A stretch of 44,485 bases of DNA from assembly GCA_947647615.1 (NCBI GenBank), contig CANSKS010000020.1, positions 1 to 44,485 of the forward strand. The letters run 5' to 3'. Source of the DNA: an uncultured Neglectibacter sp. (lineage in GTDB: Bacteria; Bacillota; Clostridia; Oscillospirales; Acutalibacteraceae). The first letter of the stretch is position 1; the number at the start of each line of letters is the position of its first letter. This document shows positions 1-44,485 of the stretch, one piece after another. The position numbers were made by a program, and so were the translations under genes. The notes under the pieces are model-generated. The model had not been told where the DNA came from, made no database searches, and saw nothing but the letters and a program-made list of their open reading frames with translations.

Positions 1-25
1 TATTTCCCCCTTCTAGGGGGTGTAC

Positions 26-50
26 AAACCCCTAGTTTACTAGGGGTTTT
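26..50 (-). terminator. Bidirectional intrinsic terminator
   Basis: A perfect 10-bp inverted repeat (AAACCCCTAG at 26-35 and CTAGGGGTTT at 40-49, loop TTTA) lies just past the stop codon of the Hpt gene. T residues follow on both strands, so it can end the minus-strand Hpt transcript and anything arriving from the left on the plus strand. A second short hairpin, CCCCC-TTCTA-GGGGG, sits at 6-20. Confidence 0.75.
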
Positions 51-60
51 GATTATAGCC

Positions 61-426
61 TCAGCTGTTTTCCTGTTCTTCTAAAAAGCATCGAATGGCG
101 TTGGCCGTGTTTTCGTAAGACTCTTTTACAGGGAGAAGCAGGGAAGAAATATCGGGGGGAAAACCGTTTCGCAGAGCTTCTGTCAAAGCGGAGCTGGCAG
201 TGAAGAGAGAGGTGAATCCCAGGTTTTGTGAAACACCCTTTAGGGTATGAGCAGCTCGAAACGCTTCCTCACCTTTTCCCTCTTCTATAGTGGTCAACAG
301 TTCCTGGAAACTGGGGTCATCTAAAAATTTTATCACGAATTTCTGCACCAGCTTTTCACTGCGCAGACGCCGCAGCACATCTTGGTAATCTGCACCAATG
401 GCGGCATAACACTGTTCCAATGTCAT
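61..426 (-). CDS. Hpt (histidine phosphotransfer) domain protein
   Basis: This is a 121-residue, single-domain, cytoplasmic phosphotransfer protein. The Hpt signature AHTLKG places the phospho-accepting histidine at residue 60, in the expected helical bundle of about 100 residues. The reading frame is open further upstream to 486, but I chose the ATG at 426 because AAAGGAGAT lies at the right distance in front of it and the domain starts there. It is 85 bp downstream of, and co-directional with, the REC-HD-GYP regulator gene, so the pair is probably one transcript. The inferred role is to pass phosphate from a hybrid kinase encoded elsewhere to that regulator. No kinase is present nearby. Confidence 0.85.
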   Translation of the reverse strand: MTLEQCYAAIGADYQDVLRRLRSEKLVQKFVIKFLDDPSFQELLTTIEEGKGEEAFRAAHTLKGVSQNLGFTSLFTASSALTEALRNGFPPDISSLLLPVKESYENTANAIRCFLEEQENS

Positions 427-511
427 AGTACTATCTCCTTTCCCGCAAAACAGAAGCCCACGGTTTTCATCATTTTTAAATATCACATAAAAGTATGATT
501 ATTTGTCATCG

Positions 512-2083
512 TTAAAGATGAGGCCCTCCCGGTTTAACATGGCCGGAATGCTCCTCTTGTATATCAATAATCTTTCCCACCACTCGGGTGTAGTGAGTAA
601 GATTATCCTGGGACCAAAGCCCCCTGGCAATCACCCGGTACCACCGGGGAGACTCCTGGGAGGGAGAGAGCAAGTCCAACTGTACTTCGGGGGAATCTGC
701 TGTAGTTTGATGCAGCGCTTCTATAAGTTTTTGGATATTTGCTTTTCCCAAAAAGGCCTGCTCCTTTTGGTGAGGTTTGGAAATCATCCGCTTCATTCCC
801 AAAACTTGAGAGCCATAATCGGAAAGAATCACCATGTCGGTTTCCACATCATAATCGAAGCGCAACTCTTCCGAATTTGAAGCGAAGAATTGGATTTTTT
901 CCCATTCCTGCTCCATGAGCTGTACGCTGTGCACAGGAGTAGAAATCTCTTGTTCGCGCAGCAGCTCTTCCAAACCACCATGCAGGGGAAGGGCCTCCGG
1001 AGCGGTAGGGTCTTCGTTTACTTGCTGAAGCTCTTGGTACAAGCTATCGGCCACTTCGGAAAGACATTCCAGCAGTAAGGGATGAAACGTGCCGCATTCC
1101 CCATTTGTAATCATTTCAATAGCTTTTTCGTGAGAAAAGGCTTTTTTGTAGCAGCGTTCGCTGGTCAGGGCATCGTAAACGTCGGCCAAAGAAACAATTT
1201 GAGCCGAAATGGGGATTTCTTCTCCCTTTAAACCATCGGGGTACCCTTTTCCATCCCAGCGTTCGTGGTGCCAACGGCAAATTTCATGGGCAGCTTTTAC
1301 CAGAGGCTCCTTCTGGAAGGAGGCAGGCAACGATTCCAGCATGGAGGCACCTACGGCGGAATGGGTTTTCATAATGGCAAATTCCTCTGGGGTAAGCTTG
1401 CCAGGCTTGTTGAGAATCTCTTGTGGAATGGAGATTTTTCCAATATCATGCAGCGCGGCAGCGCTGCTGTAAAGAGAAATATCTGCAGGGCTCAAGGGAT
1501 ACTGGTCTGTTTTTAAGGCCAGGTGGCGACACAGAAATTCGGTGACTGTTTGGATATGAATAACGTGCTGGCCGCTTTCACCATTTCGAAATTCCACAAT
1601 ATGGCTGAGGATTGTGACCATCAGGTTGCTGATCTTTTCCCGTTCGTATACCTGATTAGCCACCATTTGCATTAGCATTTTTTGTTTGCCGTAAAGCATT
1701 AAGGTATTGGTAACTCTTCGCTGGACCATCAGAGCATCGAAAGGCCGCCGAATGTAGTCGGCGACTCCTAACTCATAGGCCCGTTCCATCAAGACAGAAT
1801 CATTTTCTGCCGTAATCATGATGACGGGGATCTGGTGGTTCCAGCCGTGATGATGCATAGCTTCCAATACACCGAAGCCATCCATTTCCGGCATGGTAAT
1901 GTCCAGCAGCAGCAGGTCAATTTCCCCTTCATGTTCCCACAAAGAGGCTACTGCCTCAACACCGTTTACCGCTTCCAGAACGAGGTAATCCTCGCCTAAC
2001 ATATCTTTTAAGATCTCCCGGTTCATTTCTGAATCGTCGGCAATGAGAATTTTCTGCTTAATGGCACTCCTCTTTTCCTTCAT
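512..2083 (-). CDS. Response regulator with HD-GYP domain (probable c-di-GMP phosphodiesterase)
   Basis: This 523-residue cytoplasmic protein has an N-terminal receiver domain (about residues 10-130; acidic pair D16/D17, phospho-acceptor D61 in LLLLDITMPEMDG). A linker helix leads to an HD-GYP domain (about 150-340) with the HD pair at H212/D213 (HDIGK) and an intact GYP at 280-282 (GKGYPDG). HD-GYP enzymes hydrolyse cyclic di-GMP. The C-terminal 120 residues or so (from about 395) look like a PAS-type fold but are divergent, and I cannot name the domain with certainty. The ATG at 2083 is preceded by AAAGGA. A strong promoter lies at 2208-2236, and the Hpt gene follows in the same direction. 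All catalytic motifs appear present. Confidence 0.88.
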   Translation of the reverse strand: MKEKRSAIKQKILIADDSEMNREILKDMLGEDYLVLEAVNGVEAVASLWEHEGEIDLLLLDITMPEMDGFGVLEAMHHHGWNHQIPVIMITAENDSVLMERAYELGVADYIRRPFDALMVQRRVTNTLMLYGKQKMLMQMVANQVYEREKISNLMVTILSHIVEFRNGESGQHVIHIQTVTEFLCRHLALKTDQYPLSPADISLYSSAAALHDIGKISIPQEILNKPGKLTPEEFAIMKTHSAVGASMLESLPASFQKEPLVKAAHEICRWHHERWDGKGYPDGLKGEEIPISAQIVSLADVYDALTSERCYKKAFSHEKAIEMITNGECGTFHPLLLECLSEVADSLYQELQQVNEDPTAPEALPLHGGLEELLREQEISTPVHSVQLMEQEWEKIQFFASNSEELRFDYDVETDMVILSDYGSQVLGMKRMISKPHQKEQAFLGKANIQKLIEALHQTTADSPEVQLDLLSPSQESPRWYRVIARGLWSQDNLTHYTRVVGKIIDIQEEHSGHVKPGGPHL

Positions 2084-2130
2084 AACAGTCAGTCCTTTAC
2101 TCTAAATCTTAAAAGGTGCTTTTCTATCTC

Positions 2131-2186
2131 ACGTTTGAGAAGACAGGTCCCCAGAAATACAAATGGGGAAAAGGGGACGTTTGAGA
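2131..2186 (-). other. Leader of the HD-GYP gene with paired direct repeats
   Basis: In the roughly 115-nt leader between the promoter and the HD-GYP start codon, the 10-mer ACGTTTGAGA (plus-strand sense) occurs at 2131-2140 and again at 2177-2186. Between them GTCCCC (2146-2151) and GGGGAC (2173-2178) form an inverted repeat. It could be a protein-binding site or an RNA hairpin. It does not match the c-di-GMP riboswitch core that I know. Confidence 0.3.
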
Positions 2187-2207
2187 CACACTTGACGATA
2201 CATAAAT

Positions 2208-2236
2208 ATTATAAAGGGAAATACGAAAAGAGGCAA
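2208..2236 (-). promoter_or_regulatory. SigA-type promoter of the HD-GYP/Hpt operon
   Basis: Read on the minus strand, the -35 box is TTGCCT (2231-2236) and the -10 box is a perfect TATAAT (2208-2213), with exactly 17 bp between them. The predicted start near 2200 leaves a leader of about 115 nt. Confidence 0.7.
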
Positions 2237-2392
2237 TAGTTTCTTTTGGCATTTTATTTTTTTTGCATTTTTTAAGGTCGATTTTTCTTATGGTGCTTAT
2301 TTAGCAAAGAAGCTTTCTTAGTAAAATATGGGGTTTGGGTGCAAAGAAAATGCGAAATAATAATTAAAAAGTAATTTTGATTTTTTAAACCT

Positions 2393-2455
2393 CTATGATT
2401 TTTGTTAAAAAACTATGATTTTTATGTTTTTTGGATTTCGAGTTTGTGATAGGAT
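2393..2455 (+). promoter_or_regulatory. Candidate AraC-type operator and promoter of the sugar-transport operon
   Basis: The 11-mer CTATGATTTTT occurs twice (2393-2403 and 2413-2423), spaced 20 bp start to start, about two helical turns. Its downstream copy ends just before the position of a -35 box that is itself poor (TTTTTT at 2427-2432). Then 17 bp later comes an extended -10, TGA-TAGGAT (2447-2455). Direct half-sites abutting a weak -35 are typical of class II activation by AraC-family regulators, and such a regulator is encoded downstream (7153-8649). The surrounding intergenic stretch 2237-2392 is very AT-rich and otherwise shows nothing I recognise. Confidence 0.5.
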
Positions 2456-2518
2456 TTTTTCATACACTAACAGGGGTTAAGTTTCCCTGTTGGGGGAATT
2501 CAAGAAAGGATGAAAAAT

Positions 2519-3898
2519 ATGAAAAACAGAAAGCGCATCGTGCCGGTATTGCTGGTGGTGCTGTTGCTTGCCGGAATACTGGCGGGCTGTGGCGGAGAGA
2601 CAGCGAACAGCTCTCAAAAAGAAAGCAGCACAGCGGCGAAAAGCAGCGGAGAAGAAGGAAGCATTTCTTCAAAGGAAGAAGGTTCTTCTGCGAAGGATAT
2701 CAGTGCTACTGTAGATTTGTGGACCTGGGAGCCTTACGAAAACCAAAAGGCCGTGATTGACGACTTCAACAAGGAGTATCCAAACATTACGTTGGAGTTC
2801 ACCACGGTAAGTTCTGCAGATATGCCTATGAAGCTGCAAACCGCTTTGGCTTCCGATTCCGACATTCCCGATGCCGTATGGTGCGAAATTTCCAACCGTG
2901 GCAAAATGATGGCCCTGGATTGCTGGGAAGATCTTTCCCAAGCGCCCTATAATCTGGACAAAAGCCAAATGTTAGACTACCAGATCCCGCTTTCCGAAAC
3001 TCCCAGCGGTAAGCTGGCGGGCATTGAGGTTTCTACCCCTGTAGCCGGCCTGGCTTATAAGCGGGATTTGGCCAAAGAATATTTGGGAACCGATGACCCC
3101 GAGGAGTTGGCAGAAAAAATTAAAACTTGGGATGACATGCTGAAAATTGGCCAGGAAGTGGTAGAAAAGTCGGGAGGTCAGGTGAAGCTTTTCACTTCCG
3201 CCAACCAGCCTTTTAACATTATCAAGGGCCAGAACCAGGAACCCTACATTATTGGAAACAAATTAAATTTAAAAGCATCCTTAGGTGATGCTTTTGACAC
3301 AGTAATCGCTATGCAGAAGTCCGGAATTGTAGATACCATCGAAAGCGGTACGCCTGCCTTGGATGCGGCTTACGCCGGAAAGAACCATATTTTCTTTGGC
3401 TGTCCCACCTGGGCTCCCACCTGGGAAATCAAGGCCAAAGACCCTGACGGCAGCGGCAACTGGGGATTGATGCTTCCTCCGGGAGGCGGCTATATGAACG
3501 GCGGCACTGTGGTGGCTATTCCTCAAAAAGCAGAAGACAAAGAGGCCTCTTTTGCTTATTTGAATTGGTGCTATTTCACCGTTGAAGGAGCTGTGTCCAA
3601 CAGGGATCATTTGGATTACATGTCTTGCTACAAGCCGGTTTATGAAGACAAAGAATTCTACAGCGTAGAAGATGACTTTTTTGCTGGACAGAACGTTTTA
3701 CAGACTTATGCCCAAGTGATTATCCCTAACACCAAGGTGCCCCGGCAAGTACACCAATACGATATTGAGGTGTCAGATGCTACGAATATTGCTCTAAAGA
3801 CTGTAGGTGACAGCAAAGGCGAGGTCACTACCGACCAACTGCTACAGGATATTACCAAGGAAGTTTTGAACAAGGTTCCCGAGCTGGAAGCGGAATAA
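2519..3898 (+). CDS. Sugar ABC transporter, lipoprotein substrate-binding protein
   Basis: This family 1 extracellular solute-binding protein (459 residues) captures a carbohydrate outside the membrane for the two permeases downstream. The N-terminus is a lipoprotein signal: basic MKNRKR, a hydrophobic stretch and the lipobox ILAGC with the lipid-carrying cysteine at residue 24. A Ser/Glu/Lys-rich flexible linker follows to about residue 62, then the two-lobed binding domain beginning around VDLWTWEPYENQKAV. An in-frame ATG at 2510 overlaps the ribosome-binding site AGAAAGGA (2503-2510), so the second ATG at 2519, eight bases after that site, is the better start. The substrate cannot be read from sequence. 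Confidence 0.9.
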   Translation: MKNRKRIVPVLLVVLLLAGILAGCGGETANSSQKESSTAAKSSGEEGSISSKEEGSSAKDISATVDLWTWEPYENQKAVIDDFNKEYPNITLEFTTVSSADMPMKLQTALASDSDIPDAVWCEISNRGKMMALDCWEDLSQAPYNLDKSQMLDYQIPLSETPSGKLAGIEVSTPVAGLAYKRDLAKEYLGTDDPEELAEKIKTWDDMLKIGQEVVEKSGGQVKLFTSANQPFNIIKGQNQEPYIIGNKLNLKASLGDAFDTVIAMQKSGIVDTIESGTPALDAAYAGKNHIFFGCPTWAPTWEIKAKDPDGSGNWGLMLPPGGGYMNGGTVVAIPQKAEDKEASFAYLNWCYFTVEGAVSNRDHLDYMSCYKPVYEDKEFYSVEDDFFAGQNVLQTYAQVIIPNTKVPRQVHQYDIEVSDATNIALKTVGDSKGEVTTDQLLQDITKEVLNKVPELEAE

Positions 3899-3908
3899 AT
3901 CAGTTGAG

Positions 3909-3942
3909 GGCTGCCGCGTTCGCCGCGGCAGCCTTCTTCCTT
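3909..3942 (+). terminator. Stable intercistronic hairpin after the binding-protein gene
   Basis: A perfect 10-bp GC-rich stem (GGCTGCCGCG at 3909-3918, CGCGGCAGCC at 3924-3933, loop TTCGC) is followed only by a weak T-rich run (TTCTTCCTT). This is probably a partial terminator or 3'-end stabiliser that keeps binding protein in excess over the permeases, a common arrangement in sugar ABC operons. Confidence 0.6.
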
Positions 3943-3985
3943 GCCGAAGCCTCCCTGGGGCGCTAAGAAAGGAAGTTACCATGAC

Positions 3986-4888
3986 ATGAAAAAGAACAGG
4001 CTTGACAAAGCGTACCCTTACCTTTTTATTCTGCCCTTTTTCCTAATTTTCATCGCGTTTAATTTGTTTCCCATCCTCTATTCTTTCGCCATAAGCCTGA
4101 CGAAATGGGATGGAGTAAATCCCAGTGTTTTTGTAGGATTGGAAAATTACATTCGGCTGTTTACCGCCGACCCTCTTTTTTATCAGAGCATTCTCAACAC
4201 AGTGATCCTCATCGCAGTGGCTATTCCTCTTCAGCTTGCTATGGGGCTGTTGATGGCTGTACTTTTAAAAGACTTTTTCTCTAAGTCCCGAGGCTTTTTT
4301 CAATTTGTGAACTACACACCCAATATCACTACCCCGGTAGCGGTTGGCCTGGTGTTTGCCATTTTGTTTGATACCCGCATTGGCACTGTAAACCGGATTT
4401 TAATGGCCCTTGGGATTACAGGGGATTATATCGATTGGCTGGGCCAGCCGGTACCGGCAATGGCGGTGGTAATTTTACTTTTGGTATGGAAATATTTCGG
4501 CTATATTATGGTGATGTTTCTCGCGGGGCTTTCCGGAATTCCCGACGAGCTGTACGAGGCGGCCTCTATCGACGGCGCCGGTTGGTGGAAACGGTTTACC
4601 CACATTACCATACCCATGCTGAAAAACACTTTTGTGTTCCTTGTGACCACCAGCCTTATCAGCGGGCTACAGCTTTTTGCGGAGCCCCAGCTGCTGTTTT
4701 CCCGCGGGGGAGGCGGAGTGGTAGGGGGCCCGGGAAGAAGCTGCCTTACCGTGATATGGCACATGTATGACACCGCGTTTAAGCGGTTCGAGTTCGGCTA
4801 CGGTGCCGCCATTGCCTATGGCCTGTTCCTGATCATTCTGGTGCTTTCTTCCGGCTCCATTAAAAATATTGTGAAGGAAGAAGATTGA
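3986..4888 (+). CDS. Sugar ABC transporter permease, MalF/UgpA type
   Basis: This 300-residue integral membrane protein has six or so hydrophobic segments and the cytoplasmic ATPase-docking loop EAASIDGAGWWKRFTHITIP, the EAA motif of binding-protein-dependent permeases. It pairs with the next gene to form the membrane channel. I chose the ATG at 3986 (AAAGGAAG ten bases upstream). An out-of-frame ATG at 3981 opens a two-codon ORF (Met-Thr-stop) overlapping it, which is probably meaningless. Homology to the family begins at the MKKNRLDKAYPYLF segment, so the open frame further upstream is not needed. Confidence 0.9.
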   Translation: MKKNRLDKAYPYLFILPFFLIFIAFNLFPILYSFAISLTKWDGVNPSVFVGLENYIRLFTADPLFYQSILNTVILIAVAIPLQLAMGLLMAVLLKDFFSKSRGFFQFVNYTPNITTPVAVGLVFAILFDTRIGTVNRILMALGITGDYIDWLGQPVPAMAVVILLLVWKYFGYIMVMFLAGLSGIPDELYEAASIDGAGWWKRFTHITIPMLKNTFVFLVTTSLISGLQLFAEPQLLFSRGGGGVVGGPGRSCLTVIWHMYDTAFKRFEFGYGAAIAYGLFLIILVLSSGSIKNIVKEED

Positions 4889-5712
4889 TGATAAAGCGGT
4901 TTTCCCTTTCAAAAGCTTTGGTGTGGGCCGTTGTAATCTTGATCTCTTTGGTCACACTGTTCCCCTTTTACGTCATGATCATCATGAGCACCTACGTTTC
5001 GGAAGACATTATGGTTTCTTTGCAGCTCTTTCCCGGAAATTATTTGTTGGAAAATTTAAAAACAGTGTTTGCCACAGATTTTCTGCGCTTCTATTGGAAC
5101 AGTACTTATGTGGCTGTAATAGCCACCCTGGGGGGAGTTTTGGTGAGCTCTATGGCAGGCTTTGCTTTTGCAAAGTACCGTTTTAAGGGCAGAAAAGTTT
5201 TGTTCGGGATCGTACTGGCCACTTTGATGATCCCTTCCCAGTTGGGACTGGTAGGCCTCGTGATGCAGCTGAAAGGCATGAAGCTGATGAACACCCATTT
5301 CGCGCTTATCGTGCCGCCTATGGCCAATGCCTTTTACGTATTCTGGATGACGCAGTACATGAAAGGCTCGGTTCCCACCGAGATATTGGAAAGCGCCAGA
5401 ATAGATGGCTGCAACGATTTCCGCGCTTTTTTCCGAATTGTGTTTCCCATTATCCGTCCGGCCACGATCACGGTATTTTTACTTTCGTTTTTAGGCTCTT
5501 GGAACAACTATCTTACTCCCTTGGTAGTGCTCAATAAGGAAAAGCTTTATACTATCCCTATGGCTATCACGTTATTCAGCACTACCTACCGCAACGATTA
5601 TGCGGCCAGTATTCTGGCCCTTACCTTAGCTACCTTGCCTATTATCGTCATTTTTGCCTTTGGCTCTAAATATCTTATTCAAGGCATGGTGGCGGGAAGC
5701 GTAAAGGGATGA
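4888..5712 (+). CDS. Sugar ABC transporter permease, MalG/UgpE type
   Basis: This is the second, 274-residue membrane subunit of the importer. It has about six transmembrane segments and the EAA loop ESARIDGCNDFRAFFRIVFP. Its ATG overlaps the stop of the first permease by one base (TGATG), with AAGGAAG upstream, so the two are translationally coupled. No ATP-binding subunit is encoded in the operon. In Firmicutes such CUT1-type importers commonly share one ATPase (MsmK/MsmX type) encoded elsewhere, which I assume here. Confidence 0.9.
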   Translation: MIKRFSLSKALVWAVVILISLVTLFPFYVMIIMSTYVSEDIMVSLQLFPGNYLLENLKTVFATDFLRFYWNSTYVAVIATLGGVLVSSMAGFAFAKYRFKGRKVLFGIVLATLMIPSQLGLVGLVMQLKGMKLMNTHFALIVPPMANAFYVFWMTQYMKGSVPTEILESARIDGCNDFRAFFRIVFPIIRPATITVFLLSFLGSWNNYLTPLVVLNKEKLYTIPMAITLFSTTYRNDYAASILALTLATLPIIVIFAFGSKYLIQGMVAGSVKG

Positions 5713-5801
5713 TGTGGAGAAAATAAAAAATTATAGAAAGGAAAGCCTAGTCGGCAAGACCAGAATCACAGGTTTTGTAGTATAGGGTGATGGTGATTTT
5801 G

Positions 5802-7013
5802 ATGGATCACGACCGCGAAATTTTACGGAGACTGGCCCATGAAGTGGCGGAGATCGCAGCTTCCGACCGCATGCAGAAGCTGAAGGAGGAGTGGCGGCAG
5901 CACAATGCCCTTAAAAGCCGCCGCCCCATGATTTGTGTTTCCCCGGAGGGAAGCTGGGTGGAGATTCTTACCGAGCAAGACCTTCAATGCGAAGACTCGC
6001 TGCTGCGCTCTTTTGAATATAAGCTCCGGCAGAAAATTTACTGGGCCAAAGAAATTGGGGATGACACCCCTGTTTCTGAATTTTTTAATGTGCCATATGT
6101 GACCAGTCGGTCTTTTTACTTAGAAGGAGCCGGCAGCAACGAGGTGCGGGTGGAAGAAAGAGGCAGCTTCCATTATCAGCGTCTAATCACAGACCTGGAT
6201 GAGGGCATGAAAAAGCTGAAGTTCCGAAAGGTGACCTTTCATAAAGAGGAGAGTTTCCGACAGCTAGAGGCCGCAGAGGAGGCGTTTGGCGACCTGCTGA
6301 AGGTGCGCCATCGCGGAGTTTTTTGGTGGACGCTCGGTATTACGGCCGAGGTGATCAAACTGATTGGCTTGGAAGAAATGATGCTCTTCATGTTGGATGA
6401 TCCGGAGGGAATGCACCGTCTAATGGGATGGTTCCGGGACGAACACAAAAACCTGATGGATCAATATGAGAAGCTGGGAATCCTTACCCTGAATAATGAG
6501 GATGATTTGGTGGCTTCCGGCGGCATTGGTTATACCGATGAGCTTTCCCAAAAAGGCAAGGAGATTTCTTATGAAGACCTTTGGGGGTTTGCGGAAAGCC
6601 AGGAAACGGTAGGAATCTCCCCGCAGATGTTTGGCGAGTTCGTATTCCCCTATCAGCTTCCCCTGCTGGAACGGTTTGGCCTGAATTGTTATGGATGCTG
6701 CGAGCCGGTGGAAGCCCGATGGGAGTGGATCAAAACAATTCCCCGTCTGCGGCGCCTCTCTGTTTCTCCATGGAGCGACCAGCGCGTCATGAAAGAGATT
6801 TTGGGGAAGAATTATATTTTCAGCCGGAAGCCAAATCCCGCCTATGTATGTGGCGGTTTTATAGAAGAGGAAATTCGGAAGGATTTAAAAGAGACCCTTT
6901 CTATGGCGGCAGATCTCCAGTTGGAGATTATTCTCAAAGACACTCATACAGTAGAAGGGCATCCTGAGCGTTTCCGAAAGTGGGTGGAGATCGCCAGGAG
7001 CCTTGCAGAATGA
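5802..7013 (+). CDS. Uroporphyrinogen-decarboxylase-like (URO-D superfamily) protein, function unknown
   Basis: This 403-residue cytoplasmic protein resembles the URO-D/corrinoid methyltransferase superfamily in its later part (TIM-barrel-like spacing, C-terminal half with CYGCCEPVEARWEW at 296-309 and KDTHTVEGHPERF near the end). Cys296/299/300 and the late histidines could bind zinc as in MtaA/MtbA-type methyltransferases, but I cannot align the full metal site, so the activity is unassigned. It is not a housekeeping HemE: the sequence is longer and divergent, and it sits in a sugar-transport operon 89 bp after the second permease. GTG (5787) and ATG (5790) are alternative starts. ATG 5802 was chosen because a GGTGA Shine-Dalgarno match lies just upstream. 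A terminator follows at 7021. Confidence 0.6.
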   Translation: MDHDREILRRLAHEVAEIAASDRMQKLKEEWRQHNALKSRRPMICVSPEGSWVEILTEQDLQCEDSLLRSFEYKLRQKIYWAKEIGDDTPVSEFFNVPYVTSRSFYLEGAGSNEVRVEERGSFHYQRLITDLDEGMKKLKFRKVTFHKEESFRQLEAAEEAFGDLLKVRHRGVFWWTLGITAEVIKLIGLEEMMLFMLDDPEGMHRLMGWFRDEHKNLMDQYEKLGILTLNNEDDLVASGGIGYTDELSQKGKEISYEDLWGFAESQETVGISPQMFGEFVFPYQLPLLERFGLNCYGCCEPVEARWEWIKTIPRLRRLSVSPWSDQRVMKEILGKNYIFSRKPNPAYVCGGFIEEEIRKDLKETLSMAADLQLEIILKDTHTVEGHPERFRKWVEIARSLAE

Positions 7014-7020
7014 ATTTGCA

Positions 7021-7068
7021 CTGCCGTTTCTTAATTCCGGTTTCAGGAAGCGGCAGCCTTTCTTTGTC
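7021..7068 (+). terminator. Intrinsic terminator after the URO-D-like gene
   Basis: A 12-bp stem with two G-U pairs (7021-7032 with 7045-7056) is followed by the T-rich run CCTTTCTTTGTCTT. It separates the transport operon from the two-component genes. Confidence 0.55.
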
Positions 7069-7152
7069 TTCAAAAAAGATGCGGAACTGCTTTTCACAGC
7101 ATCCCACATCCGGACCGGCCACTATTTCAGTTTTTGAAAAGGGGAGGGTTTT

Positions 7153-8649
7153 ATGGGAGATCAGATCGGTGTCATGATCGTAGATGATGAATATATTGTG
7201 CGGGAAGATATGAGGGCTATTGTCGATTGGGAAAAGCTGGGGTTTCGCATCCTGTGCGAGGCCACCAACGGGAGGCAGGGGTTAGAGCTTTTTCTTTCCT
7301 GCCGGCCAAAGCTTGTAATCACAGATATCAAAATGCCTGTGATGGATGGGCTGGAGATGGCAGAAGCCATTTTAAAAACCGCTCCGGAAACGAAATTCAT
7401 CCTGCTTACCGCTTATGATGAATTCGACTTTGCCAGGGCAGCCATGCGGCTTGGCATTACGCAATACCTGCTAAAACACGAAATAGATTCCGAAACTATG
7501 GAAGAGCTTCTGAAAAAGATTTCGGACCAAAGCAGCGAAGAAGACCAGACCAGTTGGGAAGGAGCCGCCCTTTGCGCGCGGGATTTGATCTTGGGAGCTG
7601 TTCCCCAGGAAAACGGGAGAAAAGCATTGGAGAAAATGGTAAAAGAGGGATTTCTATCTCTGGTACTTTTTCAAGGAGGTAAACGACTTTCTCAGCAGGA
7701 ACGCAGAGAACTGATGACGCGAAAAGAAGAGCGAATGAAAGCGGTTCCTATTATGGCGGACCAGGAAATATATACCGTGCTTTTTGCTTTTCAAACTCCC
7801 AGTGAGTTGGCATACTATCACAGCATTTCCCAATACATCAGCCAGGTAATGGCCGGTTTGGGAGGGCAAGGCGCCCAAGCCGATGTGGCAGTTAGCGAAA
7901 GATGGAAAGACCTGCAGTCTGTCAAAAGCGGGTACCGGCGAACTCTGGCTTCGTTGGAAACGGCAGTATTTCAGAAGGAACACGGCAGAATTATCCGGGG
8001 CGAGATAACCCTTTGCAGGGAAATCGACTATGTAGGCCTTTATGAATTTATTATGCTGATGAAAACCTGCCTGGCTAACAGATCCTATGACAGAGTTTAC
8101 CAGGAATGTAGGGAATATGTATTGCAGGAGTGCCTGCCGGAAAAGAAAGTGGATCAGTTCCGAATATGGCGTACTTTTTTGATCGGCATGCTGGAAGAGC
8201 ACAACAGCGCGCTACAGTATGTAGAACCCTTTCAACTGGTTCATGTCAAATGTGAAAGCGATACGGTTTTCGATTTTTTAGAAAAGCTCCAGGAACTGCT
8301 AAAGCTTTTTGCTGCGGCGAGCGGGAAAGATTTCAGCAAAAACATCCGACGGGCGGTGGCCTATATCAACGAGCATTATACGGAAAACATCACCCTGGAA
8401 GAAGTGGCGGATGTGCTGGGCATGAACGCCATGTATACCGGCCAGATTTTTAAAAAGGAGATGGGGATCTCCTTTAAGCAGTATTTGGCCGAGCTTCGGG
8501 TGGAAAAGGCAAAAGGGCTGTTGCGTTCCGGAAATTACAAGATTTATCAGGTAGGAGAAATGGTAGGATACCAGAGCACCCAATATTTTTGCAGCGTCTT
8601 CAAAAAGCTCACCGGAGTCAGCCCGGCGGAATATGAAAAGCAGGCTTAA
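7153..8649 (+). CDS. YesN-type response regulator with AraC DNA-binding domain
   Basis: This 498-residue regulator has an N-terminal receiver domain with acidic residues near the start (VDDE) and the phospho-acceptor D58 in ITDIKMPVMDG. A middle region of about 260 residues lacks clear motifs. The C-terminal AraC/XylS domain (about 395-498) has two helix-turn-helix units, including ITLEEVADVLGMNAMYTGQI and the family signature VGYQSTQYFCSVFKKLTGVSP. It is partnered with the kinase gene starting two bases after its stop. The likely target is the transport operon upstream, where paired 11-mers precede the promoter. The start ATG has a good GGGAGG site. Confidence 0.9.
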   Translation: MGDQIGVMIVDDEYIVREDMRAIVDWEKLGFRILCEATNGRQGLELFLSCRPKLVITDIKMPVMDGLEMAEAILKTAPETKFILLTAYDEFDFARAAMRLGITQYLLKHEIDSETMEELLKKISDQSSEEDQTSWEGAALCARDLILGAVPQENGRKALEKMVKEGFLSLVLFQGGKRLSQQERRELMTRKEERMKAVPIMADQEIYTVLFAFQTPSELAYYHSISQYISQVMAGLGGQGAQADVAVSERWKDLQSVKSGYRRTLASLETAVFQKEHGRIIRGEITLCREIDYVGLYEFIMLMKTCLANRSYDRVYQECREYVLQECLPEKKVDQFRIWRTFLIGMLEEHNSALQYVEPFQLVHVKCESDTVFDFLEKLQELLKLFAAASGKDFSKNIRRAVAYINEHYTENITLEEVADVLGMNAMYTGQIFKKEMGISFKQYLAELRVEKAKGLLRSGNYKIYQVGEMVGYQSTQYFCSVFKKLTGVSPAEYEKQA

Positions 8650-8651
8650 TT

Positions 8652-10397
8652 ATGAAATTCAAACACATGCGGAGCCGAATCGCCTTTTATATGCTCACTG
8701 TTACCCTTACGGCACTGGTCTTCTGTTGGCTTATTCTCTTTTTCTATTTCCGTGAAACTTTAAGCCGGCAGGCCATAAACGATTATTATGCCATGATCTC
8801 TCAATTCGCTTCGAAAATAGACCGTGATTATTCCTATGTGACCGATTACACGGCGGTAGTAGTTTATGACGATCCCCTTTTAGATGCTTTAGACAGGTAT
8901 GAAAACGAAACAGGGTTCTGGAAATTTTCCGCTCAGAGGGAAATCGATGAACGGCTGGCCAATTATATGCTTTTGACCCAAGACATCATCTACGATATGT
9001 ATGTGGTAAACCGGGAAGGCACCTACTCTATTAGTAGCTATGGAAGGCATTCCGAACTTTTAGCGGAAAGCTGGTTCCAAGATGTCCTTGTTTCCGGAGG
9101 AGGAATGACTGGTTTTCACCAGACCATCAATAACGCGGTGACGCACCAGAAGCTGATTACCTTCAGTTATGTCCGCCCATTGGTAAAGCTGGATAGCTCT
9201 TTTGAAGTATTGGGGTACCTGGTGGTGGATTTTTCTATAGACCACATGTTTTGGAATTCTTCTGACCTGGAAGATGGCTACTTTATTGCAGATGAGGCCG
9301 GGGTTTTCTTTTCCAAAACCAGGGGAAAGCCTGTAGAGCTTCCCCTGGAAAACCTTTCTGCCTCTTCCGTAGAGTTTTATCAAGGGCAATATTACTGCAA
9401 GGCCTATATGGAACATTTTGGAAAATACTTTGTAGGGCTGCTGGATCAATCGGTCATTGACTATGCTATGAGCGGCAGTATAAGGCTTATGAGCTTAAGC
9501 TTGTGCTGCGGTATTTTGATTACCTTAGCAGCGGTGATCTTTCTTTCCAAAAGCATGACAAAGCCTGTTCTATTATTGACAGATGGAATGAAAAAAGCTG
9601 TTGGCAGCAGATTTCAAAGGCAGCTTCCTCTTTCCGGCCGAGACGAGCTTTCGGAATTGACAGAAATATTTAATGGTATGCAGGCAGATATTCGTGAGCT
9701 TATGGAGCAAAATGAACAGATCTATAAACGGGACAGAGACCTGCGGCTAAAATATTATATGTCGAAGATCAACCCCCATTTTCTTTACAATTCTTTAAAC
9801 TGTATTATCTACCTTACGAGAAAGGAGCTTTATTCTGAACTTATCCCCTTCACCCGGGCGCTGATCTCTATTTTGCGGAGGAATATCGCCATGGGCGACG
9901 CGCCTATTTCTTTAAAAGAGGAAGAGGAATACTTGCGAAATTATTTTGAAATCTTAAAATATCGGTATAACGACAGCGTTTTCCTGGAACTAAAGATTCC
10001 CCGGGAATTGGAGGATTGCAGCATACAACCTATGATTTTATACCCGTTGGTAGAAAACGCCATATTTCACGGGATAGCTCCTTCCGGGCAAAAGGGAACG
10101 GTAGAGGTAGAGATTCGAGAAAAAGAGGGCAGGGTGCTTTTTTTGGTGAAGGATAACGGAATTGGGATTTCTGAGGCCCGCAAAAAAGAAGTGCGGGATT
10201 ACCTTTCCGACAGCGAAAACCGCAGTATTTATGGAAGCATTGGTTTAAAAAACGTGAACGACAGGCTGCGGCTGCTTTATACTTCCTGCGCAGGGCTTTC
10301 CCTTTGGAGCGAGGAAGGGAAGGGGACAACCATCACCTTTTCTATAGAAAAGCAGGAGCTGTACCATACTTCCGCAGCATCCTCCCCCGATGCATGA
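8652..10397 (+). CDS. YesM-type sensor histidine kinase
   Basis: This 581-residue membrane kinase has an N-terminal transmembrane helix (about 12-33), an extracellular sensing region of some 240 residues (Cache-like by position), a second transmembrane helix (about 278-298), a HAMP segment, and a His_kinase domain with phospho-accepting H376 in NPHFLYNSLN. The ATPase domain carries the N box YPLVENAIFHG and the G boxes DNGIGI and GSIGLKNVNDRL. It is cognate to the preceding YesN-like regulator: the genes are separated by two bases and the kinase has only a weak ribosome-binding site, so it is probably translationally coupled. It presumably senses extracellular sugar or the loaded binding protein. 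Confidence 0.9.
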   Translation: MKFKHMRSRIAFYMLTVTLTALVFCWLILFFYFRETLSRQAINDYYAMISQFASKIDRDYSYVTDYTAVVVYDDPLLDALDRYENETGFWKFSAQREIDERLANYMLLTQDIIYDMYVVNREGTYSISSYGRHSELLAESWFQDVLVSGGGMTGFHQTINNAVTHQKLITFSYVRPLVKLDSSFEVLGYLVVDFSIDHMFWNSSDLEDGYFIADEAGVFFSKTRGKPVELPLENLSASSVEFYQGQYYCKAYMEHFGKYFVGLLDQSVIDYAMSGSIRLMSLSLCCGILITLAAVIFLSKSMTKPVLLLTDGMKKAVGSRFQRQLPLSGRDELSELTEIFNGMQADIRELMEQNEQIYKRDRDLRLKYYMSKINPHFLYNSLNCIIYLTRKELYSELIPFTRALISILRRNIAMGDAPISLKEEEEYLRNYFEILKYRYNDSVFLELKIPRELEDCSIQPMILYPLVENAIFHGIAPSGQKGTVEVEIREKEGRVLFLVKDNGIGISEARKKEVRDYLSDSENRSIYGSIGLKNVNDRLRLLYTSCAGLSLWSEEGKGTTITFSIEKQELYHTSAASSPDA

Positions 10398-10587
10398 GAG
10401 AAAACAGGACCAAAAACAGAAGGAGATTTGGCTCTTGAACCTGTAAGTTTTTCAACTGGAATTTTGGGGATTTACATGACAATCTCCTCGCTTGGCCCTA
10501 GGTTTTTCTCGAGACCTTTACGGGTTAGAGATGGAAAGATTTCATATTTTTGTATCGTAAAAAACGCAAAAAATGCAGGAATGATAA
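10398..10587. other. Intergenic stretch without a convincing gene
   Basis: A 64-codon open frame from a TTG at 10428 exists, but its start lies only two bases after AGAAGGAGA and its product resembles nothing I know. I see a long-range 7-bp pairing (GGAGATT near 10422 with AATCTCC near 10481) and no clear terminator for the kinase gene. Confidence 0.4.
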
Positions 10588-10616
10588 TTGACTTCTTCAC
10601 AAATTTCTCTCATAAT
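10588..10616 (+). promoter_or_regulatory. Promoter of the acetyltransferase gene
   Basis: TTGACT (10588-10593), 17 bp, CATAAT (10611-10616). Each box differs from consensus at one position. It lies 32 bp before the start codon. Confidence 0.65.
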
Positions 10617-10648
10617 GAATGAAAAATACTGAATTTGGAGGCTGCAAA

Positions 10649-11197
10649 ATGAAAAGGACCGTTCAACCTGTTTCCGAAGAGTATCGCTCAGCGGTTTTGG
10701 ACTTGGTGGAGAAGGTCTTTACTGAGCATGAAAACGCTCAAGAAGGAGCGATGGTTCGGGCGTTGGTGGAAGAGATACGAAGGAAGAAATATTACCTTCC
10801 GGAATTGGAGCTTATGATGGGTGACGAAGCCGGAGAGGCCATAGGTTACGCCATGTTCTCCCGCTTTCATCTCGAGGGAAAATACGAAGACCAGCTGCTC
10901 CTATTGAGCCCGGTAGCGGTAAAAACGGAATTGCAGCGCCAACATATTTCAAAGGAATTGATCGAATACGGATTCACAAAGGCTGCGGATATGGGATACC
11001 AGGTTGTCCTTGTGGAGGGCGATCCCCAAAATTACAGGGCGAGGGGCTTTGTGACAGCCGCAAAATACCAAATTTTTCCCAGTGAAAAGATTCATCTTCC
11101 CCATATCGATTGTTTGATGGTGCGGGAGCTTGTGCCAAATGCCCTGCAGCATATCAGCGGCATAGTGGATTACAGCTTCTATGAGACGCTGTCCTAG
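10649..11197 (+). CDS. GNAT-family N-acetyltransferase
   Basis: This is a 182-residue cytoplasmic acetyl-CoA-dependent acetyltransferase with the whole GNAT fold: an N-terminal strand/helix segment, LLLLSPVAVKTELQRQHIS in place of the usual V-x-P-x-x-Q/R-G-x-G/A acetyl-CoA loop (with Q-R-Q-H-I-S, a somewhat degenerate R/Q-x-x-G-x-G/A), then VVLVEGDPQNYRARGFVTA matching the late strand and FYxRxGF motif. The acceptor substrate is unknown. The ATG at 10649 is preceded by TTGGAGG. An upstream in-frame ATG at 10619 lies within the predicted transcription start region. The gene is monocistronic and ends at a hairpin at 11228. Confidence 0.8.
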   Translation: MKRTVQPVSEEYRSAVLDLVEKVFTEHENAQEGAMVRALVEEIRRKKYYLPELELMMGDEAGEAIGYAMFSRFHLEGKYEDQLLLLSPVAVKTELQRQHISKELIEYGFTKAADMGYQVVLVEGDPQNYRARGFVTAAKYQIFPSEKIHLPHIDCLMVRELVPNALQHISGIVDYSFYETLS

Positions 11198-11227
11198 ACT
11201 GGCACCGGTTTCGCAAGCTTATATGTA

Positions 11228-11275
11228 AACATCTCACAACAGGAGATTGGTTTCCGGCTGTGAGATGTTCTGTTT
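11228..11275. terminator. Hairpin between the acetyltransferase and a decayed regulator
   Basis: An 11-bp perfect stem (AACATCTCACA at 11228-11238, TGTGAGATGTT at 11259-11269) with a 20-nt loop is followed by CTGTTTC. It is probably the terminator of the acetyltransferase gene. It also marks the exact point where similarity of the neighbouring pseudogene stops. Confidence 0.5.
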
Positions 11276-11486
11276 CAATAGCTTTGCCGTAATCCTTTTC
11301 GGCGAAGAGCTCGCCTTGGAACATCAAATACTGTGCTTCCGGCAGGGTGATAATGTCAAACCCATCCGGGAGGCTGCCGTCGTAATCGACAGCGGACTCC
11401 ACCCCCTGCACATATGCCGAGGTGTTAGGTTTTCGGTATGCTGCGGGCAGCCACAGGCATACCGGCTCACCGCAGAGGGAATGCAT
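11276..11486 (-). pseudogene. Remnant of an AraC-family regulator effector-binding (GyrI-like) domain
   Basis: Read on the minus strand, about 68 codons resemble the C-terminal effector-binding domain of AraC/GyrI-like regulators: CLWLPAAYRKPNTSAYVQGV, then VDYDGSLPDGFDIITLPEAQ and MFQGELFAEKDYGKAIE. The DNA-binding half and the rest of the effector domain are absent, there is no plausible start signal, and similarity ends at the hairpin at 11228-11269. I read it as the residue of a deleted gene. The stretch 11487-11569 holds no recognisable gene. Confidence 0.6.
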
Positions 11487-11569
11487 TCATTTCTTTGGTG
11501 TGCGAATTCCAGAACCTTCCGGCTGGAAGGTGGGCTTGTGCCTCATTCCGTTAGGGAAAGTGGATATTT

Positions 11570-12232
11570 TTAAATCCACTCAAAGTTTTCTTTTCCGGCG
11601 CCAACTTCAAAATGGTATTTACCGATGCCCAAATCGATGCCTGCAAAGCGGCCGCTATCACAGGTAAGGGATACCTTGTTTCCGTCACCCCTGACCGTGA
11701 AAGCCTGCTTGTTTAGGGCAGTAGGAGCCAGAAGCAAGGTGTCTACGCCATCAATGAACCACTGGGGAGCAGTGCCTTTGTAGCTGCTGATTTCTGCCGC
11801 GGTTTTGGATTTATGAGGAACACCTTGCGTTTGGCCGTACCCGACAGCAAGCACGCCGTTAATACGCACAGCGCTGCTGTTCATGTTTTTCTGTGCGCCC
11901 TTGGCATTGTACATGCCACCGATCCACCAGGTATTGAGACCAAGAGTCTGTGCATACAGGATCATGTCTGCGCCGCAGTAGCCCAGCTTTTCGTCAAGGT
12001 CTGCAGAATCCGTACCGGCCAAAATAATATAATTCTTGACACCCTTGCCGAGCATCTTTGCCAAAGCACCCAAGCCATCGGCGTTCCCGGTTATAAGGGA
12101 AAGAAACAGGTTATGTGCTTGGTTGTTTTCTGTGATTCTGGTGTTCAATTTTTCCACCAAATCGCCGGGAATGGGTCTATCAATGTATTTGCGAACCATG
12201 TGCCTTTCTTTCGCCGCTTCTTTGATGTTCAT
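11570..12232 (-). CDS. Nitroreductase family protein (TM1586-like)
   Basis: This 220-residue protein begins with the nitroreductase signature KERHMVRKYIDRPIPGDLVE and later has DMILYAQTLGLNTWWIGGMY and INGVLAVGYGQTQGVPHKSK, matching the flavin-binding halves of the putative TM1586-type nitroreductases. The expected role is FMN- and NAD(P)H-dependent reduction of an unknown substrate. The ATG has an excellent AGGAGG site (minus strand). A tandem 10-bp repeat lies about 66 bp upstream of the start. It is the only gene between the decayed regulator and tRNA-Leu. Confidence 0.8.
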   Translation of the reverse strand: MNIKEAAKERHMVRKYIDRPIPGDLVEKLNTRITENNQAHNLFLSLITGNADGLGALAKMLGKGVKNYIILAGTDSADLDEKLGYCGADMILYAQTLGLNTWWIGGMYNAKGAQKNMNSSAVRINGVLAVGYGQTQGVPHKSKTAAEISSYKGTAPQWFIDGVDTLLLAPTALNKQAFTVRGDGNKVSLTCDSGRFAGIDLGIGKYHFEVGAGKENFEWI

Positions 12233-12297
12233 ATGGTTCCTCCTGCTTTTTGGTAGATGCTTTCAAACCATCATTTAAAAAATAGCACAATTTCATT

Positions 12298-12317
12298 CTG
12301 CAACGTTCTGCAACGTT
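12298..12317. promoter_or_regulatory. Tandem 10-bp repeat upstream of the nitroreductase gene
   Basis: CTGCAACGTT occurs twice head to tail (12298-12307 and 12308-12317). Each unit contains the palindrome AACGTT, and the period is one helical turn. The location, about 66 bp upstream of the nitroreductase ATG, fits a regulator-binding site. No clean promoter can be assigned around it. Confidence 0.4.
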
Positions 12318-12360
12318 TCGCGGTGCTTTCTGTAAAACACAATGATAAACGCACAATACA

Positions 12361-12398
12361 TAAAAAGTTGACAGGCTCTCTTGGCAGCCTGTCAACTT
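12361..12398 (-). terminator. Terminator of the tRNA-Leu(UAA) gene
   Basis: A 13-bp perfect stem (12365-12377 with 12386-12398) follows the tRNA 3' end on the minus strand and runs into a T-tract (CTTTTTATG read on that strand). Confidence 0.85.
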
Positions 12399-12402
12399 AT
12401 CC

Positions 12403-12489
12403 TGGTGCCGCTGACCGGACTTGAACCGGTACGATGTTTCCACCGAGGGATTTTAAGTCCCTTGTGTCTGCCTATTCCACCACAGCGGC
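12403..12489 (-). tRNA. tRNA-Leu (anticodon UAA)
   Basis: Read on the minus strand, the 87-nt gene starts GCCGCTG and ends CAGCGGC-A-CCA, a full 7-bp acceptor stem with an encoded CCA. The anticodon arm is AGGGA-CTTAAAA-TCCCT (anticodon TAA), the T arm contains GGTTCAAGTCC, and a long variable arm is present as expected for leucine tRNA. A strong terminator follows. Confidence 0.96.
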
Positions 12490-12576
12490 AATTTAACTTA
12501 TTTATATTATCATAAGAAATAAGAAAAATCAAGAGGATAAATTAGAAAAAAGCTGTGAAAATTTTATGCCTTCCCT

Positions 12577-12605
12577 TTGCTTTTAGAGATGAGATATAGT
12601 ATACT
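12577..12605 (+). promoter_or_regulatory. Promoter of the glucokinase-galM operon
   Basis: TTGCTT (12577-12582), 17-bp spacer, TATACT (12600-12605). A leader of about 50 nt precedes the glucokinase ribosome-binding site. Confidence 0.65.
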
Positions 12606-12662
12606 AAAAAGTAGTTGGGGACACCCATAAATATTATTTACCTGATAAAGGAGTTTAAGATC

Positions 12663-13616
12663 ATGTATTATCTCGGTATTGACCTTGGCGGCACCAACAT
12701 AGCGGTGGGCGTAGTAAACGACAATAATGAGATCGTTGCCCGCGCCTCCACAAAGACGAAAGTAGAAACAGCGGAGCAAGTAGCCGACGGCATGGCGGAA
12801 ACAGCCCGTATGGCCTTGACCAATGCCGGTCTCACTTTGGCCGATGTGGAATGGGCTGGTATTGGTTCTCCCGGCAGTGCCAACCAGGAAACAGGCATCA
12901 TTGAATATGCCAACAACTTACCTTTTAAAAACACACCTTTGCGCCAGATGCTTTCTGACCGTTTGGAAGGGAAAAAGGTTTTCTTGGAAAATGACGCCAA
13001 CGCCGCGGCTGTGGGAGAATACATGGCCGGCGCGCTCAAGGGTGCAAAAAATGCCATTGCCATCACTTTGGGCACCGGCTTGGGCGGCGGTGTCATCATT
13101 GACCATAAGGTGTATTCCGGCAGCAACTATGCCGGCGGCGAGTTGGGCCATACCGTTATTGTGAAGGACGGCCGTCCCTGCACCTGCGGACGTAAAGGCT
13201 GCTGGGAGACCTATGCTTCCGCCACCGGACTCATTAAAACAACGAAAATTCATATGGAAAAGGCCCCGAAGGATTCCGTCCTGTGTCAGATGGTAGAGGG
13301 GGATATCAACCGTGTGAGCGGGCGTACTGCTTTCGATGCTATGCGTAAGGGCGATCCCATTGCCAAAGAGATTGTAGACGAGTTTATCACCGATCTCAGT
13401 GTGGGCTGTGTCAATATGATCAACATTTTCCAGCCGGACATTTTCTGTGTGGGCGGCGGAATTTGCAACGAAGGCGAAACTTTGCTGGCTCCGGTACGGG
13501 AGTATGTGGCCAGGGAACAATATGCTATGAACGCCGCAAAGAAAACCGTGATCTGCAAGGCTCAGCTGGGCAATGATGCCGGTATTATTGGTGCGGCATT
13601 GTTGGGAAAAATGTGA
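12663..13616 (+). CDS. glcK: Glucokinase (ROK family)
   Basis: This 317-residue cytoplasmic kinase should phosphorylate glucose with ATP. The N-terminal LGIDLGGTNIAVGVV is the ATP-phosphate loop, NDANAAAVGEY and ITLGTGLGGGVIID follow, and the zinc-binding ROK motif CTCGRKGCWE has its cysteines at 173, 175 and 180. Length is normal for the family. The ATG at 12663 has AAAGGAG nine bases upstream. The open frame extends 48 bases further 5', but that part lies in the promoter-proximal leader. It forms an operon with galM, 34 bp downstream, suggesting joint handling of glucose released from oligosaccharides. Confidence 0.92.
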   Translation: MYYLGIDLGGTNIAVGVVNDNNEIVARASTKTKVETAEQVADGMAETARMALTNAGLTLADVEWAGIGSPGSANQETGIIEYANNLPFKNTPLRQMLSDRLEGKKVFLENDANAAAVGEYMAGALKGAKNAIAITLGTGLGGGVIIDHKVYSGSNYAGGELGHTVIVKDGRPCTCGRKGCWETYASATGLIKTTKIHMEKAPKDSVLCQMVEGDINRVSGRTAFDAMRKGDPIAKEIVDEFITDLSVGCVNMINIFQPDIFCVGGGICNEGETLLAPVREYVAREQYAMNAAKKTVICKAQLGNDAGIIGAALLGKM

Positions 13617-13650
13617 GACTTTCTGAAATTGAAGGTGGAGGAATAGCAAA

Positions 13651-14694
13651 ATGTCTGTGACAAAAACTTTGTTTGGAAAGCTGGCAGATGGCAGAGAAGT
13701 GGAAGCCTACACCCTGGAAAATGCAGATGGTATGCGGGTAACGGTTACACCCTACGGTTGCCGTATTCTAAGTCTGCTGGCAAAAGACAAAAATGGAAGC
13801 CTTGGAGATGTGGTGCTGGGTCATAATACTTTGGAGGAATATTTTGGCGATTTCCATGGAACTCTGGTAGGGCGCTATGCCAACCGTATTGGCGATGCAA
13901 GATTTACGTTAAACGGTAAAACCTACGAGCTTGCCAAAAACGATGGCAGGAATACCCTTCATGGAGGGCCGGGCGGTTACCACCAGGTGTTGTGGGAGGT
14001 AAAGGCAATAAAAGACGACAAAGAGCCTTCCATTTGCTTCTCTCATATAAGTCCCGATGGGGACGAGGGGTATCCGGGAACGCTTTCCATGAACGTCACC
14101 TACACGCTCACTGCTGGAAACGGCCTGGTACTGGAATATGAGGCTACCTGCGACCAGGAAACGCCTTTTAACCCCACAAACCATTCGTTTTTCAACCTTT
14201 CTGGCGATTGTCAAAAGGAAGTGTTGGAAACTGACTTGGCCATTTATGCCAAGTCAGTTACCGCGGTCACTGACGACCTGATCCCCACCGGAGAACTGCT
14301 TCCCGTAGCAGGCGGTCCCTTGGATTTCACCGCGCCCAAAAAGCTGGGGAAAGATATGTTCGCGGAAGATCACCTCATCCAGCTTTGCGGCGGCTTCGAT
14401 CACAATTTCTGTGCCGATGGCCAAGGCTTCCGCAAGATTGCCGAAGCTTATGAACCGGAAAGCGGCCGGGTGATGGAGGTGTTTACCGACATGCCGGGTG
14501 TGCAGCTTTTCACCTTTAATAAGGCTGGGGGAAGCAAGGGCAAGGATGGCAAGGAAATGAGGCCTCACACTGCTTTTTGCCTGGAAACCCAGTTTTATCC
14601 CGATTCCGTAAACCACGAGAATTTCCCCTTCCGGTACTTGAAGCCCGGAGAGCCGTTTACCACCAAAACGGAGTATCGCTTTTCTGTAAAATAA
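13651..14694 (+). CDS. galM: Aldose 1-epimerase (mutarotase)
   Basis: This 347-residue enzyme interconverts the alpha and beta anomers of aldoses. It shows the family segments GRYANRIGDARFTLNGKTY and NDGRNTLHGGPGG, the catalytic histidine in NPTNHSFFNLSG and the catalytic glutamate in CLETQFYPDSVNH. No signal peptide is present. The ribosome-binding site GGTGGAGG precedes the ATG. It follows glucokinase in one operon and ends at a strong terminator (14703-14742), so its likely role is to supply the proper glucose anomer for phosphorylation. Confidence 0.93.
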   Translation: MSVTKTLFGKLADGREVEAYTLENADGMRVTVTPYGCRILSLLAKDKNGSLGDVVLGHNTLEEYFGDFHGTLVGRYANRIGDARFTLNGKTYELAKNDGRNTLHGGPGGYHQVLWEVKAIKDDKEPSICFSHISPDGDEGYPGTLSMNVTYTLTAGNGLVLEYEATCDQETPFNPTNHSFFNLSGDCQKEVLETDLAIYAKSVTAVTDDLIPTGELLPVAGGPLDFTAPKKLGKDMFAEDHLIQLCGGFDHNFCADGQGFRKIAEAYEPESGRVMEVFTDMPGVQLFTFNKAGGSKGKDGKEMRPHTAFCLETQFYPDSVNHENFPFRYLKPGEPFTTKTEYRFSVK

Positions 14695-14702
14695 GTCTTT
14701 TG

Positions 14703-14742
14703 AAAGGCGCGCCGCTGGGAAAGCCCGCGGCGCGCCTTTTTC
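14703..14742 (+). terminator. Intrinsic terminator after galM
   Basis: A 10-bp GC-only stem (GGCGCGCCGC at 14706-14715, GCGGCGCGCC at 14727-14736) is followed by TTTTT. The AAA before the stem could extend it. Confidence 0.9.
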
Positions 14743-14765
14743 ATAGAAACGAAAGGATGGTCCTT

Positions 14766-15194
14766 GTGAAAAAACAGGAAAAACAGGAAAAATCCTGTGG
14801 TGCTGTCGTTTATCGCAATGGGGAAAAGGGCTTGGAAATCCTGCTGATCCAGCATAAAAACGGCGGCCACTGGGCGTTTCCAAAGGGACATGTGGAGAAA
14901 AAGGAAACAGAAGAGGAAACCGCCCGACGAGAGATTCGGGAGGAGACCGGACTGAAAGTGGAACTGGACACAGGCTTTCGCGCCGTAACCACCTATTCCC
15001 CGAAGCCCAATGTGATGAAGGATGTCATCTATTTTGCCGCCTGTGCGAAAAAGGGTGAGTGGAAGGCCCAGGAAGAAGAGATTTTGAAAATCTGTTGGGA
15101 AACGCCGGAATCTGCCCTGGATATGGTGACATATGAAAGCGATAAAGAAATTTTGCGGAAATTCCTGGCTTACAGGGAGGAGATTTCCCAATAG
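14766..15194 (+). CDS. Nudix hydrolase, probable diadenosine-tetraphosphatase type
   Basis: This 142-residue cytoplasmic hydrolase of nucleoside-diphosphate linkages has a complete Nudix box from GHVEKKETEEET through REIREETGL. CGAVVYRNGEKGLEILLIQH and WAFPKGH in front are typical of the Ap4A hydrolase/RppH-like branch. The first ATG (14757) directly abuts GAAAGG and leaves no room for ribosome binding, so the in-frame GTG at 14766, eight bases after GAAAGGA, is the more likely start. It lies right after the galM terminator with no separate promoter that I can see. A terminator follows the stop. Confidence 0.88.
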   Translation: MKKQEKQEKSCGAVVYRNGEKGLEILLIQHKNGGHWAFPKGHVEKKETEEETARREIREETGLKVELDTGFRAVTTYSPKPNVMKDVIYFAACAKKGEWKAQEEEILKICWETPESALDMVTYESDKEILRKFLAYREEISQ

Positions 15195-15216
15195 CCGTTT
15201 TTTGCAATACACAAAG

Positions 15217-15257
15217 TAGCGAGCCGCTTCCCAAGAAAAGCAGCCCGCTATTTTTTA
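15217..15257 (+). terminator. Terminator between the Nudix gene and prfC
   Basis: An imperfect stem of about 12 bp (15217-15229 with 15238-15250, two mismatches) is followed by ATTTTTT on the plus strand. It sits between convergent genes and may serve both, though the T-run on the minus side is weaker. Confidence 0.65.
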
Positions 15258-15260
15258 TAT

Positions 15261-16856
15261 TCAATTTCTGCTAAATTCGGAAAGCAATAATCCCTCGTTG
15301 TGCTCTAAAGCCCAGTTAATGCTCCATTGGTTTGAAAACAGCAAAAGGTAACGGCCTTTTGTATCCTGTACCTTTTTGGTGTCGGAAGTGAGATTTAGTC
15401 TTTTTAGTTCAATCTCCTCGTTGTCAATCCACCGGATAAATTGGAAAGGTAGCGTCTGCATGGAAATTTCTACGTTATACTCATTTTCCATACGGTATTG
15501 GAAGACATCGAACTGCAGAGTGCCCACTACGCCCACAATGATCTCCTCCATACCGGAATCGATCTCTTGGAAAATCTGGATGGCGCCTTCCTGGGCAATT
15601 TGGGTGGCACCTTTTACAAACTGCTTGCGCTTCATGGTGTCTTTTTGCCGCACCAGGCTGAAGAGTTCCGGTGCGAAGGTGGGAATCCCCTCAAAGGTAA
15701 TCTTTTTCCCGGGCGAACACAGGGTATCACCAATAGAGAAAATGCCAGGGTCGAATACGCCGATGATGTCCCCGGCGTAGGCTTCTTCGATGATTTCCCG
15801 GCTTTGGGCCATCAGCTGTTGGGGCTGGGAAAGCTTGATTTTTCGTCCACCCTGTACATGTTCAACTTCCATGCCCTTTTCAAATTTGCCGCTGCAAATT
15901 CGAATAAAGGCGATCCTGTCCCGGTGAGCCTTGTTCATGTTGGCCTGGATTTTGAAGACAAAGGCAGAAAAAGCACTGTCAAAAGGATCTACCTGTTCTT
16001 GGGCAGTATTCCGCGCCAAAGGCGGCGTGGTCAAATGCAGGAAGCTTTCCAAAAAGGGTTCTACACCGAAATTGGTCAAAGCGGAACCAAAGAAAACAGG
16101 AGAAAGCTTGCCGTGACGAATCTTTTCCAGGTTGAAATCGTAGCCGGCCCCATCCAGAAGTTCCACATCCTCTTGAAGCTGGCCGTAGAGGTTTTCACCG
16201 ATCAGAGATTTTAAGGCAGGGTCTTCCAAAGAGTAATCGGTCTCCTTGGCTTCTTTACGGCCCGCAGTTCCTTCTTCCGGCTCAAAGGTAAGCACTTTTC
16301 CCTTTTTTCGGTCATATACTCCTTTGAAGTCTACACCGGAGCCTATGGGCCAGTTCATGGGATAGGTGCCAATCCCCAACTCTTTTTCTACTTCGTCCAA
16401 CAGGTCGTAGGGGTTTTGAGATTCCCGGTCCATCTTATTGATAAATGTGAAAATGGGAATATCCCGCATGACGCATACCTTAAAAAGCTTTCTGGTTTGA
16501 GCCTCAACACCTTTGGAAGCGTCAATTACCATCACGGCGGAATCGGCCGCCATCAGGGTACGGTAGGTGTCTTCCGAGAAATCCTGGTGGCCGGGCGTGT
16601 CCAAAATATTGATGCAAAACCCGTCATATTGAAATTGCATGACAGAAGAGGTGACAGAAATTCCCCTTTGCTTTTCAATCTCCATCCAGTCAGATACCGC
16701 ATGGCGGGAATTGCGTTTCCCTTTTACCATACCTGCCAGGGTAATAGCCCCTCCATAGAGCAGAAATTTTTCCGTTAAAGTGGTTTTTCCCGCATCGGGA
16801 TGGGAGATGATGGCGAAGGTTCGCCGGCGGTTTATCTCGGTTTGGTAGTCAGGCAA
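15261..16856 (-). CDS. prfC: Peptide chain release factor 3
   Basis: This translational GTPase (531 residues) recycles release factors RF1/RF2 from the ribosome after termination. G-domain motifs are SHPDAGKTT, DTPGHQDF and NKMDR, followed by the EF-Tu-like domain II and the RF3-specific C-terminal domain. Start choice: the open frame runs to 16937 and contains an ATG at 16901, but that ATG overlaps the -10 box of a near-perfect promoter (16900-16928) and could not be in the transcript body. The TTG at 16856, nine bases after AAAGGAAGG, gives a length matching the family (about 530). Confidence 0.93.
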   Translation of the reverse strand: MPDYQTEINRRRTFAIISHPDAGKTTLTEKFLLYGGAITLAGMVKGKRNSRHAVSDWMEIEKQRGISVTSSVMQFQYDGFCINILDTPGHQDFSEDTYRTLMAADSAVMVIDASKGVEAQTRKLFKVCVMRDIPIFTFINKMDRESQNPYDLLDEVEKELGIGTYPMNWPIGSGVDFKGVYDRKKGKVLTFEPEEGTAGRKEAKETDYSLEDPALKSLIGENLYGQLQEDVELLDGAGYDFNLEKIRHGKLSPVFFGSALTNFGVEPFLESFLHLTTPPLARNTAQEQVDPFDSAFSAFVFKIQANMNKAHRDRIAFIRICSGKFEKGMEVEHVQGGRKIKLSQPQQLMAQSREIIEEAYAGDIIGVFDPGIFSIGDTLCSPGKKITFEGIPTFAPELFSLVRQKDTMKRKQFVKGATQIAQEGAIQIFQEIDSGMEEIIVGVVGTLQFDVFQYRMENEYNVEISMQTLPFQFIRWIDNEEIELKRLNLTSDTKKVQDTKGRYLLLFSNQWSINWALEHNEGLLLSEFSRN

Positions 16857-16899
16857 TGAAAACGGCCTTCCTTTCTCAGCAGATTGTTGTTGGTCCCTC

Positions 16900-16928
16900 A
16901 TTATAGCATAAGGCTTAAGAAAATTCAA
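16900..16928 (-). promoter_or_regulatory. Promoter of prfC
   Basis: On the minus strand: TTGAAT (16923-16928), 17 bp, extended -10 TGC-TATAAT (16900-16905 for the hexamer). Its position forces the prfC start to be downstream of the apparent ATG at 16901. Confidence 0.85.
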
Positions 16929-16940
16929 CACTGCCAACCT

Positions 16941-16971
16941 TTGACAGGTTTCTCTTTTCTAACATGGTAAT
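16941..16971 (+). promoter_or_regulatory. Possible promoter of the surface-protein operon
   Basis: A perfect TTGACA (16941-16946) is followed 19 bp later by GGTAAT (16966-16971). The spacer is long and the -10 is weak, so this is tentative. It is divergent from the prfC promoter. Confidence 0.35.
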
Positions 16972-17024
16972 TTTTTAGAAAGACGAACTTCTAAACCTAT
17001 AGGAAAAAAGGAGAATGTTTCATC

Positions 17025-18296
17025 GTGAAAAAGTGTTCGAAAAAGAGGATAGTGGGCAGCCTTTTGACGCTGCTTTTTGGCTTTTTTATTTTTCCTCTTC
17101 ACACGGCTGCCCAGATTCAGGGGCCGGAGAGTCCTCGAAAAGAAAAGGAGATTTTTTGCAGCAGAGAGGTGACAGTACAGGAAGATTCTGAGACCAGGGC
17201 CTTCCAGATAAAGCTTTGTATGTGGGATGAGAGGGTAGAAAAGGCGTGGGAGGCGGGTACCTGCAGCGCGGTGGTGCCTCATTACGAAAAGGCCGGGGAA
17301 ATGGCTTTGACGGTGTACCAGGACCTGGATCCGAGATTTTGGATATCGCCTGTGGAAAGAAAACGCATAAAAGATTCCGGAGGAAACTGGGAGCAGCGCG
17401 AAAACGATGGATTCCAGGTGTTTTGGGAATTTTCTTTGCCCGGTTCCGGCCTTTGGGAAGTTTCTTTTACGGTACATGCTCAAAACGATTTTTTAGGCGG
17501 CAATGAAATTCTGTTGGATGGCGAGGAAAGCGGTGTTTACCGGCAGAACAGAAGGGTGCTGGAATTTTCTCCGGCCAAGCTCAATGTCCCTTTAGCCTTC
17601 CGGCTTACCGATTTGAACTTGAAACTCTTTTTGGGTGAAAGGCTCCCCAAAAGGATTGGGGGAGAAGATTTGGAAACTGCCATGTTGGGCGGGCTTCCAA
17701 ATTGGTATGGAAAAGGAGAAACAGGAAAACTTACCTTGCTTTGGCGTAAGGAAGGAGGAGCGCTCATAGGTTCTGCGGAACAATTGCTGGAGACGAGACC
17801 CAAAGGCTACAGGCGATATTTGTTTATCGCCTCGTATTCTCCCGAAAAAAGCGGAAAGGGAGGAATTGGCCCGGCTGTGACAGAACAGGAGGCTTTTTCC
17901 ATACTTACGGTGGACATCGTCCAGGGCAGTCTCATTTTGCGTGCAGTGACCGAAAGCGAAAAGCTTTGCTCGCCTCTGTTTTTATTGGAGGGGGAAGGCC
18001 TTTCCCTTTATAGCGCCGGGAAAAAGGAAAGAAAAGGGGAAAAAACTGTTTTTCATGCGGCGTTTACAGGGCTTCCTTATGGAAAATACCGGGTGAGTCA
18101 AATAAATCCCTCCTATGAAGAGGTGGCGGAAGAGTATTGGGTAGGCGCCCACCCGGAAAACGATACCTTGACGCTGGAACGGAATGCCCCGGAGATTTGG
18201 CTGGAGCTTTCTGCTGGGGAAGAAAAAGAAGGGCTTTTTCAAAGCGCAGCGGTTGGGGAAACCTTTCGGGTCTCTCCCTTGGGAGAAGACCATTGA
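17025..18296 (+). CDS. Secreted surface protein of unknown function, first gene of a SipW/TasA-like operon
   Basis: I do not recognise the whole protein. It is 423 residues with a classical signal peptide (basic MKKCSKKR, hydrophobic 9-25, likely cleavage after HTAA at 29). The middle contains AQNDFLGGNEILLDGEESGV at about 153-172, then LEFSPAKLNVPL. This resembles the DxxGGN...SGVY...NVP pattern seen in stalk domains of large clostridial surface adhesins. The last 100 residues (KYRVSQINPSYEEVAEEYWV) look like a small beta-sandwich. There is no LPXTG motif or C-terminal anchor. The start is GTG, ten bases after AAAAGGAGA. Its stop overlaps the start of the signal peptidase gene by four bases, so the products are probably made together. 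Confidence 0.7.
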   Translation: MKKCSKKRIVGSLLTLLFGFFIFPLHTAAQIQGPESPRKEKEIFCSREVTVQEDSETRAFQIKLCMWDERVEKAWEAGTCSAVVPHYEKAGEMALTVYQDLDPRFWISPVERKRIKDSGGNWEQRENDGFQVFWEFSLPGSGLWEVSFTVHAQNDFLGGNEILLDGEESGVYRQNRRVLEFSPAKLNVPLAFRLTDLNLKLFLGERLPKRIGGEDLETAMLGGLPNWYGKGETGKLTLLWRKEGGALIGSAEQLLETRPKGYRRYLFIASYSPEKSGKGGIGPAVTEQEAFSILTVDIVQGSLILRAVTESEKLCSPLFLLEGEGLSLYSAGKKERKGEKTVFHAAFTGLPYGKYRVSQINPSYEEVAEEYWVGAHPENDTLTLERNAPEIWLELSAGEEKEGLFQSAAVGETFRVSPLGEDH

Positions 18297-18802
18297 GAAG
18301 AAGAAAGACCAGGGTATGGCTTGAATTCTTGCTGACAGTTTTCCTGGGTGCAATAGCTTTTCTGTTTGTAGCGCCCCGCCTTTTTGGCATGGAGATCTAC
18401 GCGGTGGCCAGCGGCAGCATGGAGCCTACTTATCCTGTGGGATCTTTGATTTTCATTCGGAAAGCTGCGCCTGGGGAGATAGCGGCGGGAGACTGTATCA
18501 CCTATTCTCTTGGAAAAGGCACCATCACCCACCGGGTAATGGCTGTAGACGAAAAGCAGCATTTGTTTTTTACAAAAGGAGATGCCAACCAACAGCAGGA
18601 CCGGCCGGTGGAGTTCCCGCAGCTCTTGGGAAAAGCGGGGAAAATTTCTATCCCCTATTTGGGATACTTGGTCATAGGTCTAAAAAGTATGGGCCCGTGG
18701 GGGCTGGCCGGATTATTGGGGCTGGTGCTGCTGGCCATGATCTTTTGGAATTTTTCTATGCTGCGAAGGCTAAGGAGGCGTAAAAAATATGAAGAGGAAT
18801 AG
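18293..18802 (+). CDS. sipW: SipW-type (ER-like) signal peptidase I
   Basis: This 169-residue membrane protease has one transmembrane segment near the N-terminus (about 9-31) and another near the C-terminus (about 128-152). The catalytic serine is S42 in ASGSMEPTYPVGS. In place of the lysine of ordinary bacterial signal peptidases there is H80 (THRVM), and D97 (FTKGDAN) completes the archaeal/ER-type Ser-His-Asp pattern. The start is TTG overlapping the upstream stop (TTGA). The frame is open further upstream, but that part is antiparallel noise within the previous gene. SipW enzymes process TasA/TapA-like fibre proteins; a candidate substrate is encoded next, overlapping by 14 bases. Confidence 0.85.
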   Translation: MRRRKTRVWLEFLLTVFLGAIAFLFVAPRLFGMEIYAVASGSMEPTYPVGSLIFIRKAAPGEIAAGDCITYSLGKGTITHRVMAVDEKQHLFFTKGDANQQQDRPVEFPQLLGKAGKISIPYLGYLVIGLKSMGPWGLAGLLGLVLLAMIFWNFSMLRRLRRRKKYEEE

Positions 18803-19382
18803 AGTGCGGCCTATTTTGGCATTGCTTGCCGCATTATTGGGACTGGTTTCCTTATCTGGCCTCACCTTTTCCCGGATGCAGGAAAAACCGGGAAATGCAG
18901 AGGCAGACGAAGTGCTACAGGTAGAGCTTCATTGGGAGGGCCAGGAAAAAGCGGGAAGCATCCCGGTCTTAGGAAAACAATCTGTGGTTTCCAGGCGGTT
19001 ATACGTGGAGAATACCGGGGACCTTCCCTGCTATGTGCGAATAAAGCTGCACATCCCTGAGATGGGAGATGCCAGCATTTTTGAATTGGGAGAGCTTTCT
19101 GGGGAAGATTTTTTTCCGAAGGAGGGGCAGGCCTCGGCTGCAAAAGAATATTGGGAGAAGAAGGGGGAGTACTTCTATTACCGGAATGTACAGACTCAAA
19201 ACCTTTTGCAGCCCGGCGGCAGAACAAGGCCTGTGTTTTCGGCACTTCGGGTAACACCGAGCTTGAGAGAAATGCCCGCCTCCCAAATGGAGCTAGAAGT
19301 TACAGCATGGGCACAGGCGGCGAAGCCGGAAGCCGGATTGGACGAATGCCAGATTTGGGACAGAAAAGTCCCACAGGCATAA
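18789..19382 (+). CDS. TasA/camelysin-like secreted protein, probable SipW substrate
   Basis: This 197-residue protein begins with MKRNRVRPILALLAALLGLV and the SGLTFSRM boundary typical of SipW-type signals, where an aromatic residue follows the hydrophobic stretch. The mature part has RLYVENTGDLPCYVRIKL and EYFYYRNVQTQNLLQPGGRT, matching the spaced beta-strand segments of TasA/camelysin-like proteins, which form extracellular fibres in Bacillus. It is much shorter than TasA itself. The ATG follows AAGGAGG and lies inside the 3' end of the signal peptidase gene. The assignment to the family is by motif and context; fibre formation is inference. Confidence 0.7.
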   Translation: MKRNRVRPILALLAALLGLVSLSGLTFSRMQEKPGNAEADEVLQVELHWEGQEKAGSIPVLGKQSVVSRRLYVENTGDLPCYVRIKLHIPEMGDASIFELGELSGEDFFPKEGQASAAKEYWEKKGEYFYYRNVQTQNLLQPGGRTRPVFSALRVTPSLREMPASQMELEVTAWAQAAKPEAGLDECQIWDRKVPQA

Positions 19383-19391
19383 ACCTGTGGG
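19361..19391 (-). terminator. Hairpin spanning the end of the TasA-like gene
   Basis: CCCACAGG (19370-19377) and CCTGTGGG (19384-19391) form a perfect 8-bp stem around the stop codon of the TasA-like gene. Read on the minus strand it is followed by ACTTTTCTG, so it is the more convincing terminator for the PAP2-like gene coming from the right. The plus strand has no T-run. Confidence 0.55.
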
Positions 19392-19423
19392 AGAAGGGGC
19401 GATAGAGACCCTCTTTAGTTTAA

Positions 19424-19912
19424 TCAGCCGAAAAAGGAGGTGCGGACCAAATGGCTGATAATGGCCACTGTAAACCCCAGCAATGCCCCACAAATCACCT
19501 CGATCACTCGATGGCCCAAAGACTCGTTAAGCTGAGGAATCAGCTCATGCAGGTTTTCTCTCCTTTCGTCGTCATCGGCTTTTTCCAAGTAGGCTACAAT
19601 ATGGTTAATAGCCTTCGCGTGAAGTCCGGCGGCCCAGCGGACCCCTGTGGCGTCGTACATCACAATGAGAGCCAAAACAAAAGAAAGTGCGAAAATAGGG
19701 GAATTAAAGCCATAAAGGTAGTAGGAGCTGAGCAATACAGAACAGGTTACCGCAGAATGTGAACTTGGCATACCGCCGGCGCCGGCCAACCGCCGCCGGT
19801 TTAATTTTTTGTGTTTAATGGTATCCAGCGCGGTCTTGATCAATTGGGCACTGAGCCAGGCAATCACACTGACATTGACGAGATCATTGGAAAAAAGGAA
19901 GGAAAAATCCAT
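19424..19912 (-). CDS. Divergent PAP2-family membrane protein (YuiD/DUF212 type)
   Basis: This 162-residue protein has about four hydrophobic segments. It keeps the PAP2 phosphatase core GAGGMPSSHSAVTCSV and the late LNESLGHRVIEVICGALLG, with the conserved histidines in both. This is the pattern of the small 'divergent PAP2' proteins (B. subtilis YuiD), whose substrate is not established; lipid or prenyl-phosphate dephosphorylation is a guess from the superfamily. The ATG is preceded by AAAAGGCGGG. It is monocistronic and convergent with the TasA-like gene. Confidence 0.85.
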   Translation of the reverse strand: MDFSFLFSNDLVNVSVIAWLSAQLIKTALDTIKHKKLNRRRLAGAGGMPSSHSAVTCSVLLSSYYLYGFNSPIFALSFVLALIVMYDATGVRWAAGLHAKAINHIVAYLEKADDDERRENLHELIPQLNESLGHRVIEVICGALLGFTVAIISHLVRTSFFG

Positions 19913-20134
19913 ATGCAGCCCGCCTTTTCTTTTTTATACTACAAAATTCTTAACTAAATTGTAAACGGAATTTATAAAACTGTCAATGAAATTTGAAAAA
20001 AGGGCGTAAAATATTTAAGTTTCATGGTTTCCTGTCTTGATTCAGTAAAGGGAATATGTTAAACTCTTTTTGTTTTTCCGGCCCGAAAGGCCTGGAATAA
20101 GGGAATATAATATAGGTGTGGGGAAGGGATTTTT

Positions 20135-20292
20135 ATGCAGAAGCTTACAAGGGAACGCGATGTTTCCATCGATTTCCTAAAGGCCCTTGCTTTTTCACAA
20201 TTCCTGTGGTAGTGGCGTGCAATTTATTGATCAGTTGTTTGGTTTATTGGATCTTTTGCCATATCCCGCTGGCAAAAAGCTATTTGGTTTAG
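20135..20292 (+). pseudogene. Internally deleted acyltransferase 3 (OafA-like) pseudogene
   Basis: An ATG at 20135 (preceded by GGGGAAGGG) opens with TRERDVSIDFLKALAF, the N-terminal signature of acyltransferase family 3. After about 20 codons the frame hits TAG (20210-20212). In another frame the DNA then reads IPVVVACNLLISCLVYWIFC and HIPLAKSYLV followed by a stop at 20290, which looks like the last transmembrane helix of the same family. Some 280-300 codons of a normal gene of about 340 are missing and the two ends are joined out of frame near 20190-20200. A TATAAT upstream (20107-20112) suggests the old promoter. The flanks 19913-20134 and 20293-20341 hold no gene. Confidence 0.7.
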
Positions 20293-20341
20293 AACTTTTT
20301 GGAGTCCAACAATTTTTTCGGTTCCGCCTGGGCTCGCATGC

Positions 20342-20370
20342 TTGAAACCGGAAAAAACCTGTGATAAAAT
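20342..20370 (+). promoter_or_regulatory. Promoter of the queH operon
   Basis: TTGAAA (20342-20347), 17 bp, extended -10 TGA-TAAAAT (hexamer 20365-20370). Overlapping it, TTTTTTCGGTT (starting near 20309) can pair with AACCGGAAAAAA (around 20346-20357), perhaps the old terminator of the deleted acyltransferase gene or an operator. Confidence 0.75.
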
Positions 20371-20414
20371 ATTTGGGAATATAAAGTGTTGTAAGACAAA
20401 GGGGAGAGACCAGC

Positions 20415-21068
20415 TTGCAGCCCAACAGAAATTACGCCAAGGAATTAGACCAAATTTTGGCAGCCCTGCCGAAGCGGCAGCCCTCTAGGCTGTTGCTTCA
20501 TGCTTGCTGCGCCCCTTGCTCCAGCTATGTGCTGGAGTTTCTTTCCCCGTATTTTTCCATTGACTTGCTCTATTATAACCCCAATATTTCTCCAAAAGAA
20601 GAGTTCGAAAAAAGAAGGGATGAATTGGAGCGGCTGGTAAAAGCAATGCCGCTGAAAGGCCGAGTGACCTTACTTTCAGCAAAACATGAGGGAGAGGCCT
20701 TTTTGGAGGTGGCCCATGGCCTGGAAGAGGAACCCGAAGGGGGGGCCAGGTGCTTTAAGTGCTACCGGCTTCGGCTGGAGGCGGCGGCGCGGGTGGCAAA
20801 AGCCCGTGCCTGCGATTACTTCACCACGACCCTTTCTATAAGCCCATTAAAAAATGCGGCGGCGCTCAACCAAATCGGGGAAGAGGTAGGGGAAAAATGG
20901 GGCGTGCCTTATTTGCCTTCCGATTTCAAAAAGAAAAACGGGTATAAAAGGTCTCTGGAATTGTCTAAAGAATACGGCCTTTACCGCCAGGATTACTGCG
21001 GCTGTGTTTATTCCAAGGAAGAGAGCCGCCGGAGAAAGGAAGCAAAACAAAATGCCAGTGATTCATAA
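20415..21068 (+). CDS. queH: Epoxyqueuosine reductase QueH
   Basis: This 217-residue cytoplasmic iron-sulfur enzyme catalyses the last step of queuosine synthesis in tRNA, reduction of epoxyqueuosine, in organisms lacking QueG. It shows the QueH (formerly DUF208) cysteines: LLLHACCAPCSSYVLEF with C31, C32 and C35, then ARCFKCYRLRLE and YRQDYCGCVYS, plus the family segments YYNPNISPKEEFEKR and TTTLSISPLKN. The start is TTG at 20415 with GGGGAGAG seven bases upstream; no usable ATG lies near. It is first in a four-gene operon, overlapping the amidohydrolase by 17 bases. A riboswitch-controlled queuosine-precursor transporter (queT) lies 9 kb away. Confidence 0.93.
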   Translation: MQPNRNYAKELDQILAALPKRQPSRLLLHACCAPCSSYVLEFLSPYFSIDLLYYNPNISPKEEFEKRRDELERLVKAMPLKGRVTLLSAKHEGEAFLEVAHGLEEEPEGGARCFKCYRLRLEAAARVAKARACDYFTTTLSISPLKNAAALNQIGEEVGEKWGVPYLPSDFKKKNGYKRSLELSKEYGLYRQDYCGCVYSKEESRRRKEAKQNASDS

Positions 21069-21876
21069 CGGGATCTCTTATTTTGCAGCGGATGCCCACG
21101 CCCATATTTACCCGGGGAAAATAGCAGAAAAGGCTACCGCTTCTGTAGGAGATTTCTATGATATTAAAATGCAGAACGTAGGGTTGCCCCATGTGTTGGC
21201 AGAGCAGGGGGGAAAAGCAGGGATCGATCGCTTTTTGGTGTGCTCTGTAGCTACAAAAGTAGAGCAGGTGCGCTCTATAAACGAGTTTATAGAAAAGAAA
21301 TGCAAAGAATACCCCCAGTTTGTGGGTTTAGCTGCCTGGCACCAGGATGTGAAAGATATTGGTGCCGAAATGGACGATATTCAAAAACGTGGCCTGGTGG
21401 GCATTAAGCTTCACCCCGATTTTCAAAAATTTCATATCGACGACGAGGCCATGCTGCCTGTATATGAGGAGGCCAACCGCCGGGGCCTCCCGGTGCTGTT
21501 TCATACCGGGGATTGCAGAATGGATTACTCTTCTCCAAAAAGACTTCAGCACATTTTGCAAAAGCTGCCGGATTTCACCTGCATTGCTGCCCATTTCGGC
21601 GGGTACAGCGAATGGGAAACGGCCCGCCGGGAGCTGCGGGGAACGAATGTGTATGTCGATACTTCCAGTTCCCTTTTTCAAATCACGCCGGAAGAGGCCA
21701 GGGAAAGCATTTCCCATTTTGGCGTGGACCGCACCATGTTCGGTACAGATTTTCCCATGTGGCAGCCAGAGGAGGAACTGCGCCGCTTTTTTGCTTTAGG
21801 GCTCACGGAGGAGGAAAATCGGAAAATCCTCTGGGAGAATTTTGCCCGCTTGTTCCATTTGGAGTCAATTTTATGA
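21052..21876 (+). CDS. Amidohydrolase family 2 (TIM-barrel metal-dependent hydrolase)
   Basis: This 274-residue cytoplasmic protein carries metal-binding HxH (H16, H18 in DAHAHIYPG), GIKLHPDFQ, FHTGD, AAHFGGYSEWE and GTDFPMWQP, the order expected for amidohydrolase_2 enzymes. These can be hydrolases or decarboxylases acting on carboxylate-bearing substrates; the substrate here is unknown. The ATG at 21052 follows AGAAAGGAAG and lies inside the 3' end of queH, and the frame upstream of it belongs to queH territory. Its stop overlaps the ATG of the next gene (ATGA), so expression is coupled to queH and to the two uncharacterised genes after it. Confidence 0.87.
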   Translation: MPVIHNGISYFAADAHAHIYPGKIAEKATASVGDFYDIKMQNVGLPHVLAEQGGKAGIDRFLVCSVATKVEQVRSINEFIEKKCKEYPQFVGLAAWHQDVKDIGAEMDDIQKRGLVGIKLHPDFQKFHIDDEAMLPVYEEANRRGLPVLFHTGDCRMDYSSPKRLQHILQKLPDFTCIAAHFGGYSEWETARRELRGTNVYVDTSSSLFQITPEEARESISHFGVDRTMFGTDFPMWQPEEELRRFFALGLTEEENRKILWENFARLFHLESIL

Positions 21877-22628
21877 GGGGGAACCCTTCCCGGTTTCTGG
21901 AAGCCTGCCGGAGATCTATGGCGGAGCTGCCGGAACGAAAGGGCGTTGGTACCTTGGGAGAAAGGACGCTCCACGCGGTGCTGAAAGATTATTTTGAGCC
22001 AAACCGGGAGAACCAGGAGATCAAGGTAGGGCCTTATGTGGCAGATATTTATGGCTCCCAGGGGATCATAGAAATCCAAACGAGAGATTTTAATAAGCTT
22101 CGCAAAAAGCTGGAGCTTTTTTTGCAGGTAGCCCCCGTTACGGTGGTATATCCGGTCGCTGCCAGAAAATGGCTCATTTGGTTGGAAGAAGACGGTGCTG
22201 CCTCGACTCGGAGGAAGAGCCCCAAAAATGCCGGTCCCTGGGAGGTGCTTCGGGAGTTGTACCGCATCAAACCGTTTTTGAAGGCGCCCGCTCTGCGATT
22301 TTGTGTTGTAGGGCTTGAACTGGAGGAATACCGCTTGAAAAACGGGTGGGGAAACGGGGGAAAGCGGGGCTCTACTCGTTTTGACCGCATCCCGGTTTCT
22401 CTGCTGGAAGAGGTTTGGCTGGAATGCCCGGAAGATTACCAAAGGCTTATTCCAAAGGGGCTTTCAGAGGTCTTTACCGCAAAAGAGTTTTCTAAAGCCG
22501 CTTCCCTTTCTTCCGCCGGAGGCACCGTAGCCATGAATGTTCTTTTTGAAACGGGCGCTGTGTGCCGGGTGGGAAAGCAGGGGAACTCTTACCTTTACAA
22601 ACGAGAGGAGAAAAGCGGAGAGCCATGA
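21873..22628 (+). CDS. Uncharacterised protein with PD-(D/E)XK nuclease-like motif
   Basis: I do not recognise a named family. The 251-residue protein is soluble and basic. Residues 30-70 read E30, D58 (VADIYG), then E67 and Q69 (IIEIQT): an E...D...E-x-Q arrangement spaced like the metal site of PD-(D/E)XK nucleases such as archaeal Holliday-junction resolvases, with glutamine in place of the usual lysine. A strand-rich middle (TVVYPVAARKWLIWLEEDG) follows, then a C-terminal part that could be a winged helix (FTAKEFSKAASLSSAGGTVA). Its ATG overlaps the amidohydrolase stop, and its own stop overlaps the DUF1848 start. Nuclease activity is inference. Confidence 0.6.
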   Translation: MRGNPSRFLEACRRSMAELPERKGVGTLGERTLHAVLKDYFEPNRENQEIKVGPYVADIYGSQGIIEIQTRDFNKLRKKLELFLQVAPVTVVYPVAARKWLIWLEEDGAASTRRKSPKNAGPWEVLRELYRIKPFLKAPALRFCVVGLELEEYRLKNGWGNGGKRGSTRFDRIPVSLLEEVWLECPEDYQRLIPKGLSEVFTAKEFSKAASLSSAGGTVAMNVLFETGAVCRVGKQGNSYLYKREEKSGEP

Positions 22629-23566
22629 TTTTAAATACAGGCAGCCGTACTGATATCCCCGCTTATTATAGCTCGTGGTTTTACAACCGGGTGAAGGCGG
22701 GGTCCGTTTTGGCTCGCAACCCTTATTTCCCCAGTAAACTTCTGCGCTACCGCCTGGACCCGGAGGTGGTGGATATCCTTTGCTTTTGCACCAAAAACCC
22801 GACGCCCATGCTGCCCCGGTTAGAAGAGCTTTGCGCCTTCCGGCAGTGCTGGTATGTGACCATTACCCCCTACGGCAAGGATGTCGAGCCTTTTGTGCCT
22901 GAAAAGGGCCGGGTAATGGCCGCTTTAAAAGAGCTTTCGCGGCGGGTAGGGCGCCGGGCGGTCTTTTGGCGGTACGACCCTGTTTTCCTTTCGGAACAAT
23001 ATCCGATGCAGTTCCACCGGGAGGCCTTTGCCAAAATGGCGGAAAGCCTGGGCGGGTATATCAATTCCTGCGTTGTGAGCTTTCTTGACCTTTACGAGAA
23101 AACCAAAAAAAATTTTCCCGACGGTCGGGAAGTAAGCCAGGAAGCCCAAGAGGCCCTGGCTGGTTTTTTTGCGGAAACCGGACGCCGCTATGGCTTTTCT
23201 GTGCGCACCTGCTGTGAAAGGGAAAGCTTGAAAAAATTTGGCATAGATACCTCCGGCTGTATGACGAAGGAGGTGCTGGAGGAGGCCACGGGCTGCAGGT
23301 TGGAGGTCCCGGGGAAAAAGAGATCTCCCCGGGCGGAATGTAACTGCCTGCTGGGAAACGACATTGGAGCCTACAACACCTGCGGGCACGGCTGTCTTTA
23401 TTGCTACGCGAACTACAGCGCTCAGGCAGTGGAGAAAAACAGGAGGCTCCACCATCCCGACTCCCCTTTGCTGGTGGGCTGGCCCCTTCCGGGGGAAGAG
23501 GTGACGGAGGCGAAGCAAGTTTCCTATTTGAGCCCAGGGCCTGCTTTTAAACAGCTGCATTTTTGA
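22625..23566 (+). CDS. DUF1848 protein with C-terminal CX3CX2C motif
   Basis: This 313-residue protein of unknown function matches DUF1848: NTGSRTDIPAYYSSWFYNRV at the start, CFCTKNPTPMLPRL, TPYGKDVEPFVPEK and WRYDPVFLSEQY. Near the end it has AECNCLLGNDIGAYNTCGHG followed by CLYCYANYSA. C253, C257 and C260 form CX3CX2C, the spacing of a radical-SAM iron-sulfur cluster, here at the C-terminal end instead of the usual N-terminal position; CNC just before adds two further cysteines. Function cannot be stated. The ATG overlaps the stop of the nuclease-like gene (ATGA). It closes the queH operon. Confidence 0.85.
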   Translation: MILNTGSRTDIPAYYSSWFYNRVKAGSVLARNPYFPSKLLRYRLDPEVVDILCFCTKNPTPMLPRLEELCAFRQCWYVTITPYGKDVEPFVPEKGRVMAALKELSRRVGRRAVFWRYDPVFLSEQYPMQFHREAFAKMAESLGGYINSCVVSFLDLYEKTKKNFPDGREVSQEAQEALAGFFAETGRRYGFSVRTCCERESLKKFGIDTSGCMTKEVLEEATGCRLEVPGKKRSPRAECNCLLGNDIGAYNTCGHGCLYCYANYSAQAVEKNRRLHHPDSPLLVGWPLPGEEVTEAKQVSYLSPGPAFKQLHF

Positions 23567-23602
23567 CCGTTAAAACCTATTGAGCTGATTATATATTTTT
23601 GG

Positions 23603-23631
23603 TTGTAACCTGGAAATAAATATGGTAAAAT
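23603..23631 (+). promoter_or_regulatory. Promoter of the GH3 glucosidase gene
   Basis: TTGTAA (23603-23608), 17 bp, extended -10 TGG-TAAAAT (hexamer 23626-23631), about 60 bp before the start codon. Confidence 0.7.
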
Positions 23632-23692
23632 AGGCTATAGACACAGCAACGGAGCAAGATCAAGCTCTGGAAAAGAGAAAGGCGGTAAGAAT

Positions 23693-26470
23693 ATGCAGAA
23701 AAAGAAGTTCGATTTGAAGGCCTATGCTGCGAAAGCCAGAGAAATGGCGGCGGAAGGAGCTGTATTGCTGCGCAACGAAGGGCAGGTATTGCCCTTTCAC
23801 AAAGGGACCCGGCTGGCGGTATTCGGCAGAAGCCAGTTCAACTATTACAAAAGCGGAACAGGTTCGGGGGGGTTAGTCAATACGGCTTCTGTGCCTAACA
23901 TTACGGAAGCTTTGGAAACCGCCGGAGATGTCACGGTAGACCGGGAAGTGAAAAAGGTATATGAAACCTGGTTGGAGACCCACCCTTTTGACGTGGGCAC
24001 AGGTTGGGCGGCAGAGCCTTGGTACCAGGAGGAAATGCCCTTGGAACCGCAGCTGGTAGAAGCGGCCTGCGGCCGGAACGACGCCGCCTTAATAATTTTG
24101 GGCCGCACAGCCGGGGAAGATAAAGATAATTCCGAAGCGCAGGGCAGTTACCTCCTGGCCGGGGAAGAGCAGCGGGTGTTGGAGCTGGTGTGCAAAGCCT
24201 TCCAAAAGGTTGCCGTGGTACTGAACACAGGCGGCATTTTAGATATGAATTGGGTGGACGAATACCGGCCGGGTGCCGTGATGCTGGTTTGGCAGGGCGG
24301 CCAGGAAGGCGGCTTGGCTGTGGCCGATTTGCTTACCGGCCGGACGCAGCCTTCCGGCAAACTGCCGGATACCATCGCCCAGACCATTACCGATTATCCC
24401 GCGGCCGCCAACTACGGCAGTGAAACCTGCAATGTGTACGCGGAAGACATTTATGTGGGCTACCGGTATTTTTCTACCTTTGCCCCGGAAAAAGTGCTTT
24501 ATCCCTTTGGTTTCGGACTTTCCTATACCAGCTTTGAGGTGACTTCCAAAAAAGTAGAAATGGCGAAAGAGGTCCTGTCTTTTTCTGCGGCAGTGCGCAA
24601 TTTGGGGAATTGGCCCGGCAAGGAAGTGGTGCAGGTTTATTGTGAAGCCCCTCAGGGAAAGCTGGGTAAGGCGGCCCGCAGCCTGTGTGCCTTTGGGAAA
24701 ACCCGGCTGCTGCAGCCGGGAGAAGGGGAAACCATTACCCTGGAGTGCCCGGTGGGGGCCTTGGCCTCTTACGATGACAGCGGTGTTACCGGCCATAAAT
24801 CTTGCTGGGTGCTGGAAGAAGGGGAATACCGGTTTTATGTTGGTACCGATGTGAGCAGCGCCCGGCTAGCCGGTTCGGTAAGGCTTTCCGAAGTAGTGGT
24901 GGAAGAGCTGGAAGAGGCTTGTGCTCCGGTGGTTTCCTTTGAACGCTTAAAGCCTGGAGAGAATGCCGGCGGTGTTTATGCCAAACATTACGAAGCCGCT
25001 CCAAAACGGACGGCTTCTCCGATGGAACGCCGGGAGGCCCGCCTGCCGCAAGAAATTCCTTATACCGGTGATCGGGGCTGGAAGCTGGCCGATGTAGCGG
25101 ATGGAAAAGTGAGTATGGGGGATTTTTTGGCGCAGCTTTCCGAGGAAGACCTGTGCTGTATGGTTCGAGGTGAAGGTATGTGTTCTCCCAAGGTCACGCC
25201 CGGTACGGCCGGAGCCTTTGGCGGTGTTACCGATGCACTTCTTTCCTACGGTATTCCCGTGGGCTGCTGTGCCGATGGACCCAGCGGGATTCGTATGGAT
25301 TGCGGCACAAGGGCCTTTTCCATGCCCAGCGGAACCTGCCAGGCCAGCAGCTTCAATGTGCCTTTGGTAAAAGAGCTTTATGAATATGAGGGAATGGAAC
25401 TCAGGAAGAACCAGGTAGATACCCTGCTGGGCCCCGGCATCAACCTGCACAGACATCCCTTGAACGGCAGGAATTTCGAATATTTTTCAGAAGATCCTTT
25501 GCTTACCGGGAAGCTGGCCGCCGCTCAGCTTCAAGGAATGCAGGAATATGGTGTAACAGGCACGATCAAACACTTTGCCTGCAACAGCCAGGAGTTCCGC
25601 CGCAATGACGTAGAAGCTGTGGTTTCGGAACGTGCCCTGCGGGAATTATACCTGAAATGCTTTGAAATCGCCGTCAAAGAGGGTGGGGCCTATTCTATTA
25701 TGACCAGCTACAACCCGGTGAACGGTTTTTGGTCGGCCAGCAATTACGACCTGCTCACTACGGTGTTGCGGGGCCAATGGGGCTACCGGGGCCAGGTGAT
25801 GACCGACTGGTGGGCCAAGTGTAACGACGAAGGTCAGCCAGGTGATCGCACCAATACGGCGGCCATGGTACGGGCACAGAACGATTTATATATGGTGACC
25901 ACCAGTGCCCAGGAAAACTCTATGAACGATAATTCCGCCGCCGGCCTGGCTTCCGGCACCTTGACCAGGGGAGAGCTTCTGCGCAGCGCTCAAAATATTT
26001 GTAGCTTCCTTTTGCGCAGTCCGGCCCTTACTCGCCTGCGGGGGGTAGAAACAGAACTGGATAAAGAGTTGGATGCGGCACCCTCTTTGGACGATGCCGA
26101 TCTGGGGAACCTTTACCAGGCCCAGATAGGGGAAACCGGTTTTGGGGAGCTGGATGTTTCTGTGATCGGTTTGGAAAAGGGGCAAAGCACCCGTTTCGCA
26201 GTGGCCGTAAAGAAACCCGGAATTTACACCTTGACCCTGGTGCTGCGCAGCACAGATGAGAACGATGTGTCGCAGCTTCCCATTTCTGTTTTCCAAGACA
26301 GGAACTTGCTGGGGACCTTTACGCTCACCGGTTCCGAAAGGGAATGGAAGCCTCTGGAAATGGAGGTAAAAGCCTTTTCCGGGAACTTCTACCTTCGCTT
26401 CTTTGCTGCCCAAACGGGGCTGGCCCTTCAGAGCTGCCGTCTGGAGTTGAAAGAAGCTCTGGGAAGGTGA
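23693..26470 (+). CDS. Glycoside hydrolase family 3 beta-glucosidase, permuted domain order, C-terminal CBM-like domain
   Basis: This 925-residue intracellular enzyme (no signal peptide) has its GH3 domains in permuted order: the alpha/beta sandwich (GH3_C) at about 20-270 (GAVLLRNEGQVLPF, YPFGFGLSYTSFEV), a fibronectin-like domain at about 285-400, then the TIM-barrel (GH3 N) at about 465-790 with ADGPSGIR, GPGINLHRHPLNGRNFEYFS, IKHFACNSQE and the nucleophile D705 in QVMTDWW. Residues from about 810 to the end look like a jelly-roll carbohydrate-binding module. The expected action is removal of terminal beta-linked glucose or xylose from oligosaccharides taken up by the cell. The ribosome-binding site is AAAGGCGG. 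The 3' end overlaps the convergent lipoprotein gene by 146 bp. Confidence 0.9.
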   Translation: MQKKKFDLKAYAAKAREMAAEGAVLLRNEGQVLPFHKGTRLAVFGRSQFNYYKSGTGSGGLVNTASVPNITEALETAGDVTVDREVKKVYETWLETHPFDVGTGWAAEPWYQEEMPLEPQLVEAACGRNDAALIILGRTAGEDKDNSEAQGSYLLAGEEQRVLELVCKAFQKVAVVLNTGGILDMNWVDEYRPGAVMLVWQGGQEGGLAVADLLTGRTQPSGKLPDTIAQTITDYPAAANYGSETCNVYAEDIYVGYRYFSTFAPEKVLYPFGFGLSYTSFEVTSKKVEMAKEVLSFSAAVRNLGNWPGKEVVQVYCEAPQGKLGKAARSLCAFGKTRLLQPGEGETITLECPVGALASYDDSGVTGHKSCWVLEEGEYRFYVGTDVSSARLAGSVRLSEVVVEELEEACAPVVSFERLKPGENAGGVYAKHYEAAPKRTASPMERREARLPQEIPYTGDRGWKLADVADGKVSMGDFLAQLSEEDLCCMVRGEGMCSPKVTPGTAGAFGGVTDALLSYGIPVGCCADGPSGIRMDCGTRAFSMPSGTCQASSFNVPLVKELYEYEGMELRKNQVDTLLGPGINLHRHPLNGRNFEYFSEDPLLTGKLAAAQLQGMQEYGVTGTIKHFACNSQEFRRNDVEAVVSERALRELYLKCFEIAVKEGGAYSIMTSYNPVNGFWSASNYDLLTTVLRGQWGYRGQVMTDWWAKCNDEGQPGDRTNTAAMVRAQNDLYMVTTSAQENSMNDNSAAGLASGTLTRGELLRSAQNICSFLLRSPALTRLRGVETELDKELDAAPSLDDADLGNLYQAQIGETGFGELDVSVIGLEKGQSTRFAVAVKKPGIYTLTLVLRSTDENDVSQLPISVFQDRNLLGTFTLTGSEREWKPLEMEVKAFSGNFYLRFFAAQTGLALQSCRLELKEALGR

Positions 26471-27281
26471 GATCTTCCCGGTACTGGGCCCGCTCCAGGA
26501 GGCTGTCGAAGTCTATATCGGCGATCACCGATTGGCACCACTCCCTGTTTTCCTGCTGAGTCGAAATATCGGGGACAGCTTCCCCGATGAGCCCCAGATC
26601 CTGGGCGAAGCTCCAAACCTTCCGTTCTGCCTGGAGGTCGGTAGAGCCTTCGTAGGGAAAATATCCCACATCGATCACGCTCCAGGCTCCTTCCGACCAG
26701 CGCAGGGTAAAGCCATAGAAATTCTTTTTTTCGTCCAGGCGGAAGTACAGCTCGGGAAATTTCCGGGTTTTCTCTTCCCATTCCAATTCTCCGTACTCGG
26801 CGGTCAGCAAATATTGCTCGCCGGAAGCCATGGGAATATATTTGTATTCCAGCTTTTCCGGTTCTTTTGCCAGCAGCTCTTGGGCGAATTTCCATTGGTG
26901 GGCGGCATATTTATCCGCCTGCAATTCTTCCCAGGCCATGTCCCGGTAGGAGATAAAATCTCCCGCCGTACTGTACAGCCGCTCCTGGTACCAAAGGTAA
27001 TCTTCCGTACCCTCGTGCCAAGCTACGCTGTATTCCTCGGTGTGGTAAAAATCGTGCTCCACGGTGTTCCCCCGGAAGGTGATGAGGTAGCCGTACCAAT
27101 TGGAGCATTCTGCCTCTTCCATGTCTGTGCAGACCTGCTCGTAAACAGCTTGGGCCTCGGTGGCGGAATAGGTTTCTTCTCCAAAGGGCTCCCGGTTCGG
27201 CAAGGTGATGGGACGGCAGCCGGCAAACAGGCAGAGCAGGCCGGAAATGGCAGCCAATAACAGAACGCTCGTTCTTTTCAT
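26325..27281 (-). CDS. Lipoprotein of unknown function with a read-through C-terminus
   Basis: This 318-residue protein starts with a lipoprotein signal (MKRTSVLLLAAISGLLCLFAGC, lipid cysteine 22 by the LFAGC box), so it is anchored outside the membrane. The mature part is rich in Trp, Tyr and Glu and I recognise no family. After about residue 270 (DLTFPELLST) the composition changes to a Ser/Arg/Pro-rich tail ending RNR. That tail is translated from the antisense of the GH3 coding end, so the natural stop has probably been lost. The ATG at 27281 has an ideal AGGAGG site. It is divergent from the beta-propeller gene. Confidence 0.7.
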   Translation of the reverse strand: MKRTSVLLLAAISGLLCLFAGCRPITLPNREPFGEETYSATEAQAVYEQVCTDMEEAECSNWYGYLITFRGNTVEHDFYHTEEYSVAWHEGTEDYLWYQERLYSTAGDFISYRDMAWEELQADKYAAHQWKFAQELLAKEPEKLEYKYIPMASGEQYLLTAEYGELEWEEKTRKFPELYFRLDEKKNFYGFTLRWSEGAWSVIDVGYFPYEGSTDLQAERKVWSFAQDLGLIGEAVPDISTQQENREWCQSVIADIDFDSLLERAQYREDLTFPELLSTPDGSSEGPAPFGQQRSEGRSSRKRLLPPFPEASIPFRNR

Positions 27282-27304
27282 AAAGCCTCCTAAGATTTTT
27301 CTAT

Positions 27305-27330
27305 AGGGCAAAAACTTGGGTTTTTGCCCT
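27305..27330. promoter_or_regulatory. Palindrome in the divergent lipoprotein/beta-propeller promoter region
   Basis: AGGGCAAAAAC (27305-27315) and GTTTTTGCCCT (27320-27330) form a perfect 11-bp inverted repeat with a 4-bp centre. It lies 10 bp upstream of the -35 of the beta-propeller promoter and in the presumed promoter of the lipoprotein gene, so an operator controlling both is plausible. Confidence 0.4.
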
Positions 27331-27339
27331 GGAAAATCA

Positions 27340-27368
27340 TTGACAAAGGGCGGGTACCATGCTATGTT
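27340..27368 (+). promoter_or_regulatory. Promoter of the beta-propeller gene
   Basis: Perfect TTGACA (27340-27345), 17 bp, extended -10 TGC-TATGTT (hexamer 27363-27368). Confidence 0.75.
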
Positions 27369-27420
27369 GTAATTGCTTTTTAAGGCGCAAAATCTTTTGG
27401 GAAAGGATGGGTTATCTTCT

Positions 27421-28296
27421 ATGGAGAAGAAAGAGAAAGATCCTTGGGCCAGGGACGAAACCTCTGTGCTGGAGGTCTATCATGTGGAAACCGGCAGGCG
27501 GGAGGTTTTGGCGGAATTCGAGGAAGTGATAGAAGCCCCCAACTGGTCGAAGGACGGCAAATTCCTGGTATATAACAGCGAGGGAAGGCTTTACCGGTTT
27601 GAGCTGGCAAGCAGGGCTTCCACCGTGATCCATACCGGCTTTGCCACTGCCTGCAACAACGACCATGTGCTTTCCCCCGACGGCAGCATGGTCGCCATTA
27701 GCCATGTGGAGGAAAAGGACCGCTGTTCTAAGGTGTATACGCTGCCTCTTACCGGAGGCACTCCGAAGCTTGTGACCCCTGTGGGACCAAGTTATCTCCA
27801 CGGCTGGTCCCCGGACGGAAAAACGCTGGCTTACTGTGCCCAGCGGGGCGAAGAGTTCGATATTTACACAATTCCTGTGGAGGGCGGCGCCGAAACCAGA
27901 ATAACAGAAGTCGCGGGGCTGAACGACGGGCCGGAATACGACCCCAGCGGGGCCTATCTTTGGTTCAATTCTGTGCGTACCGGGCTCATGCAGGCCTGGC
28001 GCATGAAGGCCGACGGCTCGGAACAGACCCAGATGACCTTTGACGAGGACCGAAACACCTGGTTCCCCCACGTTTCCCCCAATGGAAAGCTGGTGGTAAT
28101 GCTCTCCTACCGGAAGGGGGACTTAAAACCCTCGGAGCACTTGCCCGGAAAGCAGGTGGAGCTGCGCCTGATGGCGGCTGGTGGGGGAGAGGCGCGCACG
28201 GTGGCCGAGCTTTTTGGGGGGCAGGGTACGATCAATGTGAATTCCTGGTCGCCCGACAGTAAAAGCTTCGCTTTTGTCAGCTATAGGCCCAGGTAA
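27421..28296 (+). CDS. TolB/DPP4-like WD40 beta-propeller protein
   Basis: This 291-residue protein without signal peptide consists of repeated TolB-type (PD40) blades: NWSKDGKFLVYNSEGRLYRF, VLSPDGSMVAISHVEEKD, GWSPDGKTLAYCAQRGEEFD, EYDPSGAYLWFNSVRTGLMQ, HVSPNGKLVVMLSYRKG and SWSPDSKSFAFVSYRPR. Such six-bladed propellers usually mediate binding, and relatives are found next to sugar-degradation genes. No catalytic domain is attached. The ATG at 27421 was chosen because AAAGGATG lies about eleven bases upstream and repeats begin soon after. A terminator follows at 28341. The role is unassigned; location near the GH3 gene hints at carbohydrate use. Confidence 0.82.
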   Translation: MEKKEKDPWARDETSVLEVYHVETGRREVLAEFEEVIEAPNWSKDGKFLVYNSEGRLYRFELASRASTVIHTGFATACNNDHVLSPDGSMVAISHVEEKDRCSKVYTLPLTGGTPKLVTPVGPSYLHGWSPDGKTLAYCAQRGEEFDIYTIPVEGGAETRITEVAGLNDGPEYDPSGAYLWFNSVRTGLMQAWRMKADGSEQTQMTFDEDRNTWFPHVSPNGKLVVMLSYRKGDLKPSEHLPGKQVELRLMAAGGGEARTVAELFGGQGTINVNSWSPDSKSFAFVSYRPR

Positions 28297-28340
28297 GGGT
28301 TTGGCCGCAATAACGCTTTGTCGCTGAATCCACCACGAGG

Positions 28341-28376
28341 AAAAGCAGAAGGCTTAAAACCGCTTTCTGCTTTTTT
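28341..28376 (+). terminator. Terminator after the beta-propeller gene
   Basis: A 10-bp stem (AAAAGCAGAA at 28341-28350, TTCTGCTTTT at 28365-28374) is followed by further T residues. A second inverted repeat with AAGCCGAGGA near 28402 and TCCTCCCCGGCTT near 28435 may terminate the serine hydrolase gene from the other side. Confidence 0.75.
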
Positions 28377-28504
28377 GCTAACATATCGTTTTGATAGAAA
28401 GCCGAGGACGACGCTTCCCTTGAGGAACAATGCATCCTCCCCGGCTTTGTTTTTCCCTAAAAACGGTGGAATGAAATACCCATGGCACGTTAACAGACGG
28501 GAAT

Positions 28505-29371
28505 TTACCACAAGCCAAGAATGTTCTTTTCCATGCTCAGAATCAGATCATTAGAATCATCGGTAATATTGCTGAGAAAAGTGACCATCCTTTTTTGCTT
28601 GGGAAGAACATAACACTTTTGCTTCCACTTGCCGTTGATACTGAAGCCATCTCTGTATTTCCAGAAAAAGTACCCGTATCCACCTTCGCGGTTCATCTGT
28701 TGGACGGAAGAGGCCCTTTCCACATAGTCTTCAGAAACAATCCTGTTTCCTTCAAACGTTCCGCCATGGTAGAGCAGCAAACCGATTCGACTTAAATCAT
28801 TCACAGATAGTTTCATCCCGGACGCGCCGTAAAAGTATCCGTCGGGACACCGGGCGTATTCGGCGCCGATAATGTGCAGCGGCTTTAAGATGTTCCTGTT
28901 GATGAATGCCCATGCATCCTCCTGTACGGCTTCGGTCAACGCGATACCCATAAGGTATGCCGGAATATTGCTGTAATGAAACCGGATGCTTTCCGGTGCG
29001 GGAATGGGGCAGGCCAGCGAAAAGCGAAGGTAGCTGTCGCTCTCCGGGCGGAAGGGGTAGCCTTCCACAGACATCGTCAGCAGACGGTGCAGTGTGATTC
29101 CCCGGTAGGTATCCCGTTGACTCTGCGTCATTTGCGCAGCAATTCGTTGGGGCAGATAATCGAGTATGCTCCTTTCGAGCTTGAGCCTCCCTTGATCACA
29201 GGCAATTCCGACGGCCACGGAGAGAATGCTCTTCGTCGCAGAGTAGATGGGATACTTTGTATGGCAGGTATCCCCGAAGGAATACGTCAATTGTCCGCAG
29301 CAGTACACTTCAACGCCGTGTACCTGCCATTGATTGTTGAGAATGTCGTGCACAAAAGCATCAAAATCCAA
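28505..29371 (-). CDS. Serine hydrolase of the class C beta-lactamase/penicillin-binding family
   Basis: This protein of about 288 residues carries the S-x-x-K motif SATKS (S44, K47), the Y-x-N motif in FHYSNIPAYLMG, and the segments TLHRLLTMSVEGYPF and NREGGYGYFFWKYRDGFSIN with GKWKQ in the place of the usual K-T-G. It lacks a signal peptide, so a cytoplasmic esterase or peptidase is more likely than a beta-lactamase. Start uncertain: the frame is open to 29467 with ATGs at 29467, 29461 and 29449. The TTG at 29371 is favoured because AGGGGTGA lies five bases upstream and family members begin at the MDFDAFV-like segment. Confidence 0.78.
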   Translation of the reverse strand: MDFDAFVHDILNNQWQVHGVEVYCCGQLTYSFGDTCHTKYPIYSATKSILSVAVGIACDQGRLKLERSILDYLPQRIAAQMTQSQRDTYRGITLHRLLTMSVEGYPFRPESDSYLRFSLACPIPAPESIRFHYSNIPAYLMGIALTEAVQEDAWAFINRNILKPLHIIGAEYARCPDGYFYGASGMKLSVNDLSRIGLLLYHGGTFEGNRIVSEDYVERASSVQQMNREGGYGYFFWKYRDGFSINGKWKQKCYVLPKQKRMVTFLSNITDDSNDLILSMEKNILGLW

Positions 29372-29528
29372 TTTCGTCACCCCTGCAAAATTCGATTTGT
29401 CCAGCAACCTTCCTGGTTCTGTAATCGAAACTAAAAACTGGACACCCATTTCGATACCCATTGCCATTAAAAGTCTGCGGTTACAAGGGCTTAAGCAACG
29501 TAAGCGTGAGTTTTTCGGAGAGGGGGAA

Positions 29529-29644
29529 GCTGTCTGCGGTGGACAGCGTTATGACCCGACCGAGCCGATAGGCGAGAGGCCGCAGACGAGCGTAACAGGC
29601 GGCATTTCTGCAAAGAAATGCCGCCGCAAGAGCGAATCTTGCGG
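29529..29644. repeat. GC-rich palindromic intergenic element (three hairpins)
   Basis: Consecutive inverted repeats fill this stretch: GCTGTC (29529-29534) with GACAGC (29542-29547); GTCTGCGG (29532-29539) with CCGCAGAC (29580-29587) as an alternative long stem; a perfect 12-bp stem GGCGGCATTTCT (29598-29609) and AGAAATGCCGCC (29614-29625) with loop GCAA; and CCGCAAGA (29624-29631) with TCTTGCGG (29637-29644). The last two share two bases and cannot both be complete. No T-run follows, so this is not a simple tRNA terminator. It looks like a dispersed REP/MITE-type element or a structured RNA. Nothing codes in 29372-29649. Confidence 0.5.
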
Positions 29645-29649
29645 CGACG

Positions 29650-29734
29650 TGGTGCGGGCAACAGGACTTGAACCTGCACATCGGAAGATACCAGAACCTA
29701 AATCTGGCGCGTCTGCCAATTCCGCCATGCCCGC
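29650..29734 (-). tRNA. tRNA-Leu (anticodon UAG)
   Basis: Read on the minus strand, the 85-nt gene begins GCGGGCA and ends TGCCCGC-A-CCA, giving a complete acceptor stem and encoded CCA. The anticodon arm is CCAGA-TTTAGGT-TCTGG (anticodon TAG), the T arm contains GGTTCAAGTCC, and the long variable arm fits leucine. It is the second leucine tRNA in the window (the first is UAA at 12403). Confidence 0.96.
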
Positions 29735-29795
29735 AGGAAATTTTATATATTATAGCCCATTTTTTCGAAAACTGCAAGACCCGGTATTTCTTTTC

Positions 29796-29824
29796 TTGAT
29801 TTTTTTCGGAAAAAATAGTATGCT
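29796..29824 (+). promoter_or_regulatory. Promoter of queT
   Basis: TTGATT (29796-29801), 17 bp, TATGCT (29819-29824). Transcription should begin near 29831, just ahead of a GCGGC/GCCGC hairpin (29831-29846) and the riboswitch. Confidence 0.65.
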
Positions 29825-29846
29825 AAGCTTGCGGCGGTTTTGCCGC

Positions 29847-29886
29847 GGTCAGTCGCGATATCCTGACCTAAAAAAATACTAGGAGG
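29847..29886 (+). promoter_or_regulatory. preQ1-I riboswitch controlling queT translation
   Basis: Stem P1 is GGTCAG (29847-29852) with CTGACC (29863-29868). The loop TCGCGATATC keeps eight of ten bases of the Thermoanaerobacter-type preQ1-I loop as I remember it, including the ligand-pairing cytosine as last loop base (29862, position 15 counted from the inner 5-bp stem). An A-rich tail (TAAAAAAATA) leads straight into the ribosome-binding site AGGAGG (29881-29886), which can pair with the loop CGC in the P2 pseudoknot. This is the layout of a translational preQ1-I switch, and the gene it precedes is a queuosine-precursor transporter. Confidence 0.8.
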
Positions 29887-29894
29887 AACGAAAT

Positions 29895-30434
29895 ATGAAA
29901 TCTGCCGAAAAGAACCGTTTTTTGGCGCAGGGAGCCGTGATAGCGGCTCTTTATGTTGTCCTTACGTTTGTGGCGGCAGCCATGAACTTGGCCTACGGCC
30001 CGGTTCAGTTCAGGTTTTCCGAAGCTCTCACTTTGCTGCCTGCCCTTACTCCGGCGGCCATTCCCGGCCTTACCTTGGGCTGCTTCCTTTCTAATTTGGC
30101 AAGCCCGCTGGGCATCGTAGATTGGGCCTTTGGAACATTGGCTACCCTGTTGGCGGCCTTGGGGACCTGGGCGGTTTCCAAAATTCGGGTGAAGGGGATT
30201 CCTTTTTTGACTCCTTTGCCGCCTACGCTTTTCAATGGTCTGCTGGTGGGCATGGAAATTGCCTGCCTTTCGGAAGCAGGTGTGTTTTCCTGGAGCAATT
30301 TCTCTTGGCCTGCCTTTGGAGCGGGGTTTCTTTCTGTTGGCGCTGGGGAGCTTGCCGTGTGTTGTGTGTTGGGAATCCCCTTGATCATGGCGCTGCAAAA
30401 AGCCCGGACCGCCATGCCTAAGCTCTTTGCGTAA
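29895..30434 (+). CDS. queT: Queuosine precursor transporter QueT
   Basis: This 179-residue membrane protein has about five hydrophobic helices and the QueT family features: NLAYGPVQFRFSEALTLLPA near the N-terminus, GLTLGCFLSNLASPLGIVDW, and a C-terminal GAGELAVCCVLGIPL. It is thought to be the substrate-binding S component of an ECF-type importer for preQ1 or related bases; no ECF ATPase or T subunit is nearby, so a shared module elsewhere is assumed. Translation is probably switched by the preQ1-I riboswitch whose tail overlaps its ribosome-binding site. trkH follows after 31 bp and may be co-transcribed. Confidence 0.9.
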   Translation: MKSAEKNRFLAQGAVIAALYVVLTFVAAAMNLAYGPVQFRFSEALTLLPALTPAAIPGLTLGCFLSNLASPLGIVDWAFGTLATLLAALGTWAVSKIRVKGIPFLTPLPPTLFNGLLVGMEIACLSEAGVFSWSNFSWPAFGAGFLSVGAGELAVCCVLGIPLIMALQKARTAMPKLFA

Positions 30435-30465
30435 CCCTTTATTTTCGAAGATGGGGGAGAACAGT

Positions 30466-31836
30466 TTGGAAAAAGAAAAAATCAGAACTAAATTACGAGA
30501 TACTCCACCGGTCAGGCTCATTGTCATCAGCTTTGCGCTGGTGATTTTGGCAGGAACCATTTTGCTGTCCTTGCCCGTCTCGCAAAAGGCCGGCTCTGTT
30601 TCTGTGTTGGACGCCTTTTTTACCGCTACTTCTTCTACCTGTGTGACCGGCCTTTCTATTGGCGATACTTACCGAACCTGGACGGTGTTCGGCCAGGCTG
30701 TCATTTTGGTTTTAATTCAAATAGGCGGTTTGGGCCTTGCAACCTTTGCCATAGGGTTTTCCTTGCTGATCCGCCGGAAAATGGGAATTCGTGAAATGAT
30801 GATCTTCAATGAGGCCTCCGGTGCCGCTTCGGATAGGAACTTTCTCCTGCGGTTGATGCTGGGTTTTACTTTTGCCTGTGAGGCTTTGGGCGCTGGACTT
30901 TTGATGCTGCGCTTTGTGCCCTTGTATGGGGAAGCAGGAGTGTGGCCTGCTATCTTCGTTTCGGTTTCTGCCTATTGCAATGCCGGCTTTGACATTCTTG
31001 GCTTCCTTCCGGGGAATTCCAGCGTGAGTGCTTTTGCTGGGGACCCTTTGGTGTGCTTGACAATCTCCGGGCTCATCATTATAGGCGGGCTGGGCTTTGT
31101 GGTGGTACAAAATGTTTATGAAGCCAAACTCAGTTCTCGCTTTCATAAGAGAAATGTTTTGAAGCTTAATTTCCATTCCCAAATCTGCCTGCGGGTTACC
31201 TTGGCTTTGTTGGTGATAGGTACGCTGGGATTCCTTATCTTGGAGTACGATAACACTATGAAGGGCCTAAACTTTTTCGAAAAGCTCAACGCCGCTTTTT
31301 TCCAGTCTACCAACACCAGAACGGCTGGCTTTGCTTCTGTAGATATCGCCGCGCAAGATGAGATGACAAAGCTGATGTCCGCGTTCTTGATGTTTATTGG
31401 CGGCTGTCCCGGTTCTACAGCTGGCGGCATTAAAGTGACGACCTTTGTGGTGCTGTTTGTCACGGTGTTTTCTACCTTGCGGGGAAAAACTGAGGTTGTG
31501 GTGTTGCAGCACCGGTTTGCCAAAGAGCTCGTTTACAAATCTCTTACGGTAGTGGTGTTGGGAATTTTGATCGTTCTAATCGACACCTGGATTATCACTA
31601 CTTTAGAGCCCCAAGTCAGCCTGTTGGATGGTTTTTATGAAGCCACGTCTGCCTTTGCTACGGTTGGACTTTCGGCCGGTGTCACCCAATCGTTAGGGGC
31701 TGTTTCAAAACTATTCATTATCTTCACCATGTTCATTGGGAGGGTAGGGCCTGTTTCTTTTGGCCTTTCCATTATGATGCGCCAAAAGAAAAAAGGAGAA
31801 TCTATTTTGCCGGAAGGGCGTATGTTGATCGGTTAA
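30466..31836 (+). CDS. TrkH/KtrB-type potassium transporter membrane subunit
   Basis: This 456-residue membrane protein has four repeated M1-P-M2 units; each selectivity-filter glycine is visible in TSSTCVTGLS, SAYCNAGFD, STNTRTAGFAS and TSAFATVGLSAG. It imports K+ and normally needs a cytoplasmic KtrA/TrkA regulator, which is not encoded next to it. The stretch SRFHKRNVLKLNFHSQ resembles KtrB-like linkers. I chose the TTG at 30466 (GGGGGAG just upstream) because the ATG at 30451 has no ribosome-binding site. It ends 25 bp from the convergent flippase gene, with no hairpin terminator visible between them. Confidence 0.9.
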   Translation: MEKEKIRTKLRDTPPVRLIVISFALVILAGTILLSLPVSQKAGSVSVLDAFFTATSSTCVTGLSIGDTYRTWTVFGQAVILVLIQIGGLGLATFAIGFSLLIRRKMGIREMMIFNEASGAASDRNFLLRLMLGFTFACEALGAGLLMLRFVPLYGEAGVWPAIFVSVSAYCNAGFDILGFLPGNSSVSAFAGDPLVCLTISGLIIIGGLGFVVVQNVYEAKLSSRFHKRNVLKLNFHSQICLRVTLALLVIGTLGFLILEYDNTMKGLNFFEKLNAAFFQSTNTRTAGFASVDIAAQDEMTKLMSAFLMFIGGCPGSTAGGIKVTTFVVLFVTVFSTLRGKTEVVVLQHRFAKELVYKSLTVVVLGILIVLIDTWIITTLEPQVSLLDGFYEATSAFATVGLSAGVTQSLGAVSKLFIIFTMFIGRVGPVSFGLSIMMRQKKKGESILPEGRMLIG

Positions 31837-31861
31837 AGCACAAAGGATTAGACGTTTCTTC

Positions 31862-33439
31862 TCAAATTTGTTTTTGGCCAAGCGGGGAATTTTCTTGGAA
31901 AGTACTCACTTGGCCAAGTCTTTTCCCGGGAGCTTTGAAAGGTTTTATGGTTCTCAGTTTTTCCATGCCAAAGTATCCGATGAAGAAGAGAAGGCCGGCA
32001 AAAGTAGTTTTTGTACCCAACAAAAGAAAGGTGTTTTCCAGAGGCAGGCTTTTAAGTGCCAACTTGGCAAGGCCGACAGCCAGTACGGCGGTGGCCAAGG
32101 GGAAAAGGAAGGTGCGAGAAAGTGACAAATGTACGTTTGTCACTTTTAGCAGCCGATGCAGGCTGAGAGCAGCGTTAAAAATCGTACTGAAAAAGAGAAT
32201 GCCAACATAGCTTTCCATTCCTAAAAACCGCAGCAGGCACAAAACCAGTATTACTCGGATTAAGGAGTCGGCAAAATTATATTTCATAGAATTGAATTGT
32301 TCGTCCAACCCTTTTAACAGGCTGTCTACCACGACATCTAAGTAGATCAAGGGGACAATGGGGGCAAGCACTTGCAGGTAGCGGCCTGCGTTTTTGTTTT
32401 GATAAAAGGCCAGCCCCCAGTTTTCCCCAAAGGCGATAAAAACGGCTGCAAAGAAGAAACCAAAAGCCAACGCATAATTTACGGCCTTTCCCGTGATGTG
32501 GGCCATAGCCTTTTTATGGTGTTGTTCCCGTTCTTTGGCAATTTTAGGGATTAACAGGGAGGCGAAGGAGCTTAAAAAAGAGGAAGGAAAGAAGAGCATG
32601 GGCATGGCCATGCCCTGCAGCAGTCCATACTGGGAAAGGGCGGCGGGATAACTTAAGCCAAAGCGCTGAAGTTCCCGGGGAATCAGCAGGTTTTCGCCGG
32701 TATTCAAAAGGCTTCTTGCTGCGGAGCTTAAGGTGCAGGGCAACGCAATGTGAGAAAGCCCCTTTAACACCCCTTTTCCCGGCTTTTTGGTTTTTGGAGT
32801 ATTTCTCCGAAGACTCCGGCGGTAAGCAGTCCATCCGCACAGGAAAGAGACTGCTTCTCCCAAAGTGGAGGCGGCCATAGCTGCCAGGCAGGCGGCTTCT
32901 ATCCCTTTGGGGGAAAAATGCCAAAAAAAATAGACGGTGGCCAAGATAGTCAAAATTTGTTCCAGTGTGTCCGAGGCGGCGGTGGAAAGAGATTCGTCTA
33001 CTGCCAAAAAATAACCCTTCATACAGGTACACAAGGCCATAAAGGGGAGCCCAAAGCCTAGAATTCTCAGGCATGGTGCCGCTTTCGCGTTGTTCAAAAA
33101 CAGTTTTGCCGCCGGTTCCGCCAGCAGGAAAAGCAGTCCGGCAATGCAAAAGCTGATGGTCAGACAAAAGGCGAAGCAGCGGGAAACAATGGAACGTATG
33201 GTTTCCCTTTTCCCTGCGGCAATGGCAGCAGATACCATTCTGGTGACCGCTAAGCTGATGCCGGAGGTAGAGAGAGTAACCGTAAGCATGAAAATAGAAA
33301 ATATCAGTTGGTAAAGTCCCATGCCCTCGGAACCGATCTGTTGAGAAAGGTAGGACCGGTATCCCATATTGGTGATCCGAAGGAAAAGGGAGATGGCTGT
33401 GAGTAGTACGCCTTGTAATAAGAATTTCTTTTTTGTCAT
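31862..33439 (-). CDS. SpoVB/MurJ-like polysaccharide or lipid flippase
   Basis: This 525-residue protein has about fourteen transmembrane helices and belongs to the MOP/MATE superfamily oligosaccharide-flippase branch: GVLLTAISLFLRITNMGYRS and GLYQLIFSIFMLTVTLSTSG at the start, then AVTRMVSAAIAAGKRETIRS as in SpoVB. Relatives flip lipid-linked peptidoglycan or spore-cortex precursors, or capsule units; I cannot tell which here. The minus-strand ATG follows a GGGGG-rich ribosome-binding region. It is divergent from prmA across 123 bp. Presence of a SpoVB-like gene is compatible with a sporulation ancestry but does not prove sporulation. Confidence 0.85.
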   Translation of the reverse strand: MTKKKFLLQGVLLTAISLFLRITNMGYRSYLSQQIGSEGMGLYQLIFSIFMLTVTLSTSGISLAVTRMVSAAIAAGKRETIRSIVSRCFAFCLTISFCIAGLLFLLAEPAAKLFLNNAKAAPCLRILGFGLPFMALCTCMKGYFLAVDESLSTAASDTLEQILTILATVYFFWHFSPKGIEAACLAAMAASTLGEAVSFLCGWTAYRRSLRRNTPKTKKPGKGVLKGLSHIALPCTLSSAARSLLNTGENLLIPRELQRFGLSYPAALSQYGLLQGMAMPMLFFPSSFLSSFASLLIPKIAKEREQHHKKAMAHITGKAVNYALAFGFFFAAVFIAFGENWGLAFYQNKNAGRYLQVLAPIVPLIYLDVVVDSLLKGLDEQFNSMKYNFADSLIRVILVLCLLRFLGMESYVGILFFSTIFNAALSLHRLLKVTNVHLSLSRTFLFPLATAVLAVGLAKLALKSLPLENTFLLLGTKTTFAGLLFFIGYFGMEKLRTIKPFKAPGKRLGQVSTFQENSPLGQKQI

Positions 33440-33466
33440 ATAAGCGAGCCCCCTTCTTCCTTTAGG

Positions 33467-33495
33467 TTGAAAAAAGAGAATAGATCAGGTATAAT
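33467..33495 (+). promoter_or_regulatory. Promoter of prmA
   Basis: TTGAAA (33467-33472), 17 bp, perfect TATAAT (33490-33495), about 70 bp before the prmA start. Confidence 0.85.
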
Positions 33496-33562
33496 AGTTT
33501 CCTATCCACGGAAAGCAAAGCTCTTAGGCGGCTGAAAAGCCAGAGAAAGGGAGAAAAGCAAG

Positions 33563-34486
33563 ATGGAACCTGTTTGGACAGAAATCAAGCTGGAAATTCC
33601 GGCAGAATATGCCGAAACCGCAGGGGGTATTGCCAATATGACAGTCCCCTACGGCATCTATATGGAAGATTATTCTCATTTAGAAGAAGAAGCGATGGAA
33701 ATTTCCCATATCGACCTTATCGATGAATCTCTGTTGGAAAAAGATCGTTCAAAGGCCTGGATTCATATTTATATCAGCCCTCAGGAAAATCCCAACGAAG
33801 CAATTTCTTTCCTGCGGGAGCGCTGTGAGGCAGAAAAAATCCCCTATGAAATCTCTTGTGCCTCCTGTGCCCAGGAAGATTGGATTAACAACTGGAAGAA
33901 GTACTTTAAGCCCATTCCTGTAGGGAAAAGGCTGCTGATTCGCCCGCTTTGGGAAGAGATAGAAGATCCCGGCACGCGGAAAGTGTTGAACCTGGAGCCG
34001 GGAATTGCCTTTGGCACCGGGACCCATGAGACCACCCGCCTTTGCCTGGAGCTCATCGAAAAATACCTGACGCCAGGAATCAGATTTTTAGATATGGGAT
34101 GCGGCAGCGGGATTCTTTCGGTGGCGGCCCTTTTACTGGGGGCGGAAAACGCTGTGGGAGTAGACATTGACCCGTTGGCTGTAAAGACTGCCGTAGAAAA
34201 TGCCAAAAACAATGGAGTAGAAGACCGGTTCACCGGAATATGCGGGAATCTTACGGAAAAGGTAACAGGGAAATATCAGTTGGTGGCGGCAAATATTGTA
34301 GCCGACGTAGTGATCTCTCTCAGCCAGGACGCACCTAAATTCATGACACAAGACGCTGTCTACCTGGTCAGCGGAATTATCGATACCAGGGAGCAGGATG
34401 TCCTGAACACGATTTCCGGCAGCTTTCAGGTTTTGGAGCGCAAGGAAGAAAAAGGCTGGGTGGCTATGGCCTTAAAGCAAAGGTAA
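33563..34486 (+). CDS. prmA: Ribosomal protein L11 methyltransferase
   Basis: This 307-residue cytoplasmic SAM-dependent enzyme trimethylates ribosomal protein L11. An N-terminal substrate-recognition domain (about 1-100) is followed by a Rossmann domain with FLDMGCGSGILSVAALLLGA, GVDIDPLAVKTAVENAKNNG and the N-x-x-A motif in VAANIVADVV. FGTGTHETTRLCLELIE just before is diagnostic for PrmA. Length is normal. The ribosome-binding site is GAAAGGGAG. Promoter at 33467-33495; a weak hairpin overlaps its 3' end. Confidence 0.95.
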   Translation: MEPVWTEIKLEIPAEYAETAGGIANMTVPYGIYMEDYSHLEEEAMEISHIDLIDESLLEKDRSKAWIHIYISPQENPNEAISFLRERCEAEKIPYEISCASCAQEDWINNWKKYFKPIPVGKRLLIRPLWEEIEDPGTRKVLNLEPGIAFGTGTHETTRLCLELIEKYLTPGIRFLDMGCGSGILSVAALLLGAENAVGVDIDPLAVKTAVENAKNNGVEDRFTGICGNLTEKVTGKYQLVAANIVADVVISLSQDAPKFMTQDAVYLVSGIIDTREQDVLNTISGSFQVLERKEEKGWVAMALKQR

Positions 34487-34506
34487 AAAAGGAAAGCACC
34501 TTTTTA
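34486..34506 (+). terminator. Weak AT-rich terminator after prmA
   Basis: AAAAAGG (34486-34492) and CCTTTTT (34499-34505) pair across the loop AAAGCA directly after the stop codon. The stem has few GC pairs and no additional T-run. The stretch 34507-34627 holds nothing that I recognise. Confidence 0.4.
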
Positions 34507-34628
34507 GCCTGGGAACCCAAGAAGCTGCTGGTTTTTGCACTATGGCGGCTTACCAAAGTCAAAAGAGAGCGGGAAAGGGGAGGACTAAATTACACGCGAG
34601 ACAGTTTGCGCCCTTTATTCTTAATCAT

Positions 34629-34676
34629 AAAAAAACGGCCCTTTCCGGTATGCATATGCACACCGAAAGGGTCGTT
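34629..34676 (-). terminator. Terminator of the isomerase/oxidoreductase operon
   Basis: A long imperfect stem on the minus strand pairs AACG-x-CCCTTTC (its 3' side near 34664-34675 on the plus strand) with GAAAGGG-x-CGTT (34634-34646), enclosing a TGCATATGCA palindrome (34650-34659). Seven T residues follow on that strand. Confidence 0.85.
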
Positions 34677-34686
34677 CTTTCTGCGA

Positions 34687-35538
34687 TTACAGATTTGCTT
34701 TGATCCAGGCGATATCTTCTTTCAGACAGCTGATTCTGTCCTTATCGCCATAGTTGGCTTCACGTTCTACCACATAAAGCACATCGTCGCGCTGAGCGTC
34801 GGCGACAGCTTTTACCGCTTTCCAGTCCACAATGCCGGTTCCCTGGGGTACGTTGAGCTTGTCCCGCTCTTCCAGCATTTTTTTGAACTCCGGCGGGAAA
34901 ACGGGCTTGCCGTTTTCATCCAGCGTATATTTTGGGGGCTCGGGAGGAGCGTAACGGGATTTCGGCTTTTTGGAGCCAATCACGCCTCCGTTTTCTTTGA
35001 TATGAATGCCCTTGATGCGGCCCGCGTGCTGTTTGATGTACGCGGCGGGGTCCATTCCCGCGGCAGAGGCCCACCCACAGTCGATCTCAAAGGAGACTGT
35101 TTCCGGATCGGTATTTTCAATGAGCCAGTCCATCAAGTATTTGCCATCCACCTGGAAGAACTCGTCCGTGTGGTTGTGGTATCCAATAGTAATGCCATAT
35201 TCTTTGGCCATTTTTCCCAGCTTGTTCAGGTCTTCGGCATACTCCTTCGCTTCCTCTGCAGAGCAGAAGGGAGCATTGGGGCAAATTACAAAACCCACGC
35301 CAAGCTTTGCCAAATAGGGGATATCCTCTTCCATAAACTTCATGGCCACATGGGCGGAAACCGCTTTTACCCCGGCTTCATCCAAAGCCTTTTTGACCTC
35401 TTCTACCGGGAGCTCTTCATAGCCACGGGCAAATTCTACGCCGGAAAAACCCATTTCACCGGCACACTTGATTTTTCCCAACAGCGAAAGATCGCTTTCG
35501 TGACCAAAGGAATACAGCTGTAAATTAATATTATCCAT
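34687..35538 (-). CDS. Sugar phosphate isomerase/epimerase (AP-endonuclease-2 TIM barrel)
   Basis: This 283-residue cytoplasmic TIM-barrel protein shows the metal-ligand segments GYHNHTDEFFQ, VSFEIDCGWASAAG, GIHIKENGG and YVVERE expected of the xylose-isomerase-like/AP_endonuc_2 family, which includes inosose dehydratases and keto-sugar epimerases. The substrate is unknown. AAAGGAAGC precedes the ATG. It lies 21 bp downstream of a Gfo/Idh/MocA dehydrogenase gene in the same direction; such pairs commonly act together in oxidation and isomerisation of inositols, glucosides or 3-keto sugars. Confidence 0.88.
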   Translation of the reverse strand: MDNINLQLYSFGHESDLSLLGKIKCAGEMGFSGVEFARGYEELPVEEVKKALDEAGVKAVSAHVAMKFMEEDIPYLAKLGVGFVICPNAPFCSAEEAKEYAEDLNKLGKMAKEYGITIGYHNHTDEFFQVDGKYLMDWLIENTDPETVSFEIDCGWASAAGMDPAAYIKQHAGRIKGIHIKENGGVIGSKKPKSRYAPPEPPKYTLDENGKPVFPPEFKKMLEERDKLNVPQGTGIVDWKAVKAVADAQRDDVLYVVEREANYGDKDRISCLKEDIAWIKANL

Positions 35539-35559
35539 AATAGCTTCCTTTGTTAAGAA

Positions 35560-36681
35560 TTAATCAAAATAGACAGGCTTTCCGGTCTTGGAGGACTGGT
35601 AAATAGCATCCAGAATTTTGGTGACACAATAGGCCTGGTCGGCGGTTACGAACAGTTCGCCTTCCCCGCGAAGGGCCTTTACCCAAATATCAGCTTCCTT
35701 GGAAAGGGGAGCGGGGCCCTGGCTAAAGCCGGGAATGTAGGAAGCAACCTTATTGCCCACATAGGTGACAGAAGGCTGGTTCGCAACAATGTGGTTCAGG
35801 CGTACTCTGTCTTCCAGAGTATCCAAGCCGCCCTTGGTGCCGGCCAAAGTGGCGTGAGCTTCGTTGTTGCAGCCGGTTTCGGCAACCATATTCATGGCCC
35901 AGGATGCGCGCAGGTTAATCACAGCGCCGTTCTTCATCTTGATATGGCCCACTGCGGAATCTTCCACATCGAAGGTCTCGTTGTTCCAGGAGTCATGCTC
36001 GCCTCTGTGGTTGACCTGGCCCTGATGCTCGGGATCCAGCAGACGGCCAAGCTTCTCAAAAGAAGTACCTACCACATAATCTACATCATAATTGTTCATC
36101 AGGAACAGGGTCAGATCCAAAGCATGGGTGCCAATATCGATCAAGGGACCGCCGCCCTGCTTGGACTTGTCGGTGAATACGCCCCAGGTGGGAACACCGC
36201 GGCGGCGCAGGTAAGTGGCTTCCGCATAATATACATCGCCCAGCCAACCGTCATCCACTACCTTCTTGGCCACCTGGTTCACCGGGAAATGACGATACTG
36301 GTAACCGATCGTCAGCATCTTGCCGGTGCGGTCGCGGGCTTCCAGCATCTTTCTTGCATCGGCTTCGGTAGCGGCCATGGGCTTTTCGCAAAGCACATGC
36401 TTGCCGGCTTCCAAAGCGGCAATGGTGATTTCGCAGTGAGCGATGTTAGGAGTAAGCACATGTACCGCGTCGATGGTGGGATCGGCCAGCAGTTCATGGT
36501 AGTCGGTATAGACCTTGGCATCAGGAGTGCCGTAATCTTTCGCGGCTTTTTCGGCTCTTTCCGGAATCAGGTCGCAAAAAGCGCACATATCTACATATTC
36601 GCTTTGCTGTGCCATGCCGGGGAAGTGCTTGCCGTTGGCGATTCCGCCGCAGCCGATGAAGCCAATTTTTAATTTAGCCAT
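35560..36681 (-). CDS. Gfo/Idh/MocA family NAD(P)-dependent oxidoreductase
   Basis: This 373-residue cytoplasmic dehydrogenase has an N-terminal Rossmann fold starting KIGFIGCGGIANGKHFPGMA, the conserved substrate/cofactor motif HVLCEKPMAATEADARKMLE, and a C-terminal alpha/beta domain (GGGPLIDIGTHALDLTLFL, with the usual DxxxH in which D and H are catalytic candidates). The substrate is probably a sugar or inositol derivative. AGGAGG precedes the ATG. A promoter is visible at 36734-36762, so this gene and the isomerase form a two-gene operon that may also receive read-through from proS. Confidence 0.92.
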   Translation of the reverse strand: MAKLKIGFIGCGGIANGKHFPGMAQQSEYVDMCAFCDLIPERAEKAAKDYGTPDAKVYTDYHELLADPTIDAVHVLTPNIAHCEITIAALEAGKHVLCEKPMAATEADARKMLEARDRTGKMLTIGYQYRHFPVNQVAKKVVDDGWLGDVYYAEATYLRRRGVPTWGVFTDKSKQGGGPLIDIGTHALDLTLFLMNNYDVDYVVGTSFEKLGRLLDPEHQGQVNHRGEHDSWNNETFDVEDSAVGHIKMKNGAVINLRASWAMNMVAETGCNNEAHATLAGTKGGLDTLEDRVRLNHIVANQPSVTYVGNKVASYIPGFSQGPAPLSKEADIWVKALRGEGELFVTADQAYCVTKILDAIYQSSKTGKPVYFD

Positions 36682-36733
36682 TGGATTTTTCCTCCTAAAG
36701 TAAGCCTGTAAAGGCTATGTTGTTGATGAGCTT

Positions 36734-36762
36734 ATTCTAGTACATTATCCTGGAAAAGTAAA
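36734..36762 (-). promoter_or_regulatory. Promoter of the oxidoreductase/isomerase operon
   Basis: On the minus strand: TTTACT (36757-36762), 17 bp, TAGAAT (36734-36739). A perfect palindrome AAAGGCCTTT (36760-36769) overlaps the -35, and GCCT-gtaa-AGGC lies downstream near 36706, either of which might be an operator. Confidence 0.6.
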
Positions 36763-36791
36763 GGCCTTTTTCGAGGAAAAACCGCTAAAAA

Positions 36792-38231
36792 TCAATACTG
36801 GCGTCCCCAATAAACCATATGCTTGGCGGGCTTCCCACAGCAGACACACACATCGGAGAGATGTTCTTCCTCAAAGGGGATGCAGCGGGATTTTACGCCG
36901 CCGGTGGCTTCTTTGATTTTGTCTTCGCAAGCGCTGTCGCCGCACCACATGGCCTTGATAAACCCGGGCTTATTCTGGGCAATGTCCAAAAATTCGTCAT
37001 AATTTGTGGCGGTGAAGGTCTTGCTGTGCAGGTTTTCCACGGCCCTTTGGTACAGGGAATCGTGCAGGGAGGCCAAGGTCGCTGTCAGTGTTTCCTCCAA
37101 ATTTTCCAAAGCCACAAAAATCTTTTCCCGGTTATCCCGGCGCACGAGGACGCACTGGCCCTTCTCCATGTCCTTAGGGCCAATCTCCAGCCTTAAGGGA
37201 ACGCCCTGCATTTCATACTGGGCGAACTTCCAGCCGGGAGAGTTGTCGCTGTCGTCTAACTTTACTCGGAAACTTTCGCTTAGCTTTTCCTGGAGTTCTT
37301 GGGCTTTTTCCAAAACTCCGGGCTTGTGGTGGGCAATGGGAATGATCACTACCTGAGTGGGCGCGATTTTCGGAGGGAGGATTAGGCCGTTGTCATCGCC
37401 ATGTACCATGATGACCGCTCCGATGAGCCGGGTGCTCATGCCCCAGGAGGTTTGATAGGGGTTATGCAGGTCGTTATCTCGGCCGGTAAAGGTGATGCCG
37501 AAAGCCTTTGCAAAGCCATCCCCAAAATAATGGGTAGTGCCGCCCTGCAAAGCAACGCCATTGTGCATCATAGGCTCTAAGGTATAGGTAGCCTCGGCCC
37601 CGGCGAATTTTTCCTTGTCGGTCTTTCTTCCCACTACCGGAGGAATGGCCAAGGCCTCGCGGTATACCTCCTCATAGACCTGCAGCATTTTCAAGGTAAA
37701 TTCCTGTGCCTCTTCCGGCGTTTCGTGCATGGTGTGACCTTCCTGCCATAAAAATTCCATCCCTCGCAGGAAAGGCCGGGTAGTCTTTTCCCACCGCAGT
37801 ACCGAGCACCATTGATTATATAACTTAGGAAGATCCCGGTAAGAGTGAATTTTCTTTTGGTAGTGCTCGCAAAACAATACCTCACTGGTAGGGCGGATGA
37901 ACAGCTTTTCCGTAAGTGCTTCTCCGCCGCCATGGGTAACCACAGCGCACTCCGGCGCAAAGCCCTCGATGTGGTCTTTCTCTTTCTGCAGCAAGCTTTC
38001 CGGGATGAGCAGGGGCATATATACGTTTTGAACACCCAGCTTTTTAAAGCGCTGGTCCATTTCACGCTGTATATTTTCCCAGATGGCATAGCCGTAAGGT
38101 TCGATCACCATGCAGCCCTTTACGCTGGAGTAGTCCATCAGCTCTGCCTTTTTTACAATGTCGGTATACCATTTGGAAAAATCCTCTTCCATGGAGGTAA
38201 TATCTTCCACCATCTTTTTTTGCTGTGCCAT
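36792..38231 (-). CDS. proS: Prolyl-tRNA synthetase, short (archaeal/eukaryotic-like, type 3)
   Basis: This 479-residue class II synthetase charges tRNA-Pro. It lacks the editing insertion of the longer bacterial form and instead has the C-terminal extension with four cysteines (CGDSACE and [18 protein letters not shown]) that bind zinc. Class II motifs are visible as [28 protein letters not shown] and the GMSTRLIG segment. The ATG at 38231 is preceded by GGGAAGGA about twelve bases upstream. A GTG at 38255 would extend it by eight residues but has no ribosome-binding site. No T-box leader is present; a plain SigA promoter lies at 38309-38337. Confidence 0.93.
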
Positions 38232-38308
38232 ACGTCTAACCAATCCTTCCCTCACGCTCAGGCGAAAAACTCATCCTGTTACACCAACGCGAGAATAAAT
38301 TTTCTACT

Positions 38309-38337
38309 ATTATATCGGGAAAACAAATGCTTTGCAA
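38309..38337 (-). promoter_or_regulatory. Promoter of proS
   Basis: On the minus strand: TTGCAA (38332-38337), 17 bp, perfect TATAAT (38309-38314). It begins immediately after the T-run of the acpP terminator. Confidence 0.8.
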
Positions 38338-38338
38338 G

Positions 38339-38369
38339 AAAAAAGCGTCTGAAGCACGGTTCAGACGCT
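38339..38369 (-). terminator. Terminator of acpP
   Basis: A perfect 10-bp stem (AGCGTCTGAA at 38344-38353, TTCAGACGCT at 38360-38369) is followed on the minus strand by six T residues. Confidence 0.92.
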
Positions 38370-38401
38370 AAAATTTTCTGAAAGAGTAAAAAGCAGCAGG
38401 G

Positions 38402-38635
38402 TCAAATGCTGGAGTGGTTTTCGATGTATTCTACAAGAGCACCCACCGTTTTGATATTTTCTACTTCTTCATCGGGGATTTCCACTTCAAATTCGTCTTC
38501 GATAGACATAAGCAAGTCAACGACATCCAGAGAATCTGCTCCCAAGTCATCGGCCAAGGTGGTTTCCGCAGTAATAGAATCTTCCTCTGCATCAAACTGT
38601 TCGCTGAGAATTGCCTTAACTTTTTCTAACACCAT
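38402..38635 (-). CDS. acpP: Acyl carrier protein
   Basis: This is a 77-residue acidic protein carrying growing fatty acyl chains on 4'-phosphopantetheine attached to S35 in GADSLDVVDLLM. The rest (EDEFEVEIPDEEVENIKTVG) is standard for AcpP. The ATG at 38635 follows a perfect AGGAGG; the frame is open upstream only by chance within the leader. It stands alone, with no fab genes next to it. A consensus promoter and a structured leader of about 130 nt precede it and a strong terminator follows. Confidence 0.96.
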   Translation of the reverse strand: MVLEKVKAILSEQFDAEEDSITAETTLADDLGADSLDVVDLLMSIEDEFEVEIPDEEVENIKTVGALVEYIENHSSI

Positions 38636-38765
38636 TACGAAATTCCTCCTAAAATAGTCAAGTTTGCGGTATTGCCGCGAAACAAGCCGCTGTGGACAAA
38701 ACCCACCATGATGTGGTACAATCCTTAGCGCGGCAAAGCTTTCGTTTCGCCGTACCATCTTTGTT
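38636..38765 (-). other. Structured leader of acpP
   Basis: The 130-nt region between promoter and start codon can form two stems: GTTTGCGG (38662-38669) with CCGC-g-AAAC (38675-38683), and GATG-t-GGTAC (38710-38719) with GTACCATC (38752-38759). GCGGCAA-like words recur. It matches no riboswitch that I know, and I do not see the FapR operator sometimes found near fatty-acid genes. Confidence 0.35.
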
Positions 38766-38771
38766 ACCTAC

Positions 38772-38800
38772 ATTTTATTTTCTCCCTTATGCTTTGTCAA
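38772..38800 (-). promoter_or_regulatory. Promoter of acpP
   Basis: On the minus strand: perfect TTGACA (38795-38800), 17 bp, TAAAAT (38772-38777). Confidence 0.85.
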
Positions 38801-38851
38801 TACAGGAAATAGAAATTTTTCTGATTTCCCGGTGGAAAGGTGTTTTTCTAG

Positions 38852-39736
38852 ATGAAAATTCAAAAAATTGCCGTGATTGGCCATCCTATTGGCCATACTA
38901 TGTCCCCTTTTATTCAAAAAAGGCTCTTTGCGCTTTCGGGGATTCCCATGGAATATTCTGTGATAGACGTGCCGGAGCTTCCTAAACAGCTGGAGCTGCT
39001 TCGACAGCTCGACGGCTTTAACGTAACCGTTCCCCATAAAATTGAAATGATTCCTTACCTGGATTGGTTGGACGAAAAGGCAAAAGCCTTCGGCTCTGTG
39101 AATACTGTGAAGGTAGAAAAGGGAAAGCTGCTGGGTTATACCACAGACGGAGAGGGCTGCTCTATGGCCTTGGAGCAGTGCCGGGAAGATTTTTCCGGGA
39201 AGATTCTGCTTTTGGGAAACGGCGGCGCCGCCAGAGCTATCGCTTTTGAGATCGCTTTGCAAAACCCCGATTTTCAAATTGTTTTGGCCTGCCGGGAACA
39301 ATCCCTTCCAAAAGGGGAAAAGCTCTCCTCTCAGGTACAGGCCTACAGCCGCAGCCTGCCGGGAAGAGAGTCTTCCGGCGGGAGCGGGCAGGTTCATTCC
39401 TGTTCTTACCGGCAGATAGAGGAAGGGAATGAGGAGTATGACCTGCTAATTAACGCTACCAGCGTGGGCATGTTTCCCAATATAGGGCAGTCTCCTGTCT
39501 CAGAGGCAGTGATTTCCCGCTGCAAGGCGGTATTCGACGCCGTATATAATCCCGGGGAAACAGAACTCTTAAAAATTTCCAAAAGGCTTTCTAAAAAAGT
39601 CATTGGAGGCATGGACATGCTGGTTTATCAGGCAGCCGCAGCCCATCGCATTTGGTATGGCACGAGCTTTTCCAAGGCCGATATGGCGGCCCTTTGCGAA
39701 GACGCCCGGCAAGAGCTGAAAAGGGTTTTTCCCTGA
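38852..39736 (+). CDS. aroE: Shikimate dehydrogenase
   Basis: This 294-residue NADP-dependent enzyme reduces 3-dehydroshikimate to shikimate. It shows the substrate-binding start AVIGHPIGHTMSPFIQKRLF, the catalytic lysine segment FNVTVPHKIEM, the cofactor loop LLLGNGGAARAIAFE, INATSVGMFP and GGMDMLVYQAAAAHRIW. An insertion around residues 165-190 (rich in Ser and Gly, between the Rossmann strands) makes it slightly longer than usual. AAAGGTG lies about eleven bases before the ATG. It is the first gene of the aromatic cluster; no convincing plus-strand promoter was found in front. Confidence 0.94.
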   Translation: MKIQKIAVIGHPIGHTMSPFIQKRLFALSGIPMEYSVIDVPELPKQLELLRQLDGFNVTVPHKIEMIPYLDWLDEKAKAFGSVNTVKVEKGKLLGYTTDGEGCSMALEQCREDFSGKILLLGNGGAARAIAFEIALQNPDFQIVLACREQSLPKGEKLSSQVQAYSRSLPGRESSGGSGQVHSCSYRQIEEGNEEYDLLINATSVGMFPNIGQSPVSEAVISRCKAVFDAVYNPGETELLKISKRLSKKVIGGMDMLVYQAAAAHRIWYGTSFSKADMAALCEDARQELKRVFP

Positions 39737-39857
39737 ATTCTTCCGGCGAAGAGGGAGAAGGGCCTTTCCGGGCCGGAAAAGGATAAGACTTGGGACGCAG
39801 CCGGTTTGAAATGCTGCGTAAGATTTTGTTTAGGAAAAGGGAAAGGGGAAGTACTCT

Positions 39858-40367
39858 ATGAACCAGGGGAATCTTGTGCTGTGCGGGTTTATGGGCTGTG
39901 GAAAAACCAGTGTAGGCAAACGAGTTGCGAAGCTGATTGGCTGGGAGTTCTGCGACCTGGATCAGTACATTGAGAAAAAGGAAGGCATGACGATCTCGGA
40001 AATTTTCCAAAAATATGGGGAAAAGAGCTTTCGCCAGCGGGAAACTCAGGCGGTGCGGGAAGTGGCACAGCGGCGGGACCTGGTGGTGGCCTGTGGGGGC
40101 GGCACGGTGTTGTCCGAAAAAAATGTGGCGGCCTTTCACCGGGGAAACGGAATCATACTTTATTTGCAGGTGCCTTTGGCCGCGCTCCAGGAACGGCTAA
40201 AGGCAGATACCCAGCGTCCCCTGCTGCAAACGCCAAACCGCAGGGAGGTCATTGCCCGGCTGTATGAGGAACGGTGCCCTCTTTATGAGGCGGCGGCCGA
40301 CCAGGTAGTTTTCGCGGGCGCTCCCGCTGTTGTGGTGGCGAAAGAGATTGGGCGCAGGTTTTTATGA
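39858..40367 (+). CDS. aroK: Shikimate kinase
   Basis: This 169-residue cytoplasmic kinase phosphorylates shikimate at the 3-hydroxyl. The Walker A loop is CGFMGCGKTSVGK, followed by the shikimate-binding FCDLDQYIEKKEG, FRQRETQAVREV and the CGGGTVL segment, with the lid arginines in DTQRPLLQ. AAAGGGGAAG precedes the ATG. The 121-bp gap after aroE contains a 7-bp hairpin (ACGCAGC / GCTGCGT near 39796-39820) followed by a loose T-rich run, possibly a weak attenuator or 3' processing site, but no strong promoter. Confidence 0.95.
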   Translation: MNQGNLVLCGFMGCGKTSVGKRVAKLIGWEFCDLDQYIEKKEGMTISEIFQKYGEKSFRQRETQAVREVAQRRDLVVACGGGTVLSEKNVAAFHRGNGIILYLQVPLAALQERLKADTQRPLLQTPNRREVIARLYEERCPLYEAAADQVVFAGAPAVVVAKEIGRRFL

Positions 40368-40393
40368 ATTTTGCGCTTTAAAGTACAAAATTC

Positions 40394-40422
40394 TTGACAA
40401 AAGCCCTGTTACACGTTAAAAT
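40394..40422 (+). promoter_or_regulatory. Promoter of the aroF-tyrA-aroB-aroA operon
   Basis: Perfect TTGACA (40394-40399), 17 bp, TAAAAT (40417-40422). Transcription should begin near 40429, giving a leader of roughly 260 nt before aroF that contains a leader peptide and a terminator. Confidence 0.85.
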
Positions 40423-40452
40423 AAAGAAAATCGAAGAAAGGATGCGGCAAGA

Positions 40453-40563
40453 ATGAACGTTTTGCCCGCTATGCTCACAACGCGATTTAACAGCTGCTTT
40501 AGCGCACGATTTTTTTCGTGTGCTTATTTCGCGTGGGAAAATAGTGGGTGCCGCGTTTTTTAA
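40453..40563 (+). CDS. Aromatic-rich leader peptide (attenuation of aroF operon)
   Basis: A 36-codon ORF too short for standard gene calling begins with ATG at 40453, ten bases after AAAGGA, and ends with TAA at 40561-40563. Eight of its residues are aromatic: F12, F16, F20-F21, Y25-F26, W28 and F36, in the segments RFNSCFSARFF and CAYFAWENSG. The FF codons sit in the loop of a 9-bp hairpin (40501-40509 with 40516-40524). Position between a strong promoter and an intrinsic terminator in front of DAHP synthase fits a ribosome-mediated attenuator sensing Phe/Tyr. That the ORF is translated is inference. Confidence 0.7.
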   Translation: MNVLPAMLTTRFNSCFSARFFSCAYFAWENSGCRVF

Positions 40564-40572
40564 AAGGTTTAT

Positions 40573-40653
40573 CTTTTGGTATTGGGCTTCGCACGAGCCT
40601 GAGCCAAAAGGAAAAAAGCTTTATGGAACGGGGCCTCCGGGCTCCGTTTTTTT
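40573..40653 (+). terminator. Attenuator: alternative hairpins and intrinsic terminator before aroF
   Basis: The terminator stem is AACGGGGCC (from 40627) with GGCTCCGTT (to 40648), one G-U pair, followed by seven T residues (40647-40653). It is only 34 bp before the aroF start, so it must be conditional. Upstream, CTTTTGG (40573-40579) pairs with CCAAAAG (40604-40610), enclosing GGCT/AGCC. Two copies of GAGCC (40595-40599 and 40601-40605) could instead pair with GGCTC (40640-40644) of the terminator's 3' arm and prevent termination. Confidence 0.8.
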
Positions 40654-40686
40654 GTGCGAAAAAATTGCGGAAAGGCTGGAAGAAAA

Positions 40687-41700
40687 ATGATTATTGTACT
40701 GAAACCGAACCAAAAACAAGAGACAATAAAGGAATTTATTCAAAGGCTAACTTCCCAGTATGAGGTGCAGGTCAATACCTGGGTGGGAACTCACAGCACA
40801 GTGCTTGGGCTTATTGGGGATACCACGGGGATCGACAGCGAATATGTGGCTGCCCAGGATTTCGTGGAAAGCGTAAAACGGGTACAAGAGCCCTATAAAA
40901 AGGCCAACCGGAAATTTCATCCCGACGATACGGTCATAACGCTGCCAGGCGGTCAAACTATAGGTGGGAGTTCTCTGGCTTTGATCGCCGGTCCCTGCTC
41001 TGTGGAAAGCGAGGAGCAGATCTGCCAAGTGGCCCAGCGGGTAAAGGCTTCGGGAGCGACATTTCTCAGAGGCGGCGCTTTCAAGCCCAGAACCTCTCCC
41101 TATGCCTTTCAGGGCATGAAGGCAGAGGGGCTGGAGCTGCTTCGAGAGGCAAAGAAGCTCACTGGGCTGCCCATTGTCACCGAGATTATGAGCATGGAGC
41201 ATATTGGGCTCTTCGAGGATGTGGATATTATCCAGGTAGGCGCAAGAAATATGCAGAATTTTGAGCTGTTAAAGCAGTTGGGCAAGCTTCGCCGCCCCAT
41301 TCTGTTGAAGCGTGGTCTGGCAAATACCATAGAAGAACTTTTGATGAGCGCGGAATACATTATGGCAGAGGGAAACGAGCAGGTAATTCTCTGTGAACGA
41401 GGCATCCGTACCTATGAGACGATGACCCGCAACACCTTGGATATCTCTGCGGTGCCTGTCATCAAGCGGCTTTCCCACCTTCCTGTGGTAGTGGATCCAA
41501 GCCATGCCTCCGGCGTCAACTGGCTCATTGAGCCTCTGGCCGTGGCTGCGGCGGCTGTAGGGGCGGATGGCTTGATCATCGAAGTACACAACGACCCCAG
41601 CCATGCCCTTTGTGATGGAGCTCAGTCCATTACGCCGGACCAGTTCGACAGTTTGGCAAAAAAGGTCCGGAAGGTTTCTCAAACGGTGTGTGAGCTATGA
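40687..41700 (+). CDS. aroF: 3-deoxy-D-arabino-heptulosonate 7-phosphate (DAHP) synthase, type I-beta
   Basis: This 337-residue enzyme condenses phosphoenolpyruvate with erythrose 4-phosphate, the first step of aromatic biosynthesis. An N-terminal ferredoxin-like regulatory domain (about 1-70: MIIVLKPNQKQETIKEFIQR) precedes the KDO8P-type barrel with LIAGPCSVESEEQ, FLRGGAFKPRTSPYAFQG, QVGARNMQNFELLKQ, LLKRGLANTIEE and VVDPSHASG. In Thermotoga-like enzymes that N-terminal domain mediates tyrosine/phenylalanine feedback. The ATG at 40687 follows GGAAG; the upstream ATG at 40654 lies right at the terminator. Transcription is probably controlled by the attenuator in front. tyrA overlaps its stop. 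Confidence 0.95.
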   Translation: MIIVLKPNQKQETIKEFIQRLTSQYEVQVNTWVGTHSTVLGLIGDTTGIDSEYVAAQDFVESVKRVQEPYKKANRKFHPDDTVITLPGGQTIGGSSLALIAGPCSVESEEQICQVAQRVKASGATFLRGGAFKPRTSPYAFQGMKAEGLELLREAKKLTGLPIVTEIMSMEHIGLFEDVDIIQVGARNMQNFELLKQLGKLRRPILLKRGLANTIEELLMSAEYIMAEGNEQVILCERGIRTYETMTRNTLDISAVPVIKRLSHLPVVVDPSHASGVNWLIEPLAVAAAAVGADGLIIEVHNDPSHALCDGAQSITPDQFDSLAKKVRKVSQTVCEL

Positions 41701-42530
41701 AAAAGAAAATTGTACTTGTGGGATTAGGCCTCATCGGAGGTTCTCTGGCAAAGGCCTTAAGGGCCAATACTCAGCATGAAGTGCTGGGGATCGATACCGA
41801 TGAGGACAGCCTGCTGGATGCCTGTGCTTGCGGCGCGGTGGATGGGAAAGCCACCAAAGGGGATTTGAAAGAGGCAGACATTGTTTACCTGTGCGTTTAC
41901 CCGGAGGCCGCCGTGGAATTTGTGCGGCAATACGGGAAATGCCTAAAGCCAGGCTGCATTGTCACAGATACCTGTGGCGTCAAGGGAAAAATTTGCAGCG
42001 AATTAAAGAGGGAACAGGAAAACTGTGAGTTTTATTTCGTGGCGGGCCATCCCATGGCAGGAAAGGAATTCAGTGGTTTTCCCGCCAGTGATCCCAGTAT
42101 TTTTGTGGGAGCATCTTACCTGATCGCCCCTTGCGGAGCTCCGGAATGGGCTGTGAAGGAAATTTCTGAGCTGGCGGCAGCTATGGGCTTTGGCCGTGTG
42201 GTGCTCACCACGCCGGAACAGCACGACCAGGTAATTGCCTTTACCTCCCAGGTGCCCCATGTGCTGGCCTGTGCCTATGTAATGAGCCCTCGGTGCAGGG
42301 AGCACCAGGGTTTTTCCGCGGGAAGCTACCGGGATGTTTCCCGGGTGGCCCGTATTAATGAGGTCCTTTGGAGCCGCCTGTTTTTGGATAACAGGGAGAG
42401 CTTGGTAAAGGAGTTGGACACACTTTTGGAGAATATAGGAAAAATTCGAGATGCTGTGGCAGGAAAAGACGAACAAAAGCTTAGGGAGCTGCTTCGTACG
42501 GCAGCCGAGATCAAGAGAGAAGTGGGATGA
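41697..42530 (+). CDS. tyrA: Prephenate dehydrogenase
   Basis: This 277-residue NAD-dependent enzyme converts prephenate to 4-hydroxyphenylpyruvate for tyrosine. It begins IVLVGLGLIGGSLAKALR (dinucleotide loop GxGxxG), then TDTCGVKGKICSEL, VAGHPMAGKEFSGF with the catalytic histidine, and FTSQVPHVLACAYV and RDVSRVARINEVLW near the C-terminus. There is no ACT domain, so feedback regulation must come from elsewhere. Its ATG overlaps the aroF stop (ATGA), indicating translational coupling. This makes the operon biased towards tyrosine supply. Confidence 0.95.
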   Translation: MKKKIVLVGLGLIGGSLAKALRANTQHEVLGIDTDEDSLLDACACGAVDGKATKGDLKEADIVYLCVYPEAAVEFVRQYGKCLKPGCIVTDTCGVKGKICSELKREQENCEFYFVAGHPMAGKEFSGFPASDPSIFVGASYLIAPCGAPEWAVKEISELAAAMGFGRVVLTTPEQHDQVIAFTSQVPHVLACAYVMSPRCREHQGFSAGSYRDVSRVARINEVLWSRLFLDNRESLVKELDTLLENIGKIRDAVAGKDEQKLRELLRTAAEIKREVG

Positions 42531-42557
42531 GCCCGCAAAGCAGAAGGGGGATAAGAC

Positions 42558-43604
42558 ATGGTTCTTACCATAAAAACAGACTCACCTTACCAGGTGGTCA
42601 TCGAAAACGGTGTGTTGGACCGGGTAGGGAAAATAGCCGCCAAAAACAAGAGGCCGGGAGCAAAAGCGATGGTGGTCAGTGAGACCAATGTTTTCCCGCT
42701 TTACGGGGAACGCCTAAAGACCTCTTTGGCGGCAGCAGGCTTTGAGGTTTTTGCATTTGTGTTTCCCGCTGGGGAGCCCTCAAAGCAGATCTCAACTGTT
42801 TGCGAGATTTACCGGGCTTTAGCGGAAAACGGATTCACCCGCAGCGATTTTATCGTCACTCTGGGCGGTGGGGTAACCGGGGATATGGGAGGCTTTGCAG
42901 CTGCCACTTTTTTGAGAGGTATCTCCTTTTTGCAGGTCCCTACCACCCTTTTGGCCCAGGTAGATGCCAGCGTTGGAGGGAAAACCGGGGTAGATCTTCC
43001 CTTTGGAAAAAATTTGGTGGGAGCTTTTCACCAGCCCATGGCAGTGGCGGCGGACCCGCAGACCTTGACTACTCTTTCGGAACGGTATTTCCGCGACGGA
43101 ATGGGGGAAGTGATAAAGTACGCCTGTATTTCGGACCGGGACCTGTTCCAAAAGCTGGAATCGGGCACGGCGTTGGAGAATTTGGAAGAGCTTACAGGCC
43201 GCTGCGTGGCCTGTAAAAAGACTTTCGTGGAGGAAGACACCAGAGACACCGGAAGCCGCATGATATTAAATTTTGGGCACACCTTTGGCCATGCCTTAGA
43301 AAAGCTTCACGGCTTCCAGGGGATTTCCCATGGGGAAGCAGTGGGGATCGGCATGATACTGGCCGCCCAGGCCGGGGAACGGATGGGGGTTACAGCGCCG
43401 GGTACCACGGAAAAGCTCCGCGGCGTATTGGAGAAGTACCGGCTTCCCACAGAGGACGGCTTTTCTCATGAGGAGATTATTCGGGCCACGGCACTGGACA
43501 AAAAAACAATGGGGGACACCTTGAATTTTATTTTGCTGGAAGAGATCGGAAAGAGCAGGATTTGTCCCATTCCTCTGGAAAAGCTTCCCTCGCTCTTGCC
43601 GTGA
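42558..43604 (+). CDS. aroB: 3-dehydroquinate synthase
   Basis: This 348-residue NAD- and zinc-dependent enzyme converts DAHP to 3-dehydroquinate. Typical segments are FVFPAGEPSKQISTVCEIYR, DFIVTLGGGVTGDMGGFAAA, LQVPTTLLAQVDASVGGKTG, DGMGEVIKYACI (with the metal-binding glutamate) and the histidine ligands in LNFGHTFGHALE and ISHGEAVGIGM. Length is standard. GAAGGGGG precedes the ATG, 27 bp after tyrA. Confidence 0.97.
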   Translation: MVLTIKTDSPYQVVIENGVLDRVGKIAAKNKRPGAKAMVVSETNVFPLYGERLKTSLAAAGFEVFAFVFPAGEPSKQISTVCEIYRALAENGFTRSDFIVTLGGGVTGDMGGFAAATFLRGISFLQVPTTLLAQVDASVGGKTGVDLPFGKNLVGAFHQPMAVAADPQTLTTLSERYFRDGMGEVIKYACISDRDLFQKLESGTALENLEELTGRCVACKKTFVEEDTRDTGSRMILNFGHTFGHALEKLHGFQGISHGEAVGIGMILAAQAGERMGVTAPGTTEKLRGVLEKYRLPTEDGFSHEEIIRATALDKKTMGDTLNFILLEEIGKSRICPIPLEKLPSLLP

Positions 43605-43653
43605 GGAGGCGTTCGCTTTTGTGTGTATTTTTGTGAAGAGGGTGATTTGAAGC

Positions 43654-44485
43654 ATGGAAGAAGTGATTTACCGGGGTGGGACGGTTGCTGGAAGCGTAAA
43701 TATACCTCCCAGTAAAAGTGCAGCTCACCGGGCCATCCTTTGCGCGGCTCTTTCGGGGAAACCCTGTGTAATCTCTAATCTCAGCGATAGTGACGATATC
43801 AAAGCCACCATTGGCGCTGTGAAGGCTTTGGGGTGCGAATGTGAGGAATTCGATGCTGGTAAAACGCTGGGAATAAAAGGAAGGCAGCAGGTAAAAAAGG
43901 CGGAGATTCACTGTCTGGAATCTGGTTCAACGCTGCGCTTTTGCATCCCCGTGGCGGCAGCTTTGGGGGTAGAAGCCTTGTTTTTGGGAAGCGGCCGGTT
44001 GCCTCAGAGGCCTTTGGGGGTTTATGAAGATCTGCTTCCCACCCATGGTGTACGGCTGCGGACCTCCGGGGGGCTACCCTTGGAAATAGGAGGCAAGCTG
44101 CGGGGCGGAAAGTATGTTCTTCCCGGTAATGTCAGCTCTCAATTTATCACCGGCTTACTGTTCGCCCTGCCGCTTTTAGAGGAAGACAGTGAGATCATAC
44201 TTTCTTCTCCCTTGGAATCGGCCGGTTATGTAGACCTCACCATTCAGCTTTTGCAGGAGTCCGGCATTGTGATAGAGAAGACACCAGGAGGCTGGAAGGT
44301 GCCGGGCGGGCAGCGTTACCTGGCAAAGGATCATCGGGTGGAGGGCGATTGGTCCCAGGCGGCCTTTTTCCTTTGTATGGCGGCCCTTTCTCCCTCTGGA
44401 ATGCCCCTTTTGATTCGGGGACTTCAACTGGATTCCAAGCAGGGGGACAAGGCTTGCGTAGAGCTGTTCCGGCAATTCGGCCTGC
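43654..44485 (+). CDS. aroA: 3-phosphoshikimate 1-carboxyvinyltransferase (EPSP synthase), 3' end outside the window
   Basis: The first 277 codons of a gene expected to be about 420-430 codons long are present; the window ends within it. The protein adds enolpyruvyl to shikimate 3-phosphate. The N-terminus has the conserved IPPSKSAAHRAILCAA with active lysine K21, then LESGSTLRFCIPVAAALG, RPLGVYEDLL and GNVSSQFITGLLFALPLL, ending within the repeat that includes EGDWSQAAFFLCMAAL. GAGGGTGAT precedes the ATG, 50 bp after aroB. It ends the visible part of the aro operon; aroC and pheA would be expected beyond. Confidence 0.95.
   Translation, partial: MEEVIYRGGTVAGSVNIPPSKSAAHRAILCAALSGKPCVISNLSDSDDIKATIGAVKALGCECEEFDAGKTLGIKGRQQVKKAEIHCLESGSTLRFCIPVAAALGVEALFLGSGRLPQRPLGVYEDLLPTHGVRLRTSGGLPLEIGGKLRGGKYVLPGNVSSQFITGLLFALPLLEEDSEIILSSPLESAGYVDLTIQLLQESGIVIEKTPGGWKVPGGQRYLAKDHRVEGDWSQAAFFLCMAALSPSGMPLLIRGLQLDSKQGDKACVELFRQFGL

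Follow-up and report, generated by a model that had tools for sequence, protein, structure and literature searches.

What controls the genes for aromatic amino acid synthesis in Neglectibacter, in a phylum where T-box RNAs are considered the norm? The window, which is the whole 44,485-nt stretch of DNA analysed here (contig CANSKS010000020.1 of an uncultured Neglectibacter sp.), carries genes for DAHP synthase (aroF), prephenate dehydrogenase (tyrA), dehydroquinate synthase (aroB) and EPSP synthase (aroA), in that order, and the contig stops within the last of these. Upstream lie the shikimate dehydrogenase gene and then the shikimate kinase gene, aroK. A first-pass annotation of this DNA had described a consensus promoter, an aromatic-rich 36-codon ORF and a terminator with seven Ts close to the DAHP synthase gene, and we located all of these between aroK and aroF (Table 1), with 33 nt separating the end of the T7 run from the aroF start at 40687. 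The leader ORF encodes the peptide MNVLPAMLTTRFNSCFSARFFSCAYFAWENSGCRVF. A U-rich stretch directly follows the hairpin that lies inside the ORF, and the 5' arm of the terminator doubles as the 3' strand of the proposed antiterminator. A strict terminator scan made no call at the window's terminator, perhaps because the first Ts were counted in the stem. The leader RNA (40430-40660) is predicted to fold at -94.6 kcal/mol, compared to -68.2 kcal/mol in shuffled sequences (z = -5.7), and none of 200 shuffles equalled it.

Table 1. Features of the aroF leader region, in window coordinates.
Feature	Position	Strand	Remarks
Sigma-70-type promoter, TTGACA-17-TAAAAT	40394..40422	+	-35 TTGACA 40394-40399, 17-nt spacer, TAAAAT 40417-40422
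Shine-Dalgarno-like AAAGGA of the leader ORF	40437..40442	+	10 nt 5' of the ATG
Leader ORF, 36 codons (6 Phe, 1 Tyr, 1 Trp)	40453..40563	+	homologous leader in 27 of 29 genus genomes
CGA-UUU (Arg-Phe) codon pair no. 1	40483..40488	+	CGA enrichment before Phe
CGA-UUU codon pair no. 2	40507..40512	+	overlaps 5' arm and loop of internal hairpin
Internal hairpin inside the ORF, AGCGCACG with CGUGUGCU	40501..40524	+	covariation on 27 leaders
Alternative hairpin, sharing the 3' arm of the internal one	40513..40541	+	predicted folding
Proposed antiterminator 5' strand, GGGUGCCGCGUUU	40546..40558	+	counterpart of GGCUGCG in relatives; folding, complementarity
Intrinsic terminator	40627..40653	+	hairpin 40627-40648, T7 at 40647-40653; -14.4 kcal/mol by direct folding
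aroF, DAHP synthase, first gene of aroF-tyrA-aroB-aroA	40687..41700	+	PF00793, PF18152

The first-pass annotation had staked its proposal on conservation of the ORF and its aromatic codons in close relatives. DAHP synthase was detected in all 29 genus genomes searched, the window's own genome counted, and 27 of these have a homologous leader upstream of aroF in which the terminator and the aromatic codons are kept along with the ORF; KRFSYYFSLSLRFTAQAFCAW (L008) is a representative peptide. The exceptions are L013, where the contig begins 43 nt upstream of aroF, and L014 (genome G009), where no leader ORF of this kind was present in the 420 nt upstream of aroF and a search of the genome with the leader model was also negative. 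All 28 leaders examined (the 27 plus L031) have a looser form of the promoter pattern 59-86 nt upstream of the ATG, compared to 4 of 878 control windows inside aroF. L031 comes from another genus of the family and has a diverged hairpin; it was excluded from the genus covariation and spacing counts. In the 27 genus leaders, the two CGATTT sites are spaced by 24, 27 or 30 nt, in every case a multiple of three (L022 and L029 have a single CGATTT, and their first site, which reads CCGTTT or CAATTT, was placed from the second). Aromatic residues make up 73 of the 124 residues between the sites vs. 42 of 397 in the ORF tail. Judged by this comparison, the leader ORF is not a chance reading frame, and the region upstream of aroF appears to hold a real, conserved regulatory element.

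ORF length varies among the genus leaders, and the ORF sometimes runs on. In L028 (genome G018), one extra base after the Trp codon, relative to L026, shifts the frame through either a sequencing error or a real change, and the ORF reads through the terminator and stops 5 nt before aroF.

Within the genus, then, the promoter, an aromatic-rich ORF that looks translated, the hairpin inside the ORF and the terminator are kept together, and three parts of a leader-peptide attenuator were found: a start codon with a Shine-Dalgarno sequence and an enriched ORF, a hairpin overlapping that ORF, and a terminator (four of the genus terminators were placed by hand). We consider it probable, at roughly 85%, that the element controls the aroF-tyrA-aroB-aroA operon by ribosome-mediated transcription attenuation.

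To follow the leader beyond the genus, we applied a fixed rule that called for a Shine-Dalgarno-like sequence and an ORF of 12-65 codons with at least five aromatics in 12 codons. This rule replaced an earlier aromatic-density score that had put 13 of 28 genus loci (leaderless L014 included) under its threshold; it fails on two genus members, L064 and L065, and therefore undercounts. The far set comprised 95 of 100 loci, L064 and L065 having been moved out as part of the genus set and L075, L124 and L128 for having less than 300 nt of upstream sequence; 20 of 21 distant matches that lacked a locus were retrieved. An aromatic-rich ORF was present upstream of aroF at 74 of the 95 distant loci, compared to 26 of 1154 control windows from the same loci and 65 of 950 shuffles, in a set drawn mostly from the best 80 of 594 matches to the window's enzyme and thus biased toward near relatives. 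Terminator-like hairpins followed 66 of the 74 distant leaders vs. 56 of 222 shuffles. The carriers include Clostridium tyrobutyricum, C. magnum, C. chromiireducens, Marasmitruncus massiliensis and Lachnospiraceae MAGs.

In a class-wide draw, 105 of 148 genomes had a DAHP synthase match at E 1e-60. We took 60 of these 105, one match each, picked by hand from the ranked list and mostly from its upper part, and found an aromatic-rich leader in 38 of the 60 compared to 31 of 600 shuffles; none was present at the eight least similar of the 60 (≤54% identity). Aromatic richness is common to the distant peptides, and little else is shared apart from subgroups. A model of the genus leaders had no match at E 0.01 in 169 genomes outside the genus, in a search whose filters lose weak matches; its 27 genus matches are its own training sequences. 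In the window's own genome, the model scored well only at aroF, the three other matches having E values of 1.0-4.4. Both the conservation in the genus and the wide occurrence of aromatic-rich leaders in Clostridia bear out the first-pass assignment to the attenuator type exemplified by enterobacterial pheA.

A different account would have the ORF encode a short protein with a function of its own, followed by an unregulated terminator. The variable length of the ORF, which at times runs on, would suit such a protein, but its C-terminal part is not always in frame, and the class-wide association with aroF and with aromatic codons likewise argues against this account, to which we give almost no weight.

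Several distant loci had features of their own. Six Clostridium leaders (L098, L111, L125, L127, L134 and L139) and one from the class-wide set (L219) share a stretch near FYFSAGYLFCKK after the first aromatic run. L105, L118 and L122 have very short ORFs whose Tyr/Phe codons, by eye, seemingly pair just past the stop codon, as in the classic 1:2 hairpin. At L204 (genome G023, 533-8650), the leader is followed by ORFs of 337, 281 and 354 aa; the first was identified by search as aroF, and the three agree in order and size with aroF, tyrA and aroB. Beyond them lie genes for a response regulator, an ABC transporter and a histidine kinase, and aroA is not directly next.

The best reading of the aromatic codons is that the leader senses mainly Phe, together with Tyr. 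The first-pass annotation had envisaged one element responding to several aromatic amino acids; we retain Phe with Tyr and have set Trp sensing aside, since 9 of the 27 genus leaders have no Trp codon, its place being taken by Cys or Tyr codons or lost to a frame change. The residues that flank the aromatics (K, R, S, L, R and A) are also conserved in the genus, as might be expected if the nascent chain itself (for example, KRF..YYFSLRFTARAF) stalled the ribosome on free Phe, Tyr or another ligand in the manner of TnaC, with or without transcription control. However, much of this residue conservation falls where the internal hairpin needs particular nucleotides, F and Y interchange, the spacing may be 24, 27 or 30 nt, and distant peptides share little beyond their aromatics, subgroups aside. 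We regard a peptide sensor of this kind as unlikely.

The internal hairpin pairs AGCCUGCG with CGCGGGCU in most genus leaders. Across the 27 leaders, 94.9% of its cells are paired (205 of 216, compared to 199.5 in shuffles) and its covariation is 0.231 vs. 0.170 in shuffles, and none of 500 shuffles was as high in covariation and cells paired. The two measures least sensitive to kinship were weaker, being matched by 35 and 37 of 500 shuffles. The first-pass annotation had posited mutually exclusive hairpins and had named an alignment of related aroF leaders as the check: the hairpins hold up as predicted foldings and the aligned aromatic codons are conserved, but of the two stems tested, the internal one covaries and the alternative one does not. 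Since its covariation is no higher than that of shuffles, we dropped the alternative hairpin as an independently selected part.

The second half of the leader behaves differently from the first. The exact motif GGCUGCG is present in 15 of the 27 genus leaders. With its counterparts counted, 21 leaders have it in frame 0, four in frame 2 and two in frame 1; in L003 it sits 3' of the stop codon. Because some leaders lose the reading frame 3' of the internal hairpin, the comparison indicates that GGCUGCG is conserved at the level of RNA. The first part of the leader, where spacing and aromatic codons keep the frame, thus behaves as a set of sensor codons, and the second part, where the frame is loose, behaves as RNA. 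Conservation of the hairpin and of GGCUGCG as RNA, and a fold 5.7 standard deviations more stable than shuffles, might also be expected of a riboswitch, a T-box-like RNA or a protein-binding leader that senses without being translated and contains the ORF only incidentally. Such an RNA would not account for the spacing by whole triplets as far as the hairpin or for the aromatic enrichment, and a search with Rfam 15 found no family in the leader at gathering score, the window yielding two tRNAs only. Below the cut-off, the leader had two weak matches, to sRNA families with E values of 0.14 and 6.1, and no T-box is present. We think this explanation very unlikely.

When the ribosome was placed over the 5' arm of the internal hairpin and the RNA was folded as it would be before the 3' arm of the terminator is made, at least six pairs between the motif and the terminator 5' arm were predicted in 23 of the 27 genus leaders. 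Pairing was weak in L024 (four pairs) and in L017, L018 and L030 (0-1), and L016 and L021 pair in a shifted register. The arm paired by the proposed antiterminator strand lies about 60-170 nt downstream. Pairing of each leader with its own terminator arm was stronger than with arms exchanged between leaders (-14.65 vs. -13.97 kcal/mol), and 85 of 5000 permutations were as good. In the window, a U-A pair of the putative antiterminator has become C-G, although an A-U pair of the terminator thereby becomes G-U. Nine of the 27 terminators retain the A of GGAGCC despite its facing a C there, where it is unable to pair inside the terminator. Leader by leader, complementarity was slightly better than in shuffles (mean z of -0.95, below -2 in 4 of 27); for complementarity to the terminator arm, the mean z was likewise small, at -0.74 among 66 far leaders, -0.55 among 37 from the class and -0.41 among those of the genus.

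Equilibrium folding past a stalled ribosome, with the whole terminator present, gave a clear switch at the sensor codons in about 8 of the 25 leaders with a usable terminator (L004, L005, L008, L010, L022, L026, L028 and L030). In most other leaders, the window included, the terminator remains favoured, so the antiterminator would have to win kinetically there; in L006 the terminator is never favoured. The stop codon lies 12-21 nt 3' of the motif in 15 of the 27 leaders and 33-48 nt 3' of it in 10, and in the latter a terminating ribosome could not reach to cover the motif. Support for the predicted antiterminator, in which GGCUGCG pairs with the terminator 5' arm, is modest and weaker than that for the internal hairpin.

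Attenuation would then proceed as follows. The ribosome would trail RNA polymerase into the leader, and the hairpin in the ORF, acting as a pause hairpin, would keep the two in step. With ample Phe-tRNA and Tyr-tRNA, the ribosome would move on to the stop codon, where in many species it would cover GGCUGCG, so that the terminator would form and transcription would end. If Phe-tRNA (or Tyr-tRNA) were scarce, the ribosome would stall in the RF..YYF..RF stretch, leaving GGCUGCG free to pair with GGAGCC in the 5' arm of the terminator, and the polymerase would continue into aroF.

The codons preceding Phe have a strong bias. Among Arg codons directly 5' of Phe, CGA accounts for 53 of 58 in the 27 genus leaders and L031 together and for 16 of 22 in the distant leaders (p = 1.4e-8 for the latter), compared to 1 of 36 when 34 long ORFs of the window are counted. 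Genus aroF genes use CGA for 1.9% of their Arg codons. Of 54 CGATTT occurrences inside genus ORFs, 53 are in frame, as are all 16 inside distant ORFs, with five more outside the distant ORFs, but this is not independent evidence, since UUU is already in frame in a Phe-rich ORF. The pair belongs mostly to nearer families, occurring in 16 of 74 distant leaders and 2 of 38 class-wide leaders. The tRNA-Arg genes of the genome have the anticodons ACG, CCG, UCU and CCU, and no UCG was present among the 20 of 30 tRNA loci examined (the rest overlap them or the window), in a survey that left 2 of 32 matches unresolved and an assembly that is about 95% complete.

We tentatively raise the idea, which we hold to be rather doubtful, that CGA-UUU is a built-in sensitiser, its codon-pair context serving as a gain control of the attenuator. 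CGA would be decoded by the inosine-containing tRNA-Arg whose gene has the anticodon ACG, and with I-A wobble, a purine-purine pair, in the P site, decoding of the next UUU would be slower, so that a slight drop in Phe-tRNA charging would be enough to stall the ribosome. The pairs could also reflect a plain RNA motif, shared descent or, at the second site, overlap with the hairpin. In B. subtilis, according to one paper (PMC10454642), four consecutive CGA codons did not lower wild-type lacZ activity, which counts against slow decoding of CGA. If the pattern has the proposed meaning, a codon-pair role in attenuation becomes directly testable.

T-boxes are present in the same genome, at other genes. 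A search for T-box RF00230 found none on the contig or before aroF, in agreement with the first-pass annotation, and 12 matches elsewhere in the genome, four of them over the family cut-off. The first long ORFs after these T-boxes include valS, ileS, tyrS, pheS, the genes for threonyl- and histidyl-tRNA synthetase, a TrpB-like enzyme and cysE. Of these, the T-boxes of tyrS and valS exceed the cut-off, and that of pheS is slightly below (91.8 vs. 93 bits). At three loci of this genome (L052, L057 and L059), the T-box matches stand before an aminotransferase-like gene, an M42 peptidase-like gene and the TrpB-like enzyme. If our reading is correct, one cell splits the sensing of Phe and Tyr, with T-boxes at tRNA synthetase genes and a ribosome-read leader at the entry to the aromatic pathway. 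Leader-peptide attenuation would also extend to a large group within the phylum, and such short ORFs before aroF could be annotated in many Clostridia genomes.

The enterobacterial pheA and trp leaders consist of an ORF that is rich in cognate codons and contains a hairpin, followed by a terminator ahead of the first gene, with alternative pairing. The layout is the same here, with a cognate-rich ORF, a hairpin in the ORF, a terminator and a putative alternative pairing. In contrast, the host here belongs to Clostridia, the regulated gene is aroF, Phe and Tyr codons occur together, and CGA precedes Phe codons; the putative antiterminator strand is situated 3' of the internal hairpin, with its partner arm about 60-170 nt further on, and no Rfam model matches above its cut-off.

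The closest published case that we found is uORFC-13-1, a Phe-codon uORF with a terminator directly before aroF that was proposed to be an attenuator (Brewer et al. 2021, PMC8632094); the likeness is one of description and not of compared sequences. As given there, uORFC-13-1 is known from Acholeplasma and environmental sequences only, with 24 representatives (PMC8632094). In bacilli, Naville and Gautheret (2010, PMC2965389) described leader peptides for histidine upstream of hisZ and hisS*. Apart from the ermC leader, these authors stated, they knew of leader-peptide systems demonstrated in Proteobacteria and Actinobacteria only. The histidine leaders are likewise leader-peptide attenuators of Firmicutes in a role often filled by T-boxes, and they differ in the amino acid, the genes and the class of Firmicutes. 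In C. phytofermentans, trp is under T-box control, and 'aro' does not occur in the text consulted of the paper reporting this (PMC5171806). We found no report of an aroF leader peptide for Clostridia in open-licence papers, a body of work outside which the older attenuation literature largely lies. The T-box (RF00230) is a common sensor of tRNA charging in these bacteria and stands here before tyrS and pheS rather than aroF, where the reader would be the ribosome rather than the tRNA. The kind of mechanism that we propose is already known; what is new lies in the group of bacteria that hosts it, in the division of sensing with T-boxes and in the CGA-UUU pairs.
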